64,000 nt of DNA from Bryobacteraceae bacterium (GTDB lineage: Bacteria; Acidobacteriota; Terriglobia; Bryobacterales; Bryobacteraceae): assembly GCA_019187195.1 (NCBI GenBank), contig JABAQT010000020.1, positions 19,699 to 83,698 of the forward strand. The letters are read 5' to 3'. The notes below the pieces were generated by a model that had not been told where the DNA came from, did no database searches, and worked only from the letters and a program-made list of their open reading frames with translations. The position numbers and the translations under genes were made by a program. Shown here one piece after another: positions 1-64,000 of the stretch (within the stretch, counting starts at the first letter, position 1; the number at the start of each line of letters is the position of its first letter).

Positions 1-434
1 TGGAGTTGGGATTGGGCGAAGTAGGGCAACAGGCTGTTGTTGCCTCCGTGCCCGTTGACGATGAGGATCTTCTTACAGCCGTTGCGGGCCATTTCGTCCG
101 CCGTCTCCTGGAGAAGTTCGAGCTGCAGGCGGGAGCTGTAGGCGATGGTCCCGGGTTCGTGTTTAGCCTCGAAAATCTGGCCGTGGAAGTATTCGGGGAA
201 GACGATGGCGTACTCCTGTTCGGCTCCGTGCAGGGAGGCGTAGCGGGCATTGATGAGGTCCGCGCCGAGCGGGAGGTGGGGCCCATGTTTCTCGATGATG
301 CCGATGGGGAGTACGCAGACGTTCCGCGCTTTCCGGATAGCCTGGACAAAGTCGCCCGCCGTGAGCTCTTCCCACTTGACAGGTAGAGATTGAGCGGCGG
401 CTGTGACGGCAAGGAGCAGTAAGAATAGACGCAT
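1..434 (-). CDS. Creatininase family protein, secreted, truncated by the window edge
   Basis: The gene reads leftward from ATG at 434 and runs off the window at base 1, so only about 144 N-terminal residues are visible. It opens with a hydrophobic signal peptide (MRLFLLLLAVTAAAQS). The mature part has the creatininase-fold metal motifs: IEKHGPHLPLGAD near residues 45-60 and NGHGGNN near residue 132, which carry the Glu, His and Asp ligands of the two-metal site. The family includes creatinine amidohydrolase and related cyclic-amide or formamide hydrolases. The substrate cannot be told from this half. Export is unusual for classical creatininases but fits secreted paralogues. The next gene on the same strand ends at 476, 41 nt upstream, so the two may be cotranscribed. 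Family assignment is firm; function is open. Confidence 0.85.
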   Translation of the reverse strand, partial: MRLFLLLLAVTAAAQSLPVKWEELTAGDFVQAIRKARNVCVLPIGIIEKHGPHLPLGADLINARYASLHGAEQEYAIVFPEYFHGQIFEAKHEPGTIAYSSRLQLELLQETADEMARNGCKKILIVNGHGGNNSLLPYFAQSQL

Positions 435-475
435 GAGCGGATTGTAGACCATCGCGGCGCCGGCCGGGAACGCCC

Positions 476-922
476 TTACTGCTTATCGAAGTGGGCGATG
501 GTGAGCAGGGAGCCGCCATCCGGGGTTTTCCATTCGGTGCGGTCGGTCATCACTTTGCCGCCGCTATCGAAGTTGCTTTCATGGGTGGCGAGGATCTTGC
601 CCTGGCGCTTATAGCGGGTGACAAGGACGGGGGCTTTCCACTCGATCGAGACAGTGTCGAAGCTGGCGTGGCCGGTCACAGGGTAGTCCTTGCCGCCGGG
701 GGCGGCGGTGTAGTGATAGGAGTAGGGGGTTCCATCCTGGAGTTTGCCCGTCGAGGTGAAGCGAAACCCAGCGGGATCAGGCTGGTAGGTGAGGACGACA
801 TCTTTCGGTGGTTCGCCGGGGAATTGAGACTTGGCGGGGTCCATTTTCCAGACGCCTGTCCAGGGGTCGGCGGCATGGATACTTGTCGCGACGAGGAAGG
901 CTAACAGAACGCGGCGGAACAT
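476..922 (-). CDS. Small secreted protein of unknown function
   Basis: A protein of 148 residues if translation starts at ATG 922, chosen because it gives a clean signal peptide (MFRRVLLAFLVATSIHA, cut before ADPW). The longer frame back to 1003 would put a charged, non-signal extension in front. The mature domain is rich in beta-strand pattern and Trp/Tyr/Thr (WTGVWKMDPAKSQF near the start, then TYQPDPAGFRF and HYTAAPGGKDYPV). This resembles the small lipocalin-like or DUF-type periplasmic proteins common in Solibacter-like genomes, but I cannot name a family. There are no catalytic motifs and no cysteines for a disulfide. It lies just upstream of the creatininase-like gene and may share its transcript. 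Confidence 0.7.
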   Translation of the reverse strand: MFRRVLLAFLVATSIHAADPWTGVWKMDPAKSQFPGEPPKDVVLTYQPDPAGFRFTSTGKLQDGTPYSYHYTAAPGGKDYPVTGHASFDTVSIEWKAPVLVTRYKRQGKILATHESNFDSGGKVMTDRTEWKTPDGGSLLTIAHFDKQ

Positions 923-1243
923 ACTCGCATTATGAACCAGATCGTCGGAGGTGACCGTCAGCACCATGACGGGCCCTCGAATTTCCGCCTTTGTCCGATA
1001 CACGTGACTGGCCCAGAAGCAGACCGCGCGAATCGGGCAAGCCGGACTGATCGAGGGCCCTTAAATAGTAGTCGCACGAACACTTGTATTGGTTTCGCGC
1101 ATTCTTGCGGCAGACCTTGAAAATTGGTGCGGTGCGGAGATACCCGCAACTGGGGGTAGGGTGGCCCCCATCGAGCGTTTGACCGGGAGGGGAATACGGC
1201 ATAGACTGATGGATTTGTTAGATAGGGCTACAAACAAAGACTT
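923..1243. other. Intergenic region with a 10-bp inverted repeat and the NHL-gene promoter
   Basis: Between divergent genes there are 321 bases without a credible ORF. A perfect 10-bp inverted repeat, GGGCCCTCGA at 971-980 and TCGAGGGCCC at 1051-1060, is separated by 70 bases. A short GC hairpin (TGGGGG with CCCCCA) lies at 1151-1170. Neither is followed by a T-run. A promoter for the rightward gene lies at 1179-1207. No tRNA or known riboswitch fold is recognisable. Confidence 0.5.
1179..1207 (+). promoter_or_regulatory. Sigma-70-type promoter for the NHL protein gene
   Basis: TTGACC (1179-1184) and TAGACT (1202-1207) are separated by 17 bases, with transcription predicted near 1214. This leaves a leader of about 30 nt before ATG 1244. 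The -35 differs from consensus at one position. No strong Shine-Dalgarno precedes the start; only AAAGA is present. Confidence 0.5.
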
Positions 1244-2323
1244 ATGCATATGAACTGGTTGTGGATTGCCGTGGCCACTCTGGCCGTCCTGCCGCCGGCA
1301 CGGGCGAAGACCATCCGGACCATTGCGGGGATCGGAGCCCCGGGTTATGAGGGGGATGCCGGCCCCGCCATCCGGGCGCGGATCAACAATCCTTACGGGT
1401 TGGCCGTTGGGCCGGACGGGGCGTTGTATGTGTGCGAGATCGGCAATCACGTCATCCGGCGGATCGACCTGAAAACAGGCGTCATCAGCACGGTCGCCGG
1501 GAATGGAAAAGCCGGGTATTCAGGGGACGGAGGGTTGGCCAGGGAGGCTTCGTTGAACGAACCCTATGAAATCCGGTTCGATCGGGCCGGAAACATGTTT
1601 TTTGTCGAGATGAAGAACAATATTGTCCGGCGCGTGGATGCCGGAACGAAGATCATCTCGACGGTGGCCGGGACAGGGCAGGCGGGATTCGGCGGGGACG
1701 GTGGTCCTGCGGTGAAGGCGCAGCTCCGGCAGCCGCACTCGATTGCCTTCGATCCCCAGGGGCGGTTGCTCATCTGCGACATTGGAAATCACCGCGTGCG
1801 GCGCGTGGATCTGAAGACGGGGATCATCACGACGTACCTGGGGAATGGAGAGAAGAAGCCGACGCCGGACGGGGCTCCCGTGGCGGGGACCCCCGTGAAC
1901 GGGCCGCGGGCGATCGACCTGGACCGGGAGGGGAACCTGTATCTGGTGCTGAGGGAAGGCAACGCCGTATACAAAGTGGATAGCAGGAGCGGGACATTCC
2001 ACCACATTGCGGGGACGGGCGAGAAGGGGCATACGGGGGACGGAGAGGACGCGCGAAAGGCGAAATTGAACGGCCCCAAGGGAATTGCATGGGCTCCGGA
2101 GGGTGCGCTCTACATCGCGGATACGGAGAGTCACACGATCCGCCGAATTGATCTGAGGACTGGAATCCTGACAACTGTAGTGGGAGATGGCGTGCGCGGA
2201 GACGGTCCTGAGCCGGATCCCGCCCATTGCCGGTTGGCGCGGCCGCACGGGGTGTTCGCGGGGAAAGACGGAGCCCTATATATCGGAGACAGTGAGTCCC
2301 ACCGGGTCCGCCTGCTGCGCTAA
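1244..2323 (+). CDS. Secreted NHL-repeat beta-propeller protein
   Basis: A 359-residue protein with a signal peptide (NWLWIAVATLAVLPPARA). It then has six repeats of about 55 residues built on the pattern IxTVAGxGxxGxxGDGGxAxxAxLxxPxGxAxxxxGxLYxxDxxNHxIRRID. Each repeat would form one blade of an NHL-type propeller. Such proteins usually act as extracytoplasmic binding scaffolds, and no catalytic residues stand out. A second ATG at 1250 would drop only two residues and is equally plausible. The gene stands alone: its promoter is just upstream, and a large TonB receptor converges on it with 17 bases between the two stops. Fold is confident; ligand is unknown. Confidence 0.85.
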   Translation: MHMNWLWIAVATLAVLPPARAKTIRTIAGIGAPGYEGDAGPAIRARINNPYGLAVGPDGALYVCEIGNHVIRRIDLKTGVISTVAGNGKAGYSGDGGLAREASLNEPYEIRFDRAGNMFFVEMKNNIVRRVDAGTKIISTVAGTGQAGFGGDGGPAVKAQLRQPHSIAFDPQGRLLICDIGNHRVRRVDLKTGIITTYLGNGEKKPTPDGAPVAGTPVNGPRAIDLDREGNLYLVLREGNAVYKVDSRSGTFHHIAGTGEKGHTGDGEDARKAKLNGPKGIAWAPEGALYIADTESHTIRRIDLRTGILTTVVGDGVRGDGPEPDPAHCRLARPHGVFAGKDGALYIGDSESHRVRLLR

Positions 2324-2340
2324 GAACACCAAACCGTGGG

Positions 2341-5300
2341 TCACCAGGTGAGCCGCAGGCCCATCTGGATGTGCCGTTCAAGGTTCGTCACCCCGGTGAT
2401 GTTTCCGAAGTTCGAGTTTGTCGGACTCAATTGCGGGGCCGAGAAGACGGCGTGGTTGAAGGCGTTGAAGAACTCGGTGCGGAACTGAAGCATGACCCGT
2501 TCCTTGATCGGCGTGTTCTTCATAATCGAGGCGTCAACGTTATTCGTGGCGTCCTGGCGAAGATTGGCGAAGCGGGTGGGAAAGGTGCGCACGTTGTCGG
2601 ATAGCTGCTGGCTCGAGACGCGGTTGAAGCGGGTGGTGTCGAAGGCTCCATCAACGCCGCGGGCGTTCCAGTGGAGGTCGCCGCCAAGATAGATCACGTT
2701 GCCCCAATCGCCGGCCGGCGCGCCGCTTTCGTAGGAATAGATGCCATTGATGATCCAGCCGCCGATGATGCGGTTGAGGACCGGACCGGCGCCGCCGCCA
2801 AGAGGCTTGCCGTGGCCGAAGGGGAGATCGTAGCTGAAACTGGTGACGAAGCGGTGGGGGCGGTCGATCGAGCCGTTGCGCTTTTCCGGGCCTGAAAAGT
2901 CGTTGAGGCGGCTGGTCTCCTCGACGGTGCGTGCGAACTGGTAGTTGGCGAGGAACTGGAGGCCGCTCGAGAAGCGCTTCTCGAGGCGCACCTGGAGGCC
3001 GTGGAAGTAGGAACCCCCGTCGTTGGCGGATTGCCGGGTCACCGGGTTGGACCCTGTAAATTGAGGATACGCCCGGACCAGTTGATTGAATTGCACCCTC
3101 GATCCGTTGAGGTTGGTGCCGGGCAGAAGCCCGGCGAAGGGGTTATCGACATTGGCGGTGTTGCGGTCGATGGTGGGCTGGTCGCGGTAGGGCAGGGTGC
3201 TCAGATACTGCCTGGGAACGTAGCCGAGTTGCTGGTCGATGGGAAGATGGACCGAGCGGTTGCCCGTATAGCCGATCTCGAACACCAGATTGCGGGATAG
3301 TTCCCTCTGAATATCGAGGGTCCAGCGGGCGGAGTAGGGGTTGAGCGGGTTGGGGTTGAAGAAGGCGACGTTTCGCCCGAGAAAGGTGGCGAGACCGAGC
3401 GAGTCTCCTGTCGGTTGCGCGATCCCGAGCGGAAAAGGATTTTCGAGGGTCGACGTGGGCCGGAGGCCCCCGGTGGCCGATGCGCCGAGGATGGGAGTGG
3501 ATTGGGAGAAGCCAAGCTGGTTGAGTCCGGTGGTGCCGATGGGGAAGACGAAAACGCCCGCTCCGCCGCGGATGACGGTCTTTCCTCCAGGTCCGGCCGG
3601 GGTCCAGGCGAAGCCGAACCGCGGGCTGAAGTAGCCGGACTGTGTGTGATAGATTTCATTCCCATTGGGACCGGCGAAGAGAACGCCGCCGCGGACCTTG
3701 AAAAGGTCCACGGGGAGGCCGGGAGCTGGTTTGGCCGCGTAGGCGGCTTCGGCCTGTTTGGCGATGGGACTTGGAGAAGTTGTATCAAAGCCGTTGACCG
3801 AGCGGTTGAAGCGCTCCGTGGTGGGGAGGTCGCGCTCGAAGCGTAGGCCGAGGTTCAGCGTGAGGTTCGAGCGGACGCGGAAATCGTCCTGGAGGAAGAG
3901 GGCGTAGTACTTGGCCTGCTGTGTGCGGAACGTGTTGATGTCCCAGCTTCCGCCGGTCGGATATCCGAGCAGGAACGAGGCGAGATCCTGGCCGAGAGGG
4001 GCGCCGGTCGAGTTGTCGAGAGGGCCGCGCAGGAGATCGGAGCGGAACTGGTAGGCGCCGCTCGAGTTGCCATAGCTCGCCGAACTTTCGCGGTACTCGC
4101 GGACATCGGTCCCGAACTTGAGGACGTGCTTGCCGTGGATCTTGGTGAGGCTGAGGAAAAGTTGAAAGATATCGAAGGGCGTGTTGTCGCCTCCGCTGTT
4201 GCCGACATCGGCGAAGCGGTCGAGATCGATCGTGGGGAGGACATGGCGGGCGGAGTAGGCGAGCAGGGATTTCGAGAATCCAAGCTGCGTAAAATCGTAC
4301 CCATCGCTCGGACGGGTGTTCGACTCGGTGAACCGCGTCCAGTTCAGGCGGGTGTTCATAACCAGCGTGGGGGAGAAGGTGTAGACGTCATCGATCATGC
4401 TCCCCCAGTTGATGCGCCCGAGGAAGTTGCCTGTCGCGATGTTCTTGAAGGCGTTGCCGCGGTTCTCGACGCGGGCGTTGTGACGGAAGTTGTAGAAGAA
4501 CTTGTGCCGGTCGCTGAGGTTGAAATCGAGACGGCCGAGTTCGCTGTCATAAACATCCGAGCGCACCGAGTTGGCGAGGTAGTTGTCCTGGCCGTCGGGC
4601 CTCCCTGTCTGATTGGGGAGCGGATAAAACTGCATGTAGTTCTTGGCGATGGCGCTGAGGCGTGAAGCGGGAAGAATGTTTCCGGCAAACGGCTGCCGGC
4701 GGACCCGCGAACCTTCCTGAACGCCGGTCAGCGGGTCGTAGAGCTGATAGTTGGCTCCCACGGTCAGCAGTTGCGAGAAGTCGCCCCCCCGCTCGGCCTG
4801 CGTCGGAACGGTGCCGGTGAGCGGTTCGGGGAAAGAGTCACGGATGCCTTCGAAACCGAAGAACCAGAAGAGGCGGTTGCGGCCGTTGAAAACCTTCGGA
4901 ATGAGAATGGGGCCGCCGCCGTTGACGCCGTACTGGTTGAAATTGCCCGCTGGTTTCTTCTGGCCGGAGCGGTTGGTGAAATAAGGTGTCGCGGCGAGAC
5001 GGGAAACCTGGTTGAAATCGTAGGCCGCGCCGTGGAAGTCATTCGTGCCGCCTTTCATCACCACGTTGACGGTTCCCCCGCCGGTGTGGCCGTAAGCGGC
5101 GTCGGATTGAAACGTTTCCACCTTGACTTCCTGAACGGCGTCGACGGGAGGGTTATAAGCAACCCGGCTGTTCCGGGTGGTGTCGGGCGCTCCATCGATG
5201 AGGAGTTCGTTGCTCCGGCTGGGAGCGCCGCCCATCGAAAAGTCGGAGGGGCCGGAGTTGTCGAAGGGACGTGAGAACTTGGGGTCGCTGTTCGGGGTCA

Positions 5301-5784
5301 CGCCGAAGGCCAGTTGGGCGAGGACGAGCGGAGTGCGGCCGTTCATGGGCATGTTTTCGATCTGGCGGGAGTTGATCACCTGTCCGGTCGAGGCGGTGGC
5401 GGTTTCAAGCAGGGACGATTCGGCGGTGATAGTGACCGACTGCCCGACATCGCCCAACTCGAGGGCGATGTCGAGCTGCTGCCGCTCATTCGTGGCTACC
5501 CGGAGATTGGGGTTCGAATATCGCTTGAAGCCGGGCGCCTCCGCTGTTACCGTATAAGGACCGGGCGGCAGGAACGGCAGGGAATAGGATCCGTCGGCGC
5601 TCGAGGTGGTTTGAAACCGGGCGCCGTTGTCATTATTGACGGCTGTGATTTTCACGTTAGGGACGAGGGCTTGCTGCTGGTCGATGACGCGGCCGCCCAT
5701 GCTGCCCCGGAATTCCTGCGCGAACGCGGATGTTGCCAGGAGAGACACGAATACCCATTCGATGCGGACGATACGGCGTAGCAT
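2341..5784 (-). CDS. TonB-dependent receptor, Oar-like, with carboxypeptidase-regulatory-like N-domain
   Basis: An outer-membrane protein of 1147 residues. It has a signal peptide (residues 1-22, ending SAFA), then a carboxypeptidase-regulatory-like beta-sandwich (about 28-110: GRVIDQQQALVPNVKITAVN, DGSYSLPFLPPGPYTV). A plug domain follows (about 130-260: NSRQIENMPMNGRTP, then SNELLIDGAPDTTRN and NVVMKGGTNDFHGAAYDF), and then a long beta-barrel ending in aromatic MGLRLTW. This is the Oar/CarboxypepD_reg-like group that is greatly expanded in Acidobacteria, where members are thought to import oligosaccharides, peptides or siderophores. The substrate cannot be inferred. It is a single gene. On its strand TAGTAT (5860-5855) could be a -10 box, but the leader lacks a clear -35. 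Confidence 0.93.
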   Translation of the reverse strand: MLRRIVRIEWVFVSLLATSAFAQEFRGSMGGRVIDQQQALVPNVKITAVNNDNGARFQTTSSADGSYSLPFLPPGPYTVTAEAPGFKRYSNPNLRVATNERQQLDIALELGDVGQSVTITAESSLLETATASTGQVINSRQIENMPMNGRTPLVLAQLAFGVTPNSDPKFSRPFDNSGPSDFSMGGAPSRSNELLIDGAPDTTRNSRVAYNPPVDAVQEVKVETFQSDAAYGHTGGGTVNVVMKGGTNDFHGAAYDFNQVSRLAATPYFTNRSGQKKPAGNFNQYGVNGGGPILIPKVFNGRNRLFWFFGFEGIRDSFPEPLTGTVPTQAERGGDFSQLLTVGANYQLYDPLTGVQEGSRVRRQPFAGNILPASRLSAIAKNYMQFYPLPNQTGRPDGQDNYLANSVRSDVYDSELGRLDFNLSDRHKFFYNFRHNARVENRGNAFKNIATGNFLGRINWGSMIDDVYTFSPTLVMNTRLNWTRFTESNTRPSDGYDFTQLGFSKSLLAYSARHVLPTIDLDRFADVGNSGGDNTPFDIFQLFLSLTKIHGKHVLKFGTDVREYRESSASYGNSSGAYQFRSDLLRGPLDNSTGAPLGQDLASFLLGYPTGGSWDINTFRTQQAKYYALFLQDDFRVRSNLTLNLGLRFERDLPTTERFNRSVNGFDTTSPSPIAKQAEAAYAAKPAPGLPVDLFKVRGGVLFAGPNGNEIYHTQSGYFSPRFGFAWTPAGPGGKTVIRGGAGVFVFPIGTTGLNQLGFSQSTPILGASATGGLRPTSTLENPFPLGIAQPTGDSLGLATFLGRNVAFFNPNPLNPYSARWTLDIQRELSRNLVFEIGYTGNRSVHLPIDQQLGYVPRQYLSTLPYRDQPTIDRNTANVDNPFAGLLPGTNLNGSRVQFNQLVRAYPQFTGSNPVTRQSANDGGSYFHGLQVRLEKRFSSGLQFLANYQFARTVEETSRLNDFSGPEKRNGSIDRPHRFVTSFSYDLPFGHGKPLGGGAGPVLNRIIGGWIINGIYSYESGAPAGDWGNVIYLGGDLHWNARGVDGAFDTTRFNRVSSQQLSDNVRTFPTRFANLRQDATNNVDASIMKNTPIKERVMLQFRTEFFNAFNHAVFSAPQLSPTNSNFGNITGVTNLERHIQMGLRLTW

Positions 5785-5890
5785 TTCTTACAGGCTCCCC
5801 AAAAATTGAAGGCAGGCGCGGGCCCGCCCGATGTCACACCAACTGGGAGAGATGATACTACAACACGGAGAGAGCCGGGAAGAGTCATAC

Positions 5891-5943
5891 TGTCAAACAG
5901 TAATTATTTTCGTTTGACAAGAGACTTCGAACGCCCCTATAAT
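5891..5943 (+). promoter_or_regulatory. Promoter of the ACIII/caa3 operon with an overlapping inverted-repeat operator
   Basis: TTGACA (5914-5919), an 18-base spacer and TATAAT (5938-5943) give consensus -35 and -10 hexamers, with transcription near 5950 and a 79-nt leader before actA. TGTCAAAC (5891-5898) and GTTTGACA (5912-5919) form a perfect 8-bp inverted repeat with 13 bases between the arms. The right arm covers the -35 box. Bound there, a dimeric regulator would block RNA polymerase. The regulator is unknown. Confidence 0.75.
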
Positions 5944-6028
5944 TGAGGCTTCTACCTGGGTCCAATATCGTTCAGCACTAGTTTTGGAGAGGATGTAGCG
6001 GCGTAACTTCCCGCCTTGCAGGTGGCTA

Positions 6029-6742
6029 ATGTCTCAGATTTTTCACCCAAGCACCAATAGTGTAGCGAAGGTCAGTATCGTCGCCGTGCTGCTGCTGGCA
6101 GGCGGTGCTGGCTACGCGCTAATGGGGGTCAACCGGTCCCCGTATGTATCACGGGCGAAGATCCCGTTCGATCAACCGGTGCCGTTTTCTCATAAGCATC
6201 ACGTGGCGGGGCTCGGGATCGATTGCCGCTATTGTCACACCACCGTTGAACGGACCGCCTTTGCGGGAATTCCGGAAACCGAGACTTGCATGAGCTGCCA
6301 TTCGATGATCTGGACGAACGCGAAGATCCTCGAGCCGGTGCGGCAGAGCTGGGCAACCGGGAAGAGCCTGGAATGGACCCGCGTCCATGACCTTCCGGGT
6401 TTTGTCTACTTCAACCACAGCATCCACATCAATAAAGGGATGGGTTGTTCGGAGTGCCACGGACGAGTGGACCAGATGCCGTTGATGTACCAGGAAAACA
6501 CTCTCTACATGGAGTGGTGCCTCGACTGCCACCGGAATCCCGAAGCCCATGTGCGCCCTCGTGACAAGGTTTTTCAAATGGACTACAAACATCCCGAATG
6601 CCTTCCCGGGCTTGAGGGTGGGGAAGGCAAAGAGGGAGAGAAGCCAAAAGAACCCTGCGTTTCCCAGGAAGAACTGGGCAGGAAGCTAGTGGCCGAATAC
6701 AAAATCCAGAAGCTGACGGATTGCTACACATGCCACCGATGA
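6029..6742 (+). CDS. actA: Alternative complex III pentahaem cytochrome c subunit ActA
   Basis: A 237-residue protein with one N-terminal membrane segment (about 14-33) and a periplasmic domain carrying five CXXCH haem c motifs at residues 66, 87, 140, 164 and 232. Histidine pairs such as HKHH (55-58) and NHSIH (129-133) are likely distal haem ligands. Five haems and a single N-terminal helix are the hallmarks of ActA, which relays electrons within alternative complex III, a quinol:cytochrome c oxidoreductase that replaces the bc1 complex. It is the first gene of a long operon whose promoter lies at 5914-5943. An AGGTGG stretch just before the ATG serves as a ribosome site. Its TGA overlaps the probable ATG of actB. 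Confidence 0.93.
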   Translation: MSQIFHPSTNSVAKVSIVAVLLLAGGAGYALMGVNRSPYVSRAKIPFDQPVPFSHKHHVAGLGIDCRYCHTTVERTAFAGIPETETCMSCHSMIWTNAKILEPVRQSWATGKSLEWTRVHDLPGFVYFNHSIHINKGMGCSECHGRVDQMPLMYQENTLYMEWCLDCHRNPEAHVRPRDKVFQMDYKHPECLPGLEGGEGKEGEKPKEPCVSQEELGRKLVAEYKIQKLTDCYTCHR

Positions 6743-9700
6743 GTGGAACACAACCTTTCAATATATTCGGGCAGGGCCCTCGACTGGATCTCGAGGCCGT
6801 GCGGGAACGGCTGAGCCGGAAATCCGGCCAGGAGTACTGGCGCAGCTTGGAAGAGCTCTCCGATACCCCTGAGTTCCAGGAGTTTCTCGACAACGAGTTT
6901 CCGCAGACCGGCGCGGACTGGCGGAATCCGCTGGACCGGCGGAACCTGCTCAAACTGATGGGAGCTTCCCTGGGGCTGGCGGGGCTGACGGCGTGCACAC
7001 GGCAACCGCTCGAGAAGATTGTGCCTTACGTCAAGCCGCCGGAGGAGTTCGCGGAAAACATTCCGGTGCATTATGCGACTGCTCATTTGATGGGCGGATA
7101 CGCGACGGGCGTGCTGGTGGAGAGCCACCAGGGCCGGCCGACGAAGGCGGAAGGGAACCCGGACCACGCCGGCAGCCTGGGAAGCACGGATATCTTCGCG
7201 CAGGCGAGCCTGCTGTCGTTGTACGATCCGGACCGGTCGAAGACGGTGTTGCGCGACGGGGAGATCAGCAACAACACGTCGTTCTGGGCGGCGCTGACGG
7301 TGCTGCGCGAAAAGCACTTCGAGGCCAAGGGCGCGGGGATGCGGATTCTCACCGAAACCATCACCTCGCCGAGCCTGCTCGAGTCGATGAAAGAGCTCCT
7401 GGCGATGATGCCGGAGCTGAAGTGGCATGTTTGGGATCCCGTGAATCCGGACGGGGCGCGCGAGGGCGCGAAGCTGGCGTTCGGCGAGCCGGTGTCGCAC
7501 CACTACAAACTCGAAACGGCGGACGTGATTTTCTCGCTCGACGCGGATTTTCTCTACACCGGCGTGGGCGCGGTGCGCTACGCCAGAGAGTTCGCGGCGC
7601 GGCGCCGGCCGGAAGAGGGCCGGAAGCGGATGAACCGCTTTTACGCGGTGGAAACGCACCCCTCGGTGACAAGCGTGTTGTCGGACCACCGGTTGGCCGT
7701 GAAGCCGAGCGAAGTGGAAGCGGTCGCGCGCAGCCTGGCCGTGAAGCTGGGGGTGGCGGCGGACGCGCCGGGAGTGCTCCCCCAGGACGCCTGGATCGCC
7801 GCGCTGGCAAAGGACCTGGCAGCGCATAAGGGGACGAGTCTCGTGGTGGCCGGCGAGCATCAGCCCGCGATCGTCCACGCGCTGGCGCACGCCATCAACG
7901 AGAAATTGGAGAACGCGGGCAAGACCGTAATCTACACGGAGCCGCTCGAGGGCAACCCGGTCTCGCACGCCGGTTCGCTCAAGGAACTGGCGGCGGACAT
8001 GAACGCCGGAAAGGTGGAGACGCTGCTCATCCTGAGCGCGAATCCGGTCTACACGGCTCCCCCGGACCTGAACTTCCGCGAAGCGTTCCTGAAGGTGAAG
8101 AACCGCATCCAGTTGAGCCAGTACCACGACGAGACAGCGGCGCTGTGCAACTGGCACATTCCGGAAGCGCACACGCTCGAGAGCTGGGGCGACGCGCGCG
8201 CCTATGACGGGACCGTGACCCTGATGCAGCCCCTGATCGACCCCCTCTACAGCGGCAAGACGGCGATGGAAATCATCTCGGCCCTCGCCGGCGTGCAGGG
8301 AACCAACTATCAGAACTGGCGCCGCTACTGGCGCGGGAAAATCGCCGCGCAGGATTATGACGCCCAGTTGCAGAAAGCCCTGCATGACGGATTTTGGGCG
8401 AATTCGGCTCCTCCGCCGAAGACGGTGGCGGTGAAGGGGGACCTGAAAGCGGTCGCCCCAACGCCGGTGGGTGGCGGCATGGAGATCAGCTTCCGGCCGG
8501 ATCCCACGGTTCTCGACGGGCGGTTCGCCAACAACGGATGGCTGCAGGAACTGCCGAAGCCTGTCAGCAAAGTCACCTGGGACAACGCCGCCTATATTGC
8601 TCCATCAACGGCGCAGAAGCTGGGAGTGACCACGGACGACGTGGTCACCATCAAAGCCGGCGGCGCGCATGTGAAAGCGCCGGTGTGGGTGACCCCCGGT
8701 CAGGCGCGCGACACGGTGACGGTACACCTCGGCTACGGACGCGCGAGCGCGGGCAGGATCGGGACCCGGATCGGCTTTGACGCCAACGCGCTGAGAACTT
8801 CCGCGGCGCTGTGGGCTGCCTCGGGAGTCGAGATCACGCCCGCGGGGAGCCGCTACAAGCTCGTGTCCACGCAGACGCACCACGGGATACAGCAGATTAC
8901 CGAGGCCGACGAGGCGCAGAGCGAGCGCCGCCTGGTCCGCGTCGCCACCGAAGAGGAGTATCTGAAAAAGCCGGATTTCGCCAGGGAGATGGTCGAGGAT
9001 CCGGCTCCCGCGTTCAGCCTCTACTCGCCGGGCTTCGACTATTCGCAGGGGTACCGCTGGGGAATGGCGATCGACCTCAACGCCTGTAACGGCTGCGGCG
9101 CGTGCACGATTGCCTGCCAGGCGGAAAACAACATCGCGACGGTGGGCAAGGAAGAGGTCCTGCGCGGAAGGGAGATGCACTGGATCCGCGTCGACCGCTA
9201 CCACAAGGGCGAACTCGACAATCCGGCGGCGTACGCGCAGCCGGTGCCGTGCCAGCATTGCGAGAACGCTCCGTGCGAGACTGTATGTCCCGTGGCGGCG
9301 ACCGTGCACAGCAGCGAGGGGATCAACCAGATGGTTTACAACCGCTGCGTGGGCACCCGCTACTGCTCGAACAACTGCCCCTACAAGGTGCGGCGCTTCA
9401 ACTTCTTCCTCTACAGCGACTGGGATACGCAGAGCCTGTGGGGTTTGCGCAATCCGGATGTTACCGTGCGCAGCCGCGGCGTGATGGAAAAGTGCAGCTA
9501 CTGCATCCAGCGGGTGAGCCGGGCGAAAATCCAGGCGGAAAAGGAAGACCGCCGGGTGAGGGACGGCGAAGTGGTGACAGCCTGCCAGCAGGCGTGCCCC
9601 ACGCAAGCCATCATGTTCGGCGACATGAACGATCGCGAGAGCAAGATCGCCAAGTGGAAAGGCGATGCCAGGAATTACGGAATTCTCACGGACCTCAACA

Positions 9701-9765
9701 CCAAGCCGCGCACGACGTACCTGGCGCGCCTGGAGAATCCGAACCCTGAACTAACGCAGGCATGA
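6739..9765 (+). CDS. actB: Alternative complex III iron-sulfur subunit ActB (Tat-variant molybdopterin-oxidoreductase fold)
   Basis: A protein of 1008 residues from ATG 6739, chosen because it makes a 4-base ATGA overlap with actA. ATG 6730 and TTG 6721 are also in frame. A Tat-like segment, RRNLLKLMGASLGLAGLTAC, sits unusually far in (Arg pair at 67-68, Cys at 86), the known internal Tat variant of ActB. The middle part is a molybdopterin-oxidoreductase-like domain; ActB proteins lack the cofactor. From about residue 780 comes a ferredoxin-type domain with four cysteine clusters (CNGCGACTIAC, CQHCENAPCETVCP, CVGTRYCSNNCP, and CSYC with CQQACP). These fit three [4Fe-4S] and one [3Fe-4S]. It faces the periplasm and passes electrons from quinol to the haems of ActA and ActE. 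Confidence 0.93.
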   Translation: MSGTQPFNIFGQGPRLDLEAVRERLSRKSGQEYWRSLEELSDTPEFQEFLDNEFPQTGADWRNPLDRRNLLKLMGASLGLAGLTACTRQPLEKIVPYVKPPEEFAENIPVHYATAHLMGGYATGVLVESHQGRPTKAEGNPDHAGSLGSTDIFAQASLLSLYDPDRSKTVLRDGEISNNTSFWAALTVLREKHFEAKGAGMRILTETITSPSLLESMKELLAMMPELKWHVWDPVNPDGAREGAKLAFGEPVSHHYKLETADVIFSLDADFLYTGVGAVRYAREFAARRRPEEGRKRMNRFYAVETHPSVTSVLSDHRLAVKPSEVEAVARSLAVKLGVAADAPGVLPQDAWIAALAKDLAAHKGTSLVVAGEHQPAIVHALAHAINEKLENAGKTVIYTEPLEGNPVSHAGSLKELAADMNAGKVETLLILSANPVYTAPPDLNFREAFLKVKNRIQLSQYHDETAALCNWHIPEAHTLESWGDARAYDGTVTLMQPLIDPLYSGKTAMEIISALAGVQGTNYQNWRRYWRGKIAAQDYDAQLQKALHDGFWANSAPPPKTVAVKGDLKAVAPTPVGGGMEISFRPDPTVLDGRFANNGWLQELPKPVSKVTWDNAAYIAPSTAQKLGVTTDDVVTIKAGGAHVKAPVWVTPGQARDTVTVHLGYGRASAGRIGTRIGFDANALRTSAALWAASGVEITPAGSRYKLVSTQTHHGIQQITEADEAQSERRLVRVATEEEYLKKPDFAREMVEDPAPAFSLYSPGFDYSQGYRWGMAIDLNACNGCGACTIACQAENNIATVGKEEVLRGREMHWIRVDRYHKGELDNPAAYAQPVPCQHCENAPCETVCPVAATVHSSEGINQMVYNRCVGTRYCSNNCPYKVRRFNFFLYSDWDTQSLWGLRNPDVTVRSRGVMEKCSYCIQRVSRAKIQAEKEDRRVRDGEVVTACQQACPTQAIMFGDMNDRESKIAKWKGDARNYGILTDLNTKPRTTYLARLENPNPELTQA

Positions 9766-9784
9766 CAGGAGAAGGACGCGAGAA

Positions 9785-11170
9785 ATGGAGAGAGTAGAGA
9801 AGGGGACATTGACGGCGCAGACGGGTCCTGATCCAATGCTGGCTCCAGGCCACAGTTATGCGACCGTGACGGACAAGATCGCGGCGGTTCCGCTCGAGGT
9901 GGGGTGGCCCAAGTTCTGGATTGTCGGCTTCACCATCGCATTCAGCATTCTGATGATGCTGCTGGCCACAATCACCTACCTGGTATTGAAAGGGATCGGC
10001 ATCTGGGGCGTGAACGTGCCGGTCGGCTGGGGCTTCGACATTATCAACTTTGTGTGGTGGATCGGCATCGGACACGCCGGAACGCTGATATCGGCGATTC
10101 TGCTGCTGTTGAAGCAGCAGTGGCGGATGTCGATCTCCCGCTTCGCCGAAGCGATGACGCTGTTCGCGGTGGCGTGCGCGTTCCTGTATCCCGCCCTGCA
10201 CACCGGCCGCCCGTGGGTGGCCTACTGGCTGCTGCCGTATCCCAATACGATGTCGATGTGGCCGCAGCCGCGCAGCCCGCTGCTGTGGGACGTGTTCGCC
10301 GTCTCCACCTACGCGACCATCTCGCTGGTCTTCTGGTATGTGGGCCTGATACCGGACCTGGCGAGCATGCGCGACAAGGCGAAAAGCAAGTTCGCGCAGA
10401 TCAGCTATGGAATGCTGGCGCTAGGCTGGCGCGGATCGGCGCGGCACTGGAACCACTATGAAATCGCGTCCCTGATTCTGGCGGGCATGTCGACGCCGCT
10501 CGTTCTTTCCGTGCACACCGTGGTGAGCTTCGACTTCGCGGTGGGTCTGATTCCCGGGTGGCATACGACCATCTTCCCGCCCTACTTTGTGGCGGGCGCC
10601 ATCTATTCCGGCTTCGCCATGGTGTTGACTCTGGCCATACCGCTGCGGGCCTGGTACAAGATGGGCGACTTCATCACGATGAAGCACATCGACAACATGT
10701 GCAAGGTGATGCTGGCCACCGGGCTGATCGTCGCCTACGGATACTTCATGGAAGCGTTCATGAGCTGGTACAGCGGAAACCTGTGGGAAATGTTCATGTT
10801 CAAGAACCGCACGACGGGGCCCTACGGGTGGAGCTACTGGACGCTGATTCTGTTCAACATTCTGACGCCGCAGGTGCTGTGGTCGAAGAAGGCGCGCGCC
10901 AACGTGCCGCTGGTGTTCGTGATCTCGCTGGTCATCAACATCGGCATGTGGCTCGAGCGTTTCGTGATCATCGTAACCAGCCTGCACCGCGATTTCCTTC
11001 CCTCGAGCTGGGGGATGTACTACCCGACGAAGTATGACTGGAGCATGTTTATCGGCACGATGGGGCTGTTCCTGACGCTGCTGTTCGTCTTCGTGCGCCT
11101 GCTGCCGGCCATCTCCATCTTCGAAGTGCGGACTCTGATTCCGCGAACGGGGAAAGGAGGCAGCCACTAA
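9785..11170 (+). CDS. actC: Alternative complex III membrane subunit ActC (NrfD family)
   Basis: A 461-residue integral membrane protein of the NrfD/PsrC type with about ten predicted helices. These start at FWIVGFTIAFSILMMLLATI (about 44-63) and include the HAGTLISAILLLL helix, which carries a conserved histidine near the quinol site. ActC and ActF are the two related membrane cores of the complex; ActC is the one normally assigned quinol binding near the iron-sulfur subunit. A GGAGAAGGA stretch at the end of the gap after actB acts as ribosome site. The stop is directly followed by the ATG of actD, and an AAAGGAGG inside its last codons serves that next gene. Length and gene order match known ACIII clusters. 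Confidence 0.92.
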   Translation: MERVEKGTLTAQTGPDPMLAPGHSYATVTDKIAAVPLEVGWPKFWIVGFTIAFSILMMLLATITYLVLKGIGIWGVNVPVGWGFDIINFVWWIGIGHAGTLISAILLLLKQQWRMSISRFAEAMTLFAVACAFLYPALHTGRPWVAYWLLPYPNTMSMWPQPRSPLLWDVFAVSTYATISLVFWYVGLIPDLASMRDKAKSKFAQISYGMLALGWRGSARHWNHYEIASLILAGMSTPLVLSVHTVVSFDFAVGLIPGWHTTIFPPYFVAGAIYSGFAMVLTLAIPLRAWYKMGDFITMKHIDNMCKVMLATGLIVAYGYFMEAFMSWYSGNLWEMFMFKNRTTGPYGWSYWTLILFNILTPQVLWSKKARANVPLVFVISLVINIGMWLERFVIIVTSLHRDFLPSSWGMYYPTKYDWSMFIGTMGLFLTLLFVFVRLLPAISIFEVRTLIPRTGKGGSH

Positions 11171-11704
11171 ATGCGCAAACCTGTGTACGGCCTCATGGCC
11201 GAATTCGAGACGCCCGAGCAACTGGTGCGCGCGGCCGAGGCCGCGCATCACGAAGGTTACCGGAAGATGGACGCCTACTCGCCGCTGCCGATCGAGGAAC
11301 TGCATCACGCCATGCACCTGCCGGATTCGCCCCTGCCGAAGTTCGTGCTGGTGGGGGGAATTCTGGGAATGATCGGCGGCTTCGGGTTGCTCTACTGGAT
11401 CGCGGCCATCACCTACCCCCTGAACGTCGGCGGCCGGCCGTACAATAGCTGGCCGGCGTTTATCCCCATCACGTTCGAGACGACGGTGCTGCTGGCCGGT
11501 CTCACGACACTGGCGACCCTGTTGTTTCTGTGCGGGTTTCCCATGCCCTACCACCCGGTGTTCAACGTGCCCCGGTTCAAGCATGCCTCGCGCGACCGGT
11601 TCTTTCTCTGCATCGAGGCGGAGGACGCGAGGTTCGACCTGCAGCGCACAAAGGAATTTCTGCAAACCCTGCATGCCCATGAAGTGGCGGAGGTGGAAAT
11701 TTGA
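11171..11704 (+). CDS. actD: Alternative complex III subunit ActD (DUF3341)
   Basis: A 177-residue protein opening with a soluble ferredoxin-like DUF3341 domain (LMAEFETPEQLVRAAEAAHHEGYRKMDAYSP). It then has two membrane helices (about 56-77 and 98-122) and a short tail ending EVAEVEI. ActD is a structural subunit at the cytoplasmic/membrane face of ACIII and carries no cofactor. The gene begins right after the actC stop. Its TGA overlaps the TTG start of actE by four bases, so translation of the two is probably coupled. Confidence 0.9.
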   Translation: MRKPVYGLMAEFETPEQLVRAAEAAHHEGYRKMDAYSPLPIEELHHAMHLPDSPLPKFVLVGGILGMIGGFGLLYWIAAITYPLNVGGRPYNSWPAFIPITFETTVLLAGLTTLATLLFLCGFPMPYHPVFNVPRFKHASRDRFFLCIEAEDARFDLQRTKEFLQTLHAHEVAEVEI

Positions 11705-12315
11705 GGTACGCATTCCTCATCGTGGGTGGATTGACGCTGCTCGGCTGCCGCCAGGACATGCATGATCCGCCGCGCTACCGGCTGGACGCGGGAACGGATT
11801 TCTTTGGAGACCGTCGCGCGGCGCGGCCCGCGATCAAGGGCACCGTCGCGCGCAACATGGTCAAAAGCGCCAACCCCGCCTTCTGGACCGGGAAGGCGGA
11901 CGGGAAGGAAGTGGAACAGCTTCCGGTCCCCTTCAACAGGGAGATGCTCGAGCGGGGGCGGGACCGCTATAACATCTACTGCACTCCCTGCCACGGTTAT
12001 ACGGGCTATGGCGATGGAATGATTGTGACGCGCGGGCTGAAAACCCCGCCGTCCTATCACACCGAGGCGCTGCGCGACGCGCCCATCGGACATTTCTTTG
12101 TCGTGATTACCAACGGAAGCGGAGCGATGGCGAGCTACGCGGCCCGCATCCCGGCCAGGGACCGCTGGGCCATTGCGGCGTATGTCCGCGCTCTGCAACA
12201 GAGCCAGAACGTGAAAGTGGCCGCGTTGACGGCGGATGAGATGCGGAAAGTGGACGCCGGTCCGGCTATCACCGGGCCGCCTCCGCCGCCCAGGGAGAAG
12301 GAGGCTGCGAAGTAA
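11701..12315 (+). CDS. actE: Alternative complex III monohaem cytochrome c subunit ActE
   Basis: A 204-residue lipoprotein. The N-terminus ends in the lipobox LLGC (Cys near residue 16), and one haem c site, CTPCH, lies near residue 95 within a class I cytochrome c domain. A methionine ligand is likely further on (for example GSGAMASYA). ActE is the periplasmic exit haem that hands electrons to the oxidase. It starts at TTG 11701, which overlaps the actD stop; no better ATG gives a signal sequence. The C-terminus ends in a Pro-rich, charged tail (GPPPPPREKEAAK). Its TAA shares one base with the ATG of actF. Confidence 0.9.
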   Translation: MRYAFLIVGGLTLLGCRQDMHDPPRYRLDAGTDFFGDRRAARPAIKGTVARNMVKSANPAFWTGKADGKEVEQLPVPFNREMLERGRDRYNIYCTPCHGYTGYGDGMIVTRGLKTPPSYHTEALRDAPIGHFFVVITNGSGAMASYAARIPARDRWAIAAYVRALQQSQNVKVAALTADEMRKVDAGPAITGPPPPPREKEAAK

Positions 12316-13478
12316 TGACGGAAGCGATGCGGCCATATCTGGACCGTTTACAGAGCCGCGCCCTCGTGGTGGGCGTGGTTGGTCTGCTGGCGACGGCAGC
12401 CGGGTTTGCGATGAACTCGGAGCAGTTTTACCGCTCCTACCTGCTGGCCTTCATGCTGTGGTCGGGAGTGGCGTTGGGGAGTCTGTCGCTGCTGATGCTG
12501 CACCACATGGTGGGCGGCGGATGGGGTGTCGCCATCCGCAGGGGCCTCGAGGCGGGGACGCGGACGCTCCCCCTGGTCGTGCTCCTGTTCCTCCCCCTCG
12601 CCTTCGGAGTGCACAGCCTCTATGAATGGTCTCACCCGGACGTGGTGGCGCGGGACCCCGTTCTCCAATCGAAGCAGATGTACCTGAACCAGACGGGATT
12701 CTACGTCCGCGCGGCGATCTACTTCGTCATCTGGTTTTTCCTGACGGCGCGGCTCAACAAAATGACCGAAGAGCAGGAGCGGGTCGGCTACTGGGCCATC
12801 CGGCCGCGGCTGCAGAGGCTGAGCGCGCCGGGCATCATCGTCCACAGCCTGTGCATCACCTTCGCCTCGGTGGACTGGGTGATGTCCATCGAACCGCATT
12901 ACTTCTCGACAATCTACGGCGCCATCTTCATGGTGAACCAGGCCCTGTCGACCTTCGCCGTAATGATCTTCGTACTGTGCCTGCTGTCGACCAAGGCCCC
13001 CATGCAGGGCGTGGTCAAGACACAGACGTATCACGATCTCGGAAGCCTGATGTTCGCCTTCAACATGCTGTGGGCCTATGTGAGCTTTTCGCAGTTGCTG
13101 ATTGTGTGGTCGGCGAACCTGCCCGAAGAGATCGCCTACTATGTGAAGCGCATGCGCGGGGGCTGGGAATATGTGGGGCTCGCCGTGTTCCTGTTCCACT
13201 TCTGCGTGATCTTCGTGCTCCTGCTGATGAAGAAGATCAAGCGCAATCCGCACCTGCTGCGCAGAGTGGCGGCCTACGTGCTACTGATGCGGGTGTTGGA
13301 TCTGTTCTGGGTGATCCGGCCGGCGTTCAGCCACGGAATGGAGAACGGAGCTCCGGCTTCGCACTTCAGCATTCACTGGCTGGACATCGCCGCTCCCGTG
13401 GCGCTCGGCGGAATCTGGATGGCGTTTTTCGCCTTCCAATTGAAAAAGCGGCCGCTCGAGCCGCTGGCACTCGAGTAG
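12315..13478 (+). CDS. actF: Alternative complex III membrane subunit ActF (NrfD family)
   Basis: A 387-residue integral membrane protein related to ActC, with about ten hydrophobic helices and the motif SVDWVMSIEPHYFSTIYG near the middle, typical of ActF. In the complex it forms the second membrane core and is the suspected proton path. It starts at ATG 12315, overlapping the actE stop by one base. The next gene follows after 13 bases. Substitutions in the putative proton route were not assessed. Confidence 0.92.
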   Translation: MTEAMRPYLDRLQSRALVVGVVGLLATAAGFAMNSEQFYRSYLLAFMLWSGVALGSLSLLMLHHMVGGGWGVAIRRGLEAGTRTLPLVVLLFLPLAFGVHSLYEWSHPDVVARDPVLQSKQMYLNQTGFYVRAAIYFVIWFFLTARLNKMTEEQERVGYWAIRPRLQRLSAPGIIVHSLCITFASVDWVMSIEPHYFSTIYGAIFMVNQALSTFAVMIFVLCLLSTKAPMQGVVKTQTYHDLGSLMFAFNMLWAYVSFSQLLIVWSANLPEEIAYYVKRMRGGWEYVGLAVFLFHFCVIFVLLLMKKIKRNPHLLRRVAAYVLLMRVLDLFWVIRPAFSHGMENGAPASHFSIHWLDIAAPVALGGIWMAFFAFQLKKRPLEPLALE

Positions 13479-13491
13479 GGGACTAACAGCA

Positions 13492-13896
13492 ATGGAGACC
13501 ATTCATCATCACATTCCGGCGGCCGAACCCGAAGCCACGGACGCGAACATTCCTCTGGTGGCGTGGTCCACAATCGGCATTCTGACCACGCTGGCCGTGT
13601 GCATCATCTTCGCGGGGCTGATGTTCCGCTACGAGGAAAGCGCCCTGCCGAAGCCTTCGGGAATCTTTTCGAATCAGCGGCATCTGCCCCCGTCGCCGCG
13701 CCTGCAAGCCTTTCCGGCCAAGGACCTGGCGGCGTTTCAGGCACAGCAGTTGAGCCGGGCGGAAAGCTACGGCTGGGTGGATAAACAAGCCGGCGTGGCC
13801 CACGTCCCCGTCGAAAAGGCGATGGAGATGTTGCTCAAGAGCGGCCTCCCCGTTGCCGCCAACCCGGCGGACGCCACGAAACCGGCAAAGCAGTAA
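13492..13896 (+). CDS. Small single-helix membrane protein of the ACIII/oxidase operon
   Basis: A 134-residue protein with an acidic and His-rich N-terminus (HHH at 5-7), one membrane helix (about 25-45) and a hydrophilic tail. The tail has the conserved-looking stretch LPPSPRLQ...SYGWVDKQAGVAHVPVEKAMEMLL. This kind of protein is often found just before sco and coxB in oxidase clusters of Acidobacteria and Proteobacteria. It may be an accessory ACIII or oxidase subunit, or an assembly factor, but I cannot fix the name. It has no haem or metal motif apart from the N-terminal histidines. It lies within the operon, with an 8-base gap to the next gene. Confidence 0.75.
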   Translation: METIHHHIPAAEPEATDANIPLVAWSTIGILTTLAVCIIFAGLMFRYEESALPKPSGIFSNQRHLPPSPRLQAFPAKDLAAFQAQQLSRAESYGWVDKQAGVAHVPVEKAMEMLLKSGLPVAANPADATKPAKQ

Positions 13897-13904
13897 GAGG
13901 AAAC

Positions 13905-14705
13905 ATGCGCAGGTGGATTGTAGCATTGGGGATCGTTTCAGCGGCATGGGCGCAGTCCTCCCGGCAGAATCCGGGCGGCCAGACGCAGTTGTTGAAACAG
14001 GTCGCATTCGAGCAGAAGTTGAACGCACAGCTCCCGGTCGAGTTGCCGTTCCGGGACGAGACCGGGCGGACCGCTCCGCTCGGCGAATACTTCCAGGGCA
14101 AACCGGTCGTGCTGGTCCCGGTCTATTACGAATGCCCCATGCTGTGCAATCTCACCATGAGCAGCCTGGTGAAAACGCTGAAGGCGCTGCCCCTCACGCC
14201 GGGCAAGGATTTTCGCGTGGTGATGTTCAGCTTCGATCCGCGTGAGAAGCCGGAATTGGCGGCGGAGAAAAAGAAGGCCTACCTGAAGCGGTATGAGAGG
14301 ACGGGGACCGACGCGGGGTGGAGCTTCCTGACCGGCGAGGAAGCGAACATCCGGAAGCTGACCGAATCGATGGGTTTCCGGTACGCGTTTGATCCGACGA
14401 TTCAACAGTACGCGCACGCGGCCGGATTCGTGGTGGCCACGCCCGACGGGCGGCTGTCGCGATACCTGTACGGCATCGAGTATTCGGCGCGGGATTTGCG
14501 CCTCGGGATTCTCGAGTCCTCGAAGGGGAAGATCGGCGATCCCGTGGGGCAACTCCTGCTCATGTGCTTTCACTACGATCCCTCGAGCGGCAAGTATACG
14601 CTCGAGGTGCTGACGGCCCTGCGCGCGGCCGGCGTGCTGACGCTGGCCGTGATTGGTGGATTTCTTATTGTCAGTTTCCGGAGGGAGAAGCGCCAGAAGG
14701 CCTGA
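13905..14705 (+). CDS. SCO1/SenC family copper chaperone
   Basis: A 266-residue protein with a signal peptide (ending AWAQ), a thioredoxin-fold Sco domain and, unusually placed, a C-terminal membrane helix (about 238-257) followed by RREKRQKA. The copper site is complete: CPMLC near residue 76 and a histidine in QYAHAAGFVV near residue 169. Sco proteins deliver copper to the CuA centre of subunit II, and here the gene sits directly in front of the subunit II gene. An AGAGGA ribosome site precedes the ATG. The C-terminal anchor suggests the chaperone is tethered at the outer face of the inner membrane. Confidence 0.9.
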   Translation: MRRWIVALGIVSAAWAQSSRQNPGGQTQLLKQVAFEQKLNAQLPVELPFRDETGRTAPLGEYFQGKPVVLVPVYYECPMLCNLTMSSLVKTLKALPLTPGKDFRVVMFSFDPREKPELAAEKKKAYLKRYERTGTDAGWSFLTGEEANIRKLTESMGFRYAFDPTIQQYAHAAGFVVATPDGRLSRYLYGIEYSARDLRLGILESSKGKIGDPVGQLLLMCFHYDPSSGKYTLEVLTALRAAGVLTLAVIGGFLIVSFRREKRQKA

Positions 14706-14726
14706 GCCGGCGGCAAGAGATCTCGC

Positions 14727-15667
14727 ATGAACAAGACATTCTCTTTACTACCTGAAGCCGCGAGCAATCTGGCCACGCAGATTGACGACCTGATGACGGC
14801 GGAGATGCTGTTTTCCGTGTTCTTCACGGCTTTGATTTTCGTTACCGTATTCGTATTCGCGATGAAATACCGGCGGAGATCGGCGGAGGACCGGCCGCCG
14901 CACATCCACGGTTCGCTGTTGCTCGAACTGGCGTGGTCGCTGATTCCGTTCGCCATGATCCTGGGGTTTTTCGTCTGGGGCGCGAACATCTACTTCCGCG
15001 CCTACGCCACGCCGCAGCCCGACGCGATGGAGATTTTCGTGACCGGCAAGCAGTGGATGTGGAAGGTGCAACATCCGGAAGGGCAGCGCGAGATCAATGA
15101 ACTGCATCTCCCGCTGGGGCGGCAGGTGAAGTTCACCATGATCAGCGAGGACGTGATTCACAGCTTCTTCATCCCGGCGTTCCGCCTGAAGAAGGACGTG
15201 ATACCGGGGCGCTACACAAGCTACTACGTGACGCCGACAAAGCTCGGGGATTACCATCTGTTCTGCGCCGAATATTGCGGAACACAGCATTCGGGGATGA
15301 TCGGGACCGTGCACGTCATGCAGCCCACCGAATACGCCAAATGGGCCGGCGGCGGAGACGAGTCGATGACGGCGCGCGGCGAGGCCCTCTTCAACCAGTA
15401 CGGCTGTTCGACCTGCCATCTCCCGGACGGCAAGGGACGCGGACCGTCGCTCGTGGGCGTGTACGGCAGCACGGTGAAACTGCAGGGCGGAAAGACGCTG
15501 AAGGCCGATGACGCCTACATCCGCGAATCGGTGCTGAACCCGCGGTCGAAAATCGTCGACACTTATGCCGCCATCATGCCCACCTTCCAGGGGCAGATCA
15601 GCGAAGAGGGATTGTTGCAGATCATCGCGTATGTCAAGAGTTTGGAAAAAGAGGAGGGAGAGCAGCA

Positions 15668-15671
<4 letters not shown>
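14727..15671 (+). CDS. ctaC: caa3-type cytochrome c oxidase subunit II with fused cytochrome c domain
   Basis: A 314-residue protein with two N-terminal membrane helices (about 28-47 and 71-92) and a cupredoxin domain. The full CuA site [12 protein letters not shown] lies near residue 180 (Cys, Cys, His, Met; the other ligand His is in VIHSFFIP). A class I cytochrome c domain with CSTCH near residue 228 makes this a caa3 type. The fused cytochrome would accept electrons from ActE. No cleaved signal peptide or lipobox is evident. The last codons overlap the ATG of subunit I by four bases. Confidence 0.94.
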
Positions 15672-17303
<1,632 letters not shown>

Positions 17304-17311
<8 letters not shown>

Positions 17312-17972
17312 TCACGCCGTTGCTCTCGATTCGCACGACGAAAAACACGTAGCGCACCAGTTTTTCAGCGCCCAACAGCAGTATGAGTCGGGCAACCTGG
17401 GGATGTGGCTCTTCCTGGCCACCGAAGTCATGTTCTTTGGCGGCATGTTCGCCACCTACACGATCTACCGCATCTGGTATCCGGACGCTTTCCGCATCGC
17501 CAGTTCGGCGACCAACGTGTTCCTGGGGGCGGTCAACACGGTGGTGCTCATTGTGTCGAGCCTCACCATGGCGCTCGCGGTCCAGAGCGCCCAGTTGGGA
17601 AAACAGAAACGTCTCGTGGCGATGATCGTCCTCACCATGATCTTCGGCTCGATCTTCCTGGGCGTGAAGGCCGTCGAATATACGCACAAATGGCAGGAAG
17701 GGCACGTTCCCGGACCGTACTTCCACTGGGACCAGGCCGAAGGCGGCCGCGAGGTGCAGATTCTCTTCTGCCTCTATTTCGCCATGACGGGCATGCACGC
17801 CGTGCATATGATTGTCGGGTTGGGCATCATGGCTTGGCTGCTGGTCACGGCGATGAAGGGGCGATACGGACCGAAATACTATAATCCCGTCGAGATCAGC
17901 GGGCTCTACTGGCACTTCGTGGACATCGTGTGGATTTTCCTCTTCCCGCTCCTGTACCTGATCGAGAGATGA
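17304..17972 (+). CDS. ctaE: Cytochrome c oxidase subunit III
   Basis: A 222-residue membrane protein with five to six helices and the family signatures [15 protein letters not shown] and [19 protein letters not shown] near the C-terminus. The start is TTG at 17304, inside the end of subunit I. It is preceded by GAGGAG at 17291-17296, a well-spaced ribosome site that decides the start. Subunit III stabilises subunit I and the proton-uptake path. Its TGA overlaps the ATG of the following gene. Confidence 0.93.
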
Positions 17973-18322
17973 ACATCATGCAGACCGAACTACACGCGGA
18001 AAATCACATTGCATCGACGAAGATGTATGTGACTGTCTTTTTAGCGCTGATCGTGGGCACAGTGTTGACCTACCAGGTATGGAAGATCAACCTCGGCCTG
18101 CTCAGCGTCATGATCTCCCTCGGAATTGCCGTGTGCAAGGCGACGCTGGTGATCCGCTACTTCATGCACGTGAAGTGGAGCCACATCCTGTCGAAGATGG
18201 CCCTCGCGGGGGCGGTCCTGTTTCTCGCCATCATGCTCGTGCTGATGTCCATGGACTACGTTTCGCGCGGATGGCAGCCGCCTTCCATGCCGTGGGATCA
18301 TCACCAGGTCTTGAATAACTAG
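17969..18322 (+). CDS. ctaF: Cytochrome c oxidase subunit IV-like protein
   Basis: A 117-residue protein from ATG 17969, chosen for its ATGA overlap with subunit III and the upstream GAGAG; ATG 17978 is an in-frame alternative. It has three membrane helices (around 20-38, 46-63 and 74-96) with KATLVIRYFMHVKWS between helices two and three, the signature of the CyoD/CtaF-type subunit IV. The tail is soluble (PPSMPWDHHQVLNN). This is the last gene of the operon. The next gene converges 15 bases on, and no T-tract terminator is visible between them. Confidence 0.88.
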   Translation: MNIMQTELHAENHIASTKMYVTVFLALIVGTVLTYQVWKINLGLLSVMISLGIAVCKATLVIRYFMHVKWSHILSKMALAGAVLFLAIMLVLMSMDYVSRGWQPPSMPWDHHQVLNN

Positions 18323-18337
18323 AACGGCGCCGGGGAC

Positions 18338-19432
18338 TCAGCCCTTCCGTTCGTAAAGGTAGGCGCAATTCTCCAGCCGGCTCTTGCCCCCGTCGTTCAC
18401 CGCGAACTGGCGCGGGCGCACCTGGCCGTTCTTCGCCGTCCCGCTCCAGAGCGCCGCTGATCCGTATTGCCCGTCCCTGCCGAGCGCGTAGAAGCTGATA
18501 TCGAATTTCGCCAGCCTCGCCCGGTCGTTATCGTAGTTGCGCGCCACGCGCTTCACCGCGTCGAGGCATGCTTCCCGCGGAGACATCCCGTGACGCATGT
18601 TCTCGACGATTGTGTGGCCGCCGGCGATGCGGATATTCTCCTCCCCTCGGCCCGTGGATCCCGCCGCGCCCACGTCCTGGTCGACATACAGCCCCGCGCC
18701 GATGATGGGCGAGTCCCCCACGCGCCCGGGGATCTTCCACGCGAGGCCGCTGGTCGTCGTCACCCCGCTCATCTCTCCCTTCGCGTTCAGCGCCAGGCAG
18801 TTGATGGTGCCGGTGGGCGGATTCACCGCCCTCTCCCAGGCATAGGCAAGCAACTCATCGCTGGCCTCGGGAAACATCTGTTTCAGCCGCGCCGCGGGTT
18901 TCAGCGCCCCGGGACCCCCGATCCAGTTATTGTGCCCCGAAGCGTCTCGCAGGCTCCGCTTCCAGACAAGCCATGCCAGCCGGGACTTCTCCGTCAGAAG
19001 GTTCTCTTCCTTGAACCCGTAGGCCTTCGCAAACCGCCCCGCCCCCTCCCCTACCAGCATGATGTGGTCGGTCTGCTCCATCACGAGCTTGGCGACTTTG
19101 GACGGCGTCTTCACTCCCCTGATGCTCGCCACCGATCCGGCGCGGCGTGTCGGCCCGTGCATCACGCAGGAATCGAGCTCCACGACCCCTTCCTCATTCG
19201 GCAGGCCGCCATAACCGACGGAATCATCTTCCGGATCCTCTTCCACTATGTTGACTCCGGCCACCACGGCATCCAGAGTATCCGCCCCGGACCGGATCAT
19301 CTCCATGGCCCGGGCGCAGGCGCGCAACCCGTTGGCCGAGGAGATCACTATGGGCTTGCCCCCGGCCGGCAGCGCCTGTGGAGCCGCGGCCAGAACAGCC
19401 GATGCCGATAACCAATGACGTCGTGTAAACAT
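18338..19432 (-). CDS. N4-(beta-N-acetylglucosaminyl)-L-asparaginase (glycosylasparaginase), Tat-type export
   Basis: A 364-residue Ntn-hydrolase from ATG 19432, preferred because it starts a twin-arginine-like signal (MFTRRHWLSASAVLAAAP). The upstream frame to 19501 is unlikely to be translated. The precursor should self-cleave before the Thr in the TGTINCLAL segment, equivalent to the usual HDTIG site; Asp is replaced by Gly here. Downstream the conserved IPGRVGDSPIIGAGLYVD and GAAGSTGRGEE segments form the substrate pocket. The enzyme splits the GlcNAc-Asn bond of glycopeptides, which suggests scavenging of glycoprotein debris in the periplasm. The gene stands alone, head to head with the winged-helix regulator. 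Confidence 0.88.
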   Translation of the reverse strand: MFTRRHWLSASAVLAAAPQALPAGGKPIVISSANGLRACARAMEMIRSGADTLDAVVAGVNIVEEDPEDDSVGYGGLPNEEGVVELDSCVMHGPTRRAGSVASIRGVKTPSKVAKLVMEQTDHIMLVGEGAGRFAKAYGFKEENLLTEKSRLAWLVWKRSLRDASGHNNWIGGPGALKPAARLKQMFPEASDELLAYAWERAVNPPTGTINCLALNAKGEMSGVTTTSGLAWKIPGRVGDSPIIGAGLYVDQDVGAAGSTGRGEENIRIAGGHTIVENMRHGMSPREACLDAVKRVARNYDNDRARLAKFDISFYALGRDGQYGSAALWSGTAKNGQVRPRQFAVNDGGKSRLENCAYLYERKG

Positions 19433-19511
19433 CGCACCCCCGGACTTATTGTCTGTCCCGTCCGCGAAAGAAGGCAAGCCTCCTCCCGCTCTCTCCAGCA
19501 TGCGGCGGGAA

Positions 19512-19537
19512 TTTACAGTTTTTACAATCTTTTTACA
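19512..19537. promoter_or_regulatory. Three direct TTTACA repeats, candidate regulator binding sites
   Basis: TTTACA occurs at 19512-19517, 19521-19526 and 19532-19537, spaced 9 and 11 bases apart in an AT-rich tract. It sits in the 171-base gap between the divergent glycosylasparaginase and winged-helix genes. Tandem hexamers about 11 bases apart are how PhoB/OmpR-type domains commonly bind, so autoregulation by the neighbouring protein is plausible. Confidence 0.45.
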
Positions 19538-19603
19538 AACAAACCACCATCTCCTTTCGTATCAACCTTAGTATCGAGTTGATCGGAAAAAGGGGCTTTC
19601 CAT

Positions 19604-19978
19604 ATGTTTCCAGCCAGACTAAACAACCCCGAGAAGAAATATCAGGATCAGCATCTCTTCTTTGACTTCCACAACCTCTCCGCCTATGTCGATTTGCGTG
19701 AGGTTCTTCTCACGCGCAAAGAGCATGCCTTACTTGGCCTTCTGTTGGACAACGCCGGCGAGATCGTCCGCCGCGAGATCCTTCTCGAGAAAATCTGGGG
19801 GTATGGACGCGGCATCCGCACCCGCACTCTCGATGTGCACATCCGCCGCCTTCGCAAGAAGCTGTTTCCCTATGGTGACACCTATATCGAAACCATCTTC
19901 GGGGCCGGATACCGTTTTCAGCGCTACCGTGAGCCGCGCGGCTACCCGAACTACGTTCCGGAACTCGTCGCCGTCTAG
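19604..19978 (+). CDS. Orphan OmpR/PhoB-type winged-helix DNA-binding protein
   Basis: A 124-residue protein that is almost entirely one Trans_reg_C winged-helix domain. It has LTRKEHALLGLLLDNAGEIV (helix 1), REILLEKIWGY, the recognition helix region TRTLDVHIRRLRKKL, and the wing IETIFGAGYRF. There is no receiver domain before it and the N-terminus is only about 20 residues, so it cannot be phosphorylated in the usual way. The ribosome site AAAAAGGGG sits eight to nine bases before ATG 19604. Three TTTACA repeats lie upstream and may be its targets. Similar stand-alone domains are transcription factors, but the regulon is unknown. Confidence 0.82.
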   Translation: MFPARLNNPEKKYQDQHLFFDFHNLSAYVDLREVLLTRKEHALLGLLLDNAGEIVRREILLEKIWGYGRGIRTRTLDVHIRRLRKKLFPYGDTYIETIFGAGYRFQRYREPRGYPNYVPELVAV

Positions 19979-20012
19979 CGCCCTCCGCGGACGCCGCCAT
20001 CCCGCCACCCGG

Positions 20013-20018
20013 TACAAT
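20013..20018 (+). promoter_or_regulatory. -10 box TACAAT ahead of aroA
   Basis: TACAAT at 20013-20018 lies 13 bases before ATG 20032 and overlaps the more upstream ATG 20017. If it is the -10 box, transcription starts near 20025. This excludes ATG 20017 as the translation start and gives aroA a leader of only a few bases. No -35 is visible. Confidence 0.4.
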
Positions 20019-20031
20019 GGATGGTTTCCGC

Positions 20032-21312
20032 ATGGTCGAAACCATCCAACCTGCTCGAGCCCTGCAAGGGTCCATCCGCCTTCCCGGCGATAAGTCCATC
20101 TCCCACCGCTACGGCATGCTCGCCGCGATTGCCGAGGGTGATTCGAGAATCCACAACTACTCACAGGGCGCCGATTGCCAGTCCACCCTCGCGTGCATGC
20201 GCGCGCTCGGCGTGGAGATCGAGGCGGACGGTCCGGAAACCCTCATCCACGGCGTTGGTCTGGATGGGCTCAAAGCTCCAGCGGCAATGCTGGACGCCGG
20301 CAACTCGGGTTCCACCATCCGCATGCTGAGCGGCATTCTGGCGGCCCAGACCTTCACCACGCGCATCACCGGAGACGAATCCCTCAGCCGCCGCCCGATG
20401 GGGCGCGTCATTACGCCGCTGACCCAAATGGGAGCGCGCATCGAAGCCCGCGACGGCATGTACCCACCGCTCGCCATTCACGGCTCGCAACTGCGCGCCA
20501 TCGATTATCACCTGCCGGTCGCCAGCGCCCAGGTCAAATCGTGCGTCCTCTTCGCGGGGCTCTTCTGTGAAGGCGTCACCACCGTCCACGAAACCCTGCC
20601 CACCCGCGATCATTCCGAGATCGCGCTTCGGCAGTTCGGCGCGGAGGTCGAGTCGGTAAGAGGAGCCGTCTCGATCCACGGCCGTCCCGCGCTCCGCGGC
20701 CGCGAACTTGCCGTTCCCGGCGATCTTTCCTCCGCGGCGTTTTTCCTCGCGGCCGCGCTGCTTGTCCCGGGCTCCCGTATCGCCATTCAGGGAGTGGGGC
20801 TCAACCCTACCCGCTCCGCGCTCATGGACTTTCTCGCCGCCGGAGGCGCGCCGCTACGCGTCCTCAATATCGGCGAATCCTGCGGGGAACTGGTGGGCGA
20901 CATCCTGGTCGAATACGCCCCCTGGCGCGGCGGCATCCTCGAGAAGTCCACCGCCGCCGCCCTGATCGATGAAATCCCCGTGCTCGCCGTCCTCGGAGCT
21001 TCCAGCCGCGACGGCCTCATCGTGCGCGACGCGGCGGAACTGAGGGTCAAGGAGACCGACCGCATCGCCACCGTGGCCGAGAATCTGCGCCGCATGGGGG
21101 TCGCCATCACCGTTCACGATGACGGCTTCGAGGTTCCCGGTAATCAGACCTTCCACTCCGCCGAACTGGACTCCTTCACGGATCACCGCATCGCCATGGC
21201 TTTCTCCGTGGCCGCTCTCGCCGCCGGCGGGCCGTGCCGCGTCCTGAATGCCGAGGCCGCCTCGGTCTCTTTCCCCGAGTTTTACAACATGCTACGCTCA
21301 CTGGGCGGGTAA
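20032..21312 (+). CDS. aroA: 3-phosphoshikimate 1-carboxyvinyltransferase (EPSP synthase)
   Basis: A 426-residue protein of the usual family length. It has LPGDKSISHRYGMLAAIA near the N-terminus (shikimate-3-phosphate binding), LDAGNSGSTIRMLSG, the LPVASAQVKSCVLFAGL stretch, LRVKETDRIATVAENLRRMG and DHRIAMAFSVAAL. It joins shikimate-3-phosphate and phosphoenolpyruvate on the route to chorismate and aromatic amino acids. The start is probably ATG 20032; ATG 20017 would overlap the likely -10 box. A sensorless histidine kinase begins four bases after its stop. The GDKSISHR segment and the NSGST loop are close to canonical. Confidence 0.95.
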   Translation: MVETIQPARALQGSIRLPGDKSISHRYGMLAAIAEGDSRIHNYSQGADCQSTLACMRALGVEIEADGPETLIHGVGLDGLKAPAAMLDAGNSGSTIRMLSGILAAQTFTTRITGDESLSRRPMGRVITPLTQMGARIEARDGMYPPLAIHGSQLRAIDYHLPVASAQVKSCVLFAGLFCEGVTTVHETLPTRDHSEIALRQFGAEVESVRGAVSIHGRPALRGRELAVPGDLSSAAFFLAAALLVPGSRIAIQGVGLNPTRSALMDFLAAGGAPLRVLNIGESCGELVGDILVEYAPWRGGILEKSTAAALIDEIPVLAVLGASSRDGLIVRDAAELRVKETDRIATVAENLRRMGVAITVHDDGFEVPGNQTFHSAELDSFTDHRIAMAFSVAALAAGGPCRVLNAEAASVSFPEFYNMLRSLGG

Positions 21313-21316
21313 CGGC

Positions 21317-21955
21317 ATGTCCCCATCCGACGCGCAGGACCTGACCCTTCCTGGTCTCGTCCACGACCTCAACAACGTGTTTCAAACAATTCTCGACGCC
21401 GCTGACCTCTTAGCCGGCGACCCGCGCTGGGAATCCGTCGCGGGAGCCATACAGCGCGGAGCCGAGCACGGACAGAGGCTCGTTCGCGGAGTCTCCCAGG
21501 TCAGTGACTCGAGCTTTGATTTCGCCGTCATCGCCGGAATCGCCGTCCAGTTTGCGGGCGACTTCCTGCGGGCCACGCACGGACCCTCCATCGATTTTCA
21601 GCGCCGGATCGAACCCGGCCTCCGGGTCCGCGGCAATCCCGTCGGCTGGGAGCGGGTGCTCGTCAACCTGCTGCTCAACTCCGTCCAGGCGATGCCGCAT
21701 GGCGGCCGTGTGCAGTTGTCGGCTTCCTCGGGCGAGGACGGCACGCGCATCGTGATTGCCGACAATGGCCCCGGGATTCCCGAAGAGATCCTGCCTCGCG
21801 TCTTCGACGCCTACTTTTCCACAAAACCCTCGAACACCGGCATCGGCCTGAACATCGTCCGCTCGATTGTCCGCTCGAACGGCGGCCACGTCCGCGCCGC
21901 CAACCGCCCGGAGGGCGGAGCCGAGTTCGTCATCACGCTCGGCCCCGCGGGTTGA
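21317..21955 (+). CDS. Small sensorless histidine kinase
   Basis: A 212-residue soluble protein with a dimerisation/phosphoacceptor segment (LPGLVHDLNNVFQTIL, His16) and a complete HATPase domain: N box NLLLNSVQAM, G1 DNGPGIP, F box VFDAYFSTKP and G2 GIGLNIVRSIV. It has no membrane helix, PAS, HAMP or receiver. The start at ATG 21317 is four bases after the aroA stop, so the two genes are cotranscribed. No response regulator is next to it. It could take signals from a partner protein, or act on the distant orphan regulator, but nothing in the sequence proves a partner. Confidence 0.85.
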   Translation: MSPSDAQDLTLPGLVHDLNNVFQTILDAADLLAGDPRWESVAGAIQRGAEHGQRLVRGVSQVSDSSFDFAVIAGIAVQFAGDFLRATHGPSIDFQRRIEPGLRVRGNPVGWERVLVNLLLNSVQAMPHGGRVQLSASSGEDGTRIVIADNGPGIPEEILPRVFDAYFSTKPSNTGIGLNIVRSIVRSNGGHVRAANRPEGGAEFVITLGPAG

Positions 21956-21957
21956 AA

Positions 21958-21966
21958 TGCTATGCT
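21958..21966 (+). promoter_or_regulatory. Extended -10 box TGC-TATGCT before a small gene
   Basis: TGCTATGCT at 21958-21966 overlaps the end of the histidine kinase gene's 3' flank. It leaves nine bases before ATG 21976. This predicts an mRNA that starts at or within two to three bases of the start codon. There is no Shine-Dalgarno and no clear -35. Confidence 0.4.
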
Positions 21967-21975
21967 GTTTCTCGA

Positions 21976-22206
21976 ATGACCAAGGTCGACTTACGGTATG
22001 ATCTCGCGCGTCCGCTCGGCGACGGCGATCTCGGAGCCATCGCCCGTGTCCACGCCGTGTATGGAATTCATCGCGTGATTCTCGAACAGCCATCCCTCGG
22101 GGCCGTGCGGGTGGAATACGATGCCAGCCGGTTGAGCGAACGCGCCGTGGAAGCGGCTCTAGTACGCTGCGGGATTCCCATCGTCCGCCACTCCCCGGCC
22201 GTCTGA
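21976..22206 (+). CDS. Small HMA-like ferredoxin-fold protein lacking the metal-binding CXXC
   Basis: A 76-residue protein with a beta-alpha-beta pattern (VDLRYDL, then GAIARVHAVYGIHRVILEQPSLGAVRVEYDASRLSERAVEAALVRCGI) that fits a heavy-metal-associated-like fold. The usual GMxCxxC loop is missing; only one Cys is present, near the C-terminus. It therefore probably does not carry copper in the usual way. The start at ATG 21976 follows a TGC-TATGCT box by nine bases. It ends two bases before the convergent TIM-barrel gene. The fold call is tentative. Confidence 0.6.
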   Translation: MTKVDLRYDLARPLGDGDLGAIARVHAVYGIHRVILEQPSLGAVRVEYDASRLSERAVEAALVRCGIPIVRHSPAV

Positions 22207-22207
22207 T

Positions 22208-23101
22208 TCAGGCGCGCACCGCCGCCGTCAATTTCTTGACGTACTCGAGGCTCGGCTCGAGCAGCCGTTCGCTGTCCGCCCGGAACGAAAGATCCACGCA
22301 CCACCACTCGATGCCCGGCACCGACAGCAACTGGGGAGCCAGTTTCGGAAAATCGATCACCCCTTCTTCAAACGGGCTGTGCGTGCTCGTCTCGTCCCCG
22401 TAAAGCGTTCCGTCCGTGTTGACAATGTGAATGTGCCCGATGCGCCCGCTCAGCATCTCCAGGAACTCCGGCACGCCTCCCGCCAGCCGCTCGATGGTTC
22501 CCCGCTGCCGCGCCCCCACCACGCCGCATAGGTAGGCGTGGCAGGTGTCGAACAGGATCTGAAAATTGGGATGCCCGACCTTCTCGAAAATATTCACAAC
22601 CTCGGAGGGCTTGTTGAACACAAACCCGGGCTCGAATTCCCACACCAGCCGCACGCCCTCCCTCGACGCCAGTTCCGCCGCGTCGTGCCACAAGGCGGCC
22701 AGACGGCCGGCGCACTCCTCATAGTCGGAATCGGCAACTGATCCTGGAGCCGCAATCGGATCCACGCGCAAAGCCGGGCCCCCGGTCGCGGCGCACAACT
22801 CGACCGAACGCTGTATCCGGTCCAGGTACCTGTTCCGGTTCTCCTCCACCAGGGGGTTTACCATCGTGAAATCAGGAGCGTATCCCGACACCCCCAGCCC
22901 GAGGCCGGAGAGCATCCGTCTCAACTCCCGTATCGAGGCGGAGCTTGCGTACTGCTCCAGGGTCACATGGGGTGGGAAGCCGCCAAGCTCAATTCCGTCA
23001 TATCCGGCGGCGGCCACCAGGCGCGCCGCTTCGTCAAGAGGAAGGGGACGCCGGGCATAAGGGCCGAATGAGAAGGCCCAACTCCCAAACGAAATCTTCA
23101 T
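22208..23101 (-). CDS. Xylose-isomerase-like TIM-barrel sugar isomerase/epimerase
   Basis: A 297-residue protein from ATG 23101; the upstream frame to 23173 lacks a better start. It has the AP-endonuclease-2/xylose-isomerase-like fold. The N-terminal strand MKISFGSWAFSFGP is followed by GYDGIELGGF. The metal-ligand strands LVWEFEPG (Glu), FDTCHAYL (Asp, His) and GHIHIVNTDG (His) come later, with WWCVDLSF near the end. Relatives isomerise or epimerise sugars or inositols. The specific substrate is unknown. It is divergent from the gene at 23221. The 119-base gap between them holds TATTAG on this strand as a possible -10. Confidence 0.85.
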   Translation of the reverse strand: MKISFGSWAFSFGPYARRPLPLDEAARLVAAAGYDGIELGGFPPHVTLEQYASSASIRELRRMLSGLGLGVSGYAPDFTMVNPLVEENRNRYLDRIQRSVELCAATGGPALRVDPIAAPGSVADSDYEECAGRLAALWHDAAELASREGVRLVWEFEPGFVFNKPSEVVNIFEKVGHPNFQILFDTCHAYLCGVVGARQRGTIERLAGGVPEFLEMLSGRIGHIHIVNTDGTLYGDETSTHSPFEEGVIDFPKLAPQLLSVPGIEWWCVDLSFRADSERLLEPSLEYVKKLTAAVRA

Positions 23102-23220
23102 CGAAGCACGGCTTTCTTCTAATACTCTTTCACCTTGTCCGCTCCGGCGCAAGCCGATGCGGGTCCGTCTCAATAGGTGAGCCCGCTCATACAGCGCGCC
23201 TCCCCTCCGAAGAGGTTGGT

Positions 23221-23547
23221 ATGAGTATTTTCTGGGAGAACGCCGCCAGGTTGCTCGACGCCGCCCTCTCGGCCGCCCGTTCCGGTTCCGCCAGCGATTC
23301 CATGACAGTGCTCATTGGTCAGGAAGGTGGCATCTGTGTCCTGCCGGATAACGATTGGCCCCTCGACCGTCTTGCGCGGGACCGGGGCGCGCGCATGGCC
23401 TATCGCGTTACCCGGGAAAACGGCCGCATCGCGGTGAGCGGCCTCGATGGAAACAATACCTGCCGCCTCGAAACGGAACAACCCGCTTCCAGAATGAAGG
23501 AGTTGCTGCGCGACCAGCCACGCTACTTCCTGGCCGGGTCCGGCTAG
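23221..23547 (+). CDS. Small conserved-looking protein of unknown function
   Basis: A 108-residue protein with GAGG placed five bases before ATG 23221. It begins MSIFWENAARLLDAALSAARSG and has a beta-rich middle (MTVLIGQEGGICVLPDNDWPLDRL, then RMAYRVTRENGRIAVSGLDG) and a charged C-terminus. It has no signal peptide, helix bundle or metal motif. The codon pattern and good ribosome site argue that it is real. It ends head-on with galT, whose stop overlaps its last codon. I cannot assign a family. Confidence 0.65.
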   Translation: MSIFWENAARLLDAALSAARSGSASDSMTVLIGQEGGICVLPDNDWPLDRLARDRGARMAYRVTRENGRIAVSGLDGNNTCRLETEQPASRMKELLRDQPRYFLAGSG

Positions 23548-24545
23548 CTCAATCCCGCATCGCGCAGGAATTTCGCCGCTTCCTCGGGCGGCGTCGGGTT
23601 CAGATAGAAGCCCGTGCCCCATTCAAACCCCGCCACCTTGGTCAGCTTGGGTATCACCTCGATGTGCCAGTGATAATGCGCCATCGGCCCTTCGTGTATC
23701 GGAGTCGTGTGGATCACGTAATTGTACGGCGGCCGCTCGAGCACCTTATCCATCTTCCGCACGAACGTCCGCAGCACCCAGGAAAGGTTCTCGAGCACCG
23801 GCGCGTCCGCTGTCTCGAAATGAGAGGCGTGCCTCCGCGGTACGATCCACGTCTCAAACGGAAACCGCGGAGCGTAGGGGCATACGGCGAGAAAATGATC
23901 CGTCTCGAGAACCACCCGCGTTCCCGCCTCCGCATCCTGCCTCACCATATCGCAATATACGCACCGCTCCTTGAAATCGTAGTAGCGTTTGGCGCCGTCG
24001 ATCTCCTCCTGCACCCGCTTTGGAACCACCGGCAGCGCGATCAGTTGCGCATGTGAATGTTCGAGCGTCGCGCCCGCCGCTTCGCCGTGATTCTTGAAGA
24101 ACAGGATGTAGCGCAACCGTATGTCCCGCTTGAGATCGAGCGTCCGGTCACGGAACGCCCAAAGCACGCTCTCAATCTGTTTTTCCGGCAGGTCGCCGAG
24201 CGTCGCCATGTGATCGGGCGTCCCGATGATCACCTCATGCGCCCCCACGCCGTCCATCTTGTCGTACATCCCCTCGCCCTGCCGCTCCATGTTGCCCTCG
24301 ACGCGCAGCGCGGGAAACTTGTTCGGTACGACGCGCACGGTCCATCCGGGCTCATTCGGCAGCCCGCTCGTCCGGTACGCAAGCACTTCCGGCGGTGTTT
24401 TCAACTCGTTTCCGGGACAAAAGGGACAGAACCGTCCGCCCTTGATGGTCACGGTTTCTCTCGCGAAATCGCTCGGACGCCGGACGCGGTCCGTCGCTAT
24501 GATCACCCACCGGCCGGTGATCGGGTCTTTGCGCAGTTCTGGCAA
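23544..24545 (-). CDS. galT: Galactose-1-phosphate uridylyltransferase
   Basis: A 333-residue HIT-superfamily enzyme. It starts at TTG 24545, supported by AAGGGGG located four bases upstream. Its zinc cysteines are in CPFCPGNE near residue 39 and CVYCDMV in the middle. The catalytic segment reads EHSHAQLIALP, where the usual HPH appears as HSH, and a second His-rich strand HYHWHIEVIPKL lies in the C-terminal half. It exchanges UMP between UDP-glucose and galactose-1-phosphate in the Leloir pathway, or does the same for another sugar-1-phosphate. The gene is fourth in a leftward group with the aminotransferase, methyltransferase and YraN. Confidence 0.85.
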   Translation of the reverse strand: MPELRKDPITGRWVIIATDRVRRPSDFARETVTIKGGRFCPFCPGNELKTPPEVLAYRTSGLPNEPGWTVRVVPNKFPALRVEGNMERQGEGMYDKMDGVGAHEVIIGTPDHMATLGDLPEKQIESVLWAFRDRTLDLKRDIRLRYILFFKNHGEAAGATLEHSHAQLIALPVVPKRVQEEIDGAKRYYDFKERCVYCDMVRQDAEAGTRVVLETDHFLAVCPYAPRFPFETWIVPRRHASHFETADAPVLENLSWVLRTFVRKMDKVLERPPYNYVIHTTPIHEGPMAHYHWHIEVIPKLTKVAGFEWGTGFYLNPTPPEEAAKFLRDAGLS

Positions 24546-24677
24546 CGATCCCCCTTCGAACAGTATGCAGCTTAATGGCTTCTACCAGGATGTCCGCATC
24601 GGGACGGTCCGCGATGCGGGCGCGAAAAGGCATTATACCGCTCCCCGTGCCGGGACTTCTTCCTCGCCGCGGTTTCC

Positions 24678-25127
24678 TCAATACCCGCCGCGCGCCGCCG
24701 CGTCCGTCTTCGCGAACGCGTCCCGGATCAGCGTCACGCCTTCCGGCTTGCGCCACACCACGCTTACGATATCGAAGCGTGTCTTCTCCCATTCGACGCC
24801 CGCGTGCCGCGCATAGTCGCGGGCGGCTATCAGCAGGCGGCGCTGCTTCTCCGGATCCACCGCCCGGTCAGGGCTCCCGAACTCCTCCGTCCGGCGGGCT
24901 TTCACTTCGATGAATGCCAGCGTCTTCCCGTCCCAGCCGATCAGGTCGACTTCCCCCGATCCCGATCGTGTCCGGTAGTTGCGCGCCACAATAGTATAGC
25001 CGCGCGCCCGGAGGTAGCGGTGCGCCACGTCTTCGCCCCGCCGCCCCCACGCCCGGTCATGATCCCACCGCCGCAGGCGTGCCCGGTGCCGCAGCCAGTC
25101 AAACACCCTCAACGCGTTCAAATTCAA
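24678..25127 (-). CDS. YraN/UPF0102 family putative nuclease-fold protein
   Basis: A 149-residue protein with the restriction-endonuclease-like core of UPF0102: GRRGEDVAHRYLRARGYTIV, then GEVDLIGWDGKTLAFIEVKAR (the D...E-x-K motif), and DPEKQRRLLIAARDYA. The E-V-K triad suggests a metal-dependent nuclease fold, but the cellular role of YraN proteins is not settled. The start is uncertain. TTG 25127 overlaps the end of the methyltransferase by 29 bases, and GTG 25106 would give a shorter form. It is cotranscribed with its upstream neighbour. Confidence 0.85.
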   Translation of the reverse strand: MNLNALRVFDWLRHRARLRRWDHDRAWGRRGEDVAHRYLRARGYTIVARNYRTRSGSGEVDLIGWDGKTLAFIEVKARRTEEFGSPDRAVDPEKQRRLLIAARDYARHAGVEWEKTRFDIVSVVWRKPEGVTLIRDAFAKTDAAARGGY

Positions 25128-25632
25128 ATTCCATCACCTTTCCACGCACCACGAAGCATAGGTAGTGCTCCCAGAACCGCCGGAAACGCGGAAAGGCGTT
25201 CACCAGCAGTTCGAAGCCGCAATACCTCCACAAAGCAAGTAGTTTCACGCGCGTGGAAATCTCCCGGAACCGCGCCCGCGAATAGTAGCCGAAACCCGCG
25301 TTGTCACGGCCGAAGTAGCGGAAGGAAAAGCTGTTCAGGTGCCAGCGGTGGGTCGGGTCGCAGAACGAGCTGAAATCCGTATAGTGAGGAGTCACCAGAA
25401 TCACCCTGCCGCCGGGCCGCAGCATGCGGTGAAACTCCTCCATCGTCCGGATGACATCGGCCACATGCTCGATGACGTGAATCGCCCGTATCTGGTCGAA
25501 ACTCCGGTCGCGAAAGGGGAACGGGAAGTGGTCCAGATCGGCCAGAACGTCGGCATCGCCCGCGGGATTCCGGTCGAGCCCGATAGAGCCGGGGAATTTC
25601 TTCCTCCCGCAGCCGACATCCAGGATCTTCAC
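25099..25632 (-). CDS. Class I SAM-dependent methyltransferase
   Basis: A 177-residue Rossmann-fold methyltransferase with the motif I sequence LDVGCGRKKFPGSIGLD at the start, FDQIRAIHVIEHVADV (motif IV region) and a MLRPGGRVILVTPHY strand. The first strand begins immediately at residue 3, so the protein is compact and of Methyltransf_11 type. The substrate is unknown; a lipid, quinone or small molecule are all possible. Its start lies nine bases after the stop of the aminotransferase gene, and its 3' end overlaps the YraN gene. Confidence 0.85.
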   Translation of the reverse strand: MKILDVGCGRKKFPGSIGLDRNPAGDADVLADLDHFPFPFRDRSFDQIRAIHVIEHVADVIRTMEEFHRMLRPGGRVILVTPHYTDFSSFCDPTHRWHLNSFSFRYFGRDNAGFGYYSRARFREISTRVKLLALWRYCGFELLVNAFPRFRRFWEHYLCFVVRGKVMEFEFERVEGV

Positions 25633-25641
25633 CGTTCCATC

Positions 25642-26994
25642 TTACGCCACCGCCTGGCGCAAACACTCCTCGAGCACATCCACCGCGTAATCGGCCTGGT
25701 CGCGCGTCACCACCAGCGGGGGCGACACGCGGATCGTATTCTGTCCGGCGCCGAGCACCAGGACGCCCCGTTCAAACGCCAGTTGGCAGATCCGGTCCCG
25801 AAGGGCCGCATCCCGCTCCCGCGTATCCTGGTCCCTGACGAACTCGATTCCGATCATGAGACCCGCACCACGCACCTCGCCCACCCGTCCGTACCGCGCC
25901 GGCCACTCCCGTAAACGGTTCATCATATGGGCCCCAACCTTGGCCGCGTTCTCGACCAGGCCTTCCTCCAGTAGTTCCAACGTGGCGAGCGATGCCGCCA
26001 CCGCCACCGGGTTCCCTCCGAAGGTCGAAGCATGAGCCCCGGGCGGCCACTGCATGATCTCCGCCCGCGCCATGGTCGCCCCTAGCGGCAGTCCGCTGGC
26101 GATGCCCTTGGCCACCGCCATGATGTCTGGCGTCAGCCCGAAATGCTCCGATGCCCACATCTTTCCCGTGCGTCCCATCCCGCTCTGCACCTCATCGGCG
26201 ATGATCAGCGCCCCCAGCTTCTCCGCCACCCGCCGCAACTCGTCGAAAAACTTCCGCGGCGGCGTCACATAGCCGCCCTCTCCCTGCACCGGCTCGAGCA
26301 CGATCGCCGCCAGCTCTTCGGCGGGCAGAATCGTCTTCACCAGTTGCTCCTCGATCACCTTGACGCACTCGACGGCGCAGGTATCCGGCGACTTCCCGTA
26401 GGCACAGCGGTAGCAGTAGGCGTAAGGAATATGGGTCACGCCCGGTACCAGCGGTCCGAACCCCTTGCGCTGCACGCTCTTGCTCGCGGTCAGGGACAGC
26501 GAGCCGAGCGTCCGTCCATGAAAGCCCCCGAGGAAGGCGATAAACTTGTCGCGCCTGGTATGATAGCGCGCCATCTTCAGCGCCGCCTCGACAGCTTCCG
26601 TGCCGGAGTTGCCGAAGTACACACGGCGCGGCTCATCGCCGGGAGCAAGCCGAGCCAGCCGCTCCGCCAGCCTCACCATGTTCTCGTAGTAGAAATCCGT
26701 GCCCGACATGTGGATCAGGCGCGCCGCCTGCTCCTGAATAGCCTGCACCACCTTCGGATGGCAGTGGCCGCTCGCCACCACCGCGATGCCGGCATTCATA
26801 TCGAGGAACCGGTTTCCGTCCACATCGTGTACGATCGCCCCCTCGCCGCGTTCCACCACCAGCGGATAGGGCCGGGCATAGGAAGGCGAAACCACCGCCT
26901 TGTCGCGCGCGATCACCGCCGCCGCCTTCGGGCCTGGAAGAGCGGTTACAATCCTGGGAACATCCGTTCTTCCTTCATCGAGCGTTCTCGCCAT
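25642..26994 (-). CDS. Class III PLP-dependent aminotransferase (acetylornithine/GABA type)
   Basis: A 450-residue fold-type I aminotransferase. It has VHDVDGNRFLDMNAGIAV near the N-terminus, NSGTEAVEAALKMAR, FLGGFHGRTLGSLSLT, LIIADEVQSGMGRTGKMWA (Asp holds the PLP pyridine) and the lysine in VAKGIASGLPLGA. ASTFGGNPVAVAASLA closes the active site. Sequence alone places it among acetylornithine, 4-aminobutyrate or similar aminotransferases. The AAGGAG ribosome site precedes ATG 26994. It heads a four-gene leftward run (aminotransferase, methyltransferase, yraN, galT). Confidence 0.88.
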   Translation of the reverse strand: MARTLDEGRTDVPRIVTALPGPKAAAVIARDKAVVSPSYARPYPLVVERGEGAIVHDVDGNRFLDMNAGIAVVASGHCHPKVVQAIQEQAARLIHMSGTDFYYENMVRLAERLARLAPGDEPRRVYFGNSGTEAVEAALKMARYHTRRDKFIAFLGGFHGRTLGSLSLTASKSVQRKGFGPLVPGVTHIPYAYCYRCAYGKSPDTCAVECVKVIEEQLVKTILPAEELAAIVLEPVQGEGGYVTPPRKFFDELRRVAEKLGALIIADEVQSGMGRTGKMWASEHFGLTPDIMAVAKGIASGLPLGATMARAEIMQWPPGAHASTFGGNPVAVAASLATLELLEEGLVENAAKVGAHMMNRLREWPARYGRVGEVRGAGLMIGIEFVRDQDTRERDAALRDRICQLAFERGVLVLGAGQNTIRVSPPLVVTRDQADYAVDVLEECLRQAVA

Positions 26995-27099
26995 GGTAAT
27001 CTCCTTCCATTTCCGGACAATAGGTAGACGCTCAGGCCGCGGTTGCTTGCTAACCTCCCGCCCCGGGGCGCCGCCTCTTCCTCAAGGCCGGTCCGGTTT

Positions 27100-28968
27100 T
27101 CATACGCACCGGGAAGGTTCCGCACTGCACCGCGAAGCGGACAAAACGTTGATGGCCGTTTCCAGCGAATAGCACTCCCCAATGGCTTCCCGGGCGCCCA
27201 TCATCTGGTAGATCTTCGCCGTGAATTCATAGGCCGGGGGCATGTGGTGGAAGAAATGCAGCGGCCGCGGGGCGAGCAGGCCGGCCGCCTCCGGCAGATC
27301 CGTATAGCGCAGCACGTTGAGCAATACAGGCCCGTCCCAGTGACTCTCGGTAGGCTCGATCATCAGCACTCCGCCGATCCTTGGCTCGAGCAGCGCCGCA
27401 TACAGCGCCACTCCGGCGTCTGTTCCTCTTCCCGCCACCGTGATCTGCGCGGCCTGCAAGCCGCGGACTACACGCAATACCTCCTCGACGCGCAGCGCGT
27501 CGGGCGAGGTCCCCACGTGCATCGCATTGCGGAGCGTGTCGCGGTTCGTGGTGAACCGCGGATACACCAGCATCCGCGTAGCGTCCTTGGGAAACCCGGC
27601 AAAGCGGAAGAAATTCGCCGTCGCGGCGGCTTCTTCGTCATGCGGTACAAGATAGACCAGCGCCCGGCTGTTCCCGCCCTGCGCCCTTGAACTCCCTTTC
27701 TCGAGTGCCGCAAACACGCGTTTCTCGAGCAACTCCGTCAACTCGCGGCGGCGCTTGATCCATGCCCCCCGGTTGCCGGGGACGGCCGGTTTCGCCGCCG
27801 GGCGGAAAACCAGGTCGATCTTCGGGTTGATGGCGTCCCTTGGAGGATGCCCCTGGAAGACCGCCAGTTGCCGCGGTTCGGCGTTCACATAGCGCATCTC
27901 GAGTTTCCGGCCCGGCTTGCCGAGCAGGTGCGTATCGAACCAGGCGATCGCTTCTTCCCTCAAGTAATCCGAATCCGCGTGGCCGGTATCGACCACAATG
28001 TTCCGGAACCGGTCCGGCTTCCCATAGCTGCCGTAGAGGACCTTCATCAGCTCTTCGAACTTCGTATAGCCCGCTACGGGAAACAGCGAATCCTTGCGCC
28101 CGTGCGCCATCAGGAGCGGGCGGGGGGCGATCAGCGCTCCCTGGTGCGCCATCTCCTGGCGGTGGAAGTTCAACGGGAACATGCAATCGCAATGGCCCTT
28201 CTGCGTGTTCTCGTGGAGGTTCGCGACGTAGGTGCTGATGCCCATTATGGGCGCCGCGACGCGAATCCGGTCATCGAGCGCGGCCGTAAACCAGGTCATC
28301 GCGGCGCCTCCCGACCGGCCCGTCATCCCCATCTTCTGTTTGTCCACTTCCGGGCGTGTCTCGAGGTAATCCATCGCGCGGATGGCGTTCCATGTCTCCA
28401 CCCCGGCCGGCGTATACCCCCTTGCATACCAGTCCCAATGCTTCAGCCCGTACACCCCGTGGTGCACTGAATAGATCTCGCCGATTTGTATCGTGTCCGG
28501 AATCAGGCAGGCGTACCCGTTCCGGGCAAAGGAGATTCCGTGCCGCTGGTATGCCGTCTTCGAACCTTCGGCGGGACCGGCGTGCCCGCAAACGTAAACG
28601 ATCCCCGGAACGGGCCCGTCCCTTCTCGCGGGCAGGTACAAGTTCGCCGTTACATAACACTTCGGAATGCTCTCGAAGACCACGCGCTCGACCACATAAT
28701 CTTCAAAGTCGAGTTTTCCCGTGACGCGCGCCCGGAGATCGGTCCGCGCGGGCCAGGGGTCGAGCCCGAGCATGTCCTGGAGTTCCTGTCTCCTGCGCTT
28801 CCGCAGTGGCTCCCATGTCTCCCGGGAGGCCAGTTCCGCCTCGGTTCCAGCCATTATTTTCGCGGCTTCCTCTTCGAGAACGGAGAGATAGGCCGGCGGT
28901 GCGCCGGATTGAGCGGCTCCGGCAACCGCCGCCCCCGGAAACAGGCGGAACATCTGACGGCGATTCAT
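27100..28968 (-). CDS. Secreted alpha/beta hydrolase of acetyl-xylan-esterase type
   Basis: A 622-residue protein from ATG 28968, which starts a Tat-like leader (MNRRQMFRLFPGAAVAGAAQ). The first half is a serine-hydrolase domain: VPGIVYVCGHAG (oxyanion side), a nucleophile elbow MGMTGRSGGAAMTWF, an acid in MAHGRKDSLFP, and a histidine in VVDTGHADSDYLREEAIAWFDTHL. The second half, after about residue 370, repeats a weaker hydrolase-like pattern (RALVYLVPHDEE, ITVAGRGTDAGV, APRPLHFFHHMP) and is probably a second, non-catalytic or degenerate domain. The likely job is deacetylating plant or microbial polysaccharide outside the cell. It is divergent from the small membrane protein at 29137. Confidence 0.8.
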   Translation of the reverse strand: MNRRQMFRLFPGAAVAGAAQSGAPPAYLSVLEEEAAKIMAGTEAELASRETWEPLRKRRRQELQDMLGLDPWPARTDLRARVTGKLDFEDYVVERVVFESIPKCYVTANLYLPARRDGPVPGIVYVCGHAGPAEGSKTAYQRHGISFARNGYACLIPDTIQIGEIYSVHHGVYGLKHWDWYARGYTPAGVETWNAIRAMDYLETRPEVDKQKMGMTGRSGGAAMTWFTAALDDRIRVAAPIMGISTYVANLHENTQKGHCDCMFPLNFHRQEMAHQGALIAPRPLLMAHGRKDSLFPVAGYTKFEELMKVLYGSYGKPDRFRNIVVDTGHADSDYLREEAIAWFDTHLLGKPGRKLEMRYVNAEPRQLAVFQGHPPRDAINPKIDLVFRPAAKPAVPGNRGAWIKRRRELTELLEKRVFAALEKGSSRAQGGNSRALVYLVPHDEEAAATANFFRFAGFPKDATRMLVYPRFTTNRDTLRNAMHVGTSPDALRVEEVLRVVRGLQAAQITVAGRGTDAGVALYAALLEPRIGGVLMIEPTESHWDGPVLLNVLRYTDLPEAAGLLAPRPLHFFHHMPPAYEFTAKIYQMMGAREAIGECYSLETAINVLSASRCSAEPSRCV

Positions 28969-29077
28969 TATGACCCCCGATTCAAAATACACTACTTTCC
29001 CTCATGGGTGAAACGCCGCAGGTGTGTCCCATAACCCATTGATCCCCTGTAACGGACACGCGTCACGAATACTTTTC

Positions 29078-29103
29078 AACCGTCTGCCGATTGGCAGACG
29101 GTT
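29078..29103. repeat. Perfect 11-bp hairpin in the divergent promoter region
   Basis: AACCGTCTGCC (29078-29088), loop GATT, and GGCAGACGGTT (29093-29103) form an uninterrupted 11-bp stem-loop. It lies between two divergent gene starts, 34 bases before the ATG at 29137. Only TTT follows, so it is a poor terminator. It may be an operator palindrome or a leader-RNA hairpin in front of the ribosome site AAAGGAG. Confidence 0.6.
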
Positions 29104-29136
29104 TGCTCATACAACCTGGTGAAAGGAGTAGCGGCA

Positions 29137-29439
29137 ATGCCGGACGAAGTTCTCTCCATGGCAACCGAATGGATCGTCCTGGCGGTGTTGACGGCTGCCG
29201 TCATCGGCTTGGCCCTATACCGGCATCTGATTACCCAGAAGCAGGATTTCCATCTTCATACGGAAACTCGGGAGGCCTCCATCGCGGGCCGGCAATCCAT
29301 GACAGCGGGCCGTCTGCTCGCCATCGACAGGTGGGGTAAGGTTCTGACCGTGGTTACCATCGTGTATTTCCTCGCCCTGCTGGCTTGCATGTTGTATAGG
29401 GAGTTCCAGAAATCAGCCAATCAGATACTTATGAATTGA
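29137..29439 (+). CDS. Small two-helix membrane protein of unknown function
   Basis: A 100-residue protein starting at ATG 29137, fixed by the AAAGGAG at 29120-29126. It has one membrane helix at about residues 10-27 (WIVLAVLTAAVIGLALY), a soluble loop (HLITQKQDFHLHTETREASIAGRQSMTAGRLLAIDRWGKV) and a second helix at about 72-90. The His-rich loop HLHT could be cytoplasmic or periplasmic. I cannot assign a family. It has its own leader with the 29078-29103 hairpin. Confidence 0.65.
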   Translation: MPDEVLSMATEWIVLAVLTAAVIGLALYRHLITQKQDFHLHTETREASIAGRQSMTAGRLLAIDRWGKVLTVVTIVYFLALLACMLYREFQKSANQILMN

Positions 29440-29601
29440 GACATTCCTTTTTGACGGAGCATGCTTTCTTCCACCCGGCGGCTCCGCGAAGTGCAATGGG
29501 TTCAGGGCAGCGCGCCATCCGCTCGGAGAACGCGTTGCCCTTTTCTGATTCCGAGCATCAGGAGGCGTTCGTCTCGGGGCTTTTCCTTGACAACGGGAGT
29601 T

Positions 29602-30741
29602 GTGCTGTTTCCGTCTCTCACCGTCGCTCACCTGCATCGCATGGGCAAGACCATCCCGCCCGCCATTTCCGTCCTCCTTCCCGGCCTCGCTTCGAATTCG
29701 TGCCGTCTGCGCCAGGCGGTTGATGAAATCTTTCGCGTCCTCATCGGCAGAGGTTGGGCCCACCATGAGGTGGCTCACCTGGTGGCCCCCCTCCTGACTC
29801 TTTCGAGTGACCCCGGCCTGTGCGAGGGCCGCAAGTGCGGCATGGCGCTCTATTTGAGCCGCTGCGGATTCCACTGTTTCGAGGTTCCCGCCGATGTCCC
29901 CGAAACCGTTGTCGTTTCCACTCACTTCTACATCAAACCTCTGCTCGAATGGCTCACCGCGCCGAGAGACTTCCTGATCCTCGAGCTGTCTCTGGCGGGA
30001 GCCGGGCTGAAGCGTGTCTCCAACGGCATGCTGACCGAAGTCGCCCTCCCGCGCGCCGTCCCCACCTCGCTCGAGGAGATCGCTTCCTCGGACGCCCCCG
30101 CCCGCCCTCCAACCCGCCTCGCGGGCAAAGGTTCTCCCCCCTCGAACGCCATCTCCTTCGGCATCTCTTCCGCCAGTGAAGAGCGGCGGATACGGTTCTT
30201 TTGCGCCATGGTGGACCGTGGCCTCCATTCCTACCTCCAGGATCTCGGCCTCCCCCTGGTGCTGGCCGGACCCGCCCACATGGTGAATGCTTATCGCAAA
30301 CAGAATACTTATCCCGCCACGATCATCACGCCGCTGCTCGGCAACGCCGAATCGATGCCTCCCGGGGAGTTCCTCGACCGCGCCAGGGCGCTCGTGAGGG
30401 ATGAGAAAGTGCAGCAGGCCGTCCGCCACCTCGCCGGGATGGAGGAATACGCCCCCGGCGACCGCTGGTCCACAACGCTCGGCAGCGTTCTTCGCGCCGC
30501 CGCCGAGGGCCGCGTTTCCAGGCTCTTTCTCGCATCCGGCGGGGCGTGCCAGGGTGATTTTCACGAAGCGCTCGGTGACTCCACCGGCCCTTTCCCGGTC
30601 GAGGAGGATCTCCTCAACGTCATCGCCATCGAGACTCTGGCTCAGGGCGGAGAGTTGAACCTCATTCCCTCCGACCAGTTGCCGGCCCGCGCCCAGGTGG
30701 CGGCGCTGTTCCGCTACTCTCAGGATTCCGTTGAAGAATAG
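29602..30741 (+). CDS. baeRF-like (bacterial eRF1-domain) protein
   Basis: A protein of about 379 residues if it starts at GTG 29602; ATG 29641 is the next choice. The upstream frame to 29461 is Arg/Ser-rich and unlikely to be translated. It begins with the baeRF pattern PPAISVLLPG and continues SRCGFHCFEVPADVPETVVVSTHFYIKPLL. DFLILELSLAGAGLKRV follows, and VSRLFLASGGA lies near the C-terminus. These are the hallmarks of the bacterial archaeo-eukaryotic release-factor-domain proteins, suspected to act at ribosomes but not tested in most bacteria. It converges on the esterase gene ending at 30751. Confidence 0.65.
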   Translation: MLFPSLTVAHLHRMGKTIPPAISVLLPGLASNSCRLRQAVDEIFRVLIGRGWAHHEVAHLVAPLLTLSSDPGLCEGRKCGMALYLSRCGFHCFEVPADVPETVVVSTHFYIKPLLEWLTAPRDFLILELSLAGAGLKRVSNGMLTEVALPRAVPTSLEEIASSDAPARPPTRLAGKGSPPSNAISFGISSASEERRIRFFCAMVDRGLHSYLQDLGLPLVLAGPAHMVNAYRKQNTYPATIITPLLGNAESMPPGEFLDRARALVRDEKVQQAVRHLAGMEEYAPGDRWSTTLGSVLRAAAEGRVSRLFLASGGACQGDFHEALGDSTGPFPVEEDLLNVIAIETLAQGGELNLIPSDQLPARAQVAALFRYSQDSVEE

Positions 30742-30750
30742 AGGCGCGCG

Positions 30751-31656
30751 TTACCGGCTGATGATCCCTCTCTCCAATAGCCAGTCCTTCATTCTCTGGG
30801 GCCACTCCATGACCGGAGCCGGCTTCTTCGTGGGGCGCAGGCCGAATCCGTGCCCCCCATATGCGTAGATGTGCATCTCCGTGGGGATGCGCCTCGCTTC
30901 CAATTCGAGGTAGAACTTCACCGTCGGCTCCACGTGTGAAGGGTCGTCGCCGGCGCACACCAGAAATGCCGGCGGCGCATTCGCGGGAACAGGAAACAGC
31001 GGGTCCGCGTCTGGTTTCATCGCGCCCGGGCGGTACCACGGGTAGACCAGAACCGTGAAGTCGGGCCGCGAACTCTCGCGCTCGACCGGATCGGAAGCAT
31101 CCGCCCTGCCGCCATCGAACTTCGTTTCCACCATGCCCGCTACCTCGCCCCCCGCCGAGAAACCGATGAACCCGATCTTCCCCGGATCGACGCCCCATTC
31201 CGCCGCATGGCTCCGCGCCAGGCGGATGGACCGCGCCGCGTCCGCATAAACCTCGCCAGGCAGCGTGTACTTCGACCCCTCCGCCTTCGCCAGCCGGTAT
31301 TTCAGCACGAATGCGGCGATGCCCTGGGCATTCAGCCAGTCCGCGATCTCCCAGCCTTCCTTCTCGATCACCAGTTGCCGGTGCCCGCCTCCGGGCGCTA
31401 CCACCATCGCCGCTCCCGTGGCCTTATCAACCGGCGGTAGAAACACATAGATCGCCGGATAGTGTGTCACGGTGTAGTTGGCGGGCCATCCCTGATACTT
31501 TGGATTCGCCGACGGCTTGGAAACCTCCGGCCCCGTGACCCCCTCGGACCCGGGCGCGCCGTGCGGCCACAGTTTGATCTCTTCTCCCCGCCGCGCCGCC
31601 GCGGCCACGCAGGTCAACAGCAGACACGCCTTCAGCAGTCTTGAAACCATGGCCAT
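30751..31656 (-). CDS. Secreted alpha/beta hydrolase, acetyl-esterase type
   Basis: A 301-residue protein with a signal peptide (ending CVAAAA). It has AAMVVAPGGGHRQL (HGGG-like oxyanion hole), the nucleophile in GFIGFSAGGEVAGM, the acid Asp in LVCAGDDPSHVEP and the His in YAYGGHGFGLRP. This is the BD-FAE/acetylesterase-like group that removes acetyl groups from xylan or other sugars. A stop-to-start gap of nine bases separates it from the zinc-cluster gene upstream, so they probably share a transcript. Confidence 0.85.
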   Translation of the reverse strand: MAMVSRLLKACLLLTCVAAAARRGEEIKLWPHGAPGSEGVTGPEVSKPSANPKYQGWPANYTVTHYPAIYVFLPPVDKATGAAMVVAPGGGHRQLVIEKEGWEIADWLNAQGIAAFVLKYRLAKAEGSKYTLPGEVYADAARSIRLARSHAAEWGVDPGKIGFIGFSAGGEVAGMVETKFDGGRADASDPVERESSRPDFTVLVYPWYRPGAMKPDADPLFPVPANAPPAFLVCAGDDPSHVEPTVKFYLELEARRIPTEMHIYAYGGHGFGLRPTKKPAPVMEWPQRMKDWLLERGIISR

Positions 31657-31665
31657 CCTCCCGCC

Positions 31666-32307
31666 CTACGGAATAATCAGCGACGGCGATTGCTGCTCCG
31701 CCGCCAATGGCCGCTCCTGGCCGTAGCGCTGCAGCAGGAACGAAAGGAAAGACCGCCCGCGCGGGCGCTTATTGTCCCAGTGAATCCCAACGCGCTGCAG
31801 AAATACAAGCACGCCCAGCACATCCGCGTCCCTCATGCTATGCACACCCGTCTGCCGCGCCTCCGCCTCCTGAAACCGCCCGATTTCCTCGAGCGTCCGC
31901 TGCTGGATCAGGCCGGCCACCGGGTTCGTGGGCCGTGATTCGTAAATCAGCCCGCTCTGCCTCGTACGGTAAGTCCGGATCATCGTCTCCAGCGCCTCCC
32001 GCAGGTCGTTGTCATTCGCCCCGGCAGCGCTCAGCGTGGCGCCGAGAAGCATCCGCGCAAGAGCATCCAGCAGCGCCTCGTGTTCGTTCATGAACTCATC
32101 CGTCACCCGGACATCCTGGTTCGGAATCAGCTTCGGATCGACTTCGGTGAACTTCTCGTGTTTTCGCGCCTCGAGCAGGTACTCGCAATCGAGTGGACAG
32201 TCGATGCTGACCTCGCGCTCCGTTCCACAACACTGGGAGCAGATGTCACCCCCCACCCCGGGACAATACCGGCGTGCTTTCCGGGTCTCGCAGATTCGGC
32301 ACTCCAC
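31666..32307 (-). CDS. Zinc-cluster protein of unknown function
   Basis: A 213-residue protein with an N-terminal cluster of Cys in CRIC, then CSQCC, then CPLDC within the first 45 residues. This looks like a small zinc-binding domain. It is followed by a helical region (about 60-200: EHEALLDALARMLL, LREALETMIRTYRTRQ, TLEEIGRFQEAEARQTG). GTG at 32307 is the start; it lies six bases after a TACGAT box on this strand. The neighbour at 32331 reads the other way from the same 23-base gap. The family is unknown. It may be cotranscribed with the downstream esterase. Confidence 0.7.
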   Translation of the reverse strand: MECRICETRKARRYCPGVGGDICSQCCGTEREVSIDCPLDCEYLLEARKHEKFTEVDPKLIPNQDVRVTDEFMNEHEALLDALARMLLGATLSAAGANDNDLREALETMIRTYRTRQSGLIYESRPTNPVAGLIQQRTLEEIGRFQEAEARQTGVHSMRDADVLGVLVFLQRVGIHWDNKRPRGRSFLSFLLQRYGQERPLAAEQQSPSLIIP

Positions 32308-32313
32308 GTTGCC

Positions 32314-32323
32314 ATCGTATCAT
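32314..32323. promoter_or_regulatory. Bidirectional -10 element serving two leaderless genes
   Basis: On the plus strand TATCAT (32318-32323) stands seven bases before ATG 32331. On the minus strand TACGAT (32319-32314) stands six bases before GTG 32307. The two -10 boxes overlap by two bases. The whole gap between the divergent start codons is 23 bases, so both mRNAs should begin at or near their start codons with no ribosome site. Confidence 0.55.
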
Positions 32324-32330
32324 TAGGTCG

Positions 32331-32492
32331 ATGGCACGCACGGACATTTTCCTGAAAGTAGTGGTCGAGCACGAGGAGGAAGAAAACGCTTCGCGGCTGG
32401 CCGAAGAGATCTGCCGCCGCCTCGAGAAACTCTATGGAGTGCGTTACGCCGAAGTCTCGAGCATGGTTCGCCAGGGAGCGTCGGAAAACTGA
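32331..32492 (+). CDS. Small protein of unknown function
   Basis: A 53-residue protein with a regular helix-strand pattern (TDIFLKVVVEHEEEENASRLAEEICRRLEKLYGVRYAEVSSMV). It starts at ATG 32331, seven bases after a TATCAT box. The pattern of a beta-strand, acidic linker, long helix and beta-strand resembles half of a ferredoxin-like fold. It has no cysteines. The reading frame is likely real because its composition matches neighbouring genes and it is bounded by a promoter. It ends three bases before the convergent acyl-CoA ligase gene. Confidence 0.65.
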   Translation: MARTDIFLKVVVEHEEEENASRLAEEICRRLEKLYGVRYAEVSSMVRQGASEN

Positions 32493-32495
32493 CCA

Positions 32496-34106
32496 TCACG
32501 CCGTCTGAATCCGCGACGCCGCCTCCAGTCCGCGCAACTCGATTTCCGCGTCCCGCATCCGGAACTTCTGCAGCTTCCCGGTCACTGTTACCGGAAACGC
32601 ATCGACAATGCGCACATACGCCGGCACTTTGTAACGCGCGATGTTCTCGCGGCAGTACTCGCGAATCTCCTCCCCCGTCGCCTTCCCCTCGGGCTTCAGC
32701 CGCACCCAGGCGCAGACAATCTCGCCCAGCCGTTCATCGGGCAGGCCGAACACCGCCACCTCGGAAATCGCCGGGTGCGTGTGGAGAAACTCCTCGATGT
32801 CGCGTGGATAGATGTTCTCCCCTCCGCGAATAATCATGTCCCTCGAACGTCCGCGAATGCCGAAATAGCCGTCGGCATGCATCACCGCCAGATCCCCGGT
32901 GTGCAGCCACCCCTCCTCGTCGATCACTTGCGCCGTCGCCTCCGGATTGCCGTCATAGCCTTTCATGACCAGGTAACCCCGCGTGCATAACTCGCCGGTC
33001 TCGCCCACCTCGACGATCTCGCCCCCAGGACCCGTAATCTTCACCTCCGTTGAAGGCAACGCGCTGCCCACCGTGCCCACACGGTGCTCGAGATCGTCGG
33101 TGGGATGCGAAAGCGTAATCACCGGCGAACTCTCCGTCTGCCCATAAGCGATCGTCATCTCCGTCAAGTGCATGTCCGCCACCACGCGCCGCATCACCTC
33201 GACCGGGCACGGCGCTCCCGCCATGATCCCCGTTCGCAGGCTGGTGAGATCGAAGCGGGCGAAATCAGGATGCTGAAGTTGGGAGATGAACATCGCCGGC
33301 ACCCCATAGAGGGCCGTCGCGCGTTCCGCTTCCACCGCCTCGAGAGTCGCCAGCGCGTCGAAACCCGCCGACGGCTGGATCAATGCCGCGCCTGTCAGAA
33401 AACAGAGCAGCGAACTCATCACGCATCCAAAGCAATGGTAGAGCGGAACAGGCATGCACAGCCTGTCCCCTTCGGTAATCCCCAAACGCCGCGCAATCAG
33501 CCACGCGTTGTTGACCAGGTTGCGGTGGGTCAGCAGCACTCCCTTCGGCGACCCCGTAGTCCCCGACGTATATTGGATGTTCACCACATCCCCCGGCTTC
33601 GCCCCCGCTTCGTAAGGCGCGCCGGCCTCGAGAAACCGCCGCCAGGACGGGTGGTCGAAGTAAACCTCATGCCGGAGCGCCGCCCGCCCGTCCTTGCGGG
33701 CATCCGCCAGGATCCGACGGTATTCGGAACGCTCATCGGCTTCCCGCAGAAAAATCGCCTTCATCCCCGAACGTTCGAGCACGTAGCGCAGTTCGTAACT
33801 CCGGTAGGCGGGGTTCACGTTCACCAGAACGATGCCCCCTCGCGCCGCGGCCAACTGGAGCAGGATCCACTCCACGTTGTTCGTGGACCAGACCCCAACC
33901 CTATCGGCGGGCTTGAGGCCCAATCCCGCCAGGCCACGCGCCACCAGTTCCACCTGCTCGTCCAACTCCACCCAATCAAGGCGGATACCCTGGTGCCGCG
34001 CCACCAGTGCGTCCCGCCGCGGATGCGCCGCTACCGTACGGCGGAAACCTTCGTCAATCGTGAACTCGAGCAGTGCCTCTTCCGGGCCTCTTGCGTAGCT
34101 GAGCAT
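32496..34106 (-). CDS. Acyl-CoA synthetase (AMP-forming), fatty-acid-CoA-ligase family
   Basis: A 536-residue ANL-superfamily enzyme. The P-loop YTSGTTGSPKGVLLTHRN (about 178-195) binds ATP, IAYGQTESSPVITL is the A5 motif, and GWLHTGDLAVMHADGYFGIRGRSRDMII holds the hinge and A7-A8 motifs. The catalytic lysine lies in VTGKLQKF near the C-terminus. It activates a carboxylic acid, probably a fatty acid, to acyl-CoA. The ORF begins at ATG 34106, 20 bases below a TGC-TATCAT box. The gene at 34191 upstream ends 84 bases away, so it has its own promoter. Chain length is not clear from sequence. Confidence 0.88.
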   Translation of the reverse strand: MLSYARGPEEALLEFTIDEGFRRTVAAHPRRDALVARHQGIRLDWVELDEQVELVARGLAGLGLKPADRVGVWSTNNVEWILLQLAAARGGIVLVNVNPAYRSYELRYVLERSGMKAIFLREADERSEYRRILADARKDGRAALRHEVYFDHPSWRRFLEAGAPYEAGAKPGDVVNIQYTSGTTGSPKGVLLTHRNLVNNAWLIARRLGITEGDRLCMPVPLYHCFGCVMSSLLCFLTGAALIQPSAGFDALATLEAVEAERATALYGVPAMFISQLQHPDFARFDLTSLRTGIMAGAPCPVEVMRRVVADMHLTEMTIAYGQTESSPVITLSHPTDDLEHRVGTVGSALPSTEVKITGPGGEIVEVGETGELCTRGYLVMKGYDGNPEATAQVIDEEGWLHTGDLAVMHADGYFGIRGRSRDMIIRGGENIYPRDIEEFLHTHPAISEVAVFGLPDERLGEIVCAWVRLKPEGKATGEEIREYCRENIARYKVPAYVRIVDAFPVTVTGKLQKFRMRDAEIELRGLEAASRIQTA

Positions 34107-34126
34107 TCCCCTCTTCCCGTCTCGGC

Positions 34127-34135
34127 ATGATAGCA
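34127..34135 (-). promoter_or_regulatory. Extended -10 box TGC-TATCAT of the acyl-CoA ligase
   Basis: On the minus strand TGCTATCAT occupies 34135-34127, leaving 20 bases before ATG 34106. Within that leader GGGAAG and AGAGGGG serve as ribosome sites. It is the same TGC-TAnnnT form seen at other starts in this window, here with a normal leader. Confidence 0.4.
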
Positions 34136-34190
34136 GGACATGTTCCCGTTTGCCGCTCCCGATGTGCCGGTTCCCGGCCTTACCCCCGGC

Positions 34191-34952
34191 TCATGCCTGC
34201 TTGCGCGCCAGATAGAAGGTCCGGTACCCGGGGCGGACGAAAGGGTCATCCTTGAAAAATGGAGCGGCATCCCACTTCCGGATGGAACAAAAACCAGCAT
34301 CGCGCAGCGCGCCGCGAATCTCCTGGTCCGTCCAGCAGACCTGTTCGATATACTCGTGGCGCCGGCGCCACAAACGGCCTTCGCGGATGAACCATTCGGC
34401 GTCGGCGAACGCCTTGCCGGCGGACCTGTCGTATTCCCCGCGCATCACCAGAACCACGCCGGGTTTCTCGAGCCACCACGTCACGGGCCATATCCGCTCG
34501 AAAGCCAGCTCCGTATTCACATCGAAATAGAAATGACCGCCCGGATGCAACGCGCGCGCGACTGCCCTCGTGACGGAGCCCAAATCCTTCCTTTGCGGAA
34601 CATGGTTCAGAGCATCGAACTCGCAAGTCACCAGCCCTACCTGCCGCGGAAGATGAAAATCTCTCATGTCGGCCCGAATCACCTGCGCCGGCAACCCCGA
34701 AGCGCGAATCTTCCTCCTCGCCAGGCGGCACATCGCCGGAGAGAGGTCGACGGCGTAAACTTTCAGTCCCCGCCGCGCCAGTTCCACCGCCGCCGTCCCG
34801 GTCCCGCAGGCCAGATCGCAGGCGGCGTCGATCCTCGGGAACACATCCGCCAGCAGGTTCGCGCGCGCGAGCGCTCCCCACGAACGGGTGAACCCGAATA
34901 ACTCATCGTAATGTTCCGCGAGTAGTTTGTAGGGACGAACAAGTCGGGGCAT
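34191..34952 (-). CDS. Class I SAM-dependent methyltransferase
   Basis: A 253-residue protein with the SAM-binding motif ACDLACGTGTAAVELARRGLKVYAVDLS, VIRADMRDF, and TCEFDALNHVPQR, typical of Methyltransf_25-type enzymes. The C-terminal half has the aromatic lid EYIEQVCWTDQEI. The substrate is unknown. It follows the PEP-CTERM gene by 24 bases and is probably cotranscribed with it. A short inverted repeat GGCT/AGCC lies just before its start. No Shine-Dalgarno is evident. Confidence 0.82.
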   Translation of the reverse strand: MPRLVRPYKLLAEHYDELFGFTRSWGALARANLLADVFPRIDAACDLACGTGTAAVELARRGLKVYAVDLSPAMCRLARRKIRASGLPAQVIRADMRDFHLPRQVGLVTCEFDALNHVPQRKDLGSVTRAVARALHPGGHFYFDVNTELAFERIWPVTWWLEKPGVVLVMRGEYDRSAGKAFADAEWFIREGRLWRRRHEYIEQVCWTDQEIRGALRDAGFCSIRKWDAAPFFKDDPFVRPGYRTFYLARKQA

Positions 34953-34976
34953 GGCTGAGTAGCCCTGACCGCTATC

Positions 34977-35771
34977 TTACCGGGACCGGCCGGACTGCCT
35001 CCGCGTCCTTCTCAACCCGGCCCACGCCAGGATCAGGGCCGTACCCGTCAGTAGAAATGTGCCCGGTTCGGGAATGAGCGGGTTCTCTCCCCTGAACTGC
35101 ACCAGCACATCCTGCACGCCACCCACGAGAGTCAGAGCGCCCACGTCCTGCATGTAGGGCCCGCCGGTTCCCGTAAGCGAATCCAGCCAGAGTTGAGCAA
35201 GATCCTGGACGCACGTGTACTGGCCCGGCGTGCATGCCCCGGAATCGGACCAGTTCCGGTACTGCACGTCCCCGGTGGACAGCGCATAGGTTCCAACCCC
35301 CTGCTGGTTCTCACGGACAATCTCCCAGATCGACACTTGCAGGGCCGCCGCGTGCAACTCGTCCACCGCTACCGAAAAATCCGGGTAGTAATCGTTCAAC
35401 AGTTCCCTTAGCAGGTTGGCCTTCGTCGCGCCCATGCCGCCGATGTTGGTGGCCGCGTCTTCGACCCTCGCCAGGTTGTAAGTATAGGTTTGGCCGGGAG
35501 ATAGAAATTCCCTCGGCTCGACGCAGAAGGTGTAGAACTGCGATGGAATCCCATTGGGGCCGCTAACCAGCGAAAAGTTGAATTGGCCGGGATCCTGCAG
35601 ATACCAGTTCGCTCCCCCATCCACCGTGCGCTCAACCGTGATGCTCGGAGAGTAGGGGGCGTTGAACAGGACGGTCACCGTGGCGGTGAACGCCGGTGCG
35701 GCGGAGAGAAGAAGGGGGAGAAGCACCCCCCTGCCTAACCTCCACCTACGTGACAGTAGATGGTTCGGCAT
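34977..35771 (-). CDS. PEP-CTERM sorting-signal protein
   Basis: A 264-residue secreted protein with a signal peptide (ending SAAPAFTA) and a C-terminal PEP-CTERM tripartite tail. IPEPGTF is followed by a hydrophobic helix (LLTGTALILAWAGL) and then RRTRRQSGRSR. Such proteins are cut and anchored by an exosortase and often associate with exopolysaccharide. The body contains YTFCVEPREFLSPGQTYTYNL and several Asp/Gly-rich strands, and one possible disulfide pair in CTPGQYTCVQDL. No exosortase gene is present in the window. It reads divergently from the esterase at 35935 across an AT-rich 163-base gap. Confidence 0.88.
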   Translation of the reverse strand: MPNHLLSRRWRLGRGVLLPLLLSAAPAFTATVTVLFNAPYSPSITVERTVDGGANWYLQDPGQFNFSLVSGPNGIPSQFYTFCVEPREFLSPGQTYTYNLARVEDAATNIGGMGATKANLLRELLNDYYPDFSVAVDELHAAALQVSIWEIVRENQQGVGTYALSTGDVQYRNWSDSGACTPGQYTCVQDLAQLWLDSLTGTGGPYMQDVGALTLVGGVQDVLVQFRGENPLIPEPGTFLLTGTALILAWAGLRRTRRQSGRSR

Positions 35772-35934
35772 CGGTTTTCACTTAGAAGAATAGAAGAAGT
35801 ATTGCTATGTAAGAATAGATCGGTAGTTCGAAAGAAATCTTAATACCCCGAAACATAATAGGCTTAGTACGTTTGATCGATGGTACCACTTTCCCGGCTT
35901 GCAAACCACCGCTCCCCTCAATAATGATGGACCC
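35772..35934. promoter_or_regulatory. AT-rich divergent promoter region with a 9-bp direct repeat
   Basis: AAGAATAGA occurs at 35786-35794 and 35811-35819, 25 bases apart. On the minus strand each copy supplies a TATTCT-like box for the PEP-CTERM gene. On the plus strand TTGCAA (35899-35904), 17 bases and TAATGA (35922-35927) lie seven bases before ATG 35935. This stretch is notably more AT-rich than its surroundings. Confidence 0.4.
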
Positions 35935-37074
35935 ATGACCCCGAATATGCTTGGCGCATACGGCGATTGGGCCGCGCACGCCGCCGCCGACCCCCCTCGC
36001 CTCTCCTTCCGGCAGCCGATGTTCACCAACGTGGATTCCTGGCGCCCCGTCGCCCGCGCGCGTTACCGCGAGGCGCTGCTGGGGCCGGGCGGAGCCGCCA
36101 CGCCGGTCCCCTCCATTCAGCACCACATCGAATTCGATGGCTTGTCCATCGAACACATGCGGTGGCAGCTTCCCTATGGCCCCCCCACGGAGGCCCTGGT
36201 GCTGAAGCCCGCCGGAGCTACCGGCAGGTTGCCGGGCGTCGTCGCGCTGCACGACCATGGCGGGAACAAGTACTTCGGGCTGCGCAAGATCACCCGCATC
36301 TCGAAGGATCAGCATCCCTTGATGGTGAAGCACCAGGAGCATTACTACGGCGGCGCGGCATGGGCGAACGAACTGGCCAGGCGCGGATACGTCGTTCTGG
36401 TTCACGACACCTTCGCGTTTGGAAGCCGCAGGATGCGCCTGGCGGATCTTCCCGCCAACATCCGCAACAACATGGTCGAGACGAATCCGGAAGACGAAGC
36501 CGAAATCCAGCGCTACAACCAGTTCGCCGGGGGGCACGAGCACCTGATCGCCAAGAGCCTCTTCTGCGCCGGCATGACCTGGCCGGGCGTGTTCGTGTTC
36601 GATGACCGGCGGGCTCTCGACTACCTGGCGTCGCGGCCCGACGTGGACGCGACGCGGCTTGGTTGCGGCGGTCTTTCCGGAGGCGGGTTGCGCACGGTGA
36701 TGCTCACCGGCGCGGACGAGCGCATCCGCTGTTCCTGCTGCGTGGGAATGATGACAACGTGGCGGGACTACCTGTTGAACAAGTGCTACACGCACACCTG
36801 GATGGTCTACATCCCCGGTCTGCCGCGGGATCTCGACTATCCGGAGATTCTCGGCCTCGGAGCGCCGAACCCCGTCCTTGTGCTCAACAACAGGCAGGAT
36901 CAGTTGTTCACCATGCCTGAAATGCGGAGGGCGGACGAGATCCTGACCGCCGTCTACCGGAAGGCCGGGGCAGCGGACCGCTACCGGGCCAGTTTCCACG
37001 ACGGACCGCACAAGTTCGACCTCGAGATGCAGAAGGAAGCCTTCGCGTGGTTTGATAAGTGGTTGAAGGGCTGA
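35935..37074 (+). CDS. Alpha/beta hydrolase of acetyl-xylan-esterase type
   Basis: A 379-residue protein from ATG 35935; TTG 35899 is in frame but lies within the probable -35. The hydrolase core has PGVVALHDHGGNKYFG (oxyanion side), YVVLVHDTFAFGSRR, the nucleophile elbow LGCGGLSGGGLRTVM, an acid in VLVLNNRQDQLF and His in SFHDGPHKFDLEMQKEAFAWFDKWL. There is no signal peptide, in contrast to the secreted esterases elsewhere in the window. It is followed after 19 bases by the SelA-like gene with a strong ribosome site, so the two form an operon. Confidence 0.82.
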   Translation: MTPNMLGAYGDWAAHAAADPPRLSFRQPMFTNVDSWRPVARARYREALLGPGGAATPVPSIQHHIEFDGLSIEHMRWQLPYGPPTEALVLKPAGATGRLPGVVALHDHGGNKYFGLRKITRISKDQHPLMVKHQEHYYGGAAWANELARRGYVVLVHDTFAFGSRRMRLADLPANIRNNMVETNPEDEAEIQRYNQFAGGHEHLIAKSLFCAGMTWPGVFVFDDRRALDYLASRPDVDATRLGCGGLSGGGLRTVMLTGADERIRCSCCVGMMTTWRDYLLNKCYTHTWMVYIPGLPRDLDYPEILGLGAPNPVLVLNNRQDQLFTMPEMRRADEILTAVYRKAGAADRYRASFHDGPHKFDLEMQKEAFAWFDKWLKG

Positions 37075-37093
37075 AAGGATAGGAGGTTTTCAC

Positions 37094-38728
37094 GTGATCC
37101 ACTCCGTAAAGAGCGCTTTCCACAAATACCTGGGCGGGCTGAACCGCCGGGAAATGATTCAACGGGCCGGCTGGCTCGCCGCTATTCCCGGACTGATGAA
37201 GGGCAGGGAGGCGCTGGCCGCGCCCGCCGCCACGGTGGGCAACCTCCATGTCAGCCCGGATCAGATCTATCAGTCGATCGGTGTCCGGCCGGTAATCAAC
37301 TGCCGGGGCACGCTCACCATCGTGGGCGGATCACTCGAGCTTCCCGAAGTCCGCGCGGCCAAGGAAGCGGCGGCGCATCACTTCGTGCAACTCGACGAAT
37401 TGGCGGAGGCCATTGGGAGCCGCCTGGCGGAGTTGACCGGAGCCGAGTGGGGCATGGTCAGTTCCGGCTGCGCCGCCGGTCTGGCGCATGCCACCACGGC
37501 CTGCGTCACGGGCGGCAACCCGGATCTCCACGTCCGTGTTCCCGATCTGACGGGATTCGCGAAAGATGAAGTGGTCATCCCGAAGCATTCGCGCAACGTG
37601 TACGACCAGGCCGTGCGCTCGGTGGGCGTGCGGATCATCGAAGCGGGCGACGCCGCGGAGTACGAGGCCGCGCTCGGCCCGAAAGCCGCCATGGTGTACG
37701 TCTTCGCCGGCCCGCGGGCCGAAACCGGATCCCTCCCCTACGATGCGATTTACAGCATCGCGAAAAAGAAGAACGTGCCGGTGCTGGTGGACGCCGCCGC
37801 CGAGATGCTGACGGTCCCCAACGTTCATCTGCGCCGTGGCGCGACGCTGGTCGGCTACAGCGGCGGCAAGTGCATCCGCGGTCCGCAGTGCGCCGGCTTG
37901 CTGCTTGGCCGGAAGGATCTGGTGCGGGCGGCGTGGATGTCGAGCGCCCCGCATCATGGCCACGGCCGCACCATGAAGGTAGGCAAGGAAGAGGCCATCG
38001 GCATGCTCGCCGCCATCGAGATGTGGATGAAGCGCGACCACAAGGCTGAAATGGAGATGTGGATGTCGTGGATGAGGAACATCGGCGCCCGGGCCGAAAA
38101 AGTGCCCGGCGTGAAGTCGAGCATCCGCGAGCCGCGCGGCCTGTCCAACCACAGCCCGAACCTCAGCATCAGTTGGGATGCCGATAAACTGGGGATCACC
38201 GGCGAAGAAGTGGCGCGCATCCTCTACGAGGGCGAACCGCGCATCGCGCTCAACGGCGGAGGCGGCAGGAGGCGCGGCGGGGAGTCTGCCGAAACCGGCA
38301 TCTTTATCACGGCCTATATGATGTCGCCCGGCGAGGACAAAATCGTCGGCGACCGGATTCACGAGGTGCTCTCGGCTCATCGCGCTCCGAAGAAAAAAGA
38401 GGCTCCCGCCGCCCCTGCCGGGAATCTCAGCGGAAAGTGGGAAGTCCACATCCAGTTCGCCGCCGGCGCTTCCCAACATATCCTTCACGTGCAGCAGGAG
38501 GGCAACCGCCTCGTGGGAACCCACCAGGGCGACTTCGTCTCGCGCGACCTCTTCGGAACCATCGAGGGAGCCGACGTGCGAATCGCCAGTTTTGTATCGG
38601 AGGCGCACGGAGCGGCGCTGTCCTACCGCTTTACCGGCAAACTCGACGGCGGCGCCATGTCCGGAACGCTCGACATGGGCGAATATCTGACGGCGTCGTG
38701 GACGGCCAAACGGCACCTGTTCGCCTGA
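37094..38728 (+). CDS. SelA-fold PLP enzyme with a Tat-like leader and a C-terminal beta domain
   Basis: A 544-residue protein. Its GTG start at 37094 is fixed by a perfect AGGAGG (37081-37086) seven bases before. The leader reads LNRREMIQRAGWLAAIPG, a twin-arginine-like signal. The main part (about 60-440) is a SelA/D-glucosaminate-6-phosphate-ammonia-lyase-like PLP fold: VRPVINCRGTLTIVGG, EWGMVSSGCAAGLAHAT, VPVLVDAAAEML and the likely PLP lysine in YSGGKCIRGPQ. After a Pro/Ala/Lys linker a domain of about 115 residues starts at GNLSGKWEVHIQF and resembles small beta-rich lipid- or ligand-binding modules. Export of a PLP enzyme would need Tat. The function is unknown. Confidence 0.8.
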   Translation: MIHSVKSAFHKYLGGLNRREMIQRAGWLAAIPGLMKGREALAAPAATVGNLHVSPDQIYQSIGVRPVINCRGTLTIVGGSLELPEVRAAKEAAAHHFVQLDELAEAIGSRLAELTGAEWGMVSSGCAAGLAHATTACVTGGNPDLHVRVPDLTGFAKDEVVIPKHSRNVYDQAVRSVGVRIIEAGDAAEYEAALGPKAAMVYVFAGPRAETGSLPYDAIYSIAKKKNVPVLVDAAAEMLTVPNVHLRRGATLVGYSGGKCIRGPQCAGLLLGRKDLVRAAWMSSAPHHGHGRTMKVGKEEAIGMLAAIEMWMKRDHKAEMEMWMSWMRNIGARAEKVPGVKSSIREPRGLSNHSPNLSISWDADKLGITGEEVARILYEGEPRIALNGGGGRRRGGESAETGIFITAYMMSPGEDKIVGDRIHEVLSAHRAPKKKEAPAAPAGNLSGKWEVHIQFAAGASQHILHVQQEGNRLVGTHQGDFVSRDLFGTIEGADVRIASFVSEAHGAALSYRFTGKLDGGAMSGTLDMGEYLTASWTAKRHLFA

Positions 38729-38747
38729 ACGGAAGAGTCGAAAAACT

Positions 38748-39914
38748 TCAGTATTTAGGGACCGAAGGGTCCACTTTGTCGCTCCAGGCGAGAATGCCGC
38801 CCGCCATGTTGCGTACGCTGCGGAAGCCCGCTTCACGGAGCACTACGCATGCCTTGGCGCTCCGCACGCCGCTGCGGCAATGAATGATGTATTCGGCGGC
38901 GGGATCCAGTTCTCCCACGCGCTTGGGCAGTTCCCCCAGAGGAATCAGCCTCGCCTTCGGGATGCGGCAGATCTGGTATTCGTGAGGCTCGCGCACGTCG
39001 ATCAGTACGAAATCATGGTTGCGGTCGAGCAGTTCCTTCAAGCCCACGGCGTCAATCTCTCCGCCCGCCGCGACAGGCTCCGGTTGAGCGGGCTGCTTCG
39101 GAACGCCGCAGAACTGGTGGTAGTCGATCAGTTCGCGGATGGTGCGGTTGGGCCCGCAGATGGGGCAATCGGGGCTCTTGCGCAGCTTCATCTCGCGAAC
39201 CTTCATGTTCATCGCGTCGTACAGCATCAGCCTGCCAACGAGCGTCTCTCCCTTCCCGAGAATCAGCTTCACCGTTTCCGTGGCCTGCACGATGCCGATC
39301 ATCCCCGGCAGAATGCCGAGCACGCCGCCTTCGGCGCAGCTTGGAACCAGGCCCGGAGGAGGCGGTTCCGGATAAAGACAGCGGTAACAGGGACCATCCT
39401 TGGTGGCGAACACCGAAGCCTGCCCCTCGAAACGGTAGATCGAGCCGTACACGTTCGGGATGCCGAGCAGCACGCAGGCATCGTTTACCAGGTAGCGGGT
39501 GGGGAAATTGTCCGTTCCGTCCACCACCACGTCATAATCCTTCATGATCTCCAGCGCGTTCTCGCTCGACAGCGCCACCTCGTGACGCACGATGTTCACG
39601 TTCGGATTGATGTCGATCATCGTCTCCGCCGCCGAATCGAGCTTCTTGCGTCCGATATCCTTGGTGCCATGGATGATCTGCCGCTGCAGGTTGGTGCGGT
39701 CGACAACGTCGAAATCCACCATTCCGATGGTCCCCACGCCCGCCGCCGCCAGGTACATGCCGAGCGGCGCCCCCAGTCCGCCCGCCCCAATGCACAGCAC
39801 GCGCGCCGCCTTCAGCTTCAACTGCCCGTCCATCCCCACTTCGGGCAGAATCAGGTGCCGGCTGTAGCGCAGCACCTCTTCATTCGAAAGCGCAACCGGT
39901 ACCGCCGTTGCCAT
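38748..39914 (-). CDS. moeZ: MoeZ-like adenylyltransferase/sulfurtransferase (ThiF fused to rhodanese)
   Basis: A 388-residue protein starting at ATG 39914, overlapping the stop of cysO by one base. The N-terminal ThiF/MoeB domain has VLCIGAGGLGAPLGMYLAAAGVG, the nucleotide site MVDFDVVDRTNLQRQ and zinc cysteines in CYRCLYP and CPICG. The C-terminal rhodanese domain has the active loop IIHCRSGVRSAKA. Such proteins adenylate the C-terminus of a small sulfur-carrier protein and then convert it to a thiocarboxylate. Here the carrier is the next gene upstream, which is the CysO route to cysteine. Confidence 0.9.
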   Translation of the reverse strand: MATAVPVALSNEEVLRYSRHLILPEVGMDGQLKLKAARVLCIGAGGLGAPLGMYLAAAGVGTIGMVDFDVVDRTNLQRQIIHGTKDIGRKKLDSAAETMIDINPNVNIVRHEVALSSENALEIMKDYDVVVDGTDNFPTRYLVNDACVLLGIPNVYGSIYRFEGQASVFATKDGPCYRCLYPEPPPPGLVPSCAEGGVLGILPGMIGIVQATETVKLILGKGETLVGRLMLYDAMNMKVREMKLRKSPDCPICGPNRTIRELIDYHQFCGVPKQPAQPEPVAAGGEIDAVGLKELLDRNHDFVLIDVREPHEYQICRIPKARLIPLGELPKRVGELDPAAEYIIHCRSGVRSAKACVVLREAGFRSVRNMAGGILAWSDKVDPSVPKY

Positions 39915-40189
39915 TAACGCCCTCCCGCTATCGATGGAACGATCGAGATGGTATCCCGGTCGCCCGCCGCGGTCGCCGTCTTGTCCAGGTAGCGGATATC
40001 CTCGTCGTTCAGGTACACGTTCACGAAACTGCGCAGCTTTCCCTCGTCGTTGAAGAGATTCTTGCGTAGGTCGCCGAAATCGGTGGTGAGCTTTTCCAGG
40101 CACTCGCCTACGGTCGCGCCCGCGATCTCAACGGCGTCCTGTCCGTTCACGAAATGACGCAATGGAGTGGGTATGAGAATCTTTGCCAT
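39914..40189 (-). CDS. cysO: CysO-like sulfur carrier protein (MoaD/ThiS fold) ending Gly-Gly-Arg
   Basis: A 91-residue ubiquitin-fold protein with the MoaD/ThiS pattern, strands ILIPTPLRHFVNG and a loop DEGKLRSFVNVYLNDEDIRYLD, and DTISIVPSIAGGR at the C-terminus. The expected diglycine is at 89-90, but an Arg follows it before TAA, read directly from the bases at 39917-39925. Canonical carriers end with Gly-Gly. The protein should therefore need trimming before MoeZ can adenylate it. It overlaps the moeZ start by one base and lies 14 bases after mec. Confidence 0.88.
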   Translation of the reverse strand: MAKILIPTPLRHFVNGQDAVEIAGATVGECLEKLTTDFGDLRKNLFNDEGKLRSFVNVYLNDEDIRYLDKTATAAGDRDTISIVPSIAGGR

Positions 40190-40203
40190 GTAATCTAAAC
40201 CTG

Positions 40204-40626
40204 TTAAATCGAATATTCTAACTGTTCTTTCTCCGCCGCGGTCTGGTCGAAGTTCGGCAGAAAACTGTTCGCGTGGTCGAATTCGCCCTTCTTCACGGAG
40301 AGCACGACGAAGGAGTACCAGGGACACGAGTTCTCGAGGTCGCGCCGCGAAAAATAGGCATCGCAATCAGGATGCGAGTGAAAGATGCCGAGAACACTCA
40401 ACCCGCGCGCCCGCGCCTCCTTCTCCACCTGAAGCTGTTCGCTCGGGTCGAGAACATAGGTATCCTCCTGCGCGCCTTCAAACGCGTTGCGCATGGGCCG
40501 CGCGACGCTGACCCGCCGCGCTCCGTCCTTTTCCACGCCCAGCATCGCTCCGCAGCACTCGCGTGGATAGGCGGCGCGCGCATGCGCCACCATTACCTCC
40601 CAGGCCTCTTTTTCGATTTGGATCAT
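40204..40626 (-). CDS. mec: JAMM-type metalloprotease of the Mec+/CysO family
   Basis: A 140-residue Mov34/MPN protein with a full JAMM site: Glu23 in YPRECCGAM, and H83-S-H85-P with Ser93 and Asp96 in HSHPDCDAYFSRRD. In Mycobacterium tuberculosis, Mec cuts cysteine off the CysO-cysteine adduct. This one may also remove the extra Arg from its CysO. The start is ATG 40626; an upstream frame to 40695 lacks a ribosome site. It lies between cysM and cysO, with a 14-base gap on each side. No signal peptide is present, so it acts in the cytoplasm. Confidence 0.9.
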   Translation of the reverse strand: MIQIEKEAWEVMVAHARAAYPRECCGAMLGVEKDGARRVSVARPMRNAFEGAQEDTYVLDPSEQLQVEKEARARGLSVLGIFHSHPDCDAYFSRRDLENSCPWYSFVVLSVKKGEFDHANSFLPNFDQTAAEKEQLEYSI

Positions 40627-40640
40627 CTTGTAGTGTAGCG

Positions 40641-41597
40641 CTAGTCTTCCTGCTCCCAGAATGGCTCGCTCAGATACTTCGCCGCGCCGTCGCAAAGCAC
40701 CGTCACAATCACGCCCTTCTGCCCCTTCCCCGCCAGTTCTTCGCCGATCTTGCGCGCCGCCACCACGTTCCCGCCCGCCGAGATGCCCACCAGCAGGCCC
40801 TCTTCGCGCGCCAGGCGCCTCACCATCGCATACGCGTCTTCCGTATCGAGCCAGATGTTATCGTCGGCGAGGTCTTTGTCGTAAATGGCCGGGACAATCG
40901 CCGTGGGCATGTGCTTCAGTCCTTCCAGGCCATGAAAGCCCGACGATGGCTGGGCGGAAATGCAGCGCACGCCCGGCACGTCGCGCTTCAGCCGCCGCGT
41001 CGTGCCGACGAACGTTCCGCTCGTCCCCATGGAGGTGACAAAGTGCGTGATGCGCCCTTCCGTCTGGTGGATCAACTCCGGTCCCGTAGTCTCAAAGTGC
41101 GCCTTCCAGTTGGCCGGATTGCTGTACTGGTCCGGATAAAAATAGATGTCCGGGTCGGTTTCGTAGATCTCATGGCACCTGCGAATGGCGCCATCCGATC
41201 CTTCGGCCGGATCCGTAAGTACAATGTCCGCCCCGAATGCTTTCAGAATCTTCTTGCGCTCCTCGGACGCGTTCTTCGGCAGGCAGAGCTTGACCCGGTA
41301 GCCCTTGGCCGAGCAGATCATCGCATAGGCGATGCCCGTGTTCCCACTGGTGGAATCGAGCAGAATCCGGTCGCGCGTCAGCCTCCCCGTGCGCTCCCCA
41401 TCCACAATCATGTTGAGCGCGGGGCGGTCCTTTACCGAACCGCCGGGATTGAGGAACTCGGCCTTTCCATAGATCTCCACCCCCGGCAATCCGGCGGCGA
41501 TCCGCTCCAACCTGATGAGCGGGGTATTGCCGATGGCGGAGAGCAGGGAAGTGGCGTGTGTGCTCCAGAAATTCGGTGCGGTGATCGGGAGTGCCAT
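40641..41597 (-). CDS. cysM: CysM-type cysteine synthase (O-phosphoserine/CysO dependent)
   Basis: A 318-residue fold-type II PLP enzyme. The PLP lysine is Lys56 in NPGGSVKDRPA. STSGNTG near residue 82 binds substrate, and GTSGTFVGTTRRLK and SAGGN bind phosphate. The neighbouring cysO, mec and moeZ argue that it uses a CysO thiocarboxylate as sulfur donor, as CysM does in Mycobacterium tuberculosis, not free sulfide. In that pathway O-phosphoserine is the acceptor. TATAGT on the minus strand at 41614-41609 lies 11 bases before ATG 41597. It heads the four-gene operon. Confidence 0.9.
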   Translation of the reverse strand: MALPITAPNFWSTHATSLLSAIGNTPLIRLERIAAGLPGVEIYGKAEFLNPGGSVKDRPALNMIVDGERTGRLTRDRILLDSTSGNTGIAYAMICSAKGYRVKLCLPKNASEERKKILKAFGADIVLTDPAEGSDGAIRRCHEIYETDPDIYFYPDQYSNPANWKAHFETTGPELIHQTEGRITHFVTSMGTSGTFVGTTRRLKRDVPGVRCISAQPSSGFHGLEGLKHMPTAIVPAIYDKDLADDNIWLDTEDAYAMVRRLAREEGLLVGISAGGNVVAARKIGEELAGKGQKGVIVTVLCDGAAKYLSEPFWEQED

Positions 41598-41608
41598 TGC
41601 CTCTTATA

Positions 41609-41614
41609 ACTATA
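41609..41614 (-). promoter_or_regulatory. -10 box TATAGT for the cysM-mec-cysO-moeZ operon
   Basis: TATAGT on the minus strand (41614-41609) leaves 11 bases before ATG 41597, in an AT-rich tract. A second candidate, TATTAT at 41635-41630, lies further up. Both sit in the 102-base gap that divides this operon from the divergent methyltransferase gene. Confidence 0.4.
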
Positions 41615-41684
41615 ATGCCTCTTCCCACCATAATACCGCAATCTTGAGCAAGATTAGGGAGATTGCCCCCCCTCCCTCCTTCGC

Positions 41685-41690
41685 TACCAT
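41685..41690 (+). promoter_or_regulatory. -10 box TACCAT ahead of a GTG-start gene
   Basis: TACCAT at 41685-41690 leaves nine bases before GTG 41700. This predicts a transcript starting only a few bases before the start codon. No Shine-Dalgarno stronger than GAAAGAAA is present. Confidence 0.35.
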
Positions 41691-41699
41691 CGAAAGAAA

Positions 41700-42950
41700 G
41701 TGCCCCTGCCCTCCGTATCGAACTTACACCGGAATCCCGGACCCGCCCTCGCCGCTCATTGGAAAGCCTGTGGCATCGACCGCGCCTTCCTCCGCCGCAT
41801 GACCGGACATTCGGACAACCTTCGCCACCCGCTCACGCCGGTCCGCGAAGCACAGCTCCGCGATGACCCGTCGGCCGTTCTGCTGCGCCTGTTCTTTTGC
41901 GCCGCGCCCACCCCGGCGCCTGAGGCCGAAGCCGCGCTCGGAGCCGGACTGCTGCGCGCCGCGCTCGAGTGCGGGCTCCTGCTGTCTGACGGCGGCCAGC
42001 TCACCGCGCCATTTCACCTCCGGCTTGTACGCGGACTCTATTTGTTCAGCGACTACCTGAACGGACACTCGGAAGCCGTCATGGGAGCGGGTGAAACCAC
42101 CGCCATCCTCTACCAGGCCGGGTGTCCCGTCCTCCCTGTCCAACGCGCGCTCGATCTCGGTTGCGGCGCGGGAACCCTGGCGCTTCTGCTGGCGGGCGCG
42201 GCTGCCCATGTGGTGGGAACCGACATCAACCCGCGCGCGGTCTCGCTCGCCAGGCTCAACGCTTCGGTGAACGGCATCGGCAATGTGGAATTCCGCCACG
42301 GGGACGGTTTTGCCCCCGTGCGCGGCGAGCGGTTCGACGTCATCCTTTCGCAGCCGCCCTACTACCCCGATCCCCAGGGGGCCCACGCTGAAACCTACCT
42401 CCATGGCGGCGCCCGAGGTGACGAACTCGCCTGGCGTCTCACCATGGAAACCCCGTCCTACCTTACGCCCACCGGCAAGGCGGTCATCTTCGCGTCCTGG
42501 ACCAGTGGACGCCCGCCTATCCACGCGCCGGACCGCAAGGTGTTGGAACTCAGCGCCAACCGCCTCGAGTTGCATGGAACGCGCCAGGGAATCACCGTTC
42601 TCGCGCATGCCGCCGGCGGCGAAGCCTGGCACGCTGGACGCGAGGTGCCGGCCGACCGCTGGGGAGCCGTCACCCGATCCGCCATCGAGGAGATCTTCGC
42701 CATCGAGGACTACCTCTCGCGGCCATCCCCCACGATGAGGTTCGATGTGCCGCCAGGCCTGACCCTATTGCCGGAAGGCTCGGACATCATAGCCCAGGGA
42801 GGTCCCCGGTCATGGGTGGGAACGGTGCCGGTCGACGAGGCCATTCGCGCTGTCCTGGAATCGCCTGATGCCGGCCACCCTCCGCACGCCATTCGTGCCG
42901 CCCTGCGGCGGGGGCTGCTTACGCTCAGGGATGTCCCAACTCCGCCATGA
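41700..42950 (+). CDS. Class I SAM-dependent methyltransferase (HemK/RsmC-like)
   Basis: A 416-residue protein starting at GTG 41700. An N-terminal domain of about 140 residues precedes the SAM domain. The SAM part has ALDLGCGAGTLALLLAGAAAHVVGTDINPRAVSLARLN, then FRHGDGFAPV and the catalytic SQPPYYPD (NPPY-type motif IV). This motif occurs in enzymes that methylate Gln, Asn or exocyclic amines, such as PrmC/HemK and RsmC. The exact target is unknown. The last 26 bases overlap, on the other strand, the end of the ferredoxin-like membrane gene. Confidence 0.8.
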   Translation: MPLPSVSNLHRNPGPALAAHWKACGIDRAFLRRMTGHSDNLRHPLTPVREAQLRDDPSAVLLRLFFCAAPTPAPEAEAALGAGLLRAALECGLLLSDGGQLTAPFHLRLVRGLYLFSDYLNGHSEAVMGAGETTAILYQAGCPVLPVQRALDLGCGAGTLALLLAGAAAHVVGTDINPRAVSLARLNASVNGIGNVEFRHGDGFAPVRGERFDVILSQPPYYPDPQGAHAETYLHGGARGDELAWRLTMETPSYLTPTGKAVIFASWTSGRPPIHAPDRKVLELSANRLELHGTRQGITVLAHAAGGEAWHAGREVPADRWGAVTRSAIEEIFAIEDYLSRPSPTMRFDVPPGLTLLPEGSDIIAQGGPRSWVGTVPVDEAIRAVLESPDAGHPPHAIRAALRRGLLTLRDVPTPP

Positions 42951-43944
42951 TCGGAATCAGCCGCCGGTAGACCGCCTCGGGCACCGTCCCCTCCCAATAT
43001 CCGCTCACCATGGCAAATCCCACGACGCCGAGGAACACCGCCGCGATCGCCGCCGCCATCACCCACGGCCGCACTTCGCGTCCGCCTGGAGCCGCCATCG
43101 CCAGCGCTCCTTCCGCCGGACACGCCGCGACGCATTCCATGCATCCGAGGCATTCGGCCGAGCGGACTCGCGCCAGCGTGTCCACGGGCAGCTTCGCCGG
43201 GCAGGCCCTGGCGCACTTGGCGCAGTCGATACAGCGCTCCGCGTTGCGCCGGATGCGCAGCGGGCTGAGCAGCGAGGCGATGCCCATCAGCGCCCCGTAG
43301 GGGCACAGGTAGCGGCACCAGAAGTTGCGCACAAACACCGATGCCGCCACCAGCACCGTTAACACAATCGCGGCGGTGACGCTGAGATGGCGGAAGAAAT
43401 CGAGCATCTTCACGTCGGCCAGCACACCATAAGGAGAGTGCAGAAACGCCCGGAGATCCGCCGCGTCCATGCCGGCCACCGCGTATGCAAAGAATCCAAA
43501 CAGCAGGTATTTCAATCCCCGGAGCGGTACGTCGATCCATCGCGGCGGCGAAAAGTTGCGGCCAAAGGTGTCGCGCCCCAGTTTCCACAACTGCTCGGAA
43601 ACGGCTCCCACCGGACAAAGCCACCCGCAGAACGCCTTCCGCAGCAACAGGCTCATGCCGAGAAACGCGGCGAACAGAAACATGGCCGCCGGATGCACGC
43701 CCGGAACCTCTCCCGTGAGCAGGAAGTACTTCGTGTTCATCATCCCGGCGATGGGCAGCCACCCCTCTACGCCGGCCGGGCGGGTCCACCCTCCGCTTCC
43801 GGTCTCCACTCCGCGCACGAAAAAGTAAAACTGCGCTCCGATCCAGAGGTTCAGCACAAAGAAGAGGCCCTGTACGGTCCTCCGGACCATCTGGGACTCG
43901 TCAGGCGGCGTTCGGCGAATCAGCACTTTCCTTTGCGCGTCCAT
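42925..43944 (-). CDS. NapH/NosR-like polyferredoxin membrane protein
   Basis: A 339-residue membrane protein with four to five helices, an FCGWLCPVG and an FWCRYLCPYG motif of the 4Fe-4S_5 type, and two cysteine-rich ferredoxin clusters in CIDCAKCARACP and CLGCMECVAACP. This arrangement matches NapH, NosR and CcoG-like electron carriers that connect quinones or cytoplasmic donors to periplasmic or membrane reductases. A final helix follows the ferredoxin clusters. No nap or nos genes are near, so its partner is not clear. The cas6-like gene upstream ends 44 bases from its start. Confidence 0.85.
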   Translation of the reverse strand: MDAQRKVLIRRTPPDESQMVRRTVQGLFFVLNLWIGAQFYFFVRGVETGSGGWTRPAGVEGWLPIAGMMNTKYFLLTGEVPGVHPAAMFLFAAFLGMSLLLRKAFCGWLCPVGAVSEQLWKLGRDTFGRNFSPPRWIDVPLRGLKYLLFGFFAYAVAGMDAADLRAFLHSPYGVLADVKMLDFFRHLSVTAAIVLTVLVAASVFVRNFWCRYLCPYGALMGIASLLSPLRIRRNAERCIDCAKCARACPAKLPVDTLARVRSAECLGCMECVAACPAEGALAMAAPGGREVRPWVMAAAIAAVFLGVVGFAMVSGYWEGTVPEAVYRRLIPIMAELGHP

Positions 43945-43988
43945 GCCCTTTTCCTACGGGCAAATGGCGAGCCAAACCGCCGCGCGCG

Positions 43989-44807
43989 TCACAGAATCGC
44001 GATTTCCCCTTTCCCCCAAACCGTTTGCCGCCCAACTCCGGTATGTGCCGCCGCCTCGAGATAGGGCACAAATTCCGCCAAATCCCCCTCGTAAGCGGCA
44101 GTTCCCACAAAGCCGCCCAAAGGATGGCGCTGGCCGGTGCGGCGGCTTTGGCGCTCGGCGTCCACGCGCCGTACATCGCGGGAGGAGAGGCGAACAGCCG
44201 CGGCGCGCTCCCCGAATTTACGGAAATCCATCTCCAGCGGACCCGCCCCATAAAGCGCGCGCAGCGTGCTGATGCGATCCCGGATCCGCGCCATCAGGAT
44301 GCCGAAGAGCGGCTCCCGCAACAACCCCCCGTCTCCTTTTATCTCCGTTGGGGTAATGAAGCGCACTCCAATGTGGTCGAGGTTGCCGGGGCGTTCGGAC
44401 AGGTCCACGCAGCATGGCTGTTGCCGCCAGTCGACCAGTGCTGCTTTCCCCCGGCCCGGACCGAGCCCCTCCCACCCCAGCCGGCCGAACGCCTCCGCAA
44501 AGACTCGTCCCCCTTCCCCACCCTCCTCAAACAGGTTCATCCCGAAAACAAACCGTTCTCCCGGCTCCGCCCGCAATCCCGCCTCCAACTCCGCCACGCG
44601 GAATACGAAGGGTCGCGGCGCGTCGGCGAATCCGCTCGGGCCGCCCGCCGTACGCGGCGCGAACATCCTCTCATATGCCCCCGCATCGGCTGCGCGCAGC
44701 ATCAGCCCCAGGGACCCGCGCAACACGTTCCCCGCTTTTCCCGGCGGCAGATACACCGCCTCTCTCGCTTCCATCTCGAAACGCAGCCGGTGGAAGTGGA
44801 ACCGCAT
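43989..44807 (-). CDS. Cas6-type RAMP protein, orphan
   Basis: A 272-residue RAMP protein. The N-half has PPGKAGNVLRGSLGLMLR and PRPFVFRVAEL. The C-half matches the Cas6 C-terminal domain: VRFITPTEIKG (about 148-158), ILMARIRDRISTLRALYG, then SRRTGQRHPLGGFVGTAAYEGDLAEFVPYL, and the Gly-rich loop G257-V-G-R-Q-T-V-W-G-K-G267. These are the RNA-binding hallmarks of a CRISPR pre-crRNA endonuclease. No CRISPR array or other cas gene is visible in the window. It ends a leftward run dacB, fmdB-like, zinc ribbon, cas6-like. The catalytic residue is not obvious. The target RNA is unknown. Confidence 0.82.
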   Translation of the reverse strand: MRFHFHRLRFEMEAREAVYLPPGKAGNVLRGSLGLMLRAADAGAYERMFAPRTAGGPSGFADAPRPFVFRVAELEAGLRAEPGERFVFGMNLFEEGGEGGRVFAEAFGRLGWEGLGPGRGKAALVDWRQQPCCVDLSERPGNLDHIGVRFITPTEIKGDGGLLREPLFGILMARIRDRISTLRALYGAGPLEMDFRKFGERAAAVRLSSRDVRRVDAERQSRRTGQRHPLGGFVGTAAYEGDLAEFVPYLEAAAHTGVGRQTVWGKGEIAIL

Positions 44808-44820
44808 TCCCTTCCCGCCC

Positions 44821-45093
44821 TTACTCGGTCAGAAATGCGATGGTCTTGGTTCCCGATACGTCGAAAGGCTTGCGGCAGCGCTTGCAGGATACCTTGTCCT
44901 GCGCCAGAACCATGTAGCTCTGCATCTTGGCGAACTTCGCGCGGTCGCGCTCATCGGCCCCGCGCGGGACCGCGCCCTTCTTCCTGCGGACAACCCAGGG
45001 CAGTTCGTAAGATTCCTTGCCCCGGCAAAAGCTGCACACCAGGTCAATCGCCTTCGTGGTCCTCGACTCGACGAAGAAATCGCGTTCGTCCAT
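44821..45093 (-). CDS. Small zinc-ribbon protein of unknown function
   Basis: A 90-residue protein with two Cys pairs, CSFC near residue 20 and CKRC near residue 70. Together they form a zinc ribbon around a basic linker (VVRRKKGAVPRGADERDRAKFAKM). It lies 12 bases after the FmdB-like gene and 13 bases before the Cas6-type gene. A charged, four-Cys, RNA-binding-like fold next to a RAMP protein is suggestive but not proof of a joint role. Confidence 0.65.
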   Translation of the reverse strand: MDERDFFVESRTTKAIDLVCSFCRGKESYELPWVVRRKKGAVPRGADERDRAKFAKMQSYMVLAQDKVSCKRCRKPFDVSGTKTIAFLTE

Positions 45094-45105
45094 TTGGATG
45101 CGGCG

Positions 45106-45327
45106 TCAGTTCCGGCCGCAGAAATCCGGGCTTCCGCACATCCCGCCGGGACATTGCGGCATTTCACTCCGCGCCGGAGAACCGTTGGCGTGCGCGGAAA
45201 ACGTCGAGAGTTGCTGCGTCAGATGGCTCGACGCGCACTTCGGACATTCGATGGCGTCCTCCGCCCGCCGCACCAGCTTCTCGAACTTCGTTCCGCATTC
45301 ATCGCATGCATATTCAAAGATGGGCAT
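45106..45327 (-). CDS. FmdB-family zinc-ribbon protein
   Basis: A 73-residue protein starting at ATG 45327. MPIFEYACDECGTKFEKLV is the FmdB/CxxC regulatory-domain signature, and the second pair is in IECPKCASSHL. A Gly/Cys-rich tail (MPQCPGGMCGSPDFCGRN) adds three more Cys. FmdB proteins are thought to regulate or process nucleic acids, but their role is unclear. The start is five bases after the stop of dacB, so translation may be coupled. Confidence 0.8.
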   Translation of the reverse strand: MPIFEYACDECGTKFEKLVRRAEDAIECPKCASSHLTQQLSTFSAHANGSPARSEMPQCPGGMCGSPDFCGRN

Positions 45328-45332
45328 ATGAA

Positions 45333-46856
45333 TCAGTTCCCTTCCCAATCAATCAACGCTAATCCAATTCTATCAATCACCCGGCGCACCTCGGAAGAAC
45401 GCATCGTATAACCATTGGCAATGATCGAGAAAGCGAGGCGCGCCTTGCGCCTCGTGGTGACATATCCGGAAAGCGCGCTTGCCGTCGAAAGTGTTCCGGT
45501 CTTGGCATGGATGGCCGAGGCGAGACGAGCCTTTTCAAACCGCGACTCGAGAGTCCCGTCCTCTCCCCCAACCGGCAACATTCTGTCCCATCCATCGTGC
45601 TCCCGGCCATCCATGTAGACCAGCAGGCGCGTCACCGCCGCCGGAGTCACCAGCGTCCGCCGCGACAGCCCCGAGCCGTCCTCGAAATGATAGGCATCCA
45701 CCGGCACTCCGATTTCGTCGAGAAACTCCTTCATCTCCTTCAATCCGGCCTCCCTTGTTGCGTCCTTCTCTCTTACCCGGGCCACTTCGCGCAACAGGAT
45801 CTCGGCGTGCAGGTTCTGGCTGACTTTGTCCACCACCCGCGCCACCTCGGAAAGCGGAGGCGATTCCCGCCGCGCCAGTTCCACGCCTTCCTTCCGATCG
45901 AAGGGCTCCTCCGGAGACCAGCGATGACGCGCCACCGGAACTCCGTCGATCCGCACGCCTCGCCGCGTCAACTCGTCATGCAGAACATACGCCGCATAGA
46001 GCGCCGGATCGTTCACCGCCAGCAGTTGACGCACTCCCTTGCTCCGCAACCGCAACTGTCCTGTTATGCGCACCTCACGCGAGCCCGCCAGTCGTTTCAC
46101 CTGCACGTCCGAAACACTGCCGTCGCCCACCGTGGTCACCTGGTTGTCGATGACAAGGGGAATCGCCGGAGGACTCAGCATCACGCGGGCCGGCAGGCCC
46201 TCTCCCGCGCCCGGCCGCACCGCCAGGGTGAACGCATTGTCGTTGAAAACCAGCGCGCTCACCGGAGCGCCGTACTCCCAGATGCTGTCATCCACGGTCC
46301 AACCCTCCGGGTAGGGGTCATAAGGAAACAACCTGTCATCGCCCACGACGTCGCCGCTGATCACGCGAACCCCGCGGTCAAGAATCGCGTTGCACAGCGC
46401 TTCCACCGGCTCCAGCGGATTCGGCGCATCGTCGTCTTTCCGGTAGGGATATGCTCTCCCCGAGAATGTGGGGTCGGCCCCGCCAACCAGGCGCAAGTCG
46501 CCCTCGATGCGCCCCTCACCGTCCGGGTTCTGGTCCGCCCGCACCGTGGTCACGAAACGGTAATCCTTGCCCAATCGCGACAAGGCGAGCGCGGTGGTGA
46601 ATAGCTTCATGTTCGAGGCGGGGGCGAAGCGCCCGCCCGCGTTGTGTTCGTACACCACGCGGCCGGTCTTCAACTCCACCACATGAATCCCCCAGTGTGC
46701 GTCCCGCGCGGGTTTGGCCGCCAGCAGTGCGCCGATACGGCGCTGCAGGCTGAGCGGGCGCGATGTCCTCTCTACCGGCCTTCCGGCCTCCGGTTCCGCG
46801 TGCGCGGCCATCGCTGCCAGCGCCGCTACCCAAATCACTCCGCGGGACATTCGCAT
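45333..46856 (-). CDS. dacB: PBP4-type D-Ala-D-Ala carboxypeptidase/endopeptidase
   Basis: A 507-residue secreted protein with a signal peptide (MSRGVIWVAALAAMAAHA). The class C penicillin-binding protein motifs are present: S81-x-x-K84 in ASNMKLF, an SxN in DKVSQNLHAE, and KTG in HAKTGTLSTAS. An inserted domain lies between the first two motifs, typical of PBP4. It trims or cleaves peptidoglycan cross-links in the periplasm. It heads the run dacB, fmdB-like, zinc ribbon, cas6-like. A TACATT box and AAGGAAA lie in the 54-base gap after the metal efflux gene. ATG 46850 is an alternative start. Confidence 0.9.
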   Translation of the reverse strand: MRMSRGVIWVAALAAMAAHAEPEAGRPVERTSRPLSLQRRIGALLAAKPARDAHWGIHVVELKTGRVVYEHNAGGRFAPASNMKLFTTALALSRLGKDYRFVTTVRADQNPDGEGRIEGDLRLVGGADPTFSGRAYPYRKDDDAPNPLEPVEALCNAILDRGVRVISGDVVGDDRLFPYDPYPEGWTVDDSIWEYGAPVSALVFNDNAFTLAVRPGAGEGLPARVMLSPPAIPLVIDNQVTTVGDGSVSDVQVKRLAGSREVRITGQLRLRSKGVRQLLAVNDPALYAAYVLHDELTRRGVRIDGVPVARHRWSPEEPFDRKEGVELARRESPPLSEVARVVDKVSQNLHAEILLREVARVREKDATREAGLKEMKEFLDEIGVPVDAYHFEDGSGLSRRTLVTPAAVTRLLVYMDGREHDGWDRMLPVGGEDGTLESRFEKARLASAIHAKTGTLSTASALSGYVTTRRKARLAFSIIANGYTMRSSEVRRVIDRIGLALIDWEGN

Positions 46857-46910
46857 GCAGATGGTTTCCTTCCGGAATGTACCACGTCACGCGGCGCCGG
46901 AGTGCCCGCT

Positions 46911-49900
46911 TCAATGCGCGGCCGAAGCAAATTCCTCGGTCTCGTCGCCCGCGCTCTCCACCGGCCCCTTACCCTCGAACAGCCGGTAGATAGTGGGCAC
47001 CACGATCAGCGTCAGCAGCGTCGACGTGAACAGCCCGCCGATTACGACGATCGCCAGCGGACGTTGCACCTCCGAACCCGGACCGGTGGCGAACAGGAAC
47101 GGTGCCAGCCCCAGGGCCGCCACCGTAGCCGTCATCATCACGGGGCGGAAACGCATCAGCGCGCCTTCCACCACGGCCCGTTTCTGATCGAGCCCCCCTT
47201 CCCGCAGTTTTCGTATGCAGGATACGAGCACCACGCCGTTCAATACCGCGATTCCCCACAACGCGATGAAACCGACCGACGCCGGAACCGACAGGTACTC
47301 TCCCGTGAGATACAGCGCCACCACCCCGCCGATCGATGCAAACGGCAGCACCGTGATGATCAGCGTGGCGAAGCGAAGTGAGCCGAACAACAGGAACAGC
47401 AGGAAGAAAATCGCGCCGATCGTGATGGGCACGATGATCTTCAAATGCCGCAACGCCCTGTCCATGTTCTGGAACTGCCCGCCCCACTCGATGTAGTAGC
47501 CCGCTGGAAGCGTAACGCGGCGCGCCACTTCCTGGCGCAGTTCATCCACGAATCCGCCCAGATCGCGGTTCTGTACGTTCACCCCGGTAACAATGCGGCG
47601 CTTTGCCATGTCCCTGTTGATCTGCGCCGGACCTTCCACCACCCGGATATCCGCCAGGCTCTCGAGCATCACCTTGCCATTGGCCGGCGTCTCGAGAATG
47701 ATCCGCTTGATCTCCTCCACGCTGTTGCGCAGCGATACGGGAAACCGGACCACCGCCTGAAAGCGCCGCTCCCCTTCATAGATCTCCGTCGCCGCCTTGC
47801 CGCCAATCGCCATCTCGATCACGTCGTGCACGTCGGAGGCGTTCAGCCCGTAGCGGGCGATCGCCTGGCGGTCAATGGCAATGTTCAAATACTGCTGCCC
47901 GCCGGCGCGGTCGATCCTGATATCCCGCACGCCGCGAATGGTGTTCGCTACTTTCCCGATTTCGTTGGCCTTCTCGATCAGAACGTTCAGATCATCGCCG
48001 AAAAGCTTCACGGCAACGTCCGCGCGAACTCCCGTCACCAGTTCATCCACGCGGTCCGAGATCGGTTGCGCCATCACCAGGTTCACCCCCGGAATCTTCA
48101 GAAGCCGGCTGCGGATTTCGTCGGCGATCGTGTCCTGTGTCCACCCCTTCGGCCATTCCTCGCGGGGTTTCAGGGAGGCCGTGACGTCGGCTTCGTTCGG
48201 TCCCGCCGCGTCCGCCGGAGACTCTCCACGCCCGATGCGCGAAACCACCTTCTTCACGCCGGGTACGGTTCGCACCATGCGCAGCGCCTCCATCTCCACC
48301 TTGATGGATTCATCGAGCGAGATGTTCGGCACGCGGTCGATGTTGGGAGAAATCGATCCCTCTTTCATCTCCGGGATGAACGACGTTCCGAGGAAGGGAA
48401 ATAGAGCCAGCGCCCCCACGAACAACGCAAGCGACAACGCGATGGTCTTCTTCTCGTTTTGCAGCCCCGCGCGGAGAACGTAAACGTAGGGCTTCTTCAG
48501 CGCCCGCACCAGCAGCGTATCGTGCTCGCTGCCGCCCTTCAGCAGATAGGACGAAAGCACCGGGGATAGCGTCAGGCTCAACAACAGCGAAATCGCGAGC
48601 GCGATGGCGATGGTGTAGGCGAGCGGAGAGAACATCTTCCCCTCCATCCCCTCGAGCGTCATCAGCGGAAGAAACACCAGAATGATCACGCTGATTCCGA
48701 AGATCACCGGCGTGCCCACTTCCTTCACCGCCTCGAACACCATTTGCAGCTTGTTGCCCGAGCGCTGGTGGCTGAGCTTGGCGAACACGTTCTCCACCAC
48801 CACCACCGACCCGTCCACAATCAGTCCGATGGCGATCGCCAGGCCCCCGAGCGACATCAGATTCGCCGAAAGGCCCGCGTGATTCATCACGATGAACGTC
48901 AACAGCGGAGTCAGCACCAGCGTGGCGATCACGACCAGGCTGCTCCGCAGGTCGCCCAGGAAAAGAAACAGAATCACCACCACCAGCGCGATCCCTTCAA
49001 TCAGCACCTTGATCACCGTGTGCAAAGCGGCGTCCACCAACTCGGAGCGGTCGTAGAAGGGTACAATCTGCAATCCCTCCGGCAGCATCCCGCGTGAGTT
49101 GATCTCCGCCACGCGGGCCTTGACGCGGCTCACCACTTCCTTGGCGTTTCCTCCCGCGATCATCATCACGATGCCGCCCACCGCTTCCGTGTAACCGCCC
49201 TTGACCATCGCCCCGTAGCGAACTTCCTCGCCGAATTTCACCTCTCCCACGTCGCGAATGAAAACGGGCGTCGAGCCTACCTCCTTGAGCACAATCGTGC
49301 GAATGTCATCGAGGCTGCGGATCAGCCCGACTCCGCGAATCAGGTACTGCTCCGCGCTCCTCGGCAGGATGCCTCCTCCGGAGTTCGCGTTGTTCCTTGC
49401 CAGCGCGTGATAGACATCCTGAATCGTGACGCCGTAGTAGCGCATCTTGAAGGGGTCCACCAGAACCTGGTACTGCTTGACATACCCGCCGGTGGAGTTG
49501 ATCTCCGCCACCCCCGGAATCGAGCGCAGCAGCGGCCGCGCCACCCAATCCTGCACGATCCGCCGCTCGACCAGTTCTTCCTTGCTCAATACCCGTTCGC
49601 CGTCGTCCTGCCGCTCGAGCGTGTACTGATAAACCTCCCCCAGGGCGGACGACACCGGACCGAGTGTCGGCGTGATGCCCGCTGGAATCTTCTCGCGTGC
49701 CTGGGAGAGCCGTTCACTGACCAGTTGCCGCGCGAAGTAGACATTGGTGCTGTCCTCGAACACCAGCGTCACAAGCGACAGGCCCGGCTTGTTGAGCGAG
49801 CGCATTTCCGTCAAACCCGGCAACCCCGTCATCGCGATCTCCACGGGCACCGTAACGAATCGCTCCACCTCTTCCGGTGACCTCCCCGGCGCCTCGGTGG

Positions 49901-50048
49901 CAATCTGCACCTGGACCGTGGTGACATCCGGAAACGCATCCACGGATAACTTTTGCGCCGCGTGTATCCCGAAGAAGAACAGCGCCGCCGAGATAACCAC
50001 CAGCACGAGACGCTGCCGGAGCGCCGACTGAACTACAAAATCGAGCAT
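46911..50048 (-). CDS. HME-type RND metal efflux pump, CusA/CzcA family
   Basis: A 1045-residue inner-membrane pump with 12 predicted helices and two large periplasmic loops. The fourth-helix motif reads AIAIGLIVDGSVVVVENVF. The Asp is kept where the CzcA motif DFGxxxDGxxxxxEN has its second Asp, but the first Asp is Ala, the AIG form seen in CusA-like pumps for monovalent metals. Substrate choice is therefore uncertain, with copper/silver more likely than zinc or cobalt. It is the third gene of an operon outward from 52459: outer-membrane factor, adaptor, pump. The gap to the adaptor is three bases. Confidence 0.92.
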   Translation of the reverse strand: MLDFVVQSALRQRLVLVVISAALFFFGIHAAQKLSVDAFPDVTTVQVQIATEAPGRSPEEVERFVTVPVEIAMTGLPGLTEMRSLNKPGLSLVTLVFEDSTNVYFARQLVSERLSQAREKIPAGITPTLGPVSSALGEVYQYTLERQDDGERVLSKEELVERRIVQDWVARPLLRSIPGVAEINSTGGYVKQYQVLVDPFKMRYYGVTIQDVYHALARNNANSGGGILPRSAEQYLIRGVGLIRSLDDIRTIVLKEVGSTPVFIRDVGEVKFGEEVRYGAMVKGGYTEAVGGIVMMIAGGNAKEVVSRVKARVAEINSRGMLPEGLQIVPFYDRSELVDAALHTVIKVLIEGIALVVVILFLFLGDLRSSLVVIATLVLTPLLTFIVMNHAGLSANLMSLGGLAIAIGLIVDGSVVVVENVFAKLSHQRSGNKLQMVFEAVKEVGTPVIFGISVIILVFLPLMTLEGMEGKMFSPLAYTIAIALAISLLLSLTLSPVLSSYLLKGGSEHDTLLVRALKKPYVYVLRAGLQNEKKTIALSLALFVGALALFPFLGTSFIPEMKEGSISPNIDRVPNISLDESIKVEMEALRMVRTVPGVKKVVSRIGRGESPADAAGPNEADVTASLKPREEWPKGWTQDTIADEIRSRLLKIPGVNLVMAQPISDRVDELVTGVRADVAVKLFGDDLNVLIEKANEIGKVANTIRGVRDIRIDRAGGQQYLNIAIDRQAIARYGLNASDVHDVIEMAIGGKAATEIYEGERRFQAVVRFPVSLRNSVEEIKRIILETPANGKVMLESLADIRVVEGPAQINRDMAKRRIVTGVNVQNRDLGGFVDELRQEVARRVTLPAGYYIEWGGQFQNMDRALRHLKIIVPITIGAIFFLLFLLFGSLRFATLIITVLPFASIGGVVALYLTGEYLSVPASVGFIALWGIAVLNGVVLVSCIRKLREGGLDQKRAVVEGALMRFRPVMMTATVAALGLAPFLFATGPGSEVQRPLAIVVIGGLFTSTLLTLIVVPTIYRLFEGKGPVESAGDETEEFASAAH

Positions 50049-50051
50049 CCC

Positions 50052-51218
50052 TCAACTCCCCTGCGTCGCCCGCCGCTTGCGTTCGTTGTTGAGATGGAAC
50101 GCGCCGTCCAACACGATCTTCTCGCCCGGACGCACCCCCTCCGTCAGCACGCACTGCTTGCCGAATTCGGCGCCCAGGGTGACCGGCCGCAGAAGAAAGC
50201 TGCGCTCCCCCGTCTGAATAAACACGTGGTCCTGGTTGTCCTCACGCACCACGGCCGTGTCCGGCACCACCTGCTTGCGCTCCGTGTTGTCGGAAAGCAT
50301 CACCGTCGCCAGCATGGCCGGCTTGAACCGCCGGTGAGGGTTCTTGAGATCCATCCGGATGCGGACCGTCCGCGTCTCCGGATTCACCGTCGCGCTGACG
50401 AAAGTCAGCTTCCCGCGCACCGTCACTCCCGGCAACGCCGGAATCTCCGCCTCCACCGTCTTTCCGATATCCACCGTCCCGGCCGCCTGCTCCGGCACAT
50501 CCGCCACCAGCCACACGTTCGACAGATCCGCCAGCACGCACACGATCTCCGCCGCCTGCATCACCTGTCCAATCGTCGCCTTGCGCTCGAGAACCGTGCC
50601 CTCTATGCTCGCCAGCACTTGCGAGAACGAACTGATCGACGGCGACGTCTCGAGTTTCGACAGCGCCTCCTCCGACATGCCAAGTACCCGCAATTGGTCC
50701 CGCGAAGAAGAAAGATCCACGGCCGCTTGAGCCACCTCGGCTTCCCTGCGCTGAAGTTCCGCCTCCCCGATCACCCCCGCCTCGAGCAGCAGTTTCGCCC
50801 GTCCGACGGCCCGTTCGGCCAGCCGCTTCTGCGATCGCGCTTTCAGATAGGAGGACTGCTCGTCGGCAAGCTGCGTGCTGTGGATGATAGCCAGCACCTG
50901 CCCTTTGTGAACATTCTGTCCCTCGACCGCGTTCAACATCGTGATGCGTCCCGTCACCGGTGCGCTCACCCGCGCCATGCGGTTTTCATCCGCTTCCACG
51001 CGGCCCGCCACGCGCAGCGTTCCCGCCACCTCGGACCACCGCGGCTCTCCAATCTTGATCTGGCTGAACAGATCGTCGCTGATTGTGATTTCCATCGGAT
51101 TGTGCGCCGCCGGATTGGACGCGGCAGCCACCTCGCCGGAACTGCCCTTCTGGCATCCGGCGAGAAGGAAGCTCAACAGCGCCAAAATGACGCCGCGAAA
51201 GATGTATGGATGATTCAT
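50052..51218 (-). CDS. RND efflux periplasmic adaptor, CusB/CzcB family lipoprotein
   Basis: A 388-residue membrane-fusion protein. It has a lipobox LLAGC (Cys near residue 22), the beta-barrel/lipoyl segment VSAPVTGRITMLNAVEGQNVHKGQVLA, a coiled-coil hairpin (about 125-190), and a C-terminal domain with VREDNQDHVFIQTG. It connects the pump at 46911-50048 with the TolC-like outer-membrane factor. It has no His/Met-rich metal-binding N-terminus, unlike CusB, so metal handover is probably by the pump. Its ATG overlaps the stop of the outer-membrane factor gene. Confidence 0.9.
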   Translation of the reverse strand: MNHPYIFRGVILALLSFLLAGCQKGSSGEVAAASNPAAHNPMEITISDDLFSQIKIGEPRWSEVAGTLRVAGRVEADENRMARVSAPVTGRITMLNAVEGQNVHKGQVLAIIHSTQLADEQSSYLKARSQKRLAERAVGRAKLLLEAGVIGEAELQRREAEVAQAAVDLSSSRDQLRVLGMSEEALSKLETSPSISSFSQVLASIEGTVLERKATIGQVMQAAEIVCVLADLSNVWLVADVPEQAAGTVDIGKTVEAEIPALPGVTVRGKLTFVSATVNPETRTVRIRMDLKNPHRRFKPAMLATVMLSDNTERKQVVPDTAVVREDNQDHVFIQTGERSFLLRPVTLGAEFGKQCVLTEGVRPGEKIVLDGAFHLNNERKRRATQGS

Positions 51219-52459
51219 GGCTGTTTCCCCAAGTTAGCGGCGCGCAATCCCTCGACGTCGATGAGCGCCGCCTGCAAATCAAACTGAGCTGTAAGAAAGT
51301 CGGACCGCACCGTGCGCAGCACGCGCTGCGCGTCCAGCACCTCGATGATCCCCCGCTCGCCAAACTTGAACGCCGCCTCGGCCGCCTGCAGCGCGGCTTC
51401 GGCTTCTTTCAGAACGCCTTTCTCGAACGAAGCCACCTGCTGGCCCGCTACTTCGTATTGCCCGTACGCCCGCTCGAGCGCCGCCGTCAGTTCAATGCGC
51501 CGCATCTCGGCAAACGCCCTGGCTTGATTCAAAGCCGCCACCGCTTCGCTGATGGGGCCTTCCCGCTTGTTCCACACCGGTATCGGCAGCGTCACCCCGA
51601 AACGGTAAAAGCCCAGGTCCGGCTGCCGCTCCCATTCGGCATAGATCGAAGGCTGCGGCTTGCGCAGCGCGATCTCCGTACCCAATCGCCGTTGTGCCCG
51701 TTCAATCTCCGAGCGCGCCAGCGACAAACCCGGATGGTGCGCCATCATTTCTTTCTGCAAGACCTCGAGCGGCGGCAGATGTTGCGAGATATCGAGCGCT
51801 CCGCGCGGGTCGACATTCGCGGGTAGCGGCGCGCTCACGGCCGTGCGCAACGACGCCACCGCATTGAGAAAACGCAACTGCGCGCTGTTGACGAATGTCT
51901 GCGCGGTCGCAACTTCAGCATCGGCCCTCGTCAACTCCAGCCGCGCCGCTTCCCCCACGTTCACCTGCACCTGGATGCGCCGCCGCAGATCCTCCACCAG
52001 CCGCAGGTTCTCGCGCGCCAGCCCGATCTCCGACTTCCTCCGCAACACCAGGTAGAAGGCTTGCTTGACGCTGGTTCGCACCCCCAGTCGCGCTTCCAAC
52101 TGGCCATATTCGCTGCTTTTTCGCCCTTGCTCGGCCGCGCTGATCCGTGCCCTCCTCAGCGAAGGCAACTCGATCGGCTGCGAAACGCTGTAATGCTGCA
52201 GCAGTCCCGGTTCCGCGGTTGGCATGCGGCGGTACTGCGGCCCCGCCATCGTGGCGAATTCCGGGTTCGGATATGCGCGGGCGGTCACGATTGCCGCCTC
52301 GGCCCCCTCGCTGACAGCCGTCGCGAACCGCAACTGCGGACTGTACTGATCCGCCAGCTCGAGCGCCCTCTCCAGTGTCAGAGGATCGTCCGCGCCGTGT
52401 GCCACGGAGTAACGGGCGGCGGTGGAAATCACGAATATAAGTAGAAGTCGTATGAACAT
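51215..52459 (-). CDS. TolC-family outer-membrane efflux protein
   Basis: A 414-residue protein with a signal peptide (ending VAHGAD) and two repeated OEP domains. Each is a long helical hairpin, with LTLERALELADQYSPQLR at the start and RTSVKQAFYLVLRRKSEIGLA in the first repeat. It forms the trimeric outer-membrane channel for the RND pump. It heads the efflux operon. Its gene follows a small secreted protein by 78 bases. Length is on the short side of the family. Confidence 0.9.
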   Translation of the reverse strand: MFIRLLLIFVISTAARYSVAHGADDPLTLERALELADQYSPQLRFATAVSEGAEAAIVTARAYPNPEFATMAGPQYRRMPTAEPGLLQHYSVSQPIELPSLRRARISAAEQGRKSSEYGQLEARLGVRTSVKQAFYLVLRRKSEIGLARENLRLVEDLRRRIQVQVNVGEAARLELTRADAEVATAQTFVNSAQLRFLNAVASLRTAVSAPLPANVDPRGALDISQHLPPLEVLQKEMMAHHPGLSLARSEIERAQRRLGTEIALRKPQPSIYAEWERQPDLGFYRFGVTLPIPVWNKREGPISEAVAALNQARAFAEMRRIELTAALERAYGQYEVAGQQVASFEKGVLKEAEAALQAAEAAFKFGERGIIEVLDAQRVLRTVRSDFLTAQFDLQAALIDVEGLRAANLGKQP

Positions 52460-52537
52460 GGATCGATAACAGGAAACACCACGCGCCAGGGAGACGGGCC
52501 GCGGCAGGTCTAACAGGGCTATGGAAACAGTGGAGAG

Positions 52538-52873
52538 TTACGGCAACCGCGAAGCGCGTGGTGGGCCGCGGCCGGCTTCCTTGCACGGAAACAGGGTAAC
52601 CGGGGTGTTCTCAGGCAGGTGTTCCTTCGTGGGGGGTGGGTCGCTCAATGTCCATTCGGGCCGCGTGGATACGAGCCCCATCCAGACTTTGCGCACATGG
52701 CTCGACAGCGAATGACCTAACTCCTGCCCCGCTTCAATCGCCAGAGTCGCCACTTCCGGCGAATCGCTCTCGTCCGGTGTGGCTATGCATACATCCGTCG
52801 TGTTCGCAGGGCTGTCCGCTCTCGCGCAGATGGCGAGCGCCAGGAAGAACGCGAACGTTAGGATCCGACTCAT
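52538..52873 (-). CDS. Small secreted protein ahead of the efflux operon
   Basis: A 111-residue protein with a signal peptide (MSRILTFAFFLALAICARA). The mature region is rich in Pro, Thr and Glu (SPEVATLAIEAGQELGHSL, then PPPTKEHLPENTPVTLFPC) and has two Cys that could form a disulfide. The start at ATG 52873 gives the cleanest leader. It reads in the same direction as the efflux genes, with a 78-base gap. Its role is unknown; a metal-responsive periplasmic accessory is only a guess. Confidence 0.55.
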   Translation of the reverse strand: MSRILTFAFFLALAICARADSPANTTDVCIATPDESDSPEVATLAIEAGQELGHSLSSHVRKVWMGLVSTRPEWTLSDPPPTKEHLPENTPVTLFPCKEAGRGPPRASRLP

Positions 52874-53147
52874 GTGCCGTCGCAATAACGATTTCCGAAG
52901 GTTAATTCATTTTAATCAATCCCGGCCCCTTTCGCCACTCTAGCGTGCGCCGAACATCGAGAGCAGATGATTTTGCGCGGATTTTCTCTTGCGGATTCGT
53001 CGCCACGTCACGAAAATCTCCTCCGCAAGATCGATCGTTCGCTTGGCGCCGCTCATTCGCCGGTGCTCGACTGGTCAGGGAGCTGCCGGTTTGCCACGAA
53101 CTCCGCAACCAGCAGGTGAAACGCGCTCTAATAGGCCGTCGAAACCT

Positions 53148-53184
53148 ACGCTTCCGTCGCGCAACCTCCTTCGCGCGGAAGCGT
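53148..53184. repeat. Stem-loop with a CCUCCUU loop, candidate regulatory RNA element
   Basis: ACGCTTCCG (53148-53156), one unpaired T, CGCG (53158-53161), loop CAACCTCCTT (53162-53171), CGCG and CGGAAGCGT (53172-53184) make 13 base pairs. Read rightward the loop matches the 3' tail of 16S rRNA. Read leftward it shows AAGGAGG, which contains an ANGGA motif of the CsrA-binding kind. No T-run follows. Confidence 0.45.
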
Positions 53185-53245
53185 CAGCCCGGCCGACGCG
53201 AAAGAAAATGGCCCATTGACCAGTCCTCACCGTCGGAGGGTCGTG

Positions 53246-53275
53246 TTGGCATCCCCCTCCCGTCTACGCTACCCT
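53246..53275 (+). promoter_or_regulatory. Promoter of the radical SAM gene
   Basis: TTGGCA (53246-53251), 18 bases and TACCCT (53270-53275) predict a start near 53282, about five bases before ATG 53287. TACGCT overlaps at 53265-53270. Both hexamers deviate from consensus. Confidence 0.35.
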
Positions 53276-53286
53276 TCCCCTAAGGC

Positions 53287-54486
53287 ATGACGTCCCCGCA
53301 TCACGATCTTCTCCACATCCGCTCCATCGGGAAGGTCACCCTGGAATTCACCACCCGCTGCAATCTCAAATGCACCTACTGCGCCGTGACCCGCCCCTGG
53401 CACCGCAAGAATGACCTCGATCTCGCCTCCTTCGATGTCCTCGTCGAAGAGATGAAAACTCTGGGCGTGCGCACCGTGCAGATTTCCGGCGGCGGGGAAA
53501 CCACCATCGTGCGCGGCTGGGATCTTTACCTGGCCAAACTCCTCGATGCCGGTTTCCAGGTTTCCATCATCAGCAACCTCGCCAAGCCCATGACGGATCA
53601 CGCCATCCGCGCGCTTTCCCTCTGCGGCGAAATCACCGCCAGCATCGATACAACCGACCCCGCGCTCTACGAAGCCATCCGCAAGGGAGGCTCCTTCGAC
53701 ACCTTCACCGCCAACATCCGCCGCATCCGCGCTCAATGTGATCAGGAGGGACGCAAACCGCCGTATATGATTTGGAACGCCGTCGCGAGCGACAGGATCA
53801 TCACCCTCGTGGACCAGTGGGTGGCCAGCGGCATCGCCCTCGGCATCGATCATTTCCAGATCTCCGAATTTTTCCAGTACGACGATCTGCCCGGCGCCAT
53901 CTCCATCAATCCTGTCGGCTCCATGAGCGATGAGGATCTCGCCCGCGCCCGCCGCGCGGTGGAACGCGCCCGCTGGCTCGCGAAGGATGCGGGCAAGTGG
54001 TTTGCCGTGCTCCCGTCGGTCGAAGAGGCTCTGCATGGCAGCCGCAAGGTCATGCGCACCGAAGTGGAGCTCGACCACGGTGAAGGCAGGCCGGTGTTCA
54101 GAAAGTCCCGCACCTTCGTGCAGATCGTCCACGCCGATGGCTCCCGTCACGAAGCGCCGCAACCGCCGCCCGGCCCCATGCTTCCGGGAAAAAAGACAAA
54201 GAACTGCTTCATGCCGTGGACCGAGGCGTTCGTCTGGGCCACCAATGACGTCGCCCCCTGCTGCATGTACAAGCGCATCCGCCCGTTCAATGGAGCGGAC
54301 CTCGCCGCCGCTCTCAACTCCCCTCCCTTCGTCGAAATCCGCGAAGGCCTCCTCACCGGGAATCTCTCCCACACCTGCAACCTCTGCCCCATGTTCGAAA
54401 TGGTGGACATCGAGGAGTTCCGCCGGAGCGTCGCCGAACGCCTCGGTGTGGATAGCCTTCTCGCCACCCCCGTTCCTCGCTCCTGA
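53287..54486 (+). CDS. Radical SAM protein with SPASM-type C-terminus
   Basis: A 399-residue protein with the radical SAM triad Cys25-x3-Cys29-x2-Cys32 in TTRCNLKCTYCAV and the SAM-binding VRTVQISGGGETTI. The C-terminal extension holds Cys in NCFMPWTEAF, APCCMYK and HTCNLCPMFEM, which fits SPASM/twitch auxiliary iron-sulfur clusters. Such proteins modify peptides or other targets. No precursor peptide or partner gene is seen next to it. Following the triad, the RPWHRKNDLDLASFD insert is unusual. It is transcribed from its own promoter at 53246-53275. Confidence 0.88.
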   Translation: MTSPHHDLLHIRSIGKVTLEFTTRCNLKCTYCAVTRPWHRKNDLDLASFDVLVEEMKTLGVRTVQISGGGETTIVRGWDLYLAKLLDAGFQVSIISNLAKPMTDHAIRALSLCGEITASIDTTDPALYEAIRKGGSFDTFTANIRRIRAQCDQEGRKPPYMIWNAVASDRIITLVDQWVASGIALGIDHFQISEFFQYDDLPGAISINPVGSMSDEDLARARRAVERARWLAKDAGKWFAVLPSVEEALHGSRKVMRTEVELDHGEGRPVFRKSRTFVQIVHADGSRHEAPQPPPGPMLPGKKTKNCFMPWTEAFVWATNDVAPCCMYKRIRPFNGADLAAALNSPPFVEIREGLLTGNLSHTCNLCPMFEMVDIEEFRRSVAERLGVDSLLATPVPRS

Positions 54487-54532
54487 CTTCACCGCCTCCT
54501 CTCCCCAAAAAACCAGTCCGCGCCCAACCCGC

Positions 54533-54541
54533 TGCTACAAT
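54533..54541 (+). promoter_or_regulatory. Extended -10 box TGC-TACAAT for a leaderless mRNA
   Basis: Position 54533-54541 reads TGCTACAAT, a TG-extended -10 box. Seven bases (54542-54548) separate it from ATG 54549, the spacing between -10 and transcription start. The ATG should therefore be the mRNA's first codon. The box overlaps the upstream ATG 54540, which excludes it. Confidence 0.6.
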
Positions 54542-54548
54542 GGCGTCG

Positions 54549-55487
54549 ATGTTGAGTGCTAAGTTGGACCCCTCGCTGCGGGCATGGCTTGAAGCCGCTC
54601 ACGCGTTGGGGAAGCCCCCGATGTGCGAGTTGACGCCGCTCGAAGGCCGTGCCGCCGCCTTGGAAATGATGAAATCCGCGTGCGCGGAGCCCGAACCGGT
54701 GGCGCGCGTCGAGGACATCCGTATTCCCGGCCCGGATACAGAGATTCCGGTTCGCGTCTATACGCCGCAATCCGCGGAGCCACGCCCCGGACTGGTGTTC
54801 TTTCATGGCGGCGGTTGGGTGCTTTGCAACCTCGAAACACACGATGTGGCCTGCCGCGCCATCTCCCGCAGGTCGGGAGCCGCCGTGATCTCGGTGGACT
54901 ACCGCCTGGCCCCCGAGCATCGCTTCCCCGCCGCCGTCGAGGATTGTTACGCCGCGCTCGACTGGACGGCGGCCAACGCCCGGAGCCTCGGCGTCGATCG
55001 AAGCCGGATCTACGTTGGCGGCGACAGCGCCGGCGGAAATCTCGCGGCTGTAGTAGCTCTCAAGAGCCGCGACGAAAAAGGCCCCGCCATCGCCGGACAG
55101 GCGATGGTCTATCCGGTGACGAACCTCGCCTCCTTCGACACCCCCTCCTACGAAGAGTTCGCCGACGGGTATCAGTTGACACGGGCTTCCATGGAGTGGT
55201 TCCGTAACCACTATCTGCGGGAACCGGAGGACGGGCTCCATCCCTATGCCTCGCCGCTTCTCGCGCCGGACCTGAGCGGATTGCCGCCGGCCCTCGTGCT
55301 GACCGCCGAATGCGACCCGCTGCGCGATGAGGCCGAAGCCTTCGCCGCGCGTCTCGAAACGGCGGGCGTGGCGGTGGCCCATACCCGCTATGAGGGCATG
55401 ATCCATCCGTTCTTCTCGCTCTCCGGCGTGTGCCCCCGCGCCTTCGACGCGTTCCAGCAGGTGGCGGATTTTCTACGCGCGGCCTGA
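54549..55487 (+). CDS. HSL-family alpha/beta hydrolase (esterase/lipase)
   Basis: A 312-residue cytoplasmic hydrolase. HGGGW near residues 86-90 forms the oxyanion hole, the nucleophile is Ser160 in VGGDSAGGNLAA, Asp lies in TAECDPLRDEAE and His in YEGMIHPFFS. That is the complete hormone-sensitive-lipase-type triad for short-chain esters. It begins at ATG 54549, leaderless on the TGC-TACAAT evidence; the in-frame ATG 54540 lies inside the -10 box. It ends four bases from the convergent membrane protein gene. Confidence 0.88.
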   Translation: MLSAKLDPSLRAWLEAAHALGKPPMCELTPLEGRAAALEMMKSACAEPEPVARVEDIRIPGPDTEIPVRVYTPQSAEPRPGLVFFHGGGWVLCNLETHDVACRAISRRSGAAVISVDYRLAPEHRFPAAVEDCYAALDWTAANARSLGVDRSRIYVGGDSAGGNLAAVVALKSRDEKGPAIAGQAMVYPVTNLASFDTPSYEEFADGYQLTRASMEWFRNHYLREPEDGLHPYASPLLAPDLSGLPPALVLTAECDPLRDEAEAFAARLETAGVAVAHTRYEGMIHPFFSLSGVCPRAFDAFQQVADFLRAA

Positions 55488-56441
55488 TGCGTCAACGCTG
55501 AAACGGTCCGAACGCATATTCCGCCCGCACCACCTGTAACGCGGAATCGAGAATAGCGGTGGCCACGAAACGCGGCGCCGGGGGCGTGCCGAACCGCAGG
55601 TCCATCGCCTCCACGCGAACGCCGCCCTCCGGTTGCGCCACCGGTGAAACCTGCCAGAACGGGAATTGCGCAAACCGCAGGTAGCGTTGGAAAACATCCG
55701 TGCGCCGCGCCGCTTCGAGCGCCTCCGTCTGCCGCGGATAGTAGAACGGCGCGCCGCCCGCCGGATCATAGGGCTGCAGCAGGTTGATGCGTTGTATCAG
55801 CGCCGCCTTCGGCGTCTCGACGACGGTGTTCCAGGAAAAGGGATTGGCGAAATCCGGAAACGCCCCCACGCGCCGGGGCGCCGAGCCTGCATAGTTGTAG
55901 CTCTCAAGCACATTGACCGCCCGCTGGTGGATGAGATAGCGTCCGCCCTCATAGCAGCTCAGCGCCAGCAGCGCGAAAATTGCGGCCCCGCGCCCCGTGC
56001 CCGGCTTCGCTCCGATTTCGCTGCTCACCAGGCGCGAAAGCAGCGGACCCGCCACGCAAAGCGCCAGCAGCGCCCAGATCCACAAATCCACCACATTCGT
56101 GATGTCCAGCCGCAGCCATTCGCTCGAAAAAGGCAGCAGCAGCTGCACGCCATACGTGTTCGTGAAGTCGAGCAGCAGATGAGACAGGACCCCGGCGCAT
56201 CCCGCAATCACCGCGCGCGCCCAGGGTAGTCTCCGCCGTCCCGCCACTCGCACGATCACCGCCGCCAGCGCGGCCAGAACCGGAACCGCCAGTAGCGCGT
56301 GGGTGATGCCGCGGTGATGATCCAGGTAGTCGAGCGATCCGCCATACGAATAGACGGCATCGATATCCGGAAAATTCGAACTGATCAGGAGAATAGCCGT
56401 GGCCCGGGGACACCAGCGGTTGATTCCCGCTCGCGACAGCA

Positions 56442-60027
<3,586 letters not shown>

Positions 60028-61389
60028 GCCGCATATTGCGCCCGTTGTAAAAGTACGTGAGCTTCTCGTGGTTCAGACCCAGCAGGTGGAGCACGGTGGC
60101 GTGCAGATCGTTGATCGACTTTCCGCCCTCCGCCACCTTGTAGCCGAACTCGTCGGAACTGCCCGCCGCTATTCCGCCCTTCACGCCCCCTCCCGCCAGC
60201 CATACCGTGAACACGTGCGGGTTGTGGTCGCGTCCGTTCATGCGTTGCGAAATGGGCATGCGGCCAAACTCGCCATGCCATAGCACCAGAGTCGAGTCGA
60301 GCATCCCTCGTGATTTCAGATCCCGCAACATGCCGGCGACGGGACCGTCCGTCTCCGCCGCATGCATGCCGTGGTTCTCGGCGATATCCCAATGCGCATC
60401 CCAGCTCGACTGAAAATTGCCGCCGCCCGAATAGATCTGCACCATCCTCACCCCGCGTTCCACCAGCCGCCGCGCCATCAGACACTGCCGTCCGAAATAT
60501 TCGGTGATCTTGCTGTCGAGCCCATACAACTTCTTCGTGGCCGCGCTCTCCTTCTCCACATCCACGGCCTCGAGCGCGCTCGTCTGCATGCGAAAAGCCA
60601 GTTCATAAGTCGCGATGCGCGCTGAAAGCTCCGAATCGTCCGGGTTCACGCGAGCGTGCGCGGCGTTCAACTCGCCGAGCAGGCGCAGCCATCTCCGCTG
60701 CCTCTCCGGCGTCATGTCCGCGCCCGGCTTGAGGTCCACAATCGGGTCCCCCGTCGAGCGGAACTGTGTGCCCTGGTACGCCGCCGGCATAAAGCCGTTC
60801 ATCCAATTGGGAGCGCCGCCGATGGGACCGCCCCGAGGGTCCGTGAACACCACAAACGCCGGCAGGTTCTGGTTCTCCGTTCCCAGTCCGTAAGTGATCC
60901 AGCTCCCCATGCTCGGATGGCCCGGCAGGACGCTCCCGGTGTTCATCTGGAACAGCGCCGGAGCATGATCGTTGCTGATGGCGTACATCGACCGGATAAA
61001 CGCCAGATCGTCCACCATCTCCGCCGTCTTCGGAAACAGGTCCGAAACGTCCCGCCCGCACTCGCCGTACTTCTTGAAGCCCCACGGCGACGGCATGAGC
61101 CCGCCGGGGTTGCCTTGCGACACCACCACCTCACCCTTGCCGGACATCACCTCGCCCCGGCGCTTGTAAAGTTCCGGCTTGGGGTCGAAACTGTCCACGT
61201 GCGAGACGCCGCCGTAACAGAAGATCGAGATGACCGCCTTGGCTTTGGCCGCAAAGTGGGGCGCGCGCGCGGCGAGCGGATTGGACCCGCCGGCCGCCCG
61301 GGCCTGTTCGCTGTTCATCAGGTCCGCGAATGCCAGGCCGGCGATGCCGCCGCCTGCCCGCTGAAGCAATTCCCGCCGGGAAAGATATC

Positions 61390-63873
61390 TCATGGCGCGT
61401 ACACGAATTCGTTGCTGTTGAAGATGGCCTGGCAGAAATCCGCAAGCGATTCCCCGCCGCCATCCAGAAACTTCACCGCCGTTGCCTTCTCCGCGGCATC
61501 GGGCGCCCGCTGGAAGGCCAGCGCGAAAGCGAGTTCCACCTGCCTGCCCGGATCGGCGCCGGCCTCCCGCTCCACCCGCTTGGCGAACTGCTTCGCCTCG
61601 AAGCGCACGAAGCTGTTGTTCATCAGAATCAGCGCCTGTGGCGCAATCGTCGAGCGGTTCCGCCTCGGGCACGAAGAGATTCCGTCCGGCTTGTCGAACA
61701 CATCGAGCATCGGCAGTGGAATGCTGCGCTTCGAATGGATGTAGATGCTGCGCCGCCACGTGCTCGGATCGCTGTCGGGCTTTCCCGCCCACGCGCGGCC
61801 GGAACTGCCCTGGAACAGCGACGGGTCGATGAAAGGAAACACGCCCGGCCCGCCGGCTTTCTCATCGAGCGTGCCGGAGACCGCCAGCATGCTGTCACGA
61901 ATGATCTCGCCCTCCAGCCGCTGCCGCGGCATCCGCCACAGAAAACGGTTCTCCGGATCGGCGGCGATGCCCGCCGCATTGTCGTCACTCGACATCTGAT
62001 AGGCGGCGGACATCAGCATCAGCTTGTGCATCGCCTTCATGCTGTAATCCTTGCGGATGAACTCGTCCGCCAGCCAGTCGAGCAGTTCGGGATGCGACGG
62101 CCGCTCGCCCGTCTTTCCGAAATTGCTCGGCGTGCGGACAATGCCCTCACCGAAGTGATGCTGCCAGATGCGGTTCACCATCACCCTCGCAAACAGCGGG
62201 TTCCCTCTCGAGGTGAGCCATTCGGCGAATGCCTTGCGGCGGTAGCTGGATCTCGCTCCAGGGGGCGGCGGCGGAAATTCCGGCTCTTGCCGCGCCACCA
62301 CGCTCAGTACGCCCGGCCGCATCAGCGAACCTTTCGAATCGGGGCTGCCCCGATACAGGAAGTAAGACGGATCGGGCTTCGGCCCACCCTCGCCGATCGC
62401 CATCGCCGAAGGTAGCCGCTCCGGCCGCGCCCCCTCGAGTTTCTTGATCTGCCTCTCGATGTCCCCGAGCCGCGCCCTGTCCTCATCGCTCATCGAGGCC
62501 ACGACGTCCGCTTCCGAAAAATTGCGCGTCTTTTCCACCTGGATGACATTCAGTTTCTGGCCTTCCGTGCGCTTTTCCGCCGGCGTCCGCAGGGCCTCCC
62601 GCACATACTCCGGCAGCCGGGCGCGCTCCTCGGCCATCTTCCTGTCGCGATATGGCTTCTTCAGCGCCTCGGCGGCATCCTTCAGCGGCTTCTCGAGATC
62701 ATCGATCCGCTCGTTCTCCCTCTTGAACCGCCGCGCCGCTTCCTCCTCCACCAGCGGAACATCATGATTCTTAGTCGAAAAGAACACCGCCTGAATCCGG
62801 TAGTAATCCTTCTGCGGGATGGGATCGAACTTGTGATTGTGGCAGCGCGCGCAACCCACCGTGACGCCGAGGAAGCTGTTCGAGGTCGTTACTACCAGGT
62901 CATCGAGTTCGTCCATCCGCGTCATTTCACTCTTCACGTTGTGATCGAGCCCGTGGCGCAGAAAGCCCGTGGCGATCAGCGCGTTCCTGTCATCCGGCGC
63001 GATCTCATCCCCAGCCAGTTGCAGCCGCGCAAACAGATCGTAAGGCATATCGCTCGCAATCGCCTGGATTACCCAGTCGCGGTAGCGCCAGGCATCCGGA
63101 CGGTCGCGGTCATATTCGAATCCGCCGGAATCGGCGTATCGCACCAGGTCCAGCCAGTGGCTGCCCCACCTCTCGCCGTACCGCGGTGACGCAAGCAGTT
63201 GGTCCACCAGTCTCTCCCAGGCATCCGGACGCGTGTCATTCACGAATGCATCCACTTGAGCCGGCGTGGGCGGCAATCCCCACACATCGAGGTACGCGCG
63301 TCGCGCGAGCACTCGTTTGCCGGCCGCCGGCGACGGCTCGAGCTTATGATCCTCGAGGGTCTTCCGCAGGAAGGCATCAATCGGAGTACGAACCCACCCC
63401 ACATCCACAACCGCCGGCGGCGCCGGCCGCCCGATGGGACGGAACGACCAGAACTGCCGCTCCTCCTCGCTGATCGGCTTCTCTTCCATCGCCGCCATCG
63501 CCTTCCGCGTGTCCGCCGCTTCGACCGGCTTATCCAGCGGAGCCCCCGTGCCGATCCATCGGGAAACCACCGTAAGCTGCCAGTCCTGGAGTTTCTTGTC
63601 CGGAGGCATCCGGGGCTGATCGATGCCCGCCGCATGGCGATAGATCTTGCTCTTCATCGGATCGCCGGGAACCAGCGCCGCGCCGCTCTTGCCGCCCTTC
63701 AACATCGACTCGCGAGTGCGCAGATCCAGGCCCGACATCCTCACCGCGGCCCCGTGACAGCCCAGACAGTTCGCCGCCACGATTTCGGACATCTGACGCG
63801 GCAAATCCTGGGCCCACGCGCACAAAGACACGAGCACAACCAGAAGGAGGGGTCGAATCACAGTACCCCACAT
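61390..63873 (-). CDS. PSD1/planctomycete-cytochrome-c-domain protein (DUF1549/DUF1553)
   Basis: An 827-residue secreted protein with a signal peptide (VIRPLLLVVLVSLCAWA). A haem-binding NCLGCHG lies near residue 40, which is the PSCyt1 domain. A PSCyt2/DUF1549 region follows (PIDAFLRKTLEDHKLEPS, then WERLVDQLLASPRYGERWGSHWLDLVRYAD) and a C-terminal PSD1/DUF1553 domain (LFARVMVNRIWQHHFGEGIV, PSHPELLDWLADEFI). It is the partner of the DUF1501 gene. ATG 63873 is the assigned start. GTG 63861 is possible, since TAGAAT overlaps the ATG on this strand and would serve as its -10 box. Confidence 0.88.
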   Translation of the reverse strand: MWGTVIRPLLLVVLVSLCAWAQDLPRQMSEIVAANCLGCHGAAVRMSGLDLRTRESMLKGGKSGAALVPGDPMKSKIYRHAAGIDQPRMPPDKKLQDWQLTVVSRWIGTGAPLDKPVEAADTRKAMAAMEEKPISEEERQFWSFRPIGRPAPPAVVDVGWVRTPIDAFLRKTLEDHKLEPSPAAGKRVLARRAYLDVWGLPPTPAQVDAFVNDTRPDAWERLVDQLLASPRYGERWGSHWLDLVRYADSGGFEYDRDRPDAWRYRDWVIQAIASDMPYDLFARLQLAGDEIAPDDRNALIATGFLRHGLDHNVKSEMTRMDELDDLVVTTSNSFLGVTVGCARCHNHKFDPIPQKDYYRIQAVFFSTKNHDVPLVEEEAARRFKRENERIDDLEKPLKDAAEALKKPYRDRKMAEERARLPEYVREALRTPAEKRTEGQKLNVIQVEKTRNFSEADVVASMSDEDRARLGDIERQIKKLEGARPERLPSAMAIGEGGPKPDPSYFLYRGSPDSKGSLMRPGVLSVVARQEPEFPPPPPGARSSYRRKAFAEWLTSRGNPLFARVMVNRIWQHHFGEGIVRTPSNFGKTGERPSHPELLDWLADEFIRKDYSMKAMHKLMLMSAAYQMSSDDNAAGIAADPENRFLWRMPRQRLEGEIIRDSMLAVSGTLDEKAGGPGVFPFIDPSLFQGSSGRAWAGKPDSDPSTWRRSIYIHSKRSIPLPMLDVFDKPDGISSCPRRNRSTIAPQALILMNNSFVRFEAKQFAKRVEREAGADPGRQVELAFALAFQRAPDAAEKATAVKFLDGGGESLADFCQAIFNSNEFVYAP

Positions 63874-64000
63874 TCTACAGGATCGGCGCCGTCCGCCTGA
63901 CAGGAGCCGGCCATCACCCCCGCAAGACTGTCGCGAATCTTGACGCCAAACTCTTCGCACAGGGCGTTCGCGGCTTCGTCCGGCAGTCTTTGACTTCAAT
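63874..64000. other. Window edge without an assignable gene
   Basis: 127 bases upstream of the PSD1 gene, with no complete gene. On the minus strand a 45-codon frame (bounded by a stop near 63997) reads like coding sequence, with EEFGVKIRDSL, but has no usual start codon before it. It may be a gene that begins or is shifted beyond the edge. Confidence 0.3.

Follow-up and report, generated by a model that had tools for sequence, protein, structure and literature searches.

A solo Cas6 homologue in Bryobacteraceae as a candidate partner in trans of an array-less type III-A Csm cassette

We analysed a 64 kb stretch of a Bryobacteraceae genome (hereafter the window) that encodes a Cas6 homologue without companion CRISPR genes, and conclude that this solo Cas6 likely processes RNA in trans for a type III-A Csm cassette of five subunits, encoded on another contig of the same genome, a reading to which we assign a probability of just under six in ten. 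Most of the family appears to carry such a CRISPR-type RNA-targeting complex, including genomes in which no Cas1 match is found.

A Cas6-family gene and its neighbours in the window

The solo gene and its neighbours are as follows:

43989..44807, (-) strand: solo Cas6 homologue, 272 aa, with PF10040 and PADLOC Cas6 matches and a predicted two-RRM Cas6 fold
44821..45093, (-) strand: four-Cys zinc-ribbon protein, 90 aa, a family core gene seen beside Cas6 in this genus only
45106..45327, (-) strand: FmdB-family zinc ribbon (TIGR02605/PF09723), ATG start at 45327
45333..46856, (-) strand: dacB, PBP4-type D-Ala-D-Ala carboxypeptidase (TIGR00666)
42925..43944, (-) strand: NapH-like 4Fe-4S (Fe-S) protein, 44 bases downstream of cas6

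The initial annotation identified the first of these as Cas6 from the motifs ITPTEIK, SRRTGQ, PLGGFVG and G257-G267; all are present in the sequence, and both Pfam and PADLOC agree. The match to PF10040 (CRISPR_Cas6) has an E-value of 2.1e-12 and scores 48 bits against a curated Pfam cut-off of 25, the PADLOC Cas6 profile covers residues 1-270 (1.3e-58), and two ferredoxin-like (RRM) domains are predicted across the whole length of the protein; a search with NCBIfam profiles gave no match. Because 4318 homologues were recovered among 7994 scored candidates, the identification is not a product of chance. Residues R174, R178, R219, S221, H228, Y239 and W264 are invariant across 102 aligned Cas6s. 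The catalytic His of several known Cas6s is located in the N-terminal half, whereas the sole invariant His in our alignment, H228, lies in the C-terminal half and the N-terminal half has none. RNA cleavage by the solo Cas6, including the metal-independent cleavage of CRISPR repeat RNA to which its conserved residues alone would point, is for this reason unproven.

Compared with the Cas6 endoribonucleases of this family (PF10040; solved structures 6fjw, 4c9d and 4ill), the gene differs in having no adjoining cas gene or array. No CRISPR-like repeat series was found in the window, and tblastn of the window with the genome's own type I-A-like and Csm proteins returned no homologue except the solo Cas6, in line with what had initially been reported. 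Since Cas6 proteins acting in trans are known, adjoining arrays or cas genes, though common, are not required for membership of the family, and the data support a Cas6-family protein that is detached from CRISPR loci.

The tight arrangement of the neighbouring genes on one strand was also described accurately, with gaps of 13 bases (cas6-ribbon), 12 bases (ribbon-fmdB) and 5 bases (fmdB-dacB), and with profile matches for FmdB (TIGR02605, 3e-15) and PBP4/DacB (TIGR00666, 1e-75); the four-Cys ribbon has no match in Pfam. This spacing, and the recurrence of these genes in G143 and in G042, where Cas6 is longer (both loci have the NapH-like gene as well), are what would be expected if Cas6, FmdB and the zinc ribbon formed a single operon-encoded RNA-processing unit, as the initial annotation proposed. 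Against this, the zinc ribbon is a core gene present in 128/150 family genomes. Among the family loci read, G000, G143 and G042 are the only ones where it adjoins a cas6, and beyond the genus the two genes are on different contigs or far apart. Two further genomes of the same genus, G098 and G125, have dacB-fmdB-ribbon without cas6 (13 kb read). In the family loci read, the full gene set did not recur outside the genus, a lack of conservation that the initial annotation had named as a refuting result; joint function with FmdB and the ribbon is rejected on gene order, and we regard it as highly improbable.

Csm and type I-A-like loci on other contigs

Contig C29 of the same genome carries cas10-csm2-csm3-csm4-csm5 in one run, matching type III-A (Csm) systems in gene order and profiles, with no cas6, cas1 or CRISPR array alongside. 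Csm3, Csm4 and Csm5 exceed the standard profile cut-offs. Cas10 scores 146 bits against the Cas10/Csm1 equivalog TIGR02578, under its cut-off of 170, matching in two stretches of which the better spans profile positions 490-750 of 753; its AlphaFold2 model, which is of low confidence (65.4) and is used as support only, has Csm1 structures as its best matches. An HD nuclease domain is common, if not universal, in the N-terminal part of type III Cas10s, but is apparently missing from this compact protein of 489 aa, as judged from its sequence: Pfam gives no HD family match, and of 120 Cas10 homologues 8 have the letters HD among their 60 N-terminal residues. The palm motif reads SGGDDF in the genome's own Cas10 and is GGDDF in 110/120 homologues, without being fixed (15 GGDD, 4 GGDE and 2 GGND in the 21 locus Cas10s), a point against the Csm reading. 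The Csm3 Asp is kept. Csm2 carries a Gly/Arg-rich tail, which together with the compact Cas10 sets the cassette apart from typical type III-A. No other nuclease was found among the five genes of the run and the ATPase that follows, and the genome has no match to the Csx1 HEPN effector.

A further 21 family genomes each have matches to all five csm genes with the gene order unchanged (one copy is broken), and outside the genus identity to the C29 copy is 67-91% for Csm2 and 66-79% for Csm3. CRISPR-Cas systems are generally patchy in distribution and quickly lost. This gene-by-gene retention, at high identity, of an effector with neither array nor adaptation genes alongside points to a steady function that is independent of spacer renewal.

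Counting against the Csm reading, cas6 and csm genes were side by side in 0/80 and in 0/21 loci, and no csm gene was found in the window. A cas1 match was obtained in 0/80 csm loci. Repeat series or tandem repeats flagged in 9/80 loci were judged not to be arrays, and no guide array was detected close to csm. A guide RNA beside the csm run was considered and rejected, no 10-mer being common to more than 13/80 upstream or more than 12 downstream regions; a single lone GGGGAYTGAAAC lies near the csm run in one of the 80 loci (L194).

The initial annotation also raised action elsewhere in the genome, on distant arrays, and treated a cas locus and array elsewhere as counting against an independent role. 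Such a locus is largely what contig C87 holds: cas6-cas3-cas8a-cas7a-cas5a-cas1-cas2 followed by a cas4-like gene (type I-A-like), with its own Cas6 and, at the contig end, one repeat. The solo Cas6 could be an additional, redundant enzyme that processes transcripts of the C87 array and is unrelated to Csm; the two proteins show 42% identity over their length and agree at H228, at Y239 and at every other fully invariant position. We nevertheless consider this rather unlikely, as C87 already has a Cas6 of its own and a Cas6 match is kept in 54/66 family genomes without a Cas1 match, where the array patterns used (GGGGAYTGAAAC and TGAAAC, to both of which other repeats are invisible) gave almost only isolated matches; across the family these patterns matched a minority of genomes. 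One assembly in few pieces, G145 (9.5 Mb in 2 contigs), has Cas6 and PF22335 matches but neither a Cas1 match nor a TGAAAC hit. Action elsewhere in the genome is the likely answer, with the array-less cassette on C29, invisible from the window alone, as the favoured partner.

Distribution and constraint of cas6 across the family

Genes for Cas6 without adjoining type I-A genes are found across the family, type I-A-like proteins being detected by tblastn beside cas6 in 5/101 loci, one of which is the C87 locus itself. No cas family is among the 25 commonest Pfam matches of cas6-neighbour ORFs (78/78 ORFs picked from 22 loci and 101/137 from others, long ORFs omitted), with 4 kb on both sides available in only 56/100 loci. 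Against a partnership with Csm, the co-occurrence of Cas6 with PF22335 barely exceeds chance, since each is near-universal (122/7/17/4 genomes, of which 7 have Cas6 without PF22335 and 17 the reverse; p = 0.049, uncorrected for kinship), and both counts are loose, that of Cas6 including copies inside CRISPR loci and that of PF22335 including ordinary Cas10s and extending to matches in E. coli. Cas6 distances track those of Cas10, Csm3 and Csm5 only moderately on 16 genomes (Spearman 0.43-0.44), while Csm subunit distances among themselves give 0.41-0.64.

Solo cas6 genes might instead be remnants of CRISPR loci in decay, surviving temporarily by chance. Decay does occur, as in G125, where a broken cas6 sits next to a single isolated repeat-like sequence, and a tree of weak resolution mixes solo Cas6s with those of CRISPR loci. 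This explanation is very unlikely: pN/pS is well under 1 in 11 cas6 pairs, a sign of purifying selection, the same residues are invariant in solo and CRISPR-locus Cas6s, one cas6 position is kept in 13 genera, and Cas6 persists in most Cas1-less genomes.

At that conserved position, 175-527 bases separate cas6 from cspA, which is encoded on the other strand, and infA is part of the locus too (21/100 loci, in 21 genomes). Proximity to these cold-shock and translation-initiation genes, purifying selection on cas6, and the genomes with Cas6 but without PF22335 would all suit a protein taken over for host RNA alone, for example in RNA metabolism, without Csm. Divergent neighbours need share no common function, however, and at the remaining positions cas6 has ordinary and varied neighbours. 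No Rfam RNA was found in 10 cas6 loci and no tRNA in 40 scanned (one tmRNA, in L054), and most of the same genomes hold a Csm complex otherwise lacking a processing enzyme; we judge a role in host RNA alone to be improbable. Conserved blocks upstream of solo cas6, considered as a possible adjoining RNA gene, proved to be cspA and infA coding sequence in the clade examined.

Proposed mechanism and relation to known systems

As a partner of Csm, the solo Cas6 would cut a precursor RNA at the end of a hairpin or repeat, leaving a 5' tag that the Csm complex would hold. Complexes loaded in this way would bind complementary transcripts, which Csm3, with its Asp kept, could cut, while the compact Cas10 may use its palm motif to make a cyclic-nucleotide signal. 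Where a type I array is present the guide may be a borrowed crRNA; in the many genomes where neither Cas1 nor an array was detected, the guide would have to be a different RNA, or come from a type of array that the patterns miss. We suggest tentatively, leaning against it as a whole, that Bryobacteraceae may have domesticated the full type III-A Csm complex and the scattered solo Cas6 into a fixed, vertically inherited core-genome machine without CRISPR memory. Loaded with a guide RNA encoded by the host, such a machine would serve regulation or constant surveillance, and its Cas10, a cyclase lacking the HD domain, would provide the signal. The RNA targets of the scattered solo Cas6 would reveal the guide.

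We found no description of an array-less Bryobacteraceae Csm with a Cas10 of ~490 aa in the literature searched. One survey of Cas10 proteins kept only those of at least 500 aa (PMC11229360), a filter that would drop most Cas10s of ~490 aa and may explain this. The csm loci read in the family also depart from known type III-A systems in lacking cas6, cas1 and an array alongside while being near-universal in one family. Borrowing of crRNAs or of Cas6 in trans is described for Marinomonas III-B, Sulfolobus islandicus III-B and III-G (PMC5576922, PMC12669027); these type III systems likewise have effector modules without an array or adaptation genes, whereas here module and Cas6 are also kept in genomes without a Cas1 match or a pattern-detected array. 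HRAMP, ARAMP and a derived Streptomyces I-E module (PMC8730458, PMC12669027) are CRISPR derivatives that are array-less or without their own array and, as here, confined to one group of organisms. These modules have diverged strongly or are linked to other nucleases or to a STAND NTPase, in contrast to the cassette described here, in whose run no such additional nuclease appears and whose Csm subunits are recognisable, with the palm and Csm3 motifs largely kept.

Solo Cas6 genes across the family

43989..44807, minus strand: cas6, encoding a 272-aa PF10040 protein without an array beside it (the solo Cas6)

Our main reading, to which we assign a probability of roughly 0.57, is that this solo Cas6 serves in trans as the RNA-processing partner of a Csm cassette on contig C29 of the same genome; an ordinary-looking orphan would then be one half of a less ordinary pair, in which solo Cas6 and compact Csm complex are both kept away from arrays throughout a bacterial family. 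With the window Cas6 as query, matches were found in 129 of the 150 family genomes compared (96/109 good ones), CRISPR-locus copies included. One hundred matches from 97 genomes were fetched with their surroundings, which reach 4 kb to either side in 56 cases. Four of the hundred have type I-A-like cas genes nearby, though other cas genes may escape these queries, and the neighbours of solo cas6 are mostly ordinary genes. Twenty-one loci, spread over 13 genera, have cas6 opposite cspA and infA close by; 12 of these loci are in genomes with no Cas1 match. Of the 21 proteins, 17 form one clade (SH-aLRT 98), which favours long vertical retention. Eleven close Cas6 pairs, one of which includes a CRISPR-adjacent copy, give pN/pS values of 0.075-0.357, and residues R174, R178, R219, S221, H228, Y239, G259 and W264 do not vary across 97 Cas6s that lack adjacent type I-A genes and five that have them. 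The Cas6 tree is weakly resolved, with 49 of its 98 inner branches open, and CRISPR-linked copies turn up here and there among the solo ones; it is as if Cas6 had been swapped in and then kept while the remaining CRISPR locus was lost. At L113 (genome G125, contig C4), a broken cas6 stands beside a lone CRISPR-repeat-like sequence (about 505 and 717-1070), apparently a decayed CRISPR locus. A GC-rich perfect hairpin occurs in two copies about 0.8 kb upstream of another solo cas6 (L040:2263-2330, genome G096).

The initial annotation had set conserved order of dacB, fmdB, a zinc-ribbon gene and cas6 as a test of whether these genes belong together. The first three are found in five genomes of one genus (G000, the genome of the window, and G143, G042, G098 and G125), and are followed by cas6 and a NapH-like gene only in G000, G143 and G042, the G042 Cas6 being a longer form with 45% identity. 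The ribbon gene is present in 128/150 family genomes (96/109 good ones), and outside the genus it lies far from cas6 or on other contigs, so the proposed gene order does not hold beyond the genus. Functional partnership of these neighbours with Cas6 is not supported, the ribbon being widespread apart from cas6 and the order confined to the genus.

A CRISPR-Cas locus elsewhere in the assembly

The genome-wide check for cas genes and arrays that the orphan proposal called for shows that the assembly is not free of CRISPR-Cas: contig C87 carries a cas locus with a second Cas6, but of an array only one repeat, at the contig edge where the locus ends. We read the locus as cas6-cas3-cas8a-cas7a-cas5a-cas1-cas2 and a cas4-like gene, the last called by position and by eye; in three further loci a homologue of it likewise comes after cas2. 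No further copy of the repeat was found in the assembly at up to three mismatches. Tetranucleotide agreement is 0.84-0.90 within the window but 0.76 between it and C87; C87 is likely, though not certain, to belong to this genome. Since the locus has its own Cas6, the window gene is not obviously needed there. The C87 Cas3 (L006:11470-13806) has its helicase first and its HD domain at the C-terminal end, and in another genome a tandem pair of cas6 genes heads one type I-A-like locus (L156:3676-5595, G058 contig C534).

The compact Csm cassette

The PF22335 profile (Cas10 palm domain) matches in 139/150 family genomes (101/109 good ones), although it is not specific alone, matching also in E. 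coli and counting ordinary Cas10s. On C29 its match is a 489-aa Cas10 followed by csm2, csm3, csm4 and csm5. All four Csm proteins pass NCBIfam cut-offs; the Cas10 scores 146 bits against a 170-bit cut-off, its best-matching stretch falling towards the C-terminal end of the profile, and its HD domain is apparently missing. A low-confidence model of this Cas10 (pLDDT 65.4) still has Csm1 chains as its best structural matches. GGDDF occurs in 110/120 listed Cas10 homologues, and the palm motif of 21 locus copies reads GGDD in 15, GGDE in four and GGND in two. Every recovered Csm3 ORF (20/20) has GGADNPVVKDAFG or close variants, the Asp of which we take to be the residue that cuts target RNA. In Csm2 a Gly/Arg-rich N-terminal tail, variable in length, precedes the conserved domain (L138:8109-8573 on C29, and 79 loci of L178-L257); two or more RGG/GGR triplets are present at 41 of the 79 loci.

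All five genes were matched in the order cas10-csm2-csm3-csm4-csm5 in 21/21 further genomes; in G006 (L160:5018-7924, contig C240) cas10 and csm3 are each in two pieces, the cassette being broken or misassembled. Among named-genome loci (the best 80 of 149 relatives, up to 10 kb fetched each), 62 show this order and the other 18 stop 0-858 bases past the last match. Within those stretches none of the 80 has a cas6, cas1, cas3 or cas7 match, and the repeat series flagged in nine consist of tandem or coding repeats rather than arrays. A survey of 396 genomes of the phylum gave a full-length Cas10 match in three, all from this family, and partial matches in 19 others, most in frames of at least 600 aa and five in frames of 365-531 aa. 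Named homologues and loci come nearly all from Bryobacteraceae, Bryobacterales, Solibacter or Acidobacteria, and the family is presumably Bryobacteraceae. Two loci titled Acidimicrobiia (L221) and Bordetella parapertussis (L255) encode Cas10s 54-55% identical to the compact Cas10; these titles are probably wrong.

Pairing of Cas6 with Csm, and the guide

We hold the identity of both Cas6 and the compact Csm complex with high confidence, and their joint action with moderate confidence. The link is drawn mainly from need: a Csm complex works with a guide that has been processed, and no other enzyme for that step comes with it. Of the 66 family genomes lacking a Cas1 match, Cas6 is matched in 54, PF22335 in 60, both in 50 and neither in two. 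Across all 150, 122 have both, seven Cas6 only, 17 PF22335 only and four neither, a weak association (p = 0.049, uncorrected for kinship or incomplete assemblies). Against the link count the seven genomes with Cas6 only, which include all four members drawn from one genus (G055, G104, G129, G146), the 17 with PF22335 only, a Cas6-Csm distance correlation of only 0.43-0.44 (16 genomes), and the finding of cas6 and csm adjacent in none of the loci examined. The broken csm copy and the varying palm motif slightly lower our confidence in the trans-acting reading. Neither match occurs in G064, taken as strain F-183, for which its authors report no CRISPRs (PMC8759368).

Borrowing of crRNAs or of Cas6 in trans by type III modules is already described (PMC5576922, PMC12669027). 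HRAMP and ARAMP, derivatives that have no array, and a Streptomyces I-E module are on record as well (PMC8730458, PMC12669027). One type III survey set a lower limit of 500 aa for the Cas10s it retained (PMC11229360). CRISPRs of Acidobacteriota were counted with CCTyper in another study (PMC11778308), and the acidobacterial cas loci described in work on Antarctic soil all have arrays (PMC11742911). Searches of open-access literature turned up no account of this family-wide Csm-Cas6 pair.

Anything said about the guide carries low confidence. The flanks of the csm genes showed no noncoding element common to the loci. In 16/150 genomes, GGGGAYTGAAAC was found in pairs spaced as in an array, and of these genomes only G046 is without a Cas1 match; the looser TGAAAC pattern matches in 39/150; both patterns miss repeats with other ends, and a reversed control pattern also yields scattered matches, one or two. 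Among genomes with at least two TGAAAC matches, only G041, G062 and G116 are without Cas1, with two each, and the G041 pair resembles one tandem repeat.
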